64,000 nucleotides of DNA, taken from NCBI GenBank assembly GCA_022702545.1, contig JAHRBC010000003.1:3658001-3722000 (forward strand), written 5' to 3'. Origin of the DNA: Phycomyces nitens (taxonomy: Eukaryota; Mucoromycota; Mucoromycetes; Mucorales; Phycomycetaceae). The position numbers were made by a program, and so were the translations under genes. The notes beneath the pieces were generated by a model. The model did no database searches, had not been told where the DNA came from, and saw only the letters and a list, made by a program, of their open reading frames with translations. Below are positions 1-64,000 of this stretch, in pieces (position 1 is the stretch's first letter; every line of letters starts with the position of its first letter).

Positions 1-60
1 TTTGCGTCTTCTTATTTGGTCTGTCTGCTGTTGGGTGACATTAATGAGCATCTCCGTTGG

Positions 61-355
61 TCATACAAAGGGATTCTTGCTGTAACTCTGAGAATCAATA
101 ACCAAAAAATGTCGCTCCACGAGGATAGAAACACCAACGTGGCAGTCGTTGTACAATAAAAGCAGGTTGGACCAAATCCAAAGCTCTTGGATTGTTTCAC
201 AAAGCGGACAGTGCCAGAGTACATGTTTGCGCATGGACAACTGCGTTAAAAAGAGGAGGTCAAGACGAAAGCGCGTGTTAGGCCAGACAGTAACAATATA
301 GCGGGTGTAACCAAGGGTGGCATGGCGGTGAAAGCGACTCTTTGCTTCACTCTTA
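61..355 (-). pseudogene. Retrotransposon remnant, reverse-transcriptase zinc-binding-like tail
   Basis: On the minus strand one frame stays open for roughly 95 codons and ends at a TGA near position 61. The reading contains the segment KHVLWHCPLCETIQELW. A basic stretch followed by 'H-x-L-W-x-C-P-x-C-x(4)-E-L-W' resembles the zinc-binding C-terminal tail of non-LTR reverse transcriptases. No reverse-transcriptase core is seen, no convincing start codon exists, and the frame runs into the pyrimidine-rich leader of the next gene. I read it as a 5'-truncated retroelement scrap. It could also be the last exon of an unrelated minus-strand gene whose upstream exons I do not recognise. The similarity is from memory of the family pattern only. 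Confidence 0.33.
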
Positions 356-422
356 CTCTCTCGCTTTCTTTCTCCTCTACCCCCGTCTCTCTTTCGCTTT
401 CTTTCTCTCTTCCTTTCATTGC
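345..422 (+). promoter_or_regulatory. Pyrimidine-rich (CT) tract upstream of the Cdc24 gene
   Basis: About 75 bases are almost entirely C and T (repeated CTCT, CTTTCTTTCTC), lying 120-195 bases before the Cdc24 start codon. CT tracts just upstream of the transcription start or in the 5' leader are common in filamentous-fungal promoters. Similar tracts precede the kinase at 32523 and the carrier at 47918 in this window. The promoter role is inferred from position. Confidence 0.45.
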
Positions 423-540
423 CACCTCCCTCTTATTGCTTTAGGACGATTCACTCTTGCTGGATATTTGCTTCTCTTTAGGCTTCCATTCCTTCCAACT
501 CTCTATACGAGCACACCCATTCACCTAATTATATTTAACA

Positions 541-3344
541 ATGGTGCAGACAATAGACTCGCCTGTCGCCAATGATTCAATCACAAATAAGCCTGCATCT
601 CAAAAGGCCTCTCTTTATTATACCTGTCGATCAGTCCTTCAGGGATTAGCCGCCGTACCTGGCTTCGAATCCTATCTCAACCAACAACAAGACTCCATCA
701 CAAACGTAGATCCACTCAGCAAACTATGGTCTATCTGCAAACAAGGCGACAGTCTATGTCTCCTATACAACACTCTCATGCCAGACTCACCCATCAACAT
801 CGCTCGACCTGATCCAAAGACGGTCATCAAACCAAAGGCATATATTTATCACTTCATTGTCGCCTGCCGAGATCAATTGCATTTCCCAGAAGAATCCCTC
901 TTTACCCTCACCGATCTCTGGCAGAACGACACCAATGGATTCGTAAAGGTAGCTTAGCAAACACCCGTCCTGGGTATCTAATTGACCAACAATCAATCTA
1001 GGTTGTCGACACTTTAAAACGAATTCTTGATTTATTAGAAGATCAGGGCATCATTTCGATCCATACAGCCACTAATAGAAACTCGGATCCAAATGCACCC
1101 AAAAACATGCGAGACAAGGTAGTCATTGAATTTTTAGAAACAGAGCGCAAATACGTCCAGGATCTGGAAACACTTCAGGTATGTCATCAAATGCCATCCA
1201 AACCACAAATCCTCATCATTTTGATACAGAATTACATGCGCGAGGCCCAAATCCAAGACGTTCTCCCCCGAGACACTCTTCACCATCTGTTTGGCAACCT
1301 AAATGCCCTGGTTGACTTCCAGCGACGCTTTCTTATCCAACTGGAAGACAACGCAGACCGTGCTCCTCAAGAACAGCGGTTTGGAAATATGTTTATCCAA
1401 CTAGAGGAGGCATTTGCTGTCTATGAGCCTTTTTGCGCTAATTTCCAAAGAGCGCAAGATTTGGTATTACAAGAGGGCAACAAGCTCCAAAGGTTGGCTG
1501 ACATATTAAATCCAGTATATGAGCTCCCATCTATGCTAATTAAACCAGTCCAGCGTGTGTGCAAGTATCCACTCCTGATGCAAGAGATTGTCAAGGGCAC
1601 ACCCGAGGATTGGAAATATTCAGACGAAATGAAGGCTGGCCATGCTGCTATCCAAAGAATTGCCAGTAATGTCAATGAAACCAAAAGATGCCAAGAAAAC
1701 GAATTGATTGTGGAGGATCTCAAGCGACGTATTGAAGGCTGGAAGGGTCCAATAGAGAACTTTGGTCTATTGTTGCTTCAGGACAAGTTCTTCTTGATGG
1801 GCAATGATTCTGGCCGAGAAATGACGACTTTTCTGTTTGAAAAGACTCTGCTTATCTGCAAAGAAGAGCTCGATACAAACAGAAGGGCCAACGGGATGAT
1901 GAAGAAGAAGAAAAAGGAAACCACATTTGTCGTAAAGGGCAAGATCATGATATCAAAGATTGTCCAAGTAGTAGATACCAGCAGCCAAGGTACATACATA
2001 TCTTACATGCAAAAAAAAGGACATGTCTAAACTCTTTTTGCTTTTTATCTAGGTCAATGCCTCTTGCGGATCTTTTGGTCTGACAAGGGCTCTCATCCCC
2101 AAAGCCTTCAGCACTATAATCTCCAGACCTTTGTCCTGAAATGCCGCAACAATGAACAACTGAAGCAATGGGAATCGCTTTTAAACAAGCGTATGCAGGT
2201 CGACAAGCGTATCCAGACCGAAAAGGGTCTCACACTTGAAATGAAGGCCGACAGTCGTTCTTCTCCTTCATTACCCCAAACCCCTCGTACTCCTCATGGA
2301 ACTGAACTAGATGATTCTTATTCAATGATTTGCGGGGAAGATGACGAAGAAGAGGAGTACCAGGATCATTCGAGCGAAGAGGAAGACTCTCATAGACTAT
2401 ATGACCAGAGATCCCAGAGCTCTCTACAGCGTTCAAGGGGACCAGAGCATGGAGAGTATCATCGCAAAGCATCCCAGAGCTCAGTCTCACTTGGACTTCC
2501 CAACAGTGGGAGACATTACCCCAATATGCCTGGCATGGCACTTCCTCCTTTACCTCGTTCTCCTACTCACCTGATGACGGGGCAAGATACAACATTGACA
2601 TCTTATGCAGACCATCCTTACTACCCCTCGTCTCCTTACCCCTCGTCTCCTCCTACCAGCTACCCTTCATCCCCTTCTCTATCCACCCGAGCTTCCGCCA
2701 GCAGCACAAAGTCTTCCAATGGTTATTGGCGCCGTCATGATGAAGATGGCCTGGCACCAACAGAAATGATTGCAAGAGCAATGATGAGTGATCACATGAT
2801 TTCTACCATGGATGACACTGTACAATATGGCTACTCGACTGGCTATACAATCGTTCAACCTAAAACTGCCCTTCTTTCAACCACATTTGTAACACCTGAG
2901 ACCCCATCCCAGAATTTTCACCATACCCGCGTTAGATCACAAAGTAGCCCTAATATCCACCCACCCAATGGTCTGTTTGACAATGCTCCCGACGTGCCCA
3001 CCATCAATTCTCGGACCCTTTATCAGTCCAAGAGGTCGAGCAATGGCTTTGAAGACAAACACGGACAGCCCGTAATAGAAGAAGATACCCAGGTCAAAGT
3101 CCACTTTATGGGCGATGTCTATGTTGTCATGGCTTCAATAGACATCCCATACAACGTGCTCCTCTACAGAATCGAGCATACCCTGCGCCAATATGGTCGT
3201 GAATTGGACACGACGTTTAGCATCAAGTATCAGGATGAAGACGGCGATCTGATTACCATTAGCTCTGACGACGATGTCCAAATGGGATTCGAGACTCGAA
3301 ACAACTCCAATGCTGTTGACTTTTACGTGACTTACGTAGCCTAA
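541..3344 (+). CDS. CDC24: Cdc24-type Rho guanine-nucleotide exchange factor
   Basis: Activates Cdc42 by nucleotide exchange and so sets polarity for hyphal growth and budding, acting at the cell cortex with Bem1. Four exons: 541-948, 1002-1178, 1230-1989 and 2053-3344, giving about 878 residues, close to the 854 of yeast Cdc24. Visible domains in order: Cdc24-type calponin-homology region (about 20-140), DH exchange domain (about 177-345, beginning with EFLETERKYVQDLETLQ and containing the 'KPVQRVCKYPLLMQEI' helix), PH domain (about 365-490), a Ser/Pro-rich acidic linker, and a C-terminal PB1 domain (about 795-875; 'YQDEDGDLITISSDDD' is the OPCA acidic motif that binds the basic PB1 of Bem1). 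All introns are short GT-AG. The ATG at 541 is the first in frame after a CT-rich leader. Family assignment is secure; orthology rests on the full CH-DH-PH-PB1 order. Confidence 0.95.
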
Positions 3345-3620
3345 CCAAAGGCCTTCCATACTAATAACCCTTTATATTCCAATCGTTCCATTCTCTCATT
3401 ATCTATAATCATGCGCATTCATTATTTTGTCTTCAAACTTGTACATAAGAGCCTATAAGGGAATTAGACCATAGGCCTCTCTTTCCTTATAACTTGATCT
3501 TACACCTGTCATTAAATCTCACATTTCAATCTACACTGTCGGATAAATCATTTAAACGCATTAAATCAATGCAATCATGAGCACTTTACTTCCGAATTTG
3601 TACTTGCTTTCACCAGTACC

Positions 3621-6600
3621 ATGTCAGGCCACATTACACTGATTAATGACGAGTTCCTAAGACATGCGAATACCATTGAGCAATTGTCCAACCGACTCCA
3701 GGCAGATCTCGATTTGTTTGATCTTAGTCCTTATGAAATGAAAGATTGTGATTCCTATGTCAAGGATCGAGGTATTCATCAGCTCATTTGGCTCATCATC
3801 ACTTATTCTAAATAAAAAAAAAACTTTAGTAACCCTCTTCCAGTTTCTGCGGGCCTCTCGATTCGATCCACAGATAGCTCATGAGCAGCTACTTGATACA
3901 GTGCGCTGGAGGATAAACATGTCCATTGGAAAACTATCGTATCATCACTTTATGGCTTATTTCGACACACCATGCATAGTATTCGATAAGCTAGACAAGA
4001 TGGGTCGGCCAGTAATCGTGCTCTATCCACGCAACTTCCCTTTCTTGACCGGGCCAACAGATGCCTCGAAGCCTTCGATAGGATCTCTTACGTGTCTCTT
4101 GATGGAGGTCACACGTCAATATATGCACGATCTCTCTCAATTGGATCAAGAAGGCAGCCACCTATCCAGACTAATATCCCAATGTATTATCTTGGTAGAC
4201 ATGTCCGAAGCCCCCTTTCTTCCCGTGGTAAGCAAATCAATTATAACCACACGTTGGACTCAAGCAGACGATAGAATGCCGAATTGATCATGTCTATCAG
4301 AGAGATACTCGATAAACGCTTTCCAGGATCTATTCAATCTGTGCATGTACTTAATTTCGCATGGGCCTATCAAGGGTTATGGCAGATGGTTAAGTTTCTG
4401 CTGAGCGATAATCTAAAGCATATAATCAGATTCAATTCTGAAGAGCTACAGAGAATAATAGCCGAGGATGATTTGGAAAGAAGTAAGGGCAGACAAACAA
4501 ACAGATTGTTATATTCATCCGATTCGACTAAAGTATTATGTACTCAATAGTCTTGGGAAGTAGCGAAAACAATCCGTGGATCAATAAGAGTGAAGAAATA
4601 TGGAAGAAATATGGCTACCATCCTGACATTGTTTCTCCAAAAAAGAAGTCAAGGATAAGAATTCGAGACCTCTTTCCAGACCCATCACCCTCATTTGACC
4701 TCATACCCACATCATCTATAGAAACTATGCCAGCACAAAAAGACGATTCAGAACATTTCAAAGAGTCGAATGATGAGCAGAGTCTCCAGGAGACCAGCAT
4801 TGAAAACAACAAGTCTCAATTTACGTCGATTGTACAAAGTGAATTGATGAGTCAGGATAGCAATATTAGCCTGGCGTCCGAGGCGTATGCAGCTTCTGCA
4901 GGACATGAAGAACAAAACAAGAGTCTAATCCGGTTGGCTGGAACACAAGAAGACGATTTAGAAACCCTGCAGCAACCGAAACCAGACGACCAGGAATTAG
5001 ACATACGAGATGAGTCAAAACAAATAATCCAAGATGTATTGGCAGACACCAGCAAAGAAGAGTACATTTCATCTCTATCTGAAACAGATACACTAGAAAT
5101 CCCCAAGATGGTACCCGAATTGACCATGTTTGTCCCTGAACTCTCAGTAAAAGAAGATGAACATCTAGACCAGACATTAAGCAGAGCATGCGTACCTGTA
5201 CAGACTACTTCCTCGGTCAAAACTGAACAGGATAAAGAAGAATTGCTTGATACTTTGGATGATTTATATTGTGCTGACACTGGAGATAAATGTTTAGAGC
5301 CCACTCTAAAACAAAACGATAAATGTATGGCCATTGACCAATACACTTTGGACGAAATTGCCGTTGCTCGACTTGTTTGCGAAAATGCACCATCCACAGA
5401 TACTCACAATGAAAACGATTGTGATGATAAAAGTGTGTTTAGAGTACAGCCCACAGAAGACATGAATACCACAGAGACCTCGTTACTTTTGTATAAAGAG
5501 CCAGCCTCGCCTGAAAAAGTAGAGGAGATGGACCAAAGCATGTTTTCAGAATCAACATACAACGACGAGTCAGCTTTGGTGGACTTCTTGCTCGATTCAG
5601 ACGTTGTAAAAGTTGCCGATTTTCCGAGTAGTTTTCGATCAGAAGCTTGTATTGCGAACATTGGTATAGAAACTGACCCCTCTCAACTAGAATCACCAAC
5701 ACAGCACAATGAAGTTATACCATATACGCCACGCATCAGCACTAACGAAACAACCGAACCTTCTGATATCAAAACCGTATTATCGTGCCGACAATTGAAT
5801 GAACTCATCCTTTTTGAAAATCAAGGCCCAGAGAACATTATAGTCATCGAATCCGTTGGTTCCTGTGATATCAATATCGACGAAAGGAATATTAGCCAAT
5901 TGAGCAATACACCAATTGACCTTTCAGTCGTAGCCAAAGACAATACTGGGCAAAACAATTCTCCTAAACTTAACTCTACAGAGATCGAAAACGAGTGGAA
6001 TACTATACCCGATTTTTCAAATGTAGAAAAAATCCAAAGGTCTATACAACAGGATATTGCAGGATTTCTTACGGACATAGAGTTTTCCTCAGCTGGCCTG
6101 TTGAGCTATTCGAGTGCAAATATTTTGAATGTAAAACAGCACATGGAAGATGCCGAAAATATGCTATCCAGTGAAGATGAAAAAGAAAACAACCCATCTG
6201 TCCAGCAATTGCTACTTCTTGACGATAAAAATGGCGAATTTTACGAGGACACTGATGCTTTCATACAGAAAAATTATCACGATGAATATGAGGGAGCCGA
6301 TATTATATTCGATGCAATCAAATTTTTACCTGTCTATACCGACAATAATGGACCACCGGAGCAAGCCAGAGATGTTCACAAGAAAGATATCGGCAAAGAA
6401 ACTCCCGATTGTTACGTCTTTACAGAGAAAATCGATAAAGTCGAAACAGAGGACTCTTCATACCTAGAATCTGCTGTCAAAGTTCTTGGCGACATAATTG
6501 CTAATATAGATGACATGTTGGCTGAAGAGCAAGGTGCGATAGACCCACCAAATGATAAGAGCCCCGAGACTACAATGGTTCCAAAAGACAAAATATTGTT

Positions 6601-9574
6601 CACTTTGGAGTCCATAGAAGAAGAGGAAGCAGATGTAAACGATGAACTTGTTGAAAAGCTAGAATATGAATATTTTTCGACTGTTGAGAAGAACGCAAAT
6701 GATCCTCCGATTATTTCAGTGACTGTAGCCGAAAACCTTTGCTCAGAAAAGGCTTGCGCAGACAATGCAAAAGATATTTTGATCTCAAAAGACGTCGATG
6801 GAGTATCAGATACAACTACCAGCAGCCTATCTAATGATGACTTTGACGATGTCCCCAACCCTCATAAAAGTGATTTGATCGACGTTGAACCCGGTTCCAG
6901 AGAAACTGAGCAAGATATCAACTCTGAATCTAATCACTGCGAACTAGCCATGGCTTTATCTAATATATCTAATTTCTTGGAAATATTTACAGAAGAAACC
7001 GTTGGTAAATCTGATGATATATTTTCTAAAGAAGTCTGCGCCACAGACGATTTATCACAGAGCAACGAACCCAGTTTTGCAGAATCAACCAAAGACGAAT
7101 CTTGTTATAATACCGGACCTTTTGACCGAGAAATGTATTCTAATGAAGTCGATACTCTGCTGAATATTGTATACGAGAATCCATGTACCGTCGCCATATG
7201 CCAAGAGATCTACGATGAACATATGGAATCAAACAGCTATAAAGATGAGACCGATGCTTTGATGAATATTTTCTATGAAGTTCAACCCACAATCAAGGAA
7301 AATGGCTCTGCTCATTCAAAATCCAGCGGCTCAGAAAGCTACACCGATGAAATTGGTTTAATGATGAACATCACATATGATGCTCCAGAGCTGATTAAAG
7401 TAGATAAGTCTGTTCCACTCGGGTGCTATCTGGGGAATAGCTGTTCTGATAAAAGTGTTGATATAATGGAAATTGACCGTCATACTCCATTACCGCTTAA
7501 AGAAGACCAAAGCCGTTTCTCTGAGCTTCCTTGTCCAGATACTTTTGCTGACGAGATCAATCTTGTGATGAAAATTTCGTACGATATTCAAGACATCGCA
7601 GAAAAAAGACGCCTTTCCTATTCCTCGTCCATTGATACAGACTCTTATAAAGCTGAAGCTGCAGTTATGAGGAAGATTGTATATAATACTACTGTACTCA
7701 GAAAGAACAGACGAAATGTACCCTCTAATCAGTATGGATTCAATACTTACAACGACGAAATTAATGTTATGATGAGAATTATGTATGATTTCCAAACGCC
7801 AGTAAAAGAAACCTCATCACCAACCATTGCTTCTTCACGTAAAAATATCAAGAAAGAAGGCGAAAATATACTACCCGTGGCTAAAAGAAAACCAAGCCTT
7901 GTAGAAAAGGCAGTACAAACTTCAATCCAAACATTTGAATTGGATACTAGTAAAGAACGACACGGTACAAGTCCTGTAGAAAGAGATCAGCAAGACAATT
8001 CGGATAAGAATTTGGCACCCAAAAAAATTACGAGTATTAACCTGGATACATATGCTGATGAGGTTCATATTCTCGAGTCAATCAAATACGATATTCATGA
8101 CCTTTGTGAGAATAATACCGTAAACCCAAAGGATATGGATGAAGAATTCTACATCGATAGCAATGATGCCAATGAAAACATTTGCAAGGACATGGATACA
8201 AGCGAGGCGGCGACAATTGATATGGTCAGCTTGTGTGGACTAAAGGCTTGCGCAAAAGAAACATCTTTCAAAGACACTGTGGAGACTCCAGATGAATTTA
8301 GTAACAAATCTATTGGAATTGTTCAAAATCCTAGCACAAAGACACGTGTAGAAGAGTTGACTATAACAGTGGATACCATAAAAGAAGAAACTCTAAACTG
8401 CATTTCCAAAGGGACCGCTTCTGAAGATGATGAATTATCAAAGAAATCAATTCGTGAGAAAAGATTAACAACGTCGAATATTATTGTGGATATTTTGGTG
8501 GACTCTGATAACGAAGCAACTACAAGGGAACCCATAACTCCAATAACCGAGATCTACGACAAGCTCAATATTATAAAAACGTTTCCAGCTCCAGACACCA
8601 GCCCAAGGATTTTTTCATCAACCATACAAGACATTTGTGAGCCTGTCTCTTCAGAAGATTGTGCTTCTAAAGACAAAGACGCTTTGTACAGCAAAGATAT
8701 TGGTGGTAAAAATCCTGTGTATACAAAAACAGACCTCGAATATGCTGATCAGCCATCAAGTTGCCCATCAATAACAAGGGAGAATGAAAGGGAAAATACG
8801 TCTGTCAACCAGAATACTCTGCCACTTATCCTATCAACGGGACCACTGCCTTTACCATCTCCACAGCAATCTCCTCGTATAACCCCAACAGAATTACAAA
8901 GTGACACAACAAAAGTAGCACATGTATCAATGGAATTTGGGCATGACAATAGTGATACTTCAAGTTGTATGGCAATAATTGTCGGGCAAATTGCTGCAGG
9001 AACAGAAGCAGGCATCACCAATCATTCTTCACGCTTAAATTTATCAAAGCCAAGGCTGTGTGGTCCTCTTTGGCCTCTTGTACACAAGCCTATGCCATTT
9101 ACCACGTGGCTTGGAATTTACACAGGATTAACAGTATACAAATCATTCATACACACACACAACAGACCAACCGAAATGCAGAAAGCCTGCAAATGCATGC
9201 GCCGGATATCCTCAAGTAACAGAATTTCTCAAGGCCCGGATTCTACCTCTAGATTCCAATCCCATAGCCTACCAGCTCGTTTCCGCGGCATATCCTTCTT
9301 TCAAGACTACCTTCCTTCAGCGTTTACGTGGCCCTATAAAAGCTCTCTATTAGATGTTACTAAACAAGTTGTTCGAGCGACATATCCAAGATACAGTCTA
9401 CTTTACTGGATAGTACTCTATCTCTGTATACGAGGGCCAGTCGAGATTGGTCTTTCTAGACTCATATCACAATCAGTCGAATCCCCCAAAAAAGTCGCTA
9501 CTATAACACTAAGTATTGCAGCTACCATTACTGCGATCACTAGTTCATCCCTCGCCTATTTTGCTAATTCATGA
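3621..9574 (+). CDS. Giant CRAL-TRIO (Sec14-like) protein with repeat-bearing disordered tail and C-terminal membrane anchor
   Basis: Four exons: 3621-3771, 3830-4227, 4275-4482 and 4551-9574, giving about 1,926 residues. The first 250 residues hold a CRAL-TRIO N-terminal helix ('FQFLRASRFDP') and a Sec14-like lipid-binding domain ('MGRPVIVLYPRNF', 'HVLNFAWAYQGLWQMVKFLL'). The remaining 1,670 residues, in one exon, are acidic, Ser/Thr/Asp/Glu-rich and predicted disordered. They carry seven copies of a motif of type Y-x-D-E-x(4)-M-x-I-x-Y-D between about residues 1112 and 1430. The C-terminus has two hydrophobic stretches (about 1865-1885 and 1902-1924), the last ending four residues from the C-terminus, which looks like a tail anchor. 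A lipid-transfer head tethered to a membrane by a long flexible arm is inference. Sec14 homologues are usually 300-700 residues. The exon junctions were chosen because each restores the Sec14 frame exactly. Confidence 0.8.
7132..8094 (+). repeat. Seven degenerate copies of a Y-x-D-E...M-x-I-x-Y-D protein motif
   Basis: Within the long exon of the CRAL-TRIO gene, seven short motifs recur at irregular spacing of about 30-100 codons. Their starts lie near 7135, 7237, 7339, 7540, 7645, 7747 and 8047. Examples: YSNEVDTLLNIVYE, YKDETDALMNIFYE, YTDEIGLMMNITYD, FADEINLVMKISYD, YNDEINVMMRIMYD, YADEVHILESIKYD. Each combines an aromatic, an acidic pair, a run of hydrophobics with helical spacing, and a closing Tyr-Asp/Glu. 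The DNA between copies is not repetitive, so the motif is kept at protein level. One weaker variant (YNDESALVDFLLDSD) occurs near 5558. Function is unknown; a multivalent peptide-binding array is the simplest reading. Confidence 0.75.
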
Positions 9575-9729
9575 GTAAAGCATATATTTTATCCAACCCC
9601 TACCACAAAATTTGCTTTTTATACTGATTCTTTCCAACTCTTAATACGATGATTTCAATATTTGTTTATTTGCTTGAAAAGACTTGATGATATGAAGTGA
9701 TATGATGATAAACGCAAATGTATACATGT

Positions 9730-10732
9730 CTAGAATATATTAGGGATAACGCATGCTCTGCGGGGAGCATTGGGGAAGCGGCTTTCATACCACTTGCGAG
9801 TGTTGTGGGATCTTGCAAGTAGATATGCAGTGGAGGAAATTTGAAATGCCACAATGATAAAGCTCTGCGAAACAAGGGCTACACCAAAAAATCCGATAAT
9901 TTCACCCAGCTATTAAAGTAAATGTTAGAATGCTTTTACTGATGGGCGTATTTACATTTATTCTATATATATACTTACATAGTGTGGGCACCAAAGATAC
10001 TGGAACAAACCTTTGCGTGGGATCTAAGGGAGCAGTGTGAGAACAAGACATGACTCCTCCCGTATTTAATTACTTGCCTTGTATTCTTTGCTTCCGTCCT
10101 TTCGCAGATCTGCCAATATACGATGATGGTAATGATTCAAACCTTCGCCAAAGAAAAACAGAATGACACCAAAGAGTACTTCATTTGATACTCTGTTTCT
10201 GACAGGGACAAGGGTAGAGAAGTAGAAGACGGCCAAGGTAAAGGAAAGATAACTGGTAGAAATTATCAAGACATCACGAATAAATGATGTTCCGGAATAA
10301 TGATGGAGCATTGTGGCTTCCTGTATATATATATATTATTACTAGGTTAGACTACGTCTGTATTGGTCAATGATTTTTGGAATACGTACACAAACACGTT
10401 TTATGTAATGTAGACTGCATAGAGCTGTGCACAGGATAATATAGGTGTTCATAGACTTGGAGTAAGCGTATAAAAATGAAAATATAGAGGCAGCAAGGGC
10501 AGGACTATAGATGAAAAGCATTCCAATACGAGAAGGAAGCTTAATTAAACAGTTAGTATGCCTCTAATCATCACGATAAGATACTTACTTTTGCTTGCTT
10601 TGATGGAACGGCAAACTTGGAGTAGCCCATGCGTGTCTCGGGATCAAGTTCGCGCAATGGAAGACATATGGTTACTAGAAGAGCACATCCATATAGTGAA
10701 AGAGAGAATGTATCTAGTGTAGGGTAATACAT
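9730..10732 (-). CDS. Steroid 5-alpha-reductase / enoyl reductase family membrane enzyme
   Basis: NADPH-dependent reduction of a C=C bond in a steroid, polyprenal or long-chain enoyl substrate at the ER membrane. Five exons on the minus strand: 10732-10589, 10539-10396, 10320-10078, 10023-9979 and 9909-9730, giving about 251 residues, the usual family length. Family marks: 'LPSRIGMLFIYSPAL' (compare the PxRxGWxxQE region), 'LHYIKR', 'HHYSGTSFIRD', 'HHRILADLRKDGSKEYK', 'IPRKGLFQYLWCPHY' (cofactor-binding GLFxYxxxPHY) and the C-terminal 'RKWYESRFPNAP'. Hydrophobic segments fit 5-6 membrane helices. The third intron has a GC donor (AAG|GCAAGT), the only one that keeps the frame. Substrate cannot be read from sequence; SRD5A1/2, SRD5A3/Dfg10 and Tsc13 types share these motifs. 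Confidence 0.85.
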
Positions 10733-10979
10733 TGGAAAGTAAAATGTGTATGTCTAAAGAGTTGAAAGTTGTATGTTTTGCGAAATCAGGCACTTTTATA
10801 CTGTTGTACAGCTCTTTTCATTGTTCCCGAAATGATCTTCTGAAATCAATCCCTTGTAACCTTACTGAGTTTTATATTCATTTACAGTTGATATTGTTTG
10901 TCTGAAAATGTGTGTTTTCTCTTTTCGCTTTTGTACTTTGTGATCCCTTGAGAGGCTTTGTACTTTGAAACCTGTATGA

Positions 10980-11004
10980 TGCGTGTGCGTGTGCGTGTGT
11001 GTCC
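10980..11004. repeat. GT-rich microsatellite
   Basis: Short tract of GCGTGT and GTGTGT units in the AT-rich spacer. No gene is associated with it. Confidence 0.7.
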
Positions 11005-11511
11005 CACTACAAAAATAGCCTGAGCTCACATGGGCCCAATATGTGTAAGATCTGAGAGTCATAAATGTACGGTTGTAGTCCAGACAGTGTTTCGTGGGGT
11101 AAGCAGCCAAATAGCACTTTAGAAAATAGTATAAAGGCTTGTATGTTCTTGATTCCAGATCACAATTCGGAATACCAATAGCTGTTAATTTTTCTTCCTT
11201 TGGTCTTTAGGTTTTCGACATTTCACACCAAACGTCCAAAATTTGACAGTATTTGAATATTTTAATTTGGTAACTGTAGCCATGAAAAAAGATACTTTAA
11301 CTTTGACAGATTACTTGGTCCCTCAAGAATCCAGTCTTATCGCAAAGAAAACAAGCCATTTATTCATATTGAAACGTTCTTCTAAACAATTTGGCATAAA
11401 GATACTCTATTCCAGCTCTTTACATATTCTGAAGATCATAAGCACGCGAATGTTCCGTATTTTGGGTAATCTGGAATGGGATAAAGAATTCACAAATTTC
11501 CAATAAAAAAA

Positions 11512-11742
11512 TCAAATTGAATAAAATAAATTGGTCTTTGAACTCCCCTTCTTTACTACAACAAAAGCCCTTTCTGTTTCAATGATAGCTGCCACATGCA
11601 ACTTCAAACCAAAAAGGGGCTCAAATGCCCTGATTTTGTCAATAAAGATTGATGGTATTGTACGGTACCTCTTTCCAAATATTGAGTTACCGTATAATAA
11701 AGATCCCAAAAATAACTTGTTTGGGTACGTAAAATATTCCAC
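11512..11742 (-). pseudogene. Possible DDE-transposase remnant
   Basis: A minus-strand frame of about 76 codons reads GKRYRTIPSIFIDKIRAFEP and then GLKLHVAAIIETERAF, VVVKKGS. The pattern 'basic-aromatic ... vaAaI...G' faintly resembles the strand around the first or second catalytic Asp of Tc1-type DDE transposases in zygomycetes. No catalytic triad is seen and both ends are ordinary AT-rich DNA. Weak; it may be a chance ORF. Confidence 0.18.
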
Positions 11743-12499
11743 TATTACTGTACTGTTGTGTTCAGTAGACCAATGACTGTAATGCAGTGGCCTATAAAGA
11801 ACATTTCGAATATTTATGGTGTATCGAATTTGTAAACAGAGAATAATTCTTTAAAGTTAAATAACCTAAAAGTAAAATAGATTATGAGATTTATGACAAG
11901 AAGTCTTTGTTTCTCTTTTTACTTATTTAGATCTAGTATCCCTCTTTCGTGGGCTTAACAATTCGGAAGAGAATGCGGACGCACAGACGTATATGAGAAA
12001 CGTATATTTTCTGAAGCCGATGCTGCATTTGATTTTGAAGTGTAGCACTAGTGAAAACTATGATGAAAGAATTGATGATAAACTTGTGTATAGCAATAAT
12101 TTATATTTATTTTTGATAAATAAAAGATTAATTGGTTTTCTCTTTTGATAGATTATTCTTCTGAATTCATCTTGGAATTAAACCGTCTATCGTTCCATTG
12201 TTACCATAGTTGTCTTTTTTGTACTATTGTACGCCATTGATCAAGGACCGTTAATCTCAATCTCTATTGCCAACAAAGTTCTCGAATTCTTTCTTAATCC
12301 GTTTTGCATTCTTAAATATGTTTCTTGGCTCAAAATATTGTCTTTGGAATTTTGGCAAATTGTACACATAAATATATCTTTTGTGATAAATGCCATGTCA
12401 GATATAAAAACGATGGCACTAATCATTCACTCACTCTTTTGTTACACGTTTTACAAGCTCGCTAATGGCGTCTTGTGTGGCAGTCCGTTGTTCAAGTCT

Positions 12500-12522
12500 G
12501 GATCAGGATCAGGATCAGGATC
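12500..12522. repeat. GGATCA hexanucleotide repeat
   Basis: Four tandem GGATCA units in intergenic DNA. In the plus frame they would encode Ser-Gly repeats, which makes the surrounding ORF look more protein-like than it is. Confidence 0.85.
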
Positions 12523-14904
12523 AAAAAGACCAAAGAAAACGTACGTGTTATACATCATCGGAGAATTGCTTCACGCGTGTATGTTTACGAATATAATTAG
12601 TCAATGGAAGTGTAACCCAATATTGAGGGCATAGCGTTCGATGTATAGATGGTATTATATGAAATAAGCTAATAAATATCAGAAATCTTTATTTTGGGGA
12701 TAGCTAATCCTCTTTTATTCTTTTAATATTGATTGATCTTGGCCATTATATAATGACCGATACTTTTAGAGGATAGACTACTGGGCTATCATCAATCTCA
12801 TTTGTAGCCCATATTCCAAGAAAAAGAATTAAATTATTCTTGAATCAATGCCTGGGTCCAAGAACAAAAGATCTCGGAGATAAATCACTATCTTAAACCT
12901 CTTGTCAATTACCTGAATAGCCTATGTACATGATTTAAAACTAAAATTAGACTATTAAGAAAGTGAACTGGACTATCTGTCCTTTTGTGTGCCACAATCG
13001 TCAAAGCCTTTGAAAGTAGGAGGAAAAGGAAACGGGAGTTTCCCAAAAGATTGTCAAACAGACAATTTACTTGTACGAAATAGCTCAGGCATTTTCTGTT
13101 TTATTTTTGACTCGAGTTAATTGAAAAGCCACCAAAGAAAAGTCGAAAATGCTTTATAGAATCTCTTGAAATTGTCCAAGAGACTATTGCAAATGTTTTA
13201 ATATATTCTATGAGTATTATGAAACATGGTATTCATCAAGCCATTTTCGTTAAAATATTTTTTCCACCAATTATTATACTTAATACAAGTGTCTTTATTT
13301 AACAATACCAACACAAACAACAGTATATGCCTCTCTCATGTACCTAATATTTTGAAAAATAAGAGGATAAGCACTGAAGATCATGCTTTTAAAAGAGTAA
13401 ATCCAAAGAAGATCACTAGTGCAATAGTTTATGTCTTGCAATGTTTTGAGTATGCCAGTCTTTTAAACATATTATAACAACAAAGTTTTTATTCATAAGA
13501 TATTCATACCTAACTATCTGAAACTACCCTAGAGCTCATAAATATCTCCAGTAGTATAACTACTGCTATCTATTTTCTCATAAAATAATATCTTTACAAA
13601 TGGAATATAATAAAATAATCCCTCCGACTTGACCAATAATAATAATAATAAAACCTCTTTGTAAAATGTTTTTATATCTATTATTCACGAAACGGTCTAT
13701 GGTGGAAGAAAGACGGAAAAAAGAAACTAGAATCGATACATTTGTAATTATACATCAATAATTGATTTCAAACCATATATTATAGGATGAGGCTATAAAC
13801 TATTAGCCACTAAATTTTGTTAATTATCGAAAGATAATCTCGTACGAATGTGCCAAAACGCAAAACCCATGTTTTAAAATCATGGTCTTAGTTTGGTGAT
13901 AGACTACAAGTGTCTTTGATTACTATCGGCAAGAAACTCGAGGCTTCTGTCCATCTTTGTAAGAAAATGACCAAAAAACGATGCTCAAAATATGTCACCG
14001 CAAAATCTATTAAGAGAACTGTCATACAGCCTTGCACAAATGTCAAACTGGTAATTGGAAAGAACAAGGCACCTAATGACCAGAATTTGAACCCTGAAGC
14101 CAAGGACCTAATAAAAGAACTGCTATCAATGTACCCAAAATAGTACAATATTCAAAAACGTGTATATTTTATAATGTAAAAACCAATCCTGGAAAGTACT
14201 CTAAAACCTTTTATAGACTTGTTCAGCCATTCCGAGAAGAAGAAGAAAGCTTAAACGTTATCACTACCACTCATTATAAAGTCCTTTTTATTTCCGGGTA
14301 TATGGCTTTAGATGCGAGCATAACTGACTGTCACGTTTTATAAATCTCAAACATGTAGTGGATAAACTGCTTATCTGGGGCGATATTACAAAATAAGACA
14401 ACGAAAGGCCAAACATCAAGGAAAACTTTACGATTTAAAGGTACCAATGAAAAAGATTGAGTTAGTATTTCAATCATCAAGCAAGACTTTAGTACAAGTC
14501 GAGAAATCTCGAAAAGAATGAAATTTAAAAAGACAACACACACATTCAAACCTTGCCACAAACTGGAATTTTGACAAAAATAATAGTAAATGTCTTTAAT
14601 ATACCCCAATCGAAGACATTGACATTGGAGGAAACTAGCCCAACGGAAAATAAGCAAATTCTCCAATTTACAAATTGGATATCAAAACGGAGTGTACTTT
14701 TATTTTAATGTATTAAGCAAAATATTACAAAGTTTTGATTATGACTAATTGACATCTTTTAACATACTTTATTTTGTAAGTCCAATGACAATTATAAAGG
14801 CCTCTTTACGTTTAATATGATATAGTAAGAGTATTAATTTTTATTAGGTATATACAAATGTTAAATCAAACAAGTAAAAGAATATTTAGAGAATAAAGCT
14901 ATCT

Positions 14905-14990
14905 AAAAGTCTCTGTGAGATTCGAACTCACGGTCTTCCAGCCAAGGGCAGAAAACCACCTGTCAAGTCAACCAAAGTCAACTATAGACC
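14905..14990 (-). pseudogene. tRNA-like sequence, probably a pseudogene
   Basis: On the minus strand a perfect T-arm (GTGAG TTCGAAT CTCAC) is followed by AGAGACT and a T run, like a Pol III terminator. About 80 bases upstream a GTCTC segment could pair with GAGAC as part of an acceptor stem, and an A-box-like TAGTTGACTTTGG lies between. The acceptor stem has only five good pairs, and no anticodon arm folds cleanly. It may be a decayed tRNA or the head of a tRNA-derived SINE. Confidence 0.35.
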
Positions 14991-15099
14991 GAGACGGGAT
15001 GTTCAAAAGAACAACAAAATTCAAAAGACTAGGGCTATTCCTCACTGTTTTAAGCAACAAAGGCTATATTCAGTTACGAGACCCCGCCTCTTTCGTTTC

Positions 15100-15950
15100 A
15101 TCTAAGCGCGATTTTACATTCTCTGGATTAACATTATCAAAGTGTTCTTGGGTATAACTACTAGAGTAGTACAACCAAGAACGATCAATATAGTCTTGTA
15201 GCCCAGGGGGGCTACGGGCAAGAATTGAACATTGTTTCCAGCGCAAGATAATGGCCTAAAGACGTTCAGCCAAAATCCTGACATGCACATCTTCGCAGCA
15301 CCTGGTTCCATTAACCGACCACGAGAGATTGGAGGCTTGAATAAAGTATGACTTTATACACTGTCACAATATTGATTGCCGGACAGCAAGAGATTGGCCA
15401 GATATCGCAACGGCCATGTACCAGACTCAGGGCTGAAATCCCTACTCAGGCTTTGGAATTGAATGTCCCAACTTGAGAAGACAACCATACCCCAGACACA
15501 GAAGTGCCTCTCGCACAGGCTGAGTTGGTTTGGTTGCCAAGAGATAGCTTCGTCACTGAAACGCTCGGATGCCAATCTCAAGGCGACTGAACTGTCTCGA
15601 ATCATTGAACTTCCCCATCTGTTGCCAACGAAAGTTGCATCATTTTGGCCTGTCATGAAGAGTGGTGGTATCTCATTGGCGCCCGATGGCTCCCACCTAT
15701 TCTGCACCTCTTCATGACCGGACGCGACCTAGAGTCCAGTCAGGTTCCAGACTAGAAGACATCAAGACAGGACAGGGTTTCTTGCCGGCCGATTTCAGAC
15801 CAATGCCTGAAAGGTGTTTGGTTTGACAGCTTTGATTTTCATCGCAACCGTCTTTACAAGAGGTTTACTTGATAGCGAGTTATCAAGTCCAAGGCAGGGA
15901 CGTCCTATAGGCAGAACCAGGGAGGAGCATACTATCGAATAAAAGTTTAT
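15100..15950. other. GC-richer island of unknown origin inside the AT-rich stretch
   Basis: This block is visibly richer in G and C than DNA on either side. It is open for 118 codons on the minus strand (15354-15707) and for 84 codons on the plus strand. Neither translation shows a domain I recognise. A tRNA T-loop-like segment sits at about 15205-15230. It could be part of an inserted mobile element or a decayed gene. No terminal repeats or target-site duplication were found by eye. Confidence 0.35.
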
Positions 15951-17433
15951 GAGTTTTGAATTGGGATGTTTTGACTTTTGACATTACTTACATTGACAGA
16001 GTAGTCCAAGTAAAAAAGTGGTTAAAAACAAAGTCCGCATGTCAATATGTTAGTCATTGCAAACCAATGGACAAAAATTATGTAGCATTCAGCTCATTAG
16101 AGCACTACATTACTTACCGGATCAGCGTGTCAAAGTAGAAGGTGAGTGGGAAAAAAAGGCGTCTTGTTTCTTCCCACACCAAAGGTTTACTAATGATTAT
16201 TATTTTTGATTGCTATGATGACGCGAGCCTGGGTTGGCCAATGAAATATCTCGTTATTACTGATATCACGTGTAAGTCTGGGAGCCTTTGACATGCTCCA
16301 ATACAAACCCGTAATAAAGCATGTAAAGGAAAGCAATAAAACAATCAACGTAAAAGCAGTAGTGTAACTTTTGGACAATGCAGTTGTAATATTGTACTCC
16401 GTTACCGAGTTTGAATGACTATTCAATACCAGTCTAAAATGTAACCAAGTTCCATGGTTTTGTACCTTGAGATATACACACCCAGCTGAATAAAGTACAA
16501 ACTCTACAACCGATCTCTGGCTATTCTTTGCAAATACATGGCAAGCTAATGTCTGGATAGTTGTACACAAAACACTCATACATCTCATGCCAAGCAATAG
16601 CCGACCATTATACAACAGAGATTTTAACTAGAAAGACATTTGAATAATTCGAAACAGCTATTTGGCACTATACAAATACTCTTTAGGTAGAATACTAAGA
16701 ACGATAAAAAACACCAGTCTACAACTTAAAGTTTCGGACTGGATAGGCGTCCTATATTCCGAGATCACTGGTTTTACTGGTTTACATTTTCTGGTGACTA
16801 TTTATTTTGATATGTAAGAAATTGGTCGCTCTGGTCATTTCGTATTGTCTGAGTCATTAAGAGAACACCCCTATTTACTATCACCAACTACATTACTGTG
16901 GCTACCCCCATCGTGCCTTATCTCCAACCACCTCACACACCATTGCATATAACTCTCCTCCTTCACAGCAGACCAGCAGTTCATATCGCAGTGTATAGCA
17001 AAGATCCCACAATGGCCCAACATTACAGTATAAAAAAATAATTTAAAATAGAAACACGTGACAAATCCTTTACACTTTTAAGCAGTGAAAAATTGTTACA
17101 GATTTTGCCTTTTACTTAGGCTTTCTAACTCCGTAAACTCCATATAGAACGCCAAAAAAGGGGTTCAATAACAGATTTTCAAAGTCTTGATGACCAATAG
17201 ATAAAACTTGGAAAATAAAAATCAATGAAACCCCCTAATAACTAAATTTGAAAAATAAAATAAAATGAAAAATAAAAAATAACAGTACTCTACTAAGCTC
17301 TCTTTCCCAGTAGATTGGAACCTTTGAGGCCACCAAAGTGTCAGACATTTATGATGGCTGAGTAGGTTTAGAAAAGATATAAAAGAGGACAATATTTCAT
17401 TGAATAAAAAAGCATCTATCTTTCTATCCTCGT

Positions 17434-17740
17434 TTACTGTTCCCAGTGGGGTTGACCAATATTGGCTGTATTATAGCATTGGAAGAACCACCTAGATCTA
17501 AAACGACAAATAAAAATAAAAATTAAAAACAAAACAGTACTGATTTGGTCTGCCATATTGGAATCTTCGTAGCCATCGAAGTCCAAGCTGGGATCTCTGA
17601 CAAAGTCCCAGGTACTGCCCCGACGTACCACTCAGCTGATTAAGAATCAGCAGCTCCACAATTTCCAAGCCCGAGAATCGAACCCCGGACCTGGACCTTG
17701 GAAATCCAACGTCTTAACCAGCTAAGTCATACCCCAGTAT
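17434..17740 (-). mobile_element. Copia-like RNase H and tRNA-like scraps
   Basis: The minus strand carries two overlapping hints. First, TGACTTAGCTGGTTAAGACG followed at tRNA-like spacing by GGGGTTCGATTCTCGGG looks like Pol III A and B boxes, but the T-arm has a mismatch and no acceptor stem closes. A neighbouring CTGATTCTTAATCAG looks like a tRNA-Lys(CTT) anticodon arm out of order. Second, the translation DPSLDFDGYEDSNMADQ recalls the 'DLxGYSDSDWAGD' strand of Ty1/copia RNase H. Both are weak and possibly alternative readings of the same DNA. The call is a degraded retroelement or SINE-like insertion. Confidence 0.25.
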
Positions 17741-19697
17741 ATTACACGGTATAGAAAATTAAGAAATACGTGCAACGCTTTGCTTGCCTTTTATGGTAAT
17801 AGGATCTTTATAGTGTCTATGTACTTTCTACACTCAAAATAATATGCCCGCCACTCAAGATACTAGATTCTTTACATTTGTAGCTAATTACTAAATCTCA
17901 TGCTAATCCAATCACATCCTTCTCTTTTTCTGCCTTTGATGTCTTTGTATTTTAAATATATCAACAAAAGTCTTTGGATGTGATGTAGTAGAATCCCATT
18001 GAGATTACTTTTATATGCACAATCTACCGAATCAACATCCTGCAATCAACAAACGCACAACAAACCTTGGGCTTCCAGTAACAAAAAGAAAATACCAGAA
18101 TATTTCTCAGATTAGTCTTCACATACATAAAGGAAGCAATAGCCTCGCAACTATTTGTCACTCTTTTCTTTTTTCCATAAAACCTATTTGCAACATCAAA
18201 TCCAATATCGGCTTAGTTGATGTTCACTCGAATAAAAAAGATATTATTGAAAAGTGCATTCAATATCCAAAGAAATTCAACTAGATAGATAAAACAAACC
18301 TTTCATTTAATATACAGGGCTATTAAATCATTCTGTTGATTCCTTACAATACTTTGAGGATATATTTCCATCTTTCATTTTTTACTTTCATACGATATAA
18401 ACCTCCAATGTCAAAAAGATGTAAAGACGGACTTGGGATGCTCTTGACTGGCCATCAAAAAGACATGGCTTGTGTCCAATCGAGAACAATGGGTATATAT
18501 TTTATAATGTGCATTAGGGGAATTCCAACATAGAACACTAAAACAGTCAAAAGAGGCTCTAGTCAAATAGTCGACAAGTACAAGATATTATGTGAGGAAT
18601 ATAGCTTTTTTTTTCATGGATAATACAATAGCTTTAGAAAAGTATAGAAGTGGGTATTTCATATTAAACAAATGTCTTGATTTTATTATATAGACTATAC
18701 AAGATGTACTTTATGGTTGTAGACTACTAGATTTATTGTTTGTATATATTAATAAGAGGATCAATGTAAAGACATATCTTTCATTTGCACCTCTTGACGG
18801 AGCTTACAATATCTCGATAGTTTTATCATAGCCACATATTATCACTTATTTAAAAGCAGTTGAATATATAAATGTCCAGGTAAATACACATTTATTATTA
18901 TTATTATTATTGGTTTTCTAGAGCCGGCACACTTTGCGTAATGTCTTTGTTCTGTAACATATTTTGGTGTAATCCATTATAGTCCCTCTTGAAAATAACT
19001 CTTTGCTTCCACTTTATATCTCACAAGAATATTGCCTCGTTATTTTCAATGTGGTCCAAATAAAAGGCTCACAAGTTGAATACCTGGTTTTATGTATCAA
19101 ATTTATGAATATGCTAGATATCTATTGCAAAGAAACAAGTTGGGAATGCAAAACTTAAAATACACGGCGTTAAAATATAGACCGACAGAAAAAAAAAAGG
19201 TGACAATGCTCTGATTTCACGATTGAGAATGTTTCTACTTTACTTTTTTTTTAAAAAATCTTTCCAGAGTTTTCTTTAGTGATCTGGCAAATCTTTATAT
19301 TGTATAATAAAAACTAGAAATATATTACCAATATAACAAGCCAAGAAAGATATTAAAGTCCAAAACTGTATCATTTAATCTCTATTCTATAGTGGAATTA
19401 ATGAACTACAGAGTAGATAATGTTACTTTTACAGCCTTACAACCGAGGTTTTAAAGTATTGTTGTTATTTTTTGTAAATTATATGAGAATAACAAATGTC
19501 AAAATCATTTGTAAACATGTAATAAGTCCAACGTTTTATGGTTTTAACTACAATATTGAATGCCGTTTTGTGGAGGCACTGTCTGGCAAGCCAAGTTAAA
19601 AGTGTTACTGCGTTGTGACTGGCATACATTCTCTCTTTTTATTATAAAGAAGCCTGAAAGAGCCTTATGAATTTGTCTTACTCTTCTTCCACAAAAA

Positions 19698-22600
19698 ATG
19701 TTAAGAATTTCCCGACAGAAAGTCTCTTGTCCAACAGCCTTTCGGAGACCTTGTTCGTTTCCTGCTCGCCGAGCGACTACACTGTCATCCAGCGTAACCA
19801 GAAATCGTGTATATGGAAATGTCAGTCGAGTAGGAGTATCTACAGTCTTGCGACAATTTCCCGAAGCTGCCATCTATAGTCTTGCCAAAAGGTTCTATGC
19901 TGGTATGTAGCAAAGATATACTGTAGTACCGCAATACGACCTTGCCTCGTAATATATTGCTGATAATCAGAATACATTGGTCAATTGAATTAAACACAGG
20001 AGGAACACCTGGAGGAATGCGGATGAACCCAGCCCAAGAACAAGAACAGCAATCGGCTCTAGAGCTCTATGTAAGTAAACCGCTTTAAATGCGTATATTG
20101 TCTCGGCTTATTAATGCATATCTGTCTTACAGGGCCTTGATCTGACCGCCCTGGCAGAAACGGGCAAGCTGGGTAAGTCAAGATATTCTGGATAGTTCTG
20201 AAGCGGACTTTTACAAATGTCTGTGTCGGCATTTGTCTGAGTGAGACTAACCAGTAGATGTTTTAATTTATCTGTAGACCCTGTTATTGGCAGAGACGAA
20301 GAAATCAGACGAACTCTTGAAGGTAAGGAAACAAGCTTGAAGTATAGACCCAACTAACCGAACATTTTAGTGTAAGATAAACCTCTTGGCTTATAACTCT
20401 TACTTACCCTGATATCAGGCTGGCACGACGAACAAAGAACAATCCGGTGCTGATTGGTGAAGCAGGGTAAGCCAAGTCTAAAGGTCCAAAAGTAACCAAT
20501 TAAGTAACCTTTTGATAGTGTTGGCAAGACTGCTATTGCAGAGGTAGGGTTTTCTATCCATTGTTTCGACCACTTTACTGACCTTCTCTGATGATAGGGT
20601 CTTGCCCAACGTATTGTAGCAAACGAAGTTCCTGAATCTATCCAGGGAAGACGTGTCATTACTCTTGACCTTGGTGTAAGTGTTTATCTATGCTTGACTG
20701 TGCATGTGTCTGATTGAAATGCTTTCTATCTATGTAGAGCCTTGTGGCTGGAGCCAAGTATCGGTAAGTGTATCATATCTTTGAAAGGATGGATTGTTGA
20801 CACAAGAAAACATTAGCGGAGAATTCGAAGATCGTCTCAAGGCCGTTCTTAAAGAAGTGACTGAAGCAAATGGAAAGATTATTCTTTTCATTGACGAGAT
20901 TCACAACTTGCTTGGTCTTGGAAAATCAGAGGGTACGATGGATGCCGGTAACCTGCTCAAGCCAGCACTTGCCAGAGGCCAATTGCGGTGCGTGGGTGCG
21001 ACTACCATCGATGAGTATAGAAAATACATTATGAAGGATCCAGCATTGGCAAGACGTTTCCAACAAGTTCTTGTGGAGGAGCCAACGGTTCAGGATACAA
21101 TTTCAATTCTAAGAGGTCTCAAGGAGCGCTATGAGATCCACCATGGTGTAAGAATTTCTGATTCCGCTCTGGTGTCTGCTGCCATCAACTCTCATCGGTA
21201 TATTACTGAACGGTTCCTACCCGATAAAGCCATTGATCTTGTGGACGAAGCATGCTCCAAGCTAAGACTCCAGCAAGAGAGCAAGCCCGAAGTTCTTGAG
21301 AACCTTGATCGTCAGATTATGACTACTCAGATCGAACTCGAATCTCTCCGAAAGGAATCTGATGCAGCATCCATAGAGCGAAGAAATAAGCTTCAATCCG
21401 AACTGGAAGAAAAGCAGAAAGAGAGCCAGAGATTGTCGTCCATCTGGAACGAAGAGCGTCAAAAGCTGGAAGGTATCCAGAAGATCAAGGAAGATCTTGA
21501 GAAAGCCCGTGTAGAGCTTGACTTGGCTCAAAGATCGGGCAACTTCCAGAAAGCTTCAGAGTTACGTTATGGTACGATTCCCACTCTTGAAAAGAAGCTT
21601 CCAAAAGAGAATCTCGATGAAGACAATCCGGATACATTTATCCACGAGAGAGTTACGGCTGATGACATTGCCCGCGTTGTGGCTCGCATGACAGGCATTC
21701 CTGTCCGGAATCTGATGAAGGGCGAGAGAGAGAAACTCTTGCACATGGAAGATGTGTTGGAAGAGCGTGTTGTTGGTCAAAGCGAAGCCATATCCGCTGT
21801 ATCAGATGCCGTACGACTCAGTAGAGCAGGTCTTCAGAACCCTTCGAGACCAATTGCCTCTTTCATGTTCCTTGGCCCAACTGGTGTCGGAAAGACCGAA
21901 CTTTGCAAGACTATTGCTGAATTCTTGTTCGATACAGAGAATGCTATTGTGCGAATTGATATGTCAGAATACATGGAGAAGTTTTCTGTTAGTCGCCTGA
22001 TTGGCTCTCCTCCTGGTTATGTGGGCCACGAGGAAGGTGGTGAGCTTACAGAGGCTGTAAGAAGACGTCCATATGCGGTTGTGCTGCTTGATGAGATGGA
22101 AAAGGCTCACAGAGATGGTATGATTTTAGACTCCAAATATCACAACTGATACTAACATGTGGTTTACCAGTGTCAAATATCCTACTTCAAGTCTTGGATG
22201 ATGGTATTCTTACCGACAGTAAGTATAGTACTATAAGGAGTGTACTACTGCTAATAACACTCTATAGGCAAGGGACAAAAGATTGATTTCAAGAATACGA
22301 TTATTATCATGACATCTAATTTGGGTGCCGAGGCCTTGGTAAGCGATGCATCCACTGACACCACTGTCAGTACAAGGGCAAGAAGTAGTGTTATGGATGC
22401 TGTGCGTCATAATTTTGCTCCCGAATTTATTAACCGTATCGATGAAATGGTAAGGATGCTTGAATATGAAGATTGCTTGAGACTAAACACTTTGTCAAAA
22501 CAAAGGTCATCTTTAACCGACTCACCAAACCAGCCCTTCGAGACATTGTGGATGTCAGACTAAAGGAAGTAGAAGAGCGTACCAAGGATCGAAACATCAA

Positions 22601-22901
22601 GTTGGATGTGGATATGGCAGCACGAGATTGGTTAGGTGACCATGGCTATGATCCTGCATATGGTGCTCGTCCTTTGAACCGTTTGATTCAAAAGTCTCTT
22701 CTCAACCCACTTGCACATCTTCTTATTGATGGTGGTGTGCGTACTGGCGAGACAGCAAAGGTGACAGTGAGCCAGACTGAGTCGGGTGAGCCTCAATTGG
22801 ATGTTCAGCGTAACCACCCTCCTGGAGAACTGAATCAAAACGAGGAAAAGAACCTAAAAGACAAGCTAGCACCTGTAGGCGATGAAGAGTACGATGAATA
22901 A
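19698..22901 (+). CDS. HSP78: Mitochondrial ClpB-type disaggregase Hsp78
   Basis: AAA+ chaperone that pulls aggregated proteins apart in the mitochondrial matrix together with mtHsp70. About 821 residues (yeast Hsp78 has 811); like Hsp78 it lacks the ClpB N-domain. An Arg/Ser-rich presequence without acidic residues precedes '[18 protein letters not shown]'. NBD1: Walker A GEAGVGKT, pore loop 'GAKYRGEFEDR', Walker B '[11 protein letters not shown]'. A coiled M domain follows. NBD2: Walker [10 protein letters not shown], pore loop '[13 protein letters not shown]', Walker B '[11 protein letters not shown]'. Exons: 19698-19902, 20000-20070, 20133-20172, 20278-20322, 20371 (one base), 20419-20466, 20519-20543, 20598-20675, 20738-20763, 20817-22117, 22171-22218, 22268-22449, 22506-22901. 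The 5' half is split into very small exons; the rest is mostly one large exon. The single-base exon is required to give the universal '[11 protein letters not shown]' sequence. Confidence 0.95.
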
Positions 22902-24053
22902 TGGGATAAGAGCGTGTTTATTTTGCTCCTGATAAATTAGAGTGTGCTCATTAAATACAATTTCTTAACCAAAAAAGAAGAGGTTATAACTGGCCTGTAA
23001 AGAAGTGGTTGGTCTATTGACAAAAGGTATATTAAGCTTGTTTTTAATCCTGAGCAATTTCGAGGGCCTAATAGATCTTGGTGATTTGCTTTATCAAGGT
23101 TCATCGAGCCTTGATTTTCCTTTGTATGCTTCTTAATTTTATTGTTAGAAGGACCATTGCTTGTGCATGCATGTTATTCAGGGATAGTTGTTTGTAAAGT
23201 GTCACTAGAAATGTAAAGTGAATCCTTGTGTATCAGTTAACCCAAAAAAACAACGGCGTATTCCAGGGTTTGTTTCATCCGTGCTGGTTGCCAAGACATT
23301 CAGAACATGGACAGCTTGGAAGAGGGTCTAGCAAGATGATTTATTTTACTCTATTACAATTTGCCTTGCTTTCACCTTGGCATCTAAGAATAGGTACAAG
23401 GAGTGCGTTGGTTGCTCTTGAACAATAGTAGATTTGATTCCTTTTAGTTCTTACAACTCTAGATTGTCTGATATTGTATCCAATGACAGTACTGGATCAT
23501 GTCATCAAATTTCGGTCTTTGGGTGGTTTGAGTGGACCATATATACTTTTGACGCGTCGAGTTTATAGATGCAAAACGGCCCAGTCGGTACCTGGGATCC
23601 ATGCACGTGAGCCAGATGCATAGACTAGGTGGTTTAGCAATGTAGACTGGAAGGTCTTGAAGAGGTACCTCTAGGGTCTTGTATTAATGTAAAATTTATC
23701 CGTGGCGGCTGATTAATAATGAAATAACAGGGTATAATTGGTTATGTAAGCTATTTGTAATAGCTATCAAAGCAATCTTGGGCTCTACACCTTGCTCTAT
23801 ACCCCCATTAAAGCTCGAGTGTTACAAAGTGTCTTCATGGTGATGCATTGCTGACAGTACCAGAAGCAAATTCACAGTCATACATATTAAAACGTGCTCT
23901 GTTTTAGGGCCAACCACTGGGTTCCGGTCCGGACAGCATTGTACACTCTAAAACAAGATCGTCACATACAAAGTTACACGGATTGAAGGCACTAATTCAC
24001 CTTTTTCCCCTTCTCTTTCCGCTTTTTCACGACTCTATTCAAAACTAACAAAG
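22902..24053. other. Intergenic spacer without recognised feature
   Basis: About 1.15 kb between the Hsp78 stop and the epimerase start. It has AT-rich 3' flanking sequence and a pyrimidine-rich segment just before 24054 (CTTTTTCCCCTTCTCTTTCC). One 66-codon ORF at 23228 has no recognisable content. Nothing else is seen. Confidence 0.5.
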
Positions 24054-25273
<1,220 letters not shown>

Positions 25274-25854
25274 AGTCTGGGTAATAAAACATCTCTTGTG
25301 GCAAACTCGCAGTTAAACATATGTGTTACTTGAAAAAGGGGGGGTTTGATATCTGTGAGAAAGTGGGTAATGAGAAGACCTTGACCCCTTCATTTGTACG
25401 TTTAATTCTTTTGGGTCTCGCATGAGCCACTTTGGACAGGTTGAAATGACTTGGGGGTTTATGATATTATTATAATTATTAAAGGCGCCTTTGGCTTTAT
25501 TGCGGCGCCTCTAATGACATCACTTACAAGACACATCATTGTCTTTAAAGAAGTATATATATTTTGTAATAAAAACTGGTTTTTAATCAGCCAATTAATC
25601 ATACTCGCCTGACCAGACAAAGGAAAAGCAGTAGGTAAGCAATTTGAGCCACAAATACAGCCATATAATGCCATGAGGAAAGTGGGGGGGGCTAATTTCT
25701 CGGACACAAGTATTTTGTCTGCTTAAAAAAGCAAAATATTGTCCTGTGTGGAATACGTTGATTGGGTGCTTTGAACCCGCGCCTGCATCGCAAAACAACA
25801 AAATATCGACCATCCCTCTACTCCTTCTACCTTTTTCTTCTAAACTTTTCCACA
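25274..25854. other. Intergenic spacer before the SURF4 gene
   Basis: About 580 bases. It contains a small inverted GGCGCC/GGCGCC pair near 25484-25508, poly-G runs at 25338 and 25685, and a CT-rich leader (CTACTCCTTCTACC, TTTTTCTTCT) directly before the start codon. No gene is seen. Confidence 0.5.
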
Positions 25855-26729
25855 ATGTCAGATTTCAAACAGCAACTGGAAGTATTCAGCTCAAAGGCCG
25901 AAGATATTGTTGACCGAATTGGCCAGCCTGTCAAACCCTATATTCCTGTCATTGCCCGCTTCCTCATCGTCGCCACTTTCCTCGAAGACACTCTGCGCAT
26001 TGTTATGCAATGGTCTGAGCAGGTTGTGTTTATGGAGCAGTCCCGGCACTTCCCTACCGGTATCAGCCACATATTCCTTGCCCTTAATGTGATTGTAAGT
26101 GACAACTACATGCAGAACTAGGTATTCATTACCTCGTATAGGTCATGTTGGCAGGTTCTTCTCTAGTGATTGCAAAGAAGCATCAAGATTACGCAATCTA
26201 CGGTCTGATGGGTGTAGTAGTGGCTCAAGCATTTGGTTATGGCTTGATTTTCAACCTCTCGTTTTTCTTGCGTAACCTCTCGGTCTTGGGTGGCCTTATC
26301 ATGGTCTTGTCAGACTCCTTGAACAAGCGTAAACAGATGTTTGCTGCTCTCCCCCAGATATCCGAAAACAACCGTCGTACCTATCTTCAGTTGGCAGGTC
26401 GCATTCTCTTGATCTTCCTCTTCATTGGCTCGGCATTCCACGGTGACTGGTCTTTCACCCGCGTCCTTGTCTCGGCTTTTGGTCTGATTGCATGTGTCAT
26501 GGTAGCTGTGGGGTTCAAGGCCAAGTGGTCTGCAATGTTCCTTGTCTTGTTCTTGTCAATCCTCAATGTGGCTATCAACAACTTTTGGTCTGTGCAACAC
26601 AGCTACTTTAAGCGTGATTTCTTAAAGTACGACTTTTTCCAAACATTGTCGACTGTTGGTGGTTTCTTGCTCTTGGTCAGCACTGGTCCTGGAGGCTACT
26701 CAATCGATGAAAAGAAAAAGGCATTCTAA
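25855..26729 (+). CDS. ERV29: SURF4/Erv29 family ER cargo receptor
   Basis: Multi-span receptor that loads soluble secretory proteins (in yeast, glycosylated pro-alpha factor and CPY) into COPII vesicles at the ER and is returned by COPI. Two exons: 25855-26094 and 26142-26729, 275 residues, against about 270 for SURF4. The N-terminus is soluble, followed by at least six hydrophobic helices. 'FLEDTLRIVMQWSEQ' and 'LSVLGGLIMVLSDS' are typical SURF4 segments. The C-terminus ends in KKAF, a di-lysine KKxx retrieval signal at positions -4 and -3. The only intron is 47 nt. Start chosen at the first Met after the CT-rich leader. Confidence 0.95.
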
Positions 26730-28575
26730 AAAAAATGGGACACTTGTCTATACATATTAAAAAAAAAAGTCAGGAAATAGTATAGGGGAGATGTACAAAT
26801 GTATATTCTGTTTCTTGTTTCATGTTTTTGCATTTCATACCTATATCCTTATTTTAATAGTGGATTTAGTAACATAAAGTAAAGTAAGCCTGGGCTTGTG
26901 AATCAATATTATTTTATTACCAGTATTATGATGTGTTGGCTATAATTTTCATTGTATGTATATATATATGGCTATTATAGAATATTTGGTATTTTGAACA
27001 ATCATTGTAAATTAAACCATGCAACGTGAAAGATATATATATATTTATGTATATACATATATATGGTTTGTTGAATATTGTTAAATATCAGGTCTTATTT
27101 ATCAGTATTTTAATACTCTTAACAATCAAAAGTGTCTCTATACAAAGCACATTTCAATTGCAAAATGTCGAAATATTTTGAGCATCAGAATAGTGCGAGG
27201 AGAATCAATATAGACCCACCTATCTTGTACTCCATAGTAGATAACTGTCGATTATATATATATCTCTAGTTTTTGTGTAAATGTCTCTAATCCAAAAAGG
27301 ATAAAAATTCCTTATTATTCAAAGACAAGCGTTTTATCAACATACGTGTTGACACCAAACTCGATATAATTTAATACAAAAAAAATCTTGATATAATCTA
27401 GAGATGTATATATTTTTGGGACTTGGTCCAAAAGCATAATCTTGTCACTCTATTGCGTACACAGAGGGTGAATATAGTTTTATTTTATTAAAATACATAG
27501 TGATCGACATATATACGGCCAAATATTGATCATCAGTTACAGTATCCTGATCAATTGGTAAACACTGCTTTATACAGCCATTACTCGCCCAAAGCTATGT
27601 GGGTCTCTCTACAAGATATCTATGTATTTTTGTCAAAAAGACAGGCTCAGTTTGATAGCTAATGGCTAGTGGCTAATGGCTAGAGGGTTGTATGTCTGGT
27701 CAAGTCTGGATTTATGGTATAGGACAATTAGTTTTACCCCATCTGTAATTTGTAGATCCGGGGGGGAAACAAGGGAAAACATATTACGCTGAAAAGATTA
27801 GAAAACGTTTGGTGATTGTGGGCTACTTGCAAACTAATACTGGTCTTTTCAGAGTGCTTGAATAACAATCGAGTGTGTGTGTGTGTAAAGGGCTATAGAG
27901 AATTGGGCTATAGACCATAGGACATGTATGATGGACAATACCAAGGAATAAAAAGCATGTGGATCCTGAATTTAGTACAACAATTTGCCAGTAGGATTGC
28001 TACACGTTGGATATACTTATTAGCTCTAATATATGTTCAAACTGCATACATTTATTATTTTATTCTAGAAAATATTGTTCAATCATGTACTTTTTCGTAA
28101 TTGTGAATAGAACAAGGATCCTTGGTGACCAAATAGTTACATTCCCGGGGTTTAGTCAAGAATAAAAATATATATAAATCTTTTAGCAATACTACAATTG
28201 GTGTACAAAGATGCTCATCAAATGAATCAAACTAGATCTGATACATATAATAACCTTAATGGCACATAATTGGTAACAATTTGTACCATGGAAACCACAG
28301 ATGAGTCTCATCACTAGCCTCAAAAGAGCTTTATTAATAAGATATAGGCCATCCTGGTTTAGATTTTGCAAACAAGAGAGATCTTTAGACCCTTTTTCTT
28401 CTTATTCTTATTCTTATCAGCCTAGTCTCTAATTAAACCGAGGTTGCTGTAATAGAATGTTTTAATATGCATCTTTATTCTTACACCTCTTGGCGCCAGA
28501 CAATTGTCAATCTTTCTGCGGGGGACTCTTCAAGATCTCTAGCCTTCTACTAACATTCTGGCCTTAATCAAAAGT
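26730..28575. other. AT-rich intergenic spacer with microsatellites
   Basis: About 1.85 kb of AT-rich DNA with several short ATATAT runs (26957, 27031-27064, 27252-27264), a GT run near 27874-27886, and imperfect repeats of GCTAATGGCTAG near 27657-27685. No coding signal was recognised on either strand. Confidence 0.55.
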
Positions 28576-28971
28576 TTACTTTATACGCTTGGGCTTTTTC
28601 TTTGGACATTGATGCTTCAGACTGTGGAGATATTTGCGAACTGTTGATGGACTGATCCGAGTGCCATTTGCATTTTCAATATCCCGGGTTATCTCGGCTA
28701 GTGTGAGATGGCTGTCCTTTGCAGCAAACATCTTTAGATGACGTTGTGCTCGGGGAGATAGCTTCTTGTGGGAATTATTATGCGGCTTCTCTTTATATGT
28801 CCCCTCTATCTCGTATTTTCTAATGATACGGTTCACAGTAGATTGGGGCACTCTTTCCAAACGAGAGATTTCGTGTGAGCTTCGGCCTTCCTTATGTCTC
28901 CCAATCAAAACTCCCTTTTTAAAGTCTGAACACTTGTGGTACTTTTTGTGATTTTCATTGTTTTCTGGCAT
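28576..28971 (-). CDS. Tc1/mariner-type transposase DNA-binding domain, lacking the catalytic domain
   Basis: An intact minus-strand ORF of about 131 residues, counted from the second Met (28971); an upstream in-frame Met exists at 29028. It contains two helix-turn-helix units in the order seen in Tc1-like transposases. The first is 'GRHKEGRSSHEISRLERVPQ', continuing into 'STVNRIIRKYE'; the second is around 'LTLAEITRDIE...ISPSTVRKYLHSL'. A basic tail (KKKPKRIK) then reaches the stop, where the DDE catalytic domain would normally begin. No catalytic Asp and no stop or frameshift appear within the HTH part. Either a 3'-truncated transposon or a retained DNA-binding protein. It lies head to head with Ykt6, 318 bases away. 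Confidence 0.72.
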   Translation of the reverse strand: MPENNENHKKYHKCSDFKKGVLIGRHKEGRSSHEISRLERVPQSTVNRIIRKYEIEGTYKEKPHNNSHKKLSPRAQRHLKMFAAKDSHLTLAEITRDIENANGTRISPSTVRKYLHSLKHQCPKKKPKRIK

Positions 28972-29289
28972 TCTGGTGAAAAGAAGGAAGCCAAAAAAAA
29001 ATATGGCAGCGTTGCATAAAGCACACACACACGGTGTGTCGGATATCTAATTCTGGCTGTCTTGGCCACTAATAATACTCTTACCTTTTATGATACATTG
29101 CATTTATCCATAATAGGCAAGTTACGTAACAGCGTAAAACCAATGGTCAAATTGCTAAATACACAACACACAATTGTCACGTGATTGCTTCCCTAAACGA
29201 CCTATTTCCTTTTCATGCCAGTCAGCCATCCTTTTTTTTTTTAAAAAAAAAAAATATCTCTTTGTCTTATAAAGGAAACGACTAGAAAG

Positions 29290-30079
29290 ATGAAGATCTT
29301 TGGAATTCTCGTATTAAAGAAAGATGGCGACAAGGCCAACATCATTGCATCCCATTATGACTTGTCAAGTTTTGGATTCTTTCAACGCGGCAGGTACAAA
29401 CCAGTTATTTCTTTTGGTAGTTTTACTCACAAGGAGTCCAAAAGTGTACAGGAATTCATGAATTTTTCATCGGTTACTATCGGTGAACGCACACTTCCCG
29501 GAAAACGACAGAGTGTCGAAGGAGATAGTAAGCCAGTTGGAGCATCTGTGAATTCACTTGCTAACCGGCCCAAATGGTAATCATTAGACAATGTGGCCCA
29601 TGTGTATAGTCATCCTCAGGGTATAGTTGGTGTGGTAATGTCAGATAAAGATTATCCATCGCGTGTTGCATTCTCGCTCTTGAACCGAGTTACCGATGAA
29701 TTTCTGGTGAAATACCCGAATGCCACAGAGCCAGTAAACTACACCGAACTGGAAGGCTACGTGGCTCGATACCAGGACCCTAAAGAGGCCGATCCTTTGA
29801 TGAAGGTTCAAAATGAGTTGGACGAGACTACAGAAATTATGGTATAGATAATCGTGGGAGGTCTTTAGTGAAACGATTACTAACAATCACTTGCAGCGCC
29901 AAACCATTGACTCTGTCTTGAAACGTGGTGAAAAGGTACAAAATTGGTTCTTGGAGTGTTTGCTAACCCATGGTTGATAGCTTGACTCGTTGGTGGATCG
30001 TTCAGAGGCATTATCTAGCCAGTCAAAGATGTTTTACAAGTCTGCCAAGAAGACCAATGCTTGTTGCGTGGTGATGTAA
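29290..30079 (+). CDS. YKT6: R-SNARE Ykt6
   Basis: Lipid-anchored SNARE for ER-Golgi, intra-Golgi, vacuolar and autophagosomal fusion. Five exons: 29290-29393, 29445-29527, 29588-29841, 29897-29935 and 29981-30079, giving 192 residues (yeast has 200). Residues 1 to about 125 form a longin domain ('FFQRGSVQEFM'). The SNARE helix has the zero-layer Arg in '[19 protein letters not shown]'. The C-terminus is CCVVM: the last four residues form a farnesylation CaaX box and the preceding Cys is the palmitoylation site, so the protein needs no transmembrane helix. Acceptors were chosen where they rebuild the longin frame, notably 'AAAAG|T' before SVQEF. Confidence 0.95.
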
Positions 30080-30183
30080 AAAGACAGTCAAGAGAATGAA
30101 AAATATCTTGCAACTTCTTTGACTCCCAGCCCAGAACTCTCTTTATATATATTTATACACATATTTCCAATAAACCGGTCAAT

Positions 30184-30226
30184 TTTATTTTATTTTATTT
30201 TTATTTCTCTTTCTCTTTTATTTTAC
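30184..30226. repeat. TTTTA-rich tract between Ykt6 and the ANK-FYVE-RING gene
   Basis: Tandem TTTTA units followed by a CT-rich segment, 40-80 bases before the next start codon. Possibly the 3' processing region of Ykt6 combined with the next gene's promoter. Confidence 0.6.
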
Positions 30227-30267
30227 TTTGAGTAGCACTAGCCATATTAAACAAACCAAGAAGAAAG

Positions 30268-32120
30268 ATGCCCCATGTCGATGTTGCCACTGCCGCTGCC
30301 AATGGCGAGCTGAGATGCCTAACAGAGCTGATGCGTCATGGAAGCTTAGCAGATACTGCTTCTGCATTAACTGGCCTGAGACCATTGCACCGGGCAGCAT
30401 TCCGAGGCCATTTAGATGTGGTCCAGTATCTCATCAGCGAGGCTGGATGTTTAGTGGACAGTGTAGACAAAGAAGGCGAAGTAAGACAACCATCGACGAG
30501 TGTCTCATCTCTCATTCGTGCAGACGGCGTTGCTCAAGGCAGCGTATGCAGGACATTGGCCAGTTGTTGAATACCTGGTGCGTGAGGCCAAGGCAGATAT
30601 TCATCATCAGGACCATGATCGATGGACAGTCTTGCATAATGCATGTTCAAGTGGTCATGGTCTCATGGTTGAGTTCCTTGTAGAACGCGGCGCAGATGTG
30701 AATATGCCAAACCGTATGGGCCATACTCCGTTAAGTATGTGTGGTCAACAGAATTAAGGCTATAGCTTATTATTGAATGTATCTAGTCAATGCTGCCTCT
30801 AGAGGACATGTGAACATTGTAGAGTATCTATTGGAAAAAGCCAAGGCCAATCCCTTGTGGGTGAATCTATCAGGGGAAACTGCATACGATGCCGCAGCCA
30901 CAGCACGTCATTTCTATCTGTGTGAGATACTTGAGCGGAATGAAAAAGAATGGTGGACAGGAAGTAGAGCAAGTGATGGTGCGTTTGATGTACGTCAGTG
31001 GCATCGACTGGTGCCCGTGATTCTGTATGAGAATCAGCGGGCGCAGACTTCCTTGATGGGCCTAGGGAAGCCTGTGTTTTCAGTGACTGCTCTTCACAGA
31101 CTGGACAAATGTGGACCGTGGAGTGTACCGGGTGGTGGCCCACAAGATCCCGGACAAGTGGAGGTTCCGACCGGGTGGCGATGGGCAATGGCGGAGTGGG
31201 AAGTAGACCGATCGAAGCCGCGGGTGGATAAAGAGGGATGGGAGTACGCCCGGACATTTGGGGCCTCTGATTGGTCAGCACAAGAGCCGTCGTCAGGAAC
31301 GCACTGGGTCAGACGGCGACGGTGGGCACGCATGATGAACCGGCTGGATATGGATCGACAAGACTCTGAGCCAGAGGAATGTCCCCACCCATCCCCCGCA
31401 CCACAAAGGTGGCAAAAAGACGAAGAAGCACCAGAGTGCAGCTGCTGTGGACGAGGATTTGGGTTCTTTTTGCGGAAACACCACTGCCGGTGAGTATTTA
31501 TTATTGGATTGGATTCGTATAGAATATATATAAATATATATAAATATAGAAAGTGACTAATATTCAGTCTATATTAGCCAATGTGGGATGATTGTGTGCG
31601 ATGGATGTTCTGGACAAAGATGGCCTCTAAGCAGCCCTGTGCAGGTCCCCTATGGCTCGCTGGCCAGCAAATCCAAAGGGGCATTGCAGCGGGTATGTGA
31701 TCGGTGCACATTAAGGCGTCAGAGTGTGCTGGTGGACTGTCCGGTGTGTGAGAATTCGCTGTATGGACTTGGGAGGGAGGAGAGAGAAAGGCATCTAGAG
31801 GACTGTCTGGCCACTGCCCATGGACCGAAGCCTGGAGAGCATGTAGGCAAGTAGTTGTAGAGTATGAGAAAAAAGACAATTAAATGGCTCTATATAGTCT
31901 ATTGCCTCGAAGGTGGCCCATTGGTGGGAGAAGAGTGCGTGATCTGCCTAGAGGAGTTTGCAGTGGGTAAATAAGCTACTAAATGCGTCAATCAGACATG
32001 CGATAAACGCTTCATCTTCTAGGTGACACAGTAGCCAGGCTGAGTTGCCTGTGTTCCTATCATCGGCACTGCATTCACGACTGGTTTGCGGTTACGCTTG
32101 CCTGCCCAGTCCACGCCTAA
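30268..32120 (+). CDS. Ankyrin-DysF-FYVE-RING protein, probable endosomal E3 ubiquitin ligase
   Basis: Six exons: 30268-30480, 30524-30734, 30787-31489, 31578-31846, 31898-31966 and 32023-32120, giving about 520 residues. Domains in order: four ankyrin repeats (about 1-180: 'GLRPLHRAAFRGHLDVVQYL', 'TALLKAAYAGHWPVVEYL', 'WTVLHNACSSGHGLMVEFL', 'NAASRGHVNIVEYLLEKA'); a DysF peroxin/dysferlin domain (about 205-350: 'ILYENQRA', 'GWRWAMAEWEVD', 'KEGWEYA', 'RRRRWARM'); a FYVE finger (CSCCGRGF...RKHHCRQCGMIVC); and a C-terminal RING-H2 (CVICLEEF...CLCSYHRHCIHDWF...CPVH). FYVE implies PI3P on endosomes, and RING implies E2-dependent ubiquitin transfer. The C-terminal FYVE-RING pair resembles Pib1-like ligases. 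The intron after exon 4 uses a GC donor (GTAG|GCAAGT), the only one that joins FYVE to RING in frame. Confidence 0.88.
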
Positions 32121-32227
32121 TCTCCATATGGCTCAGAGTGAGGGCATTCCCACCAAATAATTGTATAGCATTTTATGCCTATTGCGTCACAAACCAAACC
32201 AACTTGCTCAATTCCCCCAATCACCTC

Positions 32228-32300
32228 TCCTTTCTCTTTCTTCTTCTTCTTCTCTTTCTTCTTCTCTTTCTTCTCTCTTTCTCTCTCTTTGTTTGTTCTT
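32228..32300 (+). promoter_or_regulatory. TTC/CT pyrimidine tract upstream of the kinase
   Basis: About 70 bases of nearly pure pyrimidine built from TTC and TTTCTC units, 220 bases before the kinase ATG. Like the tract before Cdc24, it probably belongs to the promoter or leader. Its reverse strand gives a Lys/Glu-rich low-complexity ORF that is not a gene. Confidence 0.45.
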
Positions 32301-32522
32301 TGTTTGTACAATAGTATCCTTATCACTTGGCAAATGATGACTGCCTTTCAGTAGGTCATCTCTGCTCAACCAAATCTCATCCCATCAAAAAAAATCCCAT
32401 TCGCTTGCTTCTTTACAAGCCTACCTGATCGCCCTCCCTTCTAAGCCATGTCTGTTTCCCCCATCGTATCTTGCCCGTTGGCACATCTCTGAATCCCACA
32501 CCTAATTATTTCTCCCTTACCA

Positions 32523-33662
32523 ATGACTCCCGACGTTTCTGTTCTGATGCTCGACCGGATCATCGACGGCAATTACCAACTACTCGAGGAACTCGGCCGA
32601 GGCTCCTACGGCTGTCTCTTCCTCGGACAATCTCTCGACACAAACCAATACGTAGCCGTCAAGGTCCTCAGCAAAGCAGGCCTCGACACAAACCAACGCT
32701 CTCTCCAACAACTCGAAATCGATATTCAATCATCCCTCCACCACCCCTATTTGCTCTCTATCCACCAAACAACCCAAGACGAAGACCATATATTTATGGT
32801 AATGGAACTCTGTGACCAAGGCGACCTCTTTGACTTTGTTATCCGCGACTCCCTCAAGCTCCGGGACCAAGGCCTCATCAAGACTCTTTTTGGCCAGATC
32901 CTCCAAGCAATCGAACACATGCACGCCAACCACGTATACCACCGTGACATCAAACTTGAAAACATTCTCCTCAAATGCGATGATGATGATCAATATACCT
33001 GCAAAGTAGCCGACTTTGGTCTTGCTACTCGTGAACGCTTTTCTCTTGAATTCGGTTGCGGCTCAACCACTTACCTCGGCCCCGAACACTTTGACGATGA
33101 AGACAACGATGACAGAGACGCAGAAGAGTTTGTGCCCTATGATGTAGCTGCTTCTGACTGCTGGAGTCTCGGAATCCTCTTGATTGCCTTGATGTTTGGG
33201 CGCAACCCATGGGAAGAAGCAACTACAATCGACCCTTCCTATGCAGAATATATCCGTGACCCTCTTGTACTTGCCCATCTCTTTCCATCGCTGTCCAATG
33301 GCTGCCTTGAGTTCCTAGTTTCTGCCCTCGCCATTCGCCCCCAGGACCGTCCCTCGGTCAGTGCAATGCGAGTGCAGTTTATGGCTCTTGACAATCTGTT
33401 CGAGGAAGAAGAATGCGACGACGACCTTTCGCCAATCACAATCCCCACCGTCCTCAAGACCCAAAAGGCAAGCTTTGACTCGGCTGTCTTTAGCGGTGGT
33501 GCAGGCTATGCGAGTGGATCGTGGTCAGACATGGTTGACGAGGAGAGTGAGCCCCTGGACTATGATCCTTTTGAGAGTCCACTCGCCAGCTCATGTACAT
33601 CACTTGAAGAAGACACCGACATGTTTATCCACAGCCAGGAAAAGGAGTCTTGGTGGCTATGA
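32523..33662 (+). CDS. Ran1/Pat1-like serine/threonine protein kinase
   Basis: Single-exon gene of 379 residues. Kinase landmarks: Gly loop 'LGRGSYGCLFLG' (about 24-35), ATP-binding Lys47 in VAVKVL, catalytic loop 'YHRDIKLENIL' (about 139-149), DFG at 164-166, activation segment 'FGCGSTTYLGPE' and 'DCWSLGILL'. The GCGST...PE activation segment and single-domain size are typical of the fungal Ran1/Pat1-Sks1-Vhs1 group, which links nutrients to meiosis and growth. Two oddities: the APE motif reads GPE, and an acidic insert rich in Asp/Glu (about 191-202) follows it. The C-terminal 85 residues are acidic and Ser-rich. The gene has higher GC and more C-ending codons than its neighbours. It is convergent with the MFS gene downstream. 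Confidence 0.92.
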   Translation: MTPDVSVLMLDRIIDGNYQLLEELGRGSYGCLFLGQSLDTNQYVAVKVLSKAGLDTNQRSLQQLEIDIQSSLHHPYLLSIHQTTQDEDHIFMVMELCDQGDLFDFVIRDSLKLRDQGLIKTLFGQILQAIEHMHANHVYHRDIKLENILLKCDDDDQYTCKVADFGLATRERFSLEFGCGSTTYLGPEHFDDEDNDDRDAEEFVPYDVAASDCWSLGILLIALMFGRNPWEEATTIDPSYAEYIRDPLVLAHLFPSLSNGCLEFLVSALAIRPQDRPSVSAMRVQFMALDNLFEEEECDDDLSPITIPTVLKTQKASFDSAVFSGGAGYASGSWSDMVDEESEPLDYDPFESPLASSCTSLEEDTDMFIHSQEKESWWL

Positions 33663-33831
33663 TCAAGATGCCATACGACACGATTCCCTTTATGATCCAC
33701 AACCCTTTTTTAACCCTTTCCATTCCTTCAACCCCCTCCCCACTCATTCCCAAATCTTTTGTATTGATCCCATTCATCAACAATAAAGAAAAAGAAAGAA
33801 ACAAGATGATGAATTAAGTGTGTATTTAGCA

Positions 33832-33851
33832 TAGTATAGTATAGTATAGTA
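33832..33851. repeat. TATAG pentanucleotide repeat between convergent genes
   Basis: Four TATAG units lie just after the MFS stop codon, read on the minus strand, in the 192-base gap between the kinase and the transporter. Confidence 0.8.
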
Positions 33852-33854
33852 AAT

Positions 33855-35653
33855 CTACTGGGCCAGTTTGTCTTCGTACCCACTCCAGCGCCTAAGACGC
33901 TCGCCATAGATGGCCAAAATGGCCAACAATGCCATGGAAAACACCGTCAGGCCAGCCAGAAACACAGTTGTCCAGCCTGGACCAATTGCAGCTACCATGG
34001 GGTTGGCAGCCAAGGTAAGAATGCAAGCCATGGCTTGGCGGAAAAGGGTTGCAGCAGCAGAGGCAGATGCACCTTGACCTGGCATGGCATCCACAAGGTA
34101 AGCAGACGTGGCAGCCATGACTTGATTCATTCCGAATGTCTGGATGCCAAAGGCAACGATGCAGGCCCAGACAGACCCCTTTGTCTGGGCCATCCAGCCA
34201 AACAGCAGTTGGCCAAATGGAACCAGTATAAACCCACCTGGCCAGCAGTTGGCCGTCAGTCTGTCTTCTACCACCGCACGCCCCCCACGGCTGGCCCTTG
34301 CCCGTAGGAGTAGCCGATCGGATAAATAGCCTCCAACCACTGAGCCGATTGCATTTCCTAGACCAGCGCCTGTATAACTGAGACCTAGGGGATGAATTTG
34401 AGCTAACGATCAAGGTCAAGGTCAAGGTCATGGTCTCGTACCTGTCTGCCAGGCAGAGAATCCATAATTGTCTTCATAGATCTTTGGGATGATGGTTTCA
34501 ATTGCAAACATTCCACCAAACATGACACCACCCGTAAAGGACGCAATAAATACAAACGGGTGCCTTAACATCAAAAAGGGATCAATTGGGTTGAGTGCCT
34601 TTTTCCTGGGGAGTTCTACAAGAGTCGCACTCTTTGCCTCTGATATTTCGTCAATATGATCGAATTTTGAATTGTCTCTATAGGTCTCGTTCAAAAACAG
34701 GAAGCAGAGGATAAAGATCACCACGCCCAGTGCAAAACAGAACCAAAATGTTGCACGCCATGATACGGCGCTCATACTTAGGAATCCACCGACAATTGGG
34801 CCTAAATCAAGAAACACACACAGATATATATATAATCAGTTACTATCTAGGCTGGGATTTCATTTGGCGGCTTACCCAACAGTGGCCCAATAAACATGCC
34901 AAAAAAGTATTTTCCAAACGCTGATCCGCGTTCTTCTAGCTCATACAGATCCTAAGAGTGAACATTACATTAACAATGTTGTTTAAACAAAAAGATTTGA
35001 TATATATATATATATATATAATTATATATTAATTCAAGATCAACTTACTGCAATCATGCCTAAGAAATAACATTGGGTTACAGACACTCTTGTGGCCAGT
35101 TTCAAGGTGGTTTCTTACCTGCACCAACTGCTTGTCCGCAAGAAGCACCTACGGCCTGTAGACATCTTAGGACAACCAGAGCCCAGATGTTTTGCACAAA
35201 GGCCATTCCCAATGAAGCAGCTGAAAATACGACCATTGATAATAGGTTTGGCAATCGACGGATATGGTAGTGATCCGAAGCCGAAGCCCAGAATACAGGT
35301 GCAATTCCTGTAAATAGGGCAAACAATGCTGCAGTCAGGGTGATTGCAATCGGCGGTGCATCCAGATCAGCCGTGATTCCAGGAACACCTAGTAGACTTG
35401 TAAGCTTGTCTTTATTCTTCTTCTTCTCTTATATATATATGGCATTGTTCTGCTTACCTGGAAAATATATTAAACTAGCAAATCCTGCTGACGTGGCCAA
35501 AAGTGAGATGCAGACTAGATTGATATTCTTTTTCTTGTCTGACATGACACGTGGGTCAATGTCGACAGCTGGATGAAGCACAAATCGCCAATTGAGATGT
35601 GCAGTTGGCATTATAATATTACAGAAATCAGGAATCCAATTCTTCCTTTCCAA
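33855..35653 (-). CDS. Major facilitator (DHA1-type) transporter, paralogue 1
   Basis: Drug:H+ antiporter-family membrane transporter, probably at the plasma membrane; substrate unknown. Six exons on the minus strand: 35653-35458, 35388-35119, 35059-35049, 34951-34876, 34801-34442 and 34384-33855, about 480 residues. 'SDHYHIRRLPNLLSM' is the motif A region between TM2 and TM3, 'LRCLQAVGASCGQAVGAG' is TM4 motif C-like, and a central loop separates two six-helix halves. The third exon is only 11 nt and encodes G-M-I-A. The same intron positions and the same 11-nt exon occur in the paralogue at 54193. A later in-frame Met (35611) could be the real start. Intron 5 holds tandem GGTCAA units. Confidence 0.9.
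35000..35021. repeat. TA dinucleotide repeat in MFS intron
   Basis: About ten TA units in the intron after the 11-nt exon of the minus-strand transporter. Confidence 0.85.
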
Positions 35654-35869
35654 AGAGTATTATAGATATTATAGATATTAAATATATAAATATATTGGTT
35701 TGATAAGAGAAGAGAAATATACATTTATCCCGAAATAGAGAATTCAAAGATGTTTTCCGAGTAAGCCATAAAAATAAATTATATATATAAAAAAAAGTTT
35801 CTTACACATTGATTTCCATCTCAATAAATACACAAATACACATATATATATATTTAATGGAATACAGGC

Positions 35870-38443
35870 CTAGTCCTCTTCTTGCTGTGCTGCCATGGCT
35901 TCCCTAGCCTCTGTCAACTCATCCTGCATAAGCTTCTTACGCATCAGAGCTTCTTTGGCAAGATCCAGACGTTTGTGCTGTTTAAACAACACAGCCAATT
36001 GACGATCGCGATCCATACGGGTCTGAACAGCAGCAAGATAGGTATCCATGTCCAACATTCCAGTCTGGACTTGGATGATCAGCATGTTCATCTTGATCTC
36101 CAATTGCTGTTTACGATCCAGCAATGCATCAGTAGTCTGTCTGGCTAATGCAGCATCGACCTTTTTGATCTCAAAATCAAGAACCACATTGGATACAAGA
36201 CTTTCCGTACTAAGGACAGTATTAAAGATGTTAGTATGGTCAATTGGTGGTTATGCTCTTGTTTACTTGTTCAGTTCTTCAATTGCTTCTTCCAGCACTG
36301 CATTCGTGGGTTCCTTTGTATCCTGTACAGCTGAAACAGGTGCAGTCTTTGGAGGGGTATGAGGAGTAGGGATAGCAGCAGCAGCAATAGACGCAGGTGT
36401 GGTTGCAGGCATCGCTGCAGTTGCACTGGCCGTAACCGATGAAACAATTGCACCTGTATCTCCAGAAACCAACCCTGCTGCTGCTAAGAGCTGCAATGTT
36501 GGGTGACGGAATCCATCGATTATCACCCATTGCTCTGATCGCTTGACAATATCATTCCCACCCAAAGGTTCCTTGACGTTGACTTCGATATGAATCTGAC
36601 CCCCTGTCTTTTTGCGGCCTCCATCTAGAATCTAATCATGATTTATGGATTAGGGACCATATATCAATTAAAAAGCAGTACATACGTCAAAATCACCGGC
36701 AATAGATGTCTTTGTCAACAGGCGCTCCATGGGCAGCTGTACCTTGCCAAGTGACACTGGCCGGCGAAACAGCCCATAGCTATACTTGTTGTGCCAGACC
36801 TCAATCACAAGTTTCTTGCGCTGCAGATATCGCAAGAATGCTCGGTTTGTGCGACTGATTGGTATCTGGACGCTAAAATCAAAGTCGGGTTCGGTGCCCT
36901 TTTGGACACCTGTTTCACCTTTGCCCAGTGCAGCCTGATCAGAGTTCTCAGGTGGCCAACCACCAAAATCAAAAGTCACAAAGGGCTCCAGCACAGTGGC
37001 CACACCCAGAGTCTGTAGTCCTGTTGCCTTTCCAATCTTGAACTCCATTTGATTAGCCGGGATATGGTCCAGACTGTTCTTATAGGTGTACTGGACTTGT
37101 TCGAAATGGAAGGGAGGAGTGGTCGAATCAGAGCTCAAGACCACCAGATCGGCAGCCAGGGCCTTTTCGAGCTGGTGAAACACGTTTGATTCACACAGCA
37201 GCTTGGAGGAAGTCGTGGGTGTGGCATGCTGGGATGCAAGGTTATGGCAGACATCGATCTGATAATTGAGCTGGGCCTCGAGCTGCTTTGTGCTGACAAG
37301 GCTGTTGGTCACTGGATTAAGAGTGCGGATCTTGCCATCCCCGAGATCCATGTTGGGCTCAGCTACGATGGATTTCTCAAGGGCATCAAGATCACCAATC
37401 TTTCCTTGGTTCAGTTGGACTCCAATGCGCAACAGTTCTTTGGATTGTCGGATCATTTCTTTGGCTACTGTCATGTTACCTAGTTTCTTGTAGTGTAGCC
37501 CAGCCTCCTTGTATTCCTTTTGGCGTTTGACGATCAATGCAAGCAATTGGCGTGTTTGTGCTTGGGTTTCTTGAGATTCATCTTGTCTGGGTGTAGTTGG
37601 GCTAGTTTCCCTGGTGGGAACTATAGGTGGTTCTGGGGGTCGAATGTCTTTTGGTGGAGGTGGAGGTGGAAGAGAGGGTTCTGGAGGTGGAGGTGGAGAT
37701 GGAAGAGTGGGCTCTGGAGGTGGAAGAGAGGGTTCTGATGGTGGAAGGGTGGTTGATATAGTGGTAGGTTTGGAAAGATCAGGATATTTCTGTGCTAATG
37801 CCTTGGATTGGCGTAGATAGGTAATAGCCAGCTGCTTATCTCCTTGTTTTTTGGCTGCCAGAGCTAGCTTTTGGTAATGGGATATCTGTTGCTGAACTTC
37901 ATCTGGTGATATTGCTTGATTGTCGACATCCGAGGCAGCATCTTCTGGTATAGTATCCCCAATCTCCATTGGTATTGTATGATTGCCTCCAGACAACTGC
38001 GACAGTTCACTCTAAATAACAAGGCTTCTCTTTTGAGTCTATTGGAATCAAAGCCCAGGTCTGCTTACAAGTAGATTGGGGTCATTGAGATCGCTTTCAT
38101 CAAACTCGACTTCAATATCCTTTTCGTCTGCAAGAGCGGCATAAGCATCAATATCCACATGCATATCCACCGTTCGTTTGGGCGTCTTTTTCACTTGTTT
38201 TGGTCCACCCAAGGCAGACAAGGCTTGGAGTTGATTCTAACCAAAGGATATTAATAATCAAGCTTGGGTCCCCTCTTTTTCTTTCTTTCTTGAAATGTAA
38301 TAAAATGTTCTTACAAGCAAGTCTGGGTCATCAAGGTCACTGTCCGCCATTTCACTGTCGTCAAGGGTTCCATTCAACAAGGCCTCAATGTCCTGGTCAG
38401 ACATTTGACCCTTTGGTTTTTTTTGACTAGAGGCTCCAAACAT
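35870..38443 (-). CDS. CC2D1/Lgd family ESCRT-III regulator
   Basis: Binds Snf7/CHMP4-type ESCRT-III subunits and phospholipid to control endosomal sorting. Minus-strand exons 38443-38315, 38236-38069, 38011-36686, 36631-36267 and 36209-35870, about 775 residues. Two DM14 domains are visible ('ISHYQKLALAAKKQGDKQLA' near residue 137; 'RQKEYKEAGLHYKKLGNMTV' near 275), separated by a Pro-rich linker of PPP and LPPPEP units. A C2-like domain spans about 390-600 ('LVIEVWHNKYSYG', 'GGQIHIEVNVKEPLGGND'). An Ala-rich linker and a charged C-terminal coiled coil (about 690-770) follow. The N-terminus carries three 'D-x-N/D-D-P-x-L-L' repeats, two of them at exon ends. Animal CC2D1A/B have four DM14 domains; two is fewer. 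Yeasts lack this family. Divergent from the NOL8-like gene, 286 bases apart. Confidence 0.88.
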
Positions 38444-38729
38444 TTAGACTGTAAGAAAAAGGTGAAATGAGGTTCAAGAGGGATGTGTATAAAATAAAAT
38501 ATATAAAAAAAAAATGGCCTTTAAATCACACAAGCTCATAAAATACCATATACCAAAATCATTATTTTCTTTAAAAATCCGCCAGTGGGCCATTTGATTT
38601 TCGCTTTCACTGTTCCTTTAATGACTGTCTTTTTGAGGTTCAAAAAGGTCACACCGAAGCATTTTACCAAAAAGAAAAAAAAAGCCCAAGTCTACTTGTA
38701 ACATTTACATTTATCTTTAATCGGTTGAC

Positions 38730-41281
38730 ATGTCCGACACGGAGCAAGTTGAAGCAGGCCCTGAGCAAAAGCGGATCTACATTGGAGGTCTCCATGATAC
38801 AATTACTGAGGAATCCGTCCGAGATCGATTCCAAAAGTTTGGAACCGTGAGCGCTGTATCCATTGCAAGAGATACTGAAGGTACCAAGAAAATTACAAAG
38901 TGGTTTCTTTTGCAGAAAGCTCAATATATATATATTGTTTTTTTTTAAAAAAAATAAACTAGGAAAATGCAGAGGATTCGGACACATGTCAATCACAACC
39001 ACCCCAAAGGATTGGTCTTCATGTAAGATCAAAAACCCATTGTGCCATATTCCTAACATATTACAACTCAATAGGCATAGCCAGTTATAATGGTGCCAAA
39101 TGGAAAGGGCAGACTCTGCGCCTCGAAGAAGCAAAAGAGGATTATCTCGAAAAGAAACGCAAAGAACAAGTCAAGTTGATTGAGCGAGAAGAAAAGAAGC
39201 GCAAAAGATTGGCTCGATGGAACGACAGTGATGGATTCATGGCCCGAGACATGACACCGGTCACGGATAGTAACATGAAGGATCGCAAGGGCTGGAAGCG
39301 TGGAAGATATGGAAGAGCAATTGCTGTCATGCGTCTTCGTAAAGATAATGGAACTACCGTAAGACTAGGGCTGGTGTTTTGCTGATAATAACGGTTTATT
39401 GACCTTTGGAAGCTATTTACAGTTTGTGTTTGAGCCAACCCACTACAAGAATAATTTGACAAAGCTGTACAATATCGGTGGCCGCATGAAGACCCTCCGT
39501 GAACTGCCGACTCGTTATGAAGATTATGAAGATGAAGATGACCACTTTGATGCTCAATTGGCACAGAATGTTTCGGATGAAGAAATGGAAGATATTGAGA
39601 GCGAGGGCGAGGGCGAGGGCGAGGCCATGACAGTTGAAGACAAGCTGGTAGCCAAGGTGTGTAGAAAACTTTTTTTTTGGACAAGGGGAGGAGGGCGATA
39701 AATTGATCGACTATTTGTGTAGCATGAAAAGGACAATGCAAAGCGTTTGGCTGCCTTGGAGAGAAGAGAAGAAGAGCAAAAGGCGCGTAATGAAATTATG
39801 AAGCGATCGTTTGCCGACATGGAAGAGGCCAAGCGTACACAACACGTTAGTTTTGAGAGCGACGGTGAAGAGAATGTACCGGTGGCTGCCAAGGTTGTTG
39901 CCGAAAAACCAGAGGCAAAGGACTCCAAATGGATGTTTGATTCTGATGAAGACGAAGACGAAGAAATGGGTAAAGAAAGAAAAGAGAGATGGGCTGATGT
40001 TATGTAAAGGGGTACAATGCTGCAAATCTATTTTACGCTCATTAATTGATATTTCATTATACTTAGAAATCAATATCAACCCTGTATTGGAGGGCGCCAA
40101 TGGAGAACAGAGATTGGCTCTTCAGAGTAAATTCAAGGGAGACGAGCGCTTTAAACTTGGAGAAGACTTTATTGACGATGGCGAGGCTGATGCTGATGGA
40201 GAAGAAGGCGATGTAATCACAAAAGAGCTTACTGAAGAAAAGGGTCAAGCACTCGATATCCTAAAGGCAATGTTTGGCGAACAGGGTGTTGTGAAACAGT
40301 ATGGAGCACTTGAGTTTGGTGGCAAATATATGATCTTTTTTAACATTATTGTGCTCTAGGAAACAAGTCAGCCAATGGTCCAACAGCGCTCGATTTGATC
40401 CCGATGCGGAAAATGCTGAAGATTATATTGTCAAGCCCAAAATAGAAGACAAAGAAGACATTGGAGGACAAGACGAGAATGATGACGAGGATTCCAGCGA
40501 TCAAGCTCAAGAGGATGACAAAGGTCGGTTTTTGTTTTTTATTGATTTAATATAACAATATTCTAATTGAGATGTGATTTGCGTCTAACAATAGATTATG
40601 TAAGGAGGCCCCAGAGTGCCATGCCAGTTGTCTCGAAGGAGAAGCACTTTGAAGTCAATGTAAATCTGAAGCCTCTGTTCAGCACACAAGGTAATTCAAT
40701 CATGTTTATTTTTGCAAGTCCTGATCCCGAGTATTCTCTCCAGACGAACCTTTCAAGATGTTTGGACAAGAAAGTGAAGGCGAAGAAGACGAAGAAGAGG
40801 AAGAGGAAAGAGAACTTGACGAGTCTCATTTGGTGCTAAAGAACAAAGAGGCAAGTGTATATTTTTATTGTCAAGTAATAATGTCTAATGAAATCAACCC
40901 GACTTAGGCTCCTGTTGGACTTGGTCTATTCTTCTTCTTCCACATGGACGACCCTGGGTTATTGAAAAAGTAAGTAAACGTGGCAAAACGTGGATTTTAA
41001 ATGACATGTATAAACTTTATCAGGAGCTGTCTGACATACGACACGCACGGCTTATTCCAGCAGCAAGAAGACAGGCAAGACCGAGAATGAACACTTGCGA
41101 TTTTTTTGGGATATTAATTTAATCTTAATTTGATGATATTTATTGTAATATTAATATCATTAGGAAAGCACATCTTATCAAATGGAGAACTGCACGAAGC
41201 GAGGTCGGACAAGTACTCAAGAAACGTCAAAAGGAAGCAGTAAAAAAACAGAAAAAACAGGTCTCACAAGGAATCAAGTAA
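38730..41281 (+). CDS. NOL8-like nucleolar RNA-binding protein
   Basis: Twelve exons: 38730-38880, 38963-39022, 39075-39358, 39423-39656, 39723-39969, 40067-40318, about 40368-40523, 40595-40690, 40744-40850, 40908-40969, 41024-41074 and 41164-41281, about 605 residues. An N-terminal RRM (RNP2 IYIGGL, RNP1 'CRGFGHMSI', 'AKWKGQTLRLEEAKEDYL') is followed by the NOL8-type 'KGWKRGRYGRAIAVMRL' segment. Long acidic/basic coiled regions come next, then 'FFFFHMDDPGLLKKSCLTYD' and a Lys-rich C-terminus. NOL8 homologues act in nucleolar ribosome biogenesis. Two introns use GC donors (GAG|GCAAGT at 40851; ACAG|GCAAGA at 41075); no GT donor fits either. The join of exons 6 and 7 is uncertain: the obvious acceptor CTCTAG breaks the frame, so I used the AAG eight bases later. 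A GAGGGC repeat encodes Glu-Gly at 39597-39623. Confidence 0.82.
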
Positions 41282-41659
41282 TAAAAATAGAACCAAGGTT
41301 AAAACAAAGGATTTAGACAGGGCGTTGAAGGGGGTTTGTGAAGAGGATCTTTTTTGGAGTCTTGCTGGTTCGGGGTTTGACCTTTTATATAAGCGTTTTT
41401 GGAGGTCAACTAGGTCAGTGCCATGTTTAGATGAGCAAAGTTCATATAGACGTGCGCAAAATCTCTTTGGGTGATTTGCCGAACTATCAAATGGGTTTAA
41501 TATTATGCTTGTTTATTGCGATTTATTACAAACAAGCTTTATTTACAATATTTGGCAACGTCCTCAGCTCCTTGGCTTAAGATAGTTTGGAACTGGAGTA
41601 TAAATACCTAGACATCTTTTGAAAAAAGAAATATCCTCATATCTACCACAAAATACAAT

Positions 41660-42594
41660 ATGCAAATCCAAAAGAAGTCCAAGTCTTCAAAGACAACCAG
41701 CAACTCTGACCAGCCTTTCAAGGTGCCTCGCCCAATGAACTGCTTCTTGGCCTATCGTCTCGCCAAACAAAGCGAGATTGTTGCTCGCTGTCCTGGAGCC
41801 AACCACCGAGACATTTCCAAGATCATTGCCAAATGGTGGAAGGAAGCAACTGAGGAAGAGAAGGCACCTTTTAGAGAGCAGGCTGTCCAGGCCAAAGAGG
41901 AGCACGCTAGAATGTAAAACATAATAATAATCTTTCAATCAAGACATATGGTTTGCTAAACGTGAAATATAGGTATCCAAACTACAAGTATACTCCTCAA
42001 AAGAAGCCCAACAGAGTAACGCGTAAATACACCATGCGTCCCAAGGACAAATTCACTTCAAAGGTTGCCAAAAACAACCGAATCATGGAACGTCTTTACG
42101 AAGACCGTACCAGCCTCGACAATCTAGAGGCAACCGAGGAAGATTGCTCGATGGACAAAAGACAGGTCAAGCAGGAAAATAGATGCTACAACCCAGTCTT
42201 TGTTGTTCAGCCTGTCTCTCCACCTGTCGTCTATTCAGACTCTTCTCTCTGGCAATCTCCCCAGATATCACACAACTACAACACATCTTGTACCTCTTCA
42301 TACTCGCCCCGCTTTTATGGAATGTCGTACTCACCCTATTCTGACGGAATGTCTTCGTTTGTATTCTCTGACTCTTCCGCGAGCTATGTCTCCTCGGTGT
42401 CAACACCCCAAGCCCCTGAATCGACAGGGTACTACTCGCCTTCGATGGACTACTTCTCCGAATGTGCTGTAGCCAATTCCCGTGTCAATTATACACCTAG
42501 CCAGACATGTATTGACCCTCGCCTTCTCTGTGGCTCGGTACTCAAGTCTGAATCTTCTGGATATTATGCCCAGTCTGCCCTCTCGCATTGGTAA
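41660..42594 (+). CDS. MATA_HMG-box transcription factor
   Basis: Two exons, 41660-41913 and 41973-42594, about 291 residues. One HMG box (about 20-95) opens with 'VPRPMNCFLAYRLAKQ', continues with 'DISKIIAKWWKEATEEEKAPF' and closes across the intron with 'YPNYKYTPQKKP', the classic MATA_HMG ending. The intron interrupts the codon just before Tyr of that motif, close to a place where MATA_HMG genes often carry introns. The C-terminal 150 residues are Ser/Tyr/Pro-rich with many SY(S/V)SP-type units, resembling an activation region. MATA_HMG proteins include SexM/SexP mating factors of Mucoromycotina, yeast Rox1 and S. pombe Ste11/Mat-Mc. Orthology cannot be settled here. Confidence 0.9.
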
Positions 42595-42964
42595 AAGAGG
42601 TTACATGACCAATACTTTCTGCATTTCTCTTTATATTTTAATTTTTTTTGGAATCTTGTTTCTCCACTTTCATTCTTCACATCTTCACTTTCATTCTATT
42701 TTCAAAAAAGAAAATAATCACTCTATCATACATGTCTTCATCACTTAGGAACATCTAATCTATCTTCTTTTCACTCTAAGCATACATTTTCAATTCATTG
42801 TTACATGTCCAAATTGCCATACACATGCCACTCTTTCCGATTCAAATCTTAGACCAGTCTCCTATTGCATTCACATCATATTCTCTTATAATAATAAACA
42901 AAGAAGAATAATTCATTTTTTTAAAGAAAAACCCCAAAGAACAACAATATATCTATCTATCTAC

Positions 42965-44758
42965 CTATCTATCAATTGCCATGTACCCCTTTGCAATCTC
43001 CATCACCTGGTCCCCACAGAATCTCCCCAGACAGCCCTTTGCTGCTTCGGTTTCTTCAAATGCCCTAGTCAGATCACTCTGTTTCCTGGCCATACAATCC
43101 TCGACACTGCAGATACAGAATGGCACTGGTTCGCAGCTATGGTCGCCATAAAGCACTGGTGTAGAGTGATCACTGGTGACAATGATGGTATACTGGCCCT
43201 CCATGTCAATAAAATGTAATATAGACCATCCCATACATACCTTTTCATCATTGTGTTTCTCAATCTCACTCAATTGAGTCACCAGGGACCCAATCATCTT
43301 GTCTATCTTTTCCAAAAAACCAACCTTGAGAGACACATTGCGGTCATGGCCAGCATCATCTACGGCCTTTATGTGAAGAAACCCAAAATCATATACTGGC
43401 CCCGTAATTGCCTTGAAGGCTGCGTCTGCCTTGGCATCAAAATTGGTGTGGTAGTCGCCAGTAGCACCCTCGACAGGCAGAATATCCATTCCGGCCGTCA
43501 TGCCTAGTCCAGCAATGATACATGTAGGAGCAACCAAGAAGCTCTTGAGGCCATGTAAATCGTAGATGCTTGGGATCTAAAGATCAACTAGGTTAAGATT
43601 CAATTCCAAGCCTTGGATCTCTGGCCCAGACTTGCATCAATACAGCTTCCACACCCACGCAACAGGACACAGTTTGCAGGATTCTTTCCGGCCTTCTTTC
43701 GGTCATCGTTGATCGGGTGCTTACTGAGGACATTATAAAACTCATCCGAGAGTTCATTGATCAGCTAGAATAAAATGATGAGCAAGGGGGTATGCGTGCG
43801 TGTGTATGTGTTTGGAAATTGAGTTATATACACATACCTTGCTTGTCATTTTGGCATCCGGTGAACTGGTCGTTGGTTCACACAGTACCAGCGGCAGACT
43901 GCAAATAGACGGAGTAGGTTATTATAATCGATAGTATGGCAACCAAACTACTTGAAACCTTTGTACTTTACTTGTCTTTGAGTGGGTCTGTGCCTGTGAT
44001 TTCATCTGTCAAATTCGGTCCTCTTACTCTTACACCGCACCGATGTTCGGTTGCATACTTTACAGCAACGGTGTGCTTAGGAAATGAAGGCAGAGTACTA
44101 GGGTTTGGATCAGAACACTTGAATTGATCTCCTTTAAGAGTATCTTACATGCCATCCAAGGCTGCACAAAGAGTTGGACCCAGTCCTTCAAAATGACGAT
44201 CGGCTCTCCTGGATAATACGATGCCTGTAGCCTTGTCTATGTATGCAAAATTCGACTGCCGACCGCATAAGAACAAATGCAATAGAAATCAAGCCATGTA
44301 TTATTCTACCTTGAAGGCAATATCTCCTGGGATCATATCAAGACCGGCGCCCATTGTCTCAAAGGCACCTCTTCCTCGATAGTATCTTTTTTTTTTCAAT
44401 ATACCACGTTTAGAATCGGGTTGGTGGCTAATTGAACTGGATATCGTTTCTGCGTCCCCATATACACTTACTGCCGTGGGTTGTATCCCAGTAATGACAT
44501 GTGGGCAGTATCCGATCCACAGGCCAACCCAGGCTCAACAGAGTCCATCAGCCCATTCAGACCACTAGCTTCAATAACAATGTCAGATTGCCATTCCAAA
44601 ATCCTCTAAATTCCGTATTCTGTCCTGTTTCGCTTACAGGCCAGTCTGTCCATCCATGGAGTGTGTGCAGTCTGGAGTGGTGTTTTGTGATTGAGTTCAG
44701 GTACAGCCACATCACCAACCCCATCAATCAGTACGAACAATAATTTGTTTTTAGGCAT
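42965..44758 (-). CDS. Archaeal-type cofactor-independent phosphoglycerate mutase (ApgM)
   Basis: Interconverts 3- and 2-phosphoglycerate without 2,3-bisphosphoglycerate, using two metal ions; member of the alkaline-phosphatase superfamily. Nine minus-strand exons: 44758-44638, 44568-44472, 44385-44310, 44255-44149, 44097-43972, 43898-43838, 43764-43636, 43576-43241 and 43198-42965, about 428 residues. Metal and catalytic marks: N-terminal 'LLFVLIDGVGD', 'CGSDTAHMSLLGYNP', 'GDYHTNFDAKADAA', 'HIKAVDDAGHDR' and 'TSDHSTP'. All are characteristic of the archaeal family rather than the longer bacterial/plant iPGM. The intron after exon 7 uses a GC donor (GAT|GCAAGT). The last intron is 42 nt, a multiple of three with no stop, so retention would add 14 residues. 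Fungal glycolysis normally uses the unrelated cofactor-dependent enzyme, so the role may be auxiliary. Confidence 0.9.
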
Positions 44759-44955
44759 GATTTGCTTATTGTTTCTCTTTCTGTGTATGTGATGACTAGG
44801 CTTGTAAATAATAAGCAGAAATAAATAAAATAATAATAAAATAAATAAAGTACGTGCGCGTCTACAATACTTGTATTTTATAATTGATTTTGTGGATATT
44901 TCATCCTTTCAAAACAAGTCACTCGCACTCTTTTTCAACTCTTTGTTGTTTTGTA

Positions 44956-45424
44956 ATGGGAAAGACTGTCCAGGAAAGCAAGGCCAACCCCATGGGGGAC
45001 CGTACTAGTGAATTGCATGCTCTTACCCGTGCAGAAGAGGAATCATGCAACAAGGCAATGAAAAAGGCAGCAATTGAGTATTGTCAGGATTCCATGAAAG
45101 GTAAAGAAAGGACAATTGGGCAGATGCTTTAAAGGATTCTAAATGGCAATATTGAATTTAGAGTTTGTTCAATGCAGCAAGGATCACAATGTGACCGTAA
45201 TGTGGTCCTGTAGAGATAAGCTAAAGACAATGAACGAATGCCTCAAGGGACGGTAAGTCTGACAACTAAGAAAGAGAGAAAGAAAAAGAGAGATTTGAAA
45301 AAAGGGGAATAAACCAACTGATATTATGGATATACTTTGATGTATTTCTAGTACTTCTCGTGAAGAACTTGATAAGCTTAAATTGGAAAAATTGATGGCC
45401 AAGCGTGCTGAATTGGCAAACTAA
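44956..45424 (+). CDS. CMC1: Cytochrome c oxidase assembly factor CMC1
   Basis: Small intermembrane-space protein of the twin CX9C class that helps Cox1 maturation and copper handling. Three exons: 44956-45100, 45162-45252 and 45352-45424, 102 residues (yeast CMC1 has 111). The two CX9C motifs are CQDSMKEFVQC (spanning intron 1) and CRDKLKTMNEC; two further Cys (in 'EESCNKAM' and 'QCSKD') are also present. There is no cleavable presequence, as expected for import by Mia40. Divergently placed 197 bases from ApgM, so the two may share a promoter. Confidence 0.92.
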
Positions 45425-46380
45425 ACGCACCAAGACCAATAAATACCAAGACAAAAAGGATGAATTTACACCCCTAGAGCTCTTAATTTACTCTCTTATT
45501 TAAAACCCCGTATTATCAGATTAAATCAAAGAGGACAGGCTTGAGATATTTGACACTAATTTGACCATATTTCTGAATATTCTTTAATAATAATAATAAA
45601 AAAACCAATTGCTCAAGGCACACAAGTAGTTGTTCAAGTCATTGTCTTGAACCTCTTTATTTTGTTTGCGAGACTTAGAGATTATCTTTGTACCGGGTGT
45701 CAAAAAGGTCAATATTGGAGTGATATATATATACATATACATATATATATATATATATTCAGATTTACACATCATTGAGAGATAGTATTCGGTTCCTTTC
45801 CTTTTTTAAATAAAAACGCCATATGCCCAATTGGCCTGTGTACCTATTAAAAGCAGTAACAAACAATGGATATCTGTGGCGTCGCTATTGTTATCAAATA
45901 CAAAGCTTGTATACTGTCAAGATTGTTACCTGACTTATTGGCTCAAACTTTCTCACACACAGTTTTAAGCCCAATTACCTCATTTATAATATTTTTGTCA
46001 TCTAAACCTAATCCCTCGACTCCTTGCATGAGCTGTCGAAGTATCCGAGGATCATTATTGCCATTTAATTATGACAGAGAATGGCACCATTGGTCTCTGG
46101 GCTCCTAATTACCTCTGTCAATCTTGATTCTCTCTTGAACTTTGCGTACTAGACATGCAAGTACACCGGTTTGAGACCATGGCAAGAATTGAATTGGAAA
46201 AAAGAGGCTTAGGTTGGAGCTGTCATGTTCTTTATTGACCCCAATTAATTTCAATATTCCTTTCTCTTTTTGTGTAGTGTCACGTCAATTAGACTTCCTA
46301 TCTCTTCGAAATCTCTCCGTCATTTTATCTCTCCCTTTCTCTCTCTTTCTCTTGTTCATTTTCAATAGGACCAATAAACA
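45425..46380. other. Intergenic spacer with TA repeats
   Basis: About 950 bases. It holds a TA/CATA repeat at 45724-45759, an AATAAT run near 45586, and pyrimidine-rich leader sequence (TCTCTCCCTTTCTCTCTTTCTC) shortly before the dioxygenase start. The 80-codon ORF at 45866 has no recognisable content. Confidence 0.5.
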
Positions 46381-47031
46381 ATGCTTTTGCCTCCTATCAA
46401 TTTCAAAAAGTGGGTTGAAGAGCATGCTGATTATCTCCAGCCACCCGTCAACAACTTTCTGTTGTTCAAGGGCCAGGACACAATCATCATGATAGTCGGT
46501 GGGCCAAATAAACGAACAGACTATCATATCAATGAAACAGAGGTAATGTTTATGATACCAAGACACAGGCTAAATAGGTGCATTAGGAATGGTTCTATCA
46601 AATCAAGGGAGACATGACACTCAAGGTTGTTGACGAAGGTGTCTTTAGGGATATCTCTATAAATGAAGGCGACATGTTCCTCTTGCCTCGTAAGATTATC
46701 TACTATTATAATAAATATTACTAATATTTTCTCAGCCCGAGTACCTCATAACCCTGTTCGCTATCAAGATACTATTGGACTAGTTATTGAACGAGTTCGC
46801 CTTCCGCATCACACAGGTATGCTATTATGAGTATATCTTGGGAGTATAGCTCACTTTGTTACAATAGACGGTCTGCGTTGGTATTGCCAAGGCTGCAAGG
46901 AGATTGTATATGAAGAGAGCTTCCATTGTGTTGATCTTGGAACACAGTTAAAACCAGTCATTGAACGATTTGCAGCAAGTGAAGCATTGCGGACATGTAA
47001 AAAGTGTGGAATAGTGAATTCTACAAAGTGA
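46381..47031 (+). CDS. BNA1: 3-hydroxyanthranilate 3,4-dioxygenase
   Basis: Opens the ring of 3-hydroxyanthranilate in the kynurenine route, giving the precursor of quinolinate and NAD+. Four exons: 46381-46542, 46587-46689, 46736-46816 and 46868-47031, 169 residues (yeast Bna1 has 177). Cupin fold with Fe(II) ligands in '[16 protein letters not shown]' (His and Glu) and 'RVPHNPVRY' (His). The C-terminal CQGC and CKKC pairs form the rubredoxin-like metal site of fungal and bacterial forms, absent from the animal enzyme. '[14 protein letters not shown]' is also typical. All introns are 44-51 nt with GT-AG ends. Confidence 0.95.
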
Positions 47032-47864
47032 GCATTGAAACCAACAAGATTGGTATCCATTCAATATGTGATATGTATACTTTATGCATTAGACCTTTTA
47101 GGGTTAAATTTATAGTTGAATTAAATTCTCAGTGGCTACAAAACTTATTTATAAGCCTTCAAAGCCACTTTTGCTAGCAAGTATATATATCTTTAAGCAT
47201 TCATATCACAATGATTAAAAATACTCTTCCATTCCGATGCCTTGGATTGTAATTTTTACAGACAATTCTTATTATTATCATAAAAAAGTAATGTGCGTAT
47301 GTTGGATATCAACCAAATGCTGACTATTCCCTCGAGAATTTATATATATATATATATATATTTGATTTTTATAAAGAGGGGCATTGACTACTTTTAAATG
47401 TTTCTTGTCGAGTTATTCAGTGCCAATTGATTACTATATTTTAATGATAACAATTGGGTTTGTGAAAACCAAATCTTCTTCTTCTTTTTTGTATTGTTAA
47501 TTATTGTTGATTTCAGATCGACACGTATAAAGTGCCTCTATTTACCCACCAGAATCACTGGCAATATCTTTGACCTAAATTGGCTTGGTAACTTGGAAAA
47601 CGTAAATACAGTAGCACTCTTGACGGGCGAGAGCGAATGGCTGTCACATCAGTGACTGTCGGTGTGTAACACATATTTGTGGAGAAATCTCATCTCAAGA
47701 ATCCTTATCTTTGTTTCTATTGGCCGACAAGACAGGTGAAGCCAGAGAGATCAAAAAAATACAAGACAAGCATATAAAGTACCAGAGCTTTACTGGAGAG
47801 TTTAGTTCGGAAGATGTCGTGCTTTAGAAAATAAGCGTTATCTTAAAACACCCTTTTCGTCAAA

Positions 47865-47912
47865 CTTTTTCTCTTTCTCTTTCTCTTTCTCCTTTTCTTT
47901 CCCTTCTTTCTA
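47865..47912 (+). promoter_or_regulatory. Pyrimidine tract upstream of the mitochondrial carrier
   Basis: Nearly pure C/T run (TTTCTC and CTTTCT units) ending five bases before the ATG, similar to tracts before Cdc24 and the kinase. Probably leader or promoter sequence. Confidence 0.45.
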
Positions 47913-47917
47913 TCGCC

Positions 47918-48172
47918 ATGTCTGACCTGGCTACCGTTGTTGACGTACCTTCCCAAAAGACAGGGTAAGTTGTCTTTGGATTATTTACCGAGAACCACCA
48001 AAATACTCAACTATCTTGCCAGTCCTTCCCAGGCTATCATTGATTGTGCCAGTGGTACTGTGGGTGGAATTGTCCAAGTACTCGTTGGTCAGGTAAGGAC
48101 AGATGGCCAGTAGACTGTCTCTAATGACACATTTATTTTGACAGCCATTCGATACCGTCAAAGTGGTAAGAT

Positions 48173-48215
<43 letters not shown>

Positions 48216-49237
48216 GTAACAGCAAAAAAAGGACCTTTTGAATCGACTGTCCAACTAACTAACTAACTTTCTTTCTTTAAAAGCGTCTTCAAACACAATC
48301 TACCACTAACCCCGTTTACTCTGGTATGATGGACTGTGTACGTCAGATCAGACAGCGTGAAGGTCTTGGAGGCTTCTACAAGGTAAACTAGTGGTAAAAT
48401 AACCACATCAAAATAAATAAAAAAATTGCTACTTTGGGATATTTTTTCTCACATCTTCCGACACCCGCTCTTGATTCGTTCAGGGCACGACAACCCCACT
48501 GGTCGGTATCGGTGCCTGCGTATCGATTCAATTCGTCGTCCTCGAGTCAATGAAACGCACCTTTGCTGGAAAGAACAATGATCCCTTGACAAACACTCAG
48601 TTCTATCTTGCTGGTGCTGCAAGTGGTGTTGCCAACTCTGTTGTGTCTGGCCCTGTTGAGCATATCCGTACCCGTCTCCAGGTCCAGACTGGCCCCAATG
48701 GATACAAGGGTCCTGTTGACTGCATCAAGCAGATCTATAGTGCTCATGGTCTTGCAGGAATCTACAAGGGCCAGGCAATCACTGTCCTCAGGGAATTCCA
48801 GGGCTATGGTGCTTATTTCTTGGCCTATGAGTGGTTGGTGAAGCGATCGATGGAGAAGACCCAGCGCAAGAGAGCCGAACTGCCTGCATGGGAAGTGTGC
48901 ATGTACGGTGCTGCTGCTGGTTATGCCATGTGGATGACCGTATATCCTGTCGATATCATCAAATCCAAGCTCCAGACCGATGGTTTTGATAAGGCTACCC
49001 GCAAATACTCATCTTCTCTTGATTGTGCCCGCAAGATTATGGCTGTTGAAGGATTTGGTGGTTTCTTTAGAGGTATTGGTGTTTGTCTGTTGAGAGCAGC
49101 ACCTTCCAACGCTGCTACATTTATGGGGTAAGTCAACAAGTGTGTGAATATTTTTGGTCTTTTTTATTTATTGATCATTTTACTTGCATTTTTGTTTTTA
49201 TAGCTTTGAATTAGCCATGCGCATGTTCTCTTCTTAG
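47918..49237 (+). CDS. Mitochondrial carrier, YMC/carnitine-carrier subgroup
   Basis: Six-helix inner-membrane transporter. Six exons: 47918-47964, 48023-48092, 48145-48165, 48284-48382, 48484-49127 and 49204-49237, about 304 residues. The three carrier repeats carry 'PFDTVKVRLQ', 'PVEHIRTRLQ' and 'PVDIIKSKLQ' signatures. PVEHIRTRLQ together with 'REFQGYGAYFLAYEW' points to the Ymc1/Ymc2 amino-acid carriers (glutamate/glycine), close to the carnitine/acylcarnitine carrier; substrate is inferred. The first signature is carried almost alone on a 21-nt exon (PFDTVKV). The following intron holds a CAA repeat and tandem AACT units before the acceptor. Convergent with the TPT gene. Confidence 0.92.
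48173..48216. repeat. CAA trinucleotide repeat in carrier intron 3
   Basis: About 14 CAA units directly after the donor GTAAGATAA of the intron that follows the 21-nt exon. Further downstream a run of AACTAACTAACT gives several overlapping branch-site candidates before a TTTCTTTCTTT tract. Confidence 0.9.
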
Positions 49238-49560
49238 ATTCCAAAGATTATATATTATACTCATACATTTGCATCAAATACACTCTCTATTTTTCGTTTT
49301 ATTTTTGGTCGAATATATCTCAAGTAGATGGATATTTAAAACTAGCTACCTTTGCATGTATTCTTATCTGTTGTCCTTTATGACCAAAGCCTTGGGTCTA
49401 AAGGCTATAGAGCCCAAGATACCTCGACTATCCGAGTACTTGCTCTTGACATAAATTGTCCTCTCAATATGGCTATATAGAATCCAAAAAAAAAAGACAA
49501 GACAAGACAGAATAAATCGTTTCATTAACCACAGATATTCTTGTCTTGACTTTTAAAAAC

Positions 49561-50726
49561 TTACATATACCAGATCCCACCAGTCAAGGTGAGCAATATT
49601 CCCAATCCTCCAAGGCTAATAATATCAGCCTTGAAGACCACAAGAGAAAAGCCAATCGATAACACTTGCTTCGCGTTTTCTGATCAATAACAACCGTCAG
49701 CCAACCATAGATTTCTTTACGTTACTCTTACCAACTACTGTCATGGTCAATGGACTGGTCTTCTTGTTGGCAATAAAGCTTGTCATACTCACAAAGAACC
49801 CAAGTAGGCCATTCACCAACAGAGCACCAGACAGAAGCCATGTGGAATTGATTTCAAAGAATCGGTTGACTTTTGATATTTCACCCGTGAGATGGGAATG
49901 GAGCATGGCCTGTAGGAATTCCAGGGGAGCTATGCGCAACAAGAGATCGATTGGATGTAGCTCTAGGCGACCAACCTGAACTCGGTTGATTACAATGGTA
50001 TTTATGGCAGCCAATATTGTACCAAGAACAGTCAAGAGGAATCCAGTCTTGGTATAATTATAGTTCCCAAAGGTAGCAAATACAACGCCTAATATTATCT
50101 ATATGGATTGTATTCATATGTATTGTATATTAGCATATACCTGTAGTCCTTTAGTCAAAAAAAAAATTACTTGCTGGTAAAAGTGAGCAATAGATTATTC
50201 GAGGATAAGTGTTTTTCATGAACATTCGAGAGAACATGATAACAAATACTGGGCTCATGGCACGTACTACTTGATGGAACTAGGATAATGGGTGAGCGAG
50301 ACTTGGAGGGGTGCAATTTAATCCTTACAGGCACCGAGACCATATGTCTAATAATTAAACCAATCATTAAACTGGGAAATTTGTAACTAAATAACTAAAT
50401 AAATAAAATACTTGCAATGATAGATTGCTAATGGCAATGTTGATTGTATACAATACAGAACACAACAGTATGGCTATATACTCTGCCTCTTTTAGTTTTA
50501 CTGGACTATAGTTGGTCAGGCTACAGTACACAGTAGATCCTATTGAACCACACAAGGTCTGAATGGTGACTAGTGTCCATGGGAATGGGAATTCAAAGTG
50601 GGTCATGATGATCTTGTTGTAAAAGGCTAATGTCAATGTTAAGAAAAGATACATGGCTATCCAGACTATGGGCGAGTCTATAGATCTGCCTTTTGGCCAG
50701 CATGAGAATATTATGTTTTGTGCCAT
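49561..50726 (-). CDS. Triose-phosphate-transporter (TPT) family membrane protein
   Basis: Drug/metabolite transporter superfamily protein with about ten helices, usually in Golgi or ER, exchanging phosphorylated sugars or nucleotide-sugars; substrate unknown. Five minus-strand exons: 50726-50416, 50347-50329, 50279-50175, 50098-49732 and 49679-49561, about 306 residues. 'FYNKIIMTHFEFPFPWTLVT' and 'SLHMVSVPFHQVVRA' are TPT hallmarks, followed by 'GVVFATFGNYNYTKTGFLLT' and 'TMTVV...NAKQVLSI'. Exon 2 is 19 nt. Introns 1 and 3 both need GC donors (ATT|GCAAGT, CCA|GCAAGT); with them the conserved segment joins perfectly. TPT genes flank the mating locus in Mucoromycotina and Microsporidia; an HMG-box gene lies 7 kb away here. 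Confidence 0.88.
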
Positions 50727-53700
50727 ATCAATAAGAAGCCTTGGTGTTTAGAATAGTCTTGAAAGGAAAATATATGATGGGGCGGAAAAATATTATTTTC
50801 TCTGCTATTTTTTTTTAAATATCAATGTTCGTCTTGGATATCTATACATATATTCTTAAAATAGTTAAAGTTGTGCATTATTGATCCTTGTACTTTTGAA
50901 GAGCATCCTACTCTCTGGTTTCTGGTAGTAAGATCAAGGCCATATACCAATGGTTCAACAGTGAAATTGACATTTGGATTATTAGAAAGAATCTACCAAC
51001 AAGAAACATTTATACAGACAAGTATTATCTGATCCTCTTTACAGATCCACGGTAGATTAACCAATTGTCTTTATCTCGCCCTTTTTGGCCTTTTTTTTTT
51101 CAACAATAATTCACAGACTATTGATACATTCAATTGAGCAAAATATGGTCAACTATAAACATGTTTCTATAATCTATACAGCACAGAATAGATAATCTTT
51201 AATGCCATGAAAAATAAGTGTGCAAATAGTGGATCTGATATCCTCTTGGACATCAATAAACTTTGCAATATTTTATCTTGTGACCCGTCAATTGGAATCT
51301 GCTGAATCACTAGATCAAGTTTGATTATCCTAGTCATTGAATCAAAACGTTCTGATATTGTATCCTGACCCCTTGATGACGGTTCTGGCTCTAAATATCT
51401 TTACACCAGCATTAGCCGAGTCCCCCCGCAGCGATATTCCAAGGCTTTTATTGTTCACCAATCACATCTTTTTCTAGATCTGGCCCTGTGTATCACCACA
51501 CGTTTAAAATAAAATAATATATGGGGTTTTGGAAAGCAGTGTGACAGGGAAAAAAAAAGGGTGCCTGGCCAAATAGAACATAACTTTATATGGTGATCTT
51601 TATTTATAGCCAAAATGATTGATTATCATAAAGATCCCGCACAAAACATCAGTTCCATTCGGTCCCAAACCTCCTATGTATCCATTCATTGTGCCAAAAA
51701 TATCTTGCCAGGCATTGCAGTGTATACAAAATAATGGATAAAGATATTCCGATATTAAACCCTTTTTTATAAACACTAAAGTGGATCTTTATTATGTCTT
51801 TACAGGTTAACGTAGGGTTCAATATATAATACAATTCAACGGTACTAAAGATGAGCATAAAGATCCATTTATCTAGTCAATTACCAGTACATAATTTGTA
51901 CCTATTGATGCATGGATGATCCCAGTGGACAAATCAAGTAAAAAAGAAAAGAAAAGAAAAGAAAGGTACATCAAAAAGCTATCTTGGCCAGTCGATAAAG
52001 AGCATAAGACGATGGATAATTGTTCTTTAATCGAGGTTGATGTCTTTTGGAATCTTTGATATTTGAACATAATTATCGATGAACAGATAACAATAGTACA
52101 AATCTGATTTATTTTAATTATCGCCTTGGAATCTTTTCATGGCTGTAATTATAAACAAGCCCTTTTACAAAATCCTAGAAAAATGTAATAAACTCCTTTT
52201 TTGAGGCAGGATAGTTGGTAAGCTAGGAGGTTTGGAAGCGAAAATCCATCCTTGCTAGTGAGCCTTAAAGAGATGATGCATATACTATATTTATAATATA
52301 AAGGAGAAGCAATGTCTACTCGTTAATCAGAAATGATAGATTTGATAAACCCTTTGCATTCATATAATCTTGATATAATTCCATAAGATTCACAAGCAGT
52401 TTTCTGTATTAAATTTATATTTATATATATAAAGGCACCTAGATCTAAAGACTAGATGGGAATCAATTGATGGTCCCTGATGCTGTTCATAATTTTAATT
52501 TGCAAGTAAATCAACAAGATTTATTTGTCACTTATGTATATTCTATCATTTACTTTTTTATAGATTGCCATTTTATGTATGTTGAACTAGTGGTTTTTGA
52601 CATCATCAATTCTTGATAGATCCAAAGAAAAGCTGGCTTCTGTTCTTGGTATCATTTACATCTCTTCTTTGGCTCTAAAGTATCAAGGAGCTTGGTAATG
52701 TAGTCATATTCTCTAACGTGCCTGAAGCTGTATGTATCATTTAAGGTGCTATAATAGGACTCTGGTTATATATATATACATGCCATGACATGGACCAAGA
52801 TGTATGTCAAGATATAGGTCTGTGAGTCGCATAATATAATGCTTGCTGTATACCAAAAGATAACTGTATAAAGTCTTGTAGAAATGCATCTTGTACTTTT
52901 TGTTCTGGAAACCTCCCCATGAACAAATGTCCAAACAACTACAAATACTTTTGGCTGCAAGTACCCTACTTTCTATTTGTCAAAACATGGTGATATTATT
53001 TATTTTAATCATTGTTGTCTCTTGAACTTGTATTTTACTTTATTTCTGGTATATTACAGGTATTCTTCTTGGGGAAAAATGGTTTTTATATCAGTACTGT
53101 ATAACCAGAGTGATACAGAACAATACTGATCCTTGTGAGCAAAATAAAAGCAACCTTGTTATTCTGAGAATTTGGTTAACAATATTTTAGTCAGCAAGGG
53201 GCCCAGGCAAATAGTAAAACTTGGCTCACCAAATCAAACAAACGCGTATCATGATGTTTATAACTTGCAGTCAAGGCATCTGATCTTATTCCCCTTCATC
53301 TACACTAATTGTGGCCACTCTTTAAAAAAAAGGAGTAATTGAAAGGGGGGTTACTAAATATCCAGTGATTATAGGTATAGTTTGATATCTGTTGAAAGTC
53401 TTGGCTAGTCTTATAAAGTGAAAAAGAGATGTTTTATTTATAGATTATACTGCTTAAAGGTAGCTGTTGCTCCAAAGATTTCGTTTGGCAACGAGTATAT
53501 TAAGTATAAATCTATAAAGATGTCTGCTACAAGATCCTATAAATTAAAAAAAAAACCCTTTTTTTTGTAGATCAATTTCTAGACTATTTTTTCCTTGACT
53601 TTTATTCAATGTATTATGGATAATATAGTGCTTAAAAAGTCAAGTTTCTGCTAGAGATAATTATATGCACAAGCAAGCGCATCATATAATCAAAAATGGC

Positions 53701-54192
53701 TTACAGTGAAAATCATTTGAGGAGTGTATCAAGGTAAATTAGACAGTTGAACCGAATTCTTATCCTTGTTAACTTATACTTATGTATGTAAAATGTAATC
53801 AATAAAGTATATCTTATTTTGAGGGGACGTCTAGACATAAACGGCGTACACTGTAAATATAATTGTCCGGATTTGACGATTCTTCCATGTAACCGTAATT
53901 GAAAATAGAGAAAAGTCTATAAAGAGGATTATTGGCATCTTCTCAATGACACATCAATGATCCTTACACAACGGCAAAACAATATAAAACACCAAGTCAG
54001 CTTTGGATCAAACTTCATTGATTGGATAAAATGCATTCAAGGAAACACAGCTATCTGATGAAGGCGGGGAGAAGACGGGCCTGCTAATTGCACAGTCCAG
54101 GTAACGAGGTGGCAAAAAAAAATAGTATATATATAGCGATTGATCTGTCAAGGAAATATAATTTATTCATCTTGATCTCTTTTCTTATATAA
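50727..54192. other. 3.5 kb AT-rich gene-free spacer
   Basis: No ORF chain or domain was recognised on either strand. The DNA has many A/T runs, a GAAAA repeat at 51942-51964 and scattered ATATAT segments. ORFs of 60-70 codons on the minus strand look like AT-rich noise. TATATATAG lies about 60 bases before the MFS start at 54193 and could serve as its TATA element. Confidence 0.5.
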
Positions 54193-56024
54193 ATGAGTCC
54201 AATGAATAGCAGTACGACAATTGATATAAGTACCAACGAAAAGGTAGCTCCCTCTGGTTCGAAACACTACTTTCTCTCGAGATTCTTGATCTCTCCTCCT
54301 GTCGAGAATGATCCACGGTCGTTGAGTTCAAGAAAAAAGTCAACAATTCTCTTTTGCTTGGCAATCTTGGTCAGTACTGGCGGGTTTTCCAGTACGATCT
54401 ACTTCCCAGGTAAGTCTTGTAGCCAACGATAATTAGCAGATCCATTAATTACCACCTCTTTATATTAGCATTGCCACAGATCGAAATCGATTTCAAGTCT
54501 ACTCCCATCATGGCAACATTAACAGCCGCGATGTTTATCCTCTTCATGGGAATCTCACCCATCTTTTGGGCTGCATTCTCAGACCATTACCATATTCGCC
54601 GTTTTCCCAATATACTGTCAATGGTGATCTTTACAGCCTCGTCGCTGGGAGCTGTTTTTGTCACCAATATTGGAGGTCTTATTGCCTTGAGATGTATTCA
54701 GTCCATTGGTTCTTCTTGTGTACAAGCCGTAGGAGCAGGTTTGTAATATAGACTGGCTAAAAAAGATGTTTTTGATATATATATATATATGTATTAACAT
54801 CATTATATTTAATAGGTGTCATTGCTGTAAGTAACTGAATTCGATCAAAATACCCTTAATTTGACTCGAGATGGCATATCTGATCTATATTTTTCTTTTC
54901 TAGGATATTTACCCTCTTGAGCAACGTGGTGCAGCCTTTGGAAAATTCTTTCTTGCATTGTTTATTGGCCCTCTTCTTGGTAAAACAAAATACGAAAAAA
55001 AATTGGGTATCAAAATCTAAACTCTCCTTTCTAGGTCCTATCATTGGTGGCTTCCTTACTATGAGCGATGCATCATGGAAGGCTACATTTTGGTTCACAT
55101 TTGCCTATGGTGTTTTTATTGTCATTTTCTGCTTTATCTTCATGGACGAAACTTACCGGGATAACGAAAAGTTTGATCTTGAGCTTCCAATGCAAACCCC
55201 CCGGGAAAACGATACGTTGAGTACCACAGGCACAGTTCTGAGTGAAAACCAGCCTCCAAAGTCAGCCGAAATAGTCGAGAGCGTACCTGTCAAGCCAAAG
55301 ACAATCAACCCAATTGCACCCTTATTTTTGTTGCGCCACCCCTTTGTATTTCTGCCTTCCTTTAGTGGAGCAGTCGCATTTGGTGGCATGTTTGCTGTCG
55401 AGACAATGATACCAATCGTCTATACCGAGAACTATGGTTTTCCTGCCTGGAAGACAGGTAAAAGATAATTAGTAGTAATTTCCGTGTTAATGCTTTATCG
55501 TTCCCCTTTTAGGTCTAAGCTATCTAGGCGCGGGTGTGGGTAACGTACTTGGAACGGTAATGAGCAGCTATATATCCGACCGAGCTGTACTTCGGGCAAG
55601 AGAAAAGAGAGGCGGACGTGAAGTCGTAGAGGATCGCTTGACACCCAACCTCTGGATTTCTGGCTTCTTTTTCATGCCTTTTGGCTTACTCTTGTTTGGC
55701 TGGATGGCCGAGCGCAAGTTTTCAGTGTGGGCTTGTATCATTGGATTTGGCTGTCAATCATTTGGTATGAACCAGATCATGTCTGCCACGGCGGCATATC
55801 TTGTGGATGCCGTACCGGGACAGGGTGCCTCGGCTTCCGCTGCAGCCAACATGATGCGTATGTGTATGGCCTGTGTCTTGACACTTGTTGTATCTCCCTT
55901 GATGGATTCTATTGGCACCGGTTGGACAACCGTGTTTTTGGCAGGCCTTTCTTGGTTTGCCATGGTTATTCTGGTCATTGTTGTAATCTTTGGTGAACGG
56001 CTTCGAAAGTGGAGTGGATTTTAA
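54193..56024 (+). CDS. Major facilitator (DHA1-type) transporter, paralogue 2
   Basis: Close paralogue of the transporter at 33855-35653. Six exons: 54193-54409, 54469-54738, 54816-54826, 54904-54979, 55035-55457 and 55513-56024, about 502 residues. Exons 2, 3 and 4 have exactly the same lengths as in the paralogue (270, 11 and 76 nt) and all intron phases agree. 'SDHYHIRRFPNILSM', 'ALFIGPLLG', 'DETYRDNEKFD' and 'DAVPGQGASASAA' align with the other copy without gaps. The central cytoplasmic loop is longer here (about 21 codons). The N-terminal 45 residues are polar and Ser-rich and differ between copies. Substrate unknown; DHA1 fungal members export drugs and small organic molecules. Confidence 0.92.
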
Positions 56025-56494
56025 ATATTTCACTATATTGCAGTCATTATCCTGTAAACCTAATACGATCATCAGCATACAATTACTACTTAAACTTTCA
56101 TTATTATATTCAATATTTATAACCATCTCATGTACACTTTACTGTCATTATTCATCAATAATATTTCTTTCACCAGTAGCACAAATGCACTCGCAAGATC
56201 TTTATTTATTTATCTGTTTATTTAGTTTGTATAAAAGAGAGATTTGTGCACCCTTGTATATTCCATGTCAATTGGTCTAATATGATGGACTATGAGTTCG
56301 TTGCCTGGCTATACAAAGAGAGGCCATGGTAAGATTGGGTTTATACGATACTCTAGGTCTGAATGGATTAATCTTTTTATTTTATTATTTTATTTTATTT
56401 TTTATAAGCAGAACGTGTTATTTGTCAATAATCTACTAGTCTGTACAACAGTCTAACCTGGTCCTAGACAAACACGTTACTTTTACCGAAAGTT

Positions 56495-56632
56495 TTATTT
56501 CTTTTTGAAATTAACAATAAAGAAGCCCTGTGAAAAGGTAAAAAAGCCAGGTTTAAGTTCATCAACCGCCCAGTAAATCATTTCTGCCATTTGATTCTCT
56601 CCGTCCTCAAAGCGCCGTTTGGGCGATCGCAT
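56495..56632 (-). CDS. Short ORF of unknown function
   Basis: 45 codons on the minus strand, starting MRSPKRRFEDGENQ and containing 'MIYWAVDELKPGFF'. The first third is strongly charged, unlike the AT-rich noise around it, which suggests a real exon or a remnant. No family recognised and no obvious splice partner. Confidence 0.2.
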   Translation of the reverse strand: MRSPKRRFEDGENQMAEMIYWAVDELKPGFFTFSQGFFIVNFKKK

Positions 56633-56830
56633 CGTAAGTTGGTTTTTTTTATACACATATATATATAATATTTTTTTATAATCCAAACAGAAATATTATG
56701 TATGTATATATATCAAAAAGAACAAATTTCTATATAGACAACAGTGTGTTCTCTACAAAACACGATATCAATGTATTCTTCAAGGACTCTAGTCCTACAT
56801 CTTTTGTAAATTTTGCCTTTTTGTTTGTAG

Positions 56831-57083
56831 ACACTATGTGGTACAGAGCGGAGCACGGTTGTTTGATTATATGGTGCAACAACGAGGACGGAGAGGAAAG
56901 CGGGAATCCTGAAGATTGGTTAAACTATATGGCATACGATGCAGGCAATGATCTAATGGTTCTTGGTAAAAGCTAATCATCAACAGGGTCAAACAGGCAA
57001 GAAATGTACCATTTGGTAGCAAAATTTATGACCAAATTTGTTCAAGAACATAAATATGGCTCAAGAGAACGAATCAAACGACA
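56831..57083 (+). CDS. Possible exon or gene remnant of unknown function
   Basis: After an acceptor-like TTTGTAG, an open frame reads 'MWYRAEHGCLIIWCNNEDGE' and 'SGNPEDWLNYMAYDAGNDL', ending near 56976. A second open piece, in another frame (56988-57083), reads 'EMYHLVAKFMTKFVQEHKYG' and ends at a TAG. Joining them would need an intron of about 20-30 nt, too short for this genome, or a frameshift. Composition looks coding. I recognise no family; it may be a broken gene. Confidence 0.25.
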
Positions 57084-57296
57084 GAATGGATAGGAGGCAC
57101 AATTACAGACGACAGTTTTTGGTGATGTGTTACAAGAGTGATAAAAAGGTACGAACCGAGAACGATGAATGGAAAACCCTCTCGTTCGAAAACCTATGGC
57201 CACATAAGCAAAAAAAAATAAGCCAGCCAAGCCCTCTCTTTACATTCATTCAACTTGTAATCATCCTGTTTTCATTCTTCCTTTCCTCATCCCGTC

Positions 57297-60200
57297 ATGC
57301 TCTCTGCATCTACCGTATCCTCCGCCTCATCTAGCGCATTCAGCTCCTCATCCGCAACCACTCCTTCATCTCAATATTCAATGGACTCGGCCAAGAAATC
57401 TACCGGCAATCCTTTAACGGACCTGATAGAAGCCGAAAAATCCTATCTAGAGACCCTAAAGATCATTGACATGGTAAAGAACAGACGTTTATCAACTGTT
57501 TTCATGTCTTATTTATCATCATAATTAAATCGTATCAGCAAATCGCACCCATATGGATGAAGCAACCCTCTCCTGCTCCTGATTTCTATGATCTCTTGGG
57601 ATATGTTCATGACATGTACCGAGCAAACAAGCGGTTCTGTTCAGTAAGTACACACATATATATGTGTGATGTACAGTTCGATTGATTTGTTCTTGTAGAA
57701 ATTAGTGAAGATTGCTGGCAATCCACAAGTCTTTAGGGAACTCGGCGATGTGTTGATGCAATGGGTAAATTTATAGATCATGAGCAGAGAGCATACCTAA
57801 CCCAACCTAACCTAACCAATTCCAGGTGGAAGATATGGAGGTTCCTTATGCCAATTTCTCAAGAAGCTTTATCAATGACCTGAACAAACGACAAGACATC
57901 CAGGAAAATCCACAGATCCGTCAATTGTTGAATGTAAGACGATGCCAGTCAATCTCATGAAACTCATCTCTCTGGTCATAGAATCTGTCAGCCAATGTTC
58001 CTTACGAAATCACACTCGAATCACTTTTCAATGCACCAAACCAACAACTAAAATACTACAAAATGCTCTATAGTGTATGTCCTGTGGATTAGAATCCATT
58101 TGTACCAAACCAACAACTAAAAGCAGGAAACAATTATTACAGAGACTATTGGATGGAACCGATCCTGGTAGAGCTGACCACAAACTCTTGCTCCAGGCAA
58201 ACAAACGAATCGATATGATAATGATCATGGCTCAACGAACCATGCCACGAAATATCTCTCCTTTACCTCCTCGGGGAAGAAATGAAGCCACAGAACAACA
58301 GCCACGTGGTATAAAGGGAACTGCCCCTTTACCCCAGATCAATACTGGATTTCAAGAGCACCACAATAATTCAGCAGGCATTTCTGGCTTAGAGCAGCAG
58401 ATCGACAGTCTTAGGGTAGCAGATATATTCAGTGGAATCAGAGTCGTAAGTCTTTCTTTTTTTTTCTTTTTTGGATTTCACTCACTCATTCTTTATTTAT
58501 TTACGCCTCTCAAGAAATATCAATTGCGCTTAAATCCAGTCTCAAAGATTGTCTTGAGAGACAATTTCGTACTTCTTCCAGACCAGAATGGCGGTGCTAC
58601 TGCAAGAGTTCATTTGATATTGACAAACGAGGTCCTAATTGTCTGTCGTGAACAGCCAGGTCTCAAGCCGTACTCTCTAATTTACCCTCCACTCCGCAAT
58701 CACGACATTCAAGTTAAATCTGCATCAATCGAACGTGAACTCGTAGGCGAATACATCATCCAGTTCTCAATTCTCGGTAAAAAGAATCTGACCATGAGGG
58801 CCGACGAGAAAGAAACCAGGAACATCTGGCTGGGCCTCGAGCCAAACGTGTCGAGTTCGCTGACCCTTACAGCAAGACCTCTTATATCAACCGTCCAAAA
58901 ATACCATTCCCAGCCCGGCAACAAAAATACCACAGCCATGTTGACCACTCCTACAGATCAAGGATCGAGAGACAGAGGTGCAGTTTCGCCTCTGGATGAT
59001 GACGACAAAAATACTCCTCAGTTTGATGAAAAGACCTATGAACCACCAAAAATTATTCATACAGCACTTCCTAGCCGCCAAAACGACGATTCTGATGATT
59101 CCCCAGATTCAGAAGACCATGAGTTCAAAAGCATGCTGCTGTCCGGTCGATCTCCAAATGTACCAGTAAATCAGCCAAAGCCTGAAAATAAGTTTGAAGA
59201 CATCATTCCTCGTACGGTGATGATGTTTCCTCAGGTCCCAGGGCACAGTCCAGCGAGTGCTGTAGGAAAGCTTCCTTCCCTTTCATCGGGCTCCCCGGCT
59301 GCAGAGCCAGACCGGATTGCTGTAAAAGAACCCACAAAATCAACCACGGTCAAAATGACGTTTATTCCTCCTGTTGCGGTTCAAAAGATGACAATCGTGA
59401 GCACAGAACCTGGTGCACTATCAGTAGAAACCAGAAACCTCGGTATATCTTCTGATTTGGGCTCTTTGGCTTTGGATGATTCACCAAAGGCTGAAAATCC
59501 AAATGGTTCAGAAGCGGTCCAAAGTTCATCGCCATCTCAGCAGCTACGTTCCAAGGTATCTGAAGAACGTCCAGCGATACCAAATATCGAAAGCATGAAC
59601 AGATCAGGATCACCACACCCAGTTTCACCGCGTCCTATCGAGGTACGCCAAGGAGTCTCTCCTGTGGCCATGCAAGCAGTTACTCAAGCGAACAACTATA
59701 TCTCTGCGGAAGCATCATCACCTCAGACACAAAATGATCCTAAACCCCAAGCCATGCCTACAAATAAGCAGCCTTTTGATGATCGTGAACGAGTAAAGCC
59801 ACCGCCACTCATTCAGACAGACCCTCGACTGGCAGATTCCCGCAGAGAAAATGGGCCTAATAACTCTTCTGCACCCACCACCCCAAACTCTACCTCCCCA
59901 CTTGGAAAGGGTCCTTCTATTCAACAGAATCAGAATATCACACCAAGAGGATCCTCTAGAAATATACCTGGAGATGACCAGCAAGTGTATAACCAGCAGC
60001 AACCTCGTCAGCAGATTCCTCCTCAACAATACCAGAACGGCCCTCGTTCCCAAATCCCACCTCAACAATACCAGCAGCAACCTCGACAGCAGATTCCTCC
60101 TCAACAATACCAGCAGCCTCTCCAACATCATCAAGGATATCCTAATGGATATGGTCGTCCCCTTGGCCCTGGACAACCCATGGCATCTCAGTCATCGCCT

Positions 60201-61318
60201 TATAGAGGACCTGGCCCTCAGCAGTCGTCAAACATGCTATCCCCTCGCATTGGGCCAGCATACGGGGGTCCTCAGAAAATGGCACCCTCTCCAAACAGCT
60301 CGCGCACCCCCTCTCCTCAAAGATCAATTAGTGGGCATCCTCATCCTGGTCTTAATACACCTTCTCCATCTCCAAGCAGATCTTTTGGAACCGCTTCTCC
60401 CTCTCCACATCTTCAGCCAGGACAACCCTACTCACCCGACGATTCTAGCTCTCCTCCTCATAGCGTAAGTGCCTTGGTGTGTTTGAATGGTCTATATATT
60501 AATCCATTGTACATTTGTACTATTAGCCCAATCCATTAGGAAGTCAAGCAAACGGTATCAAGCAAGTAATCTACAGTAGCAGTGAATGCGAGGTGTTCCA
60601 TTGGAAAGATAAGACATGGTACGCAGCAGAAGGAAGGTGTCTTCTTCAGATCAAGTTGACACACTCCAACCGTGCCTGTGTTGCTGTACAAATCCAAACT
60701 ACTGGACATCTATACCTCAACGCCTGGATCTTGCCAACCACAGTTATTCGGCAGCCATCAGAAACAGATGTCAGCATCTCAGTATTTATGGGAAACCGCA
60801 AGGAGAACTATCTTGTCCACTTTCATAATCCAAACGATGCCCTCTCATTTCTTCATATACTGCAGCAAATGCATTATGAGTCTTGTCAAGCCAGGCCATA
60901 TCAGCATCCTATTCTGCCCCGGTCAACCTCTATTGGAAACCAACAGAATATAACGGACAACAAGCCAGCTGAGAATGTCCCACAGAGTCTCCAGCCTGTT
61001 ATGCAGTTTAAATGTAAACTATTCTTGCAAAATGAGACATCGAGTTGGAGTCCATTTGGATCGGTATCTATGCGTATATCTCAACAGATACCGAGCAAGA
61101 AAATGCATATCTATATCGAGAATGAAAAAAACAAACTCGTTAGTTCGATTGTACGTAGTGGAAATGTGGAAAGGGTCGGCAACAAAAAGGTTACCTTTTT
61201 GCTAAAGAATGAGCAAGAAAGAACAAGCCTGGTGTATATGATTCAGCTAAAAGATGAAAGTACTGCCTCAAAGACATACGATTATCTTCGAGTGAAGAAT
61301 AGTGAAGCCGAGTGGTAA
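57297..61318 (+). CDS. DH-PH domain protein (RhoGEF-like) with C-terminal PH-fold domains
   Basis: Eight exons: 57297-57473, 57539-57643, 57699-57764, 57826-57933, 57982-58074, 58143-58445, 58515-60464 and 60527-61318, about 1,197 residues. After a Ser-rich start, a DH domain begins with 'PLTDLIEAEKSYLETLKIID' (about 40-230), followed by a PH domain (about 285-390: 'VLRDNFVLLPDQ', 'VHLILTNEVLIVCRE'). About 540 disordered residues follow, rich in Ser, Pro and Gln. The C-terminus (about 945-1195) has two PH-fold-like units: 'KTWYAAEGRCLLQIKLTHSN' and 'SSWSPFGSVSMRI', the latter reminiscent of RanBP1/EVH1 domains. Likely a scaffold or exchange factor for a Rho GTPase. The Cdc24 gene in the same window is a separate RhoGEF. 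Exchange activity and GTPase partner are not predictable from this sequence. Confidence 0.82.
60008..60125 (+). repeat. Tandem QIPPQQYQ-coding repeat
   Basis: Inside the large exon of the DH-PH gene, three copies of a roughly 36-42 base unit encode QIPPQQYQ separated by short Gln/Arg/Pro spacers. At DNA level the units are nearly identical (AGATTCCTCCTCAACAATAC), so this is a recent tandem expansion in the disordered region. Confidence 0.85.
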
Positions 61319-62034
61319 AGTCTTGCCTTATATATATATCTATAAACCAAATTGTTATATTGGAAAAACAGATGGACTCTGTAAGCGCATCTCTTATCAC
61401 CAGTCTATAGACACGAGTAAATCATATTGCAATGTAGCTTCTTTAGATTCTTATTATTTGTTAATAAATATATAATAATCTCATTGCCAAGTGAACATTT
61501 GTAGCAGGTGATATCTCACAAATGCCCAGGGTATAGTGAATTGAATGTACTGTATCTTTTAATAAAACATTGATAGATAATCTAGACTTAATTATAATGA
61601 ATCGATTCTTTGATGAATTGAATAATCACCAGCTTTTTTTCTTCTTGTTTGAGTGACATTAATTCGATCAGTAAGAATATTGGACAAGGTTAGAAAGAAG
61701 AAGAAGAAGAAAAAGTCTTTTTTTTTATATCTCTAGTTTGTGAGCTTCTTGTCATTGATAAGAAAAAAGTCTGGTGCTTTATCTAATTGAACCATCAATT
61801 GGTTCTTGTTTATCGCATCTATCTCAAGGTTTCGAAATATTCCATCTCTTGAAATTGAAAGACTTTACATGTTAAAAACTAAACCAATTTCAAACAGCAA
61901 TAAAAAAAAGGGTGTTTAAAGAGTAGGTTTAGTTTGATAAAAGTCACGAGAGGCTTAGACAACTTGTTAAAGTGCATATCAATCTGTGGTTTCAAGTCCA
62001 AGTAGAATTACATTCTCTTTTACCCGATATTCTA
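61319..62034. other. Intergenic spacer before the AT-hook/WD40 gene
   Basis: About 715 AT-rich bases with a GAAGAAGAAG run (61696-61712) and poly-T tracts. No gene was recognised. The frame of the next gene is open upstream of 62035 but lacks an ATG. Confidence 0.5.
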
Positions 62035-64000
62035 ATGGGATTTCTCTATTCCAAAAGTGCCTTTGGTGGCCTTTCAATTGGCATTAAACCGCCATCTACT
62101 GAAGCGAAAAAGCCAAGAGGAAAACCAAAGGCAAAGGCGACAACCATTACAGAATCAACCATTAACATGCTAGCTCGCGGAATTTCCTCCTCACCTGCCC
62201 CACCTCCAAGAGCACCACGAGCCAAAAAAGATCCATCTCTTAAAAAGGAACCTAGAAAAAGAGTTGCCAAAGTGCCAGTGTCATCTGATCCCAATCAAGT
62301 CGATCCATCGACTATTGTCAAGAAACCTCGAGGTCGACCAAAAAAGGTCCCCGTGGAAGCATCATCTACCGAACCTTTATCAACCGCAGTAAAACGAACG
62401 CTAGAAGATGAACCTGTAGTATCTAGAAAACGACTTGCTCCTTTGAAACCAAATGAAAACACTCTTGCTGAATCAATGAGCGAAATTACATCAGAAAGTA
62501 CTACATCTTTGAAAGTAACACCAATTATGTCAAAAGGCACAGATACAGAAAACCCCGTCAAAGTAACAAAGATCCCAAAAACTCCAGGGCAACCGAGAGG
62601 ACCAAGAGCAACAAAAAAGCAGATAGAAGATGAAAAGAAGTCTGTAAAACCAAGAGTTTCAGCAAATTCAAAAGCTATTGCGAGTAAAGTCCCAATTGAG
62701 ACTACTGAGCCTGTCAAGCCTCTGGTGGTGGTACCTCGGGTCGACACGACTCTCAAGCTTGTTTTAGATTCTGATTATAAATTGGAATATGAAATCCATG
62801 GACATTCTAACATGGAGAAGCCCTACACTGCTTTAAACAAAGAAGGCCATTCTGCAAACATATGGGCCTGTGAGTTTGAGCCAACCCTTTCTGAGGACAC
62901 ATCGTCAAATGTTCTTGCACTCTGTGGAGCAAATTATGTGTTATTCTTGGATACAGATCAAGAACGCTATGTAAAAAAATTCACACATCCAGAACCAACA
63001 GAAGAATTCTATTGTTTGGCATGGACAACCCTAAAGGGACCAATTGAAATGATGGACCCAAGAGTACCTGAGGATACCAGTTGCAATATTCTTGCTGTAG
63101 CAGGTGAGCAACAGTAAAGCCGTGTAGGCTGTGTATCTAATCAGATCAAACTTATCAAACAGGTCGGCTTGGATCCATAAAGCTGTTTCTCCCACTTCAA
63201 AACGAGTGTTACAAGTACCTGTTTGGTCATGAAAAGGATGTAACAAGAGTCTCGTTTTCAAAGAAGAATAAAAGGTGGCTATTCAGTAAGTTGATAATAT
63301 TACTTTCTCTTTTTTTTTTAAAGAAAAAATAAAATAAAAGGCATTTCCTGATAAATCATGTATGTAATTGTAAAGGTAGTTCTTACGACATGACCGTTCG
63401 CTTATGGGATATTGGGCCACCAAAGTCTTCTGCAAACTCGTATATGTAGGTCAAGCTATCTTGGCTTGTACGATTCTATATTGACTTGAATTTATCTAGG
63501 TGCCTCGCCAAATTCCATATACCATTTGATTATGATGTACCTACTTCACTAAGCGTCTCATACGATATTTCCCAACTGGCCGTAGGGTGTGCGGCCGGAG
63601 ACATTCCTATATTCACAATAGAAAAGAAACAACTAAAGGCATGGGAGAATGCAGTAGAAAAATGGGCAAAAAGTGGAGACCAGCCAAAAAAGAATACTCC
63701 TTCACTTATTAAGCACAAAAAGGTCTTTCCTGCCGGAACCGAATGGCATGAAGGATACGTAGATGATATCCACATCATAGGAAATACAGGAGAATGCGTC
63801 CATAGCGAGATTGACGGCTTGATAGGTAAATTTAGTAGGTCATGTCTTGCAGTCAATTAACATACAATGATAATCAAGTTTCGCGCGGGTCAGACGACAG
63901 AGAGATCATTATTTGGAATCCTGTAACTAGCACAAAAGAAGATGCTGATATCGAAAAGGCAGTTGAATGGCCAAAGGCTGGAGATAAAGTAAATGTACGA
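62035..64000 (+). CDS. AT-hook and WD40 repeat protein, LRWD1-like (3' end outside window)
   Basis: Partial gene: exons 62035-63103, 63163-63285, 63376-63445, 63500-63825 and from 63879 past the window end. The N-terminal 230 residues are basic and disordered with AT-hook motifs: PRGKPKAK, a classic KKPRGRPKKV, and a weaker GQPRGPRATK. WD40 repeats follow ('CNILAVAGRLGSIKLF', 'GHEKDVTRVSFSKK', 'SSYDMTVRLWDI', 'VSRGSDDREIIIWNP'). The combination and the 'NILAVAGRLGSIKLF' repeat recall the WD part of LRWD1/ORCA and Polycomb EED-like propellers. A role in chromatin binding, perhaps at replication origins, is inference. The last acceptor was taken at ATCAAG (63877-63878) because the nearer TTGCAG leads to a stop. 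Start is the first ATG. Confidence 0.75.

Follow-up and report, generated by a model that had tools for sequence, protein, structure and literature searches.

A candidate one-nucleotide exon in HSP78 of Phycomyces nitens, probably old in its fungal lineage, and a second one in eL24 of the same genome

One-nucleotide exons are a known kind of exon, and they have been published for the plant genes APC11 (PMC4674806) and VPS55 (PMC8831610) and, in February 2026, for the Fusarium P450 gene CYP621A, which its authors call the first case for a fungal gene (PMC12940212). These three, two from plants and one from Fusarium, are the nuclear one-nucleotide exon families that we found in print; the sequence-only reading from which this analysis started had rightly named APC11 as an example of a very rare phenomenon, but APC11 is not the sole known case. 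A single-base exon in placozoan cox1 is said to be mitochondrial and not spliceosomal. Searches of the open-licence full-text literature, judged by title and opening of the abstract, turned up no paper describing an exon of one base for HSP78, for eL24 or for Mucoromycota. What is added here is the wide and probably ancient spread of such an exon, together with a second gene, eL24, one copy of which spells out the predicted spliced product.

The candidate described here lies in HSP78 of Phycomyces nitens, and it shows several likenesses to the published cases. As in APC11 and VPS55, a single nucleotide stands between AG and GT, is required by the reading frame and is missed or garbled in annotations, and the arrangement would have been conserved for a long time with intron loss in some lineages (PMC4674806, PMC8831610). 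APC11 and VPS55 are, however, other genes in another kingdom; in Arabidopsis, 333 nt precede the APC11 exon within a stretch of 422 nt assigned as intronic, whereas the HSP78 introns measure 48 and 47 nt (PMC4674806), and the plant cases were shown by cDNA, that of APC11 also by mutants, while the HSP78 case is known from DNA and protein models (PMC4674806, PMC8831610). CYP621A is closer in being fungal, in its phase conflict at a conserved motif, in the mis-modelling of nearly all relatives and in having an intronless homologue as a length marker; it differs in its exon base, a G (AGGGT), in being reported from Fusarium species and in its support by 18 RNA reads, as against a T known from sequence in HSP78, whose signal has a far wider taxonomic spread (PMC12940212). 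Like [D1,2] stwintrons, the locus has two U2 introns that would need consecutive removal at nearly one position, but in a stwintron the inner intron splits the splice signal of the outer one, whereas the twin introns of HSP78 are both complete and one base is kept between them (PMC9024468, PMC12403724). With the placozoan mitochondrial cox1 exon the candidate shares its length of one base (PMC5436844).

The window, that is the whole stretch of 64,000 nucleotides that was analysed, carries at 19698..22901 on the forward strand a gene of 13 coding exons, which form a single open frame of 821 codons (821 aa) whose product matches TIGR03346 and has relatives named HSP78, the mitochondrial ClpB-type disaggregase. 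The match to TIGR03346, the ClpB equivalog of NCBIfam, reaches 1141.7 bits where NCBI's curated threshold is 1232.1, so the protein does not qualify as a ClpB equivalog; the match begins at profile position 140, which means that the N-terminal domain is missing, presumably as in Hsp78. It is the combination of a ClpB-type body without this domain and closest relatives named Hsp78 (best 120 of 1449 matches) that identifies the gene. Within these same 120, models of HSP78 from Phycomyces blakesleeanus come nearest, and identity over aligned residues is 97.3% to P0001 and 94.6% to P0003, which probably indicates a Phycomyces near to that strain yet distinct from it. The names of the relatives suggest that the product is mitochondrial.

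Some further observations concern the gene and its surroundings. Exon 7 (20519-20543) has just 25 nt and exon 9 just 26 nt; in P. blakesleeanus the residues of exon 7 are missing from model P0003, which has EAGTGIILLTHRVLCQ in their place, which on paper breaks the Walker A motif. Downstream, a neighbour at 24093-25270 matches the additional C-terminal part of another P. blakesleeanus model, P0002, and six HSP78 models including P0002 (among the best 120 of 1449 matches) carry PF01263, which we take to be aldose 1-epimerase; gene callers thus seem to fuse two adjoining genes. Elsewhere in the window, two long frames run from stop to stop at 4532-9571 (1680 aa) and 58074-60536 (821 aa), and a Pfam search at E 0.001 returned no match for either.

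The site in question (20278-20466, forward strand) is laid out as GAA G / GTAAGG...ACTAAC...TTTTAG / T / GTAAGA...TATCAG / G CTG GCA. Exon 4 (20278..20322) ends in phase 1 with CTT GAA G, and is followed by the 48-nt intron 4 (20323..20370; GTAAGG...TTTTAG), by the candidate exon 5 (20371..20371), a single T that would be the middle base of a Val codon split as G/T/G, by the 47-nt intron 5 (20372..20418; GTAAGA...TATCAG) and by exon 6 (20419..20466), whose first base would complete this codon (G CTG GCA CGA CGA). The T thus lies directly between a canonical 3' AG and a 5' GT, and each intron has its own donor and acceptor. At 20353..20358 intron 4 contains ACTAAC, presumably its branch-site consensus, with the A at 20357 standing 13 bases ahead of the last base of the intron; the branch site of intron 5, judged by eye, looks weak (TTATAAC or CTTAC), which counts against a one-base exon. 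In its bases, its coordinates, its intron lengths and its branch site the sequence-only reading described the locus accurately. It also called lengths of 48 and 47 nt normal for this gene, a point on which it has to be corrected: these are the two shortest of the 12 introns, the other ten ranging from 49 to 105 nt.

All splice paths with one or two GT/GC-AG introns of at least 25 nt were enumerated, with donors in 20290-20418 and acceptors in 20320-20439. Eight of them are in frame and free of stops, and a single one, GTAAGG..TTTTAG/T/GTAAGA..TATCAG, retains the ungapped E-V-L-A-R-R of Hsp78, so that the frame and the conserved protein together call for exactly the T at 20371, as had been proposed. 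Aligned to the window, P. blakesleeanus P0003 closes exon 4 with TLE (residue 120) and opens exon 6 with LARR (residue 122), leaving V121 as the only residue that the two exons do not encode. Stops are reached by direct joining of exons 4 and 6, by read-through from exon 4 (as the sequence-only reading had noted), by retention of intron 5 and by retention of the whole stretch. The direct join is out of frame and its product contains the misframed WHDEQRTIR. A transcript that keeps the T would read CTTGAAGTGCTGGCACGA across the junction, and would contain GAAGTGCTGGCA, which an insertion of seven residues would not give; the direct join would yield CTTGAAGGCTGGCA.

The two introns could also be read as a [D1,2] stwintron, with intron 4 lying inside the donor of a larger, outer intron that would start at 20322 (G^...^TGTAAG). 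Removal of intron 4 does form a GTGTAA donor two bases upstream of GTAAGA, and the product would read CTTGAAGCTGGCA / GAAGCTGGCA. This product is out of frame, however, with a stop 13 residues after TLE and thus no functional frame, and GTAAGA is closer than GTGTAA to the donors of the gene. We regard the stwintron as an extremely improbable account of the locus; splicing of this kind could at most supply a minor non-productive isoform.

The one path among those enumerated that stays in frame with a single intron uses the donor at 20342, the same alternative that had been named beforehand, and removes 77 nt (20342..20418; GTATAG...TATCAG, forward strand). The protein would then exchange V for GKETSLK and be six residues longer (E-GKETSLK-L), and the transcript would read CTTGAAGGTAAGGAAACAAGCTTGAAGCTGGCA. 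Models of some relatives, such as P0019 and P0067, resemble such a choice, but the inserts of these relatives vary in length and sequence, as artefacts would. The donor GTATAG, moreover, has no G at +5, unlike the donors of all the gene's ten other introns, and the TTTTAG/T/GTAAGA and ACTAAC of the site would be left as a coincidence. The insertion would also fall where no gap occurs in two ClpB alignments, the ones shown out of 45 matched PDB sequences, in which the first ATPase domain runs ungapped across the site, nor in both paralogues of the same genome or in 47/47 other named fungal proteins that reach the site. The paralogues, which are HSP104-like, are open through the region without an intron and align ungapped to HSP78, one of them reading VIRVLCRRTKNN / IRRVIRVLCRRTKNN at the site. 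The 77-nt intron appears very unlikely. P0014, P0057 and P0073, open reading frames on short contigs of other fungi that are apparently intron-free and cDNA-like, read V there, an indirect sign that the mature transcript may contain the base. Both HSP104-like genes have long open frames, of 935 aa (L002, C1:2693114) and 933 aa (L003, C5:6343187), and their identity to HSP78 in the first ATPase domain is 73% and 71%.

Published protein models of relatives were compared for the site of the T at 20371. They were drawn from the best 120 of 1449 matches in one search and the best 120 of 1172 in another, which gave 181 distinct proteins. Among the models that reach the site, V or I with the length of the family is found in 16/51 from Mucoromycotina, 0/18 from Glomeromycota and 0/1 from Calcarisporiella, as against 18/18 from Mortierellomycota, 4/4 from Zoopagomycota and chytrids and 25/25 from named Ascomycota. 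In these listed matches, grouped by hand from their names and including models of related species that are not independent, 54/70 models of Mucoromycotina, Glomeromycota and Calcarisporiella therefore depart from the family at the site, compared with 0/47 of the other named fungi. The 54 comprise nine with G for V and 45 that are broken. Six named proteins do not reach the site (three from Mucoromycotina and one each from Glomeromycota, Basidiobolus and Ascomycota), and the 58 proteins without an organism name divide into 40 exact, one broken and 17 that do not reach it. The 16 exact Mucoromycotina models, which read V, weigh against the one-base exon and are compatible with correct annotation or with intron loss.

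The other junctions of the gene serve as a control. For P0001-P0080, named and unnamed, an indel is seen at the one-base-exon site in 21/51 covered proteins; the corresponding figures for junctions 2, 3, 6, 7 and 8 are 1/44, 0/44, 3/56, 0/57 and 1/63, and for junctions 9, 10, 11 and 12 they are 1/63, 1/75, 0/73 and 0/67. Junction 1 has indels in 14/28 covered proteins and was set aside as a control because it lies in the transit-peptide region, which varies naturally. For P0081-P0120 there are just three indels at any junction, and all three lie at the one-base-exon site, in three Entrophospora models (Glomeromycota).

The manner in which the models fail is informative as well. Among the 45 broken named models, 36 run on past TLE/TIQ, and every one of them has G, A, E, V or D immediately afterwards, residues whose codons start with G, as they would after an exon ending in phase 1 with G. 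LARR or LSRR is kept in 29/45, preceded in 21 of the 29 by R or S, which corresponds to an AG/N acceptor in phase 2; the remaining eight, with V or T in two models each and I, N, E and Y in one each, speak against a uniform pattern. A phase-1 donor and a phase-2 acceptor leave room for exactly one base, and it is to a phase-1 donor and a mostly phase-2 acceptor that the proteins of the relatives, in place of their DNA, point. P. blakesleeanus P0002 (EGNKLYIYVNIRLARR) carries both signs. In three models, P0029, P0059 and P0065, exon 6 seems to be read with the frame off by one base, and the WHVEQKIIL of P0029 resembles the misframed peptide that direct joining gives in the window. In P0008 and P0027, which are broken, V precedes LARR, and this suggests a single intron with an AG/TG acceptor, the second intron having been lost. 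Against the general pattern, Calcarisporiella P0131 retains Q-V-S-H-M, a peptide that suggests a phase-0 donor (CAA/GTAAGT) and hence a different length of the middle exon in this fungus.

These failures bear on another rival reading, namely that a base is missing from exon 4 or exon 6 in the assembly and that a single intron of 96 nt suffices. A deletion of one base would indeed give the same frame problem, and 96 nt is within the range of 49-105 nt of the gene. However, the same one-base phase conflict runs through the models of many other species, whose errors point to the phases described above and so make a sequencing error unlikely; the three P. blakesleeanus models disagree exactly at the site (P0001 EGL, P0002 EGNKLYIYVNIRL, P0003 EVL), and the composite motif of the site, in its strict form, is rare in the genome. 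An assembly error is accordingly given little more than a one in a hundred standing in our judgement, that is, it is most improbable. The nine models with G for V, eight from Mucoromycotina and one from Rhizophagus, read E/Q-G-L, and could be taken to mean that exons 4 and 6 are joined directly and that -1 ribosomal frameshifting restores the frame to give E-G-L. Frameshifting is not needed for this, since the same residue would arise if the G of the last AG were counted as exon, which is how we explain these models, and we accord it a vanishingly small probability.

The rarity of the motif was judged across the genome (49 Mb, 11 contigs) by searches on both strands, whose counts may be lower bounds. 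The strict motif, CTAAC-N(3-20)-YAG-N-GTAAG, occurs at least 13 times, compared with at least 96 times for the reversed control, and the HSP78 site is one of the 13; a looser form (CTRAY, YAG, N, GTRDG) occurs in the window five times on the forward strand, the HSP78 site among them, and 0 times on the reverse strand. Another of the 13 strict matches lies in a gene for ribosomal protein eL24. None of the other 11, viewed by eye, stood out as a one-base exon, and several of them, such as L007, L012 and L014, look by eye like ordinary exon ends that contain CTAAC by chance.

The eL24 match (L006, C1:1950651) leads to a second candidate one-nucleotide exon, an A, between introns of 74 and 95 nt at C1:1950598-1950767 (L006:1448-1617), with the structure GACAGCAG / GTAAAT...CATTAG (74 nt) / A / GTAAGC...TTCTAG (95 nt) / AGCTTCCGT. 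In frame here are two paths with a single intron and four with two introns (the latter with GT donors and a middle exon of up to 12 nt), and the one with the one-base exon yields D-S-R-S-F-R-F at family length; both one-intron paths shorten the protein. A second copy (L020, C5:7432252-7432978) has introns of 88 and 183 nt around CCAG/A/GTACGT with the same frame need, and its introns, compared by eye, are mostly unlike those of the C1 copy apart from the first eight bases. The third copy (L019, C9:3460617-3461072) has no intron at the site and reads GACAGCAG-A-AGCTTC (GACAGC AGA AGC TTC CGT), which is exactly the predicted spliced sequence; a copy without introns there carries the additional base in its DNA, and this also argues against frameshifting. 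Published eL24 models in the best 120 of 272 matches are broken at the junction in 45/64 from Mucoromycotina, as against 0/41 from other named fungi (four Glomeromycota/Calcarisporiella, eight Mortierellomycota and 29 others) and 1/15 without an organism name. In nine of the broken models the frame of the upstream exon seems to be shifted by one base. No model named Phycomyces is among these 120.

The enumeration of splice paths, the failures of the relatives' models and the parallel in eL24 all support the interpretation put forward by the sequence-only reading, and we give a probability of roughly 0.93 that the T at 20371 is a constitutive one-nucleotide exon of HSP78. Two ordinary-looking short U2-type introns would flank the T, the spliceosome would remove them one after the other, and the T would be kept as the middle base of a conserved Val codon in the first ATPase domain of Hsp78. 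Introns 4 and 5 should not be recognisable together, since the exonic positions -3/-2 of donor 5 (AGT/GTAAGA), which fall inside the U1 footprint, coincide with the AG of intron 4; from the sequence and general knowledge of splicing, sequential removal would follow. Since exon 4 also ends in AG, taking out intron 4 would not alter the bases ahead of donor 5 and either order would work, although we lean towards removal of intron 4 first, given its better branch site. In eL24, too, the donor would keep the same preceding bases before and after removal of the upstream intron.

The one-base-exon arrangement is probably old in this fungal lineage, and one of the twin introns appears to have been lost in some species. 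It is somewhat better than an even chance that ancient one-nucleotide exons recur in Mucoromycota, that of HSP78 dating from the common ancestor of Mucoromycotina and Glomeromycota and that of eL24 from the ancestor of Mucoromycotina, that loss of a twin intron leads to a shift of one base, and that more such exons are hidden. One-nucleotide exons test the recognition of splice sites where nothing can bind an exon so short, and HSP78 and eL24 would add two housekeeping genes to the known cases, the introns of the former being very short, and would extend these cases over a very broad taxonomic range. The eL24 trio, with two copies that carry the exon and one that is intron-free there and spells out the product, is a natural experiment, and dozens of published HSP78 and eL24 models of the group, which diverge from their families at a base whose position is known, are open to checking. 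If ancient one-nucleotide exons do recur in this group, then wherever one of the twin introns disappeared, the other would come to lie shifted by exactly one base, which would be a route to one-base 'intron sliding' distinct from stwintrons, and further one-nucleotide exons would lie behind the broken models of conserved genes.
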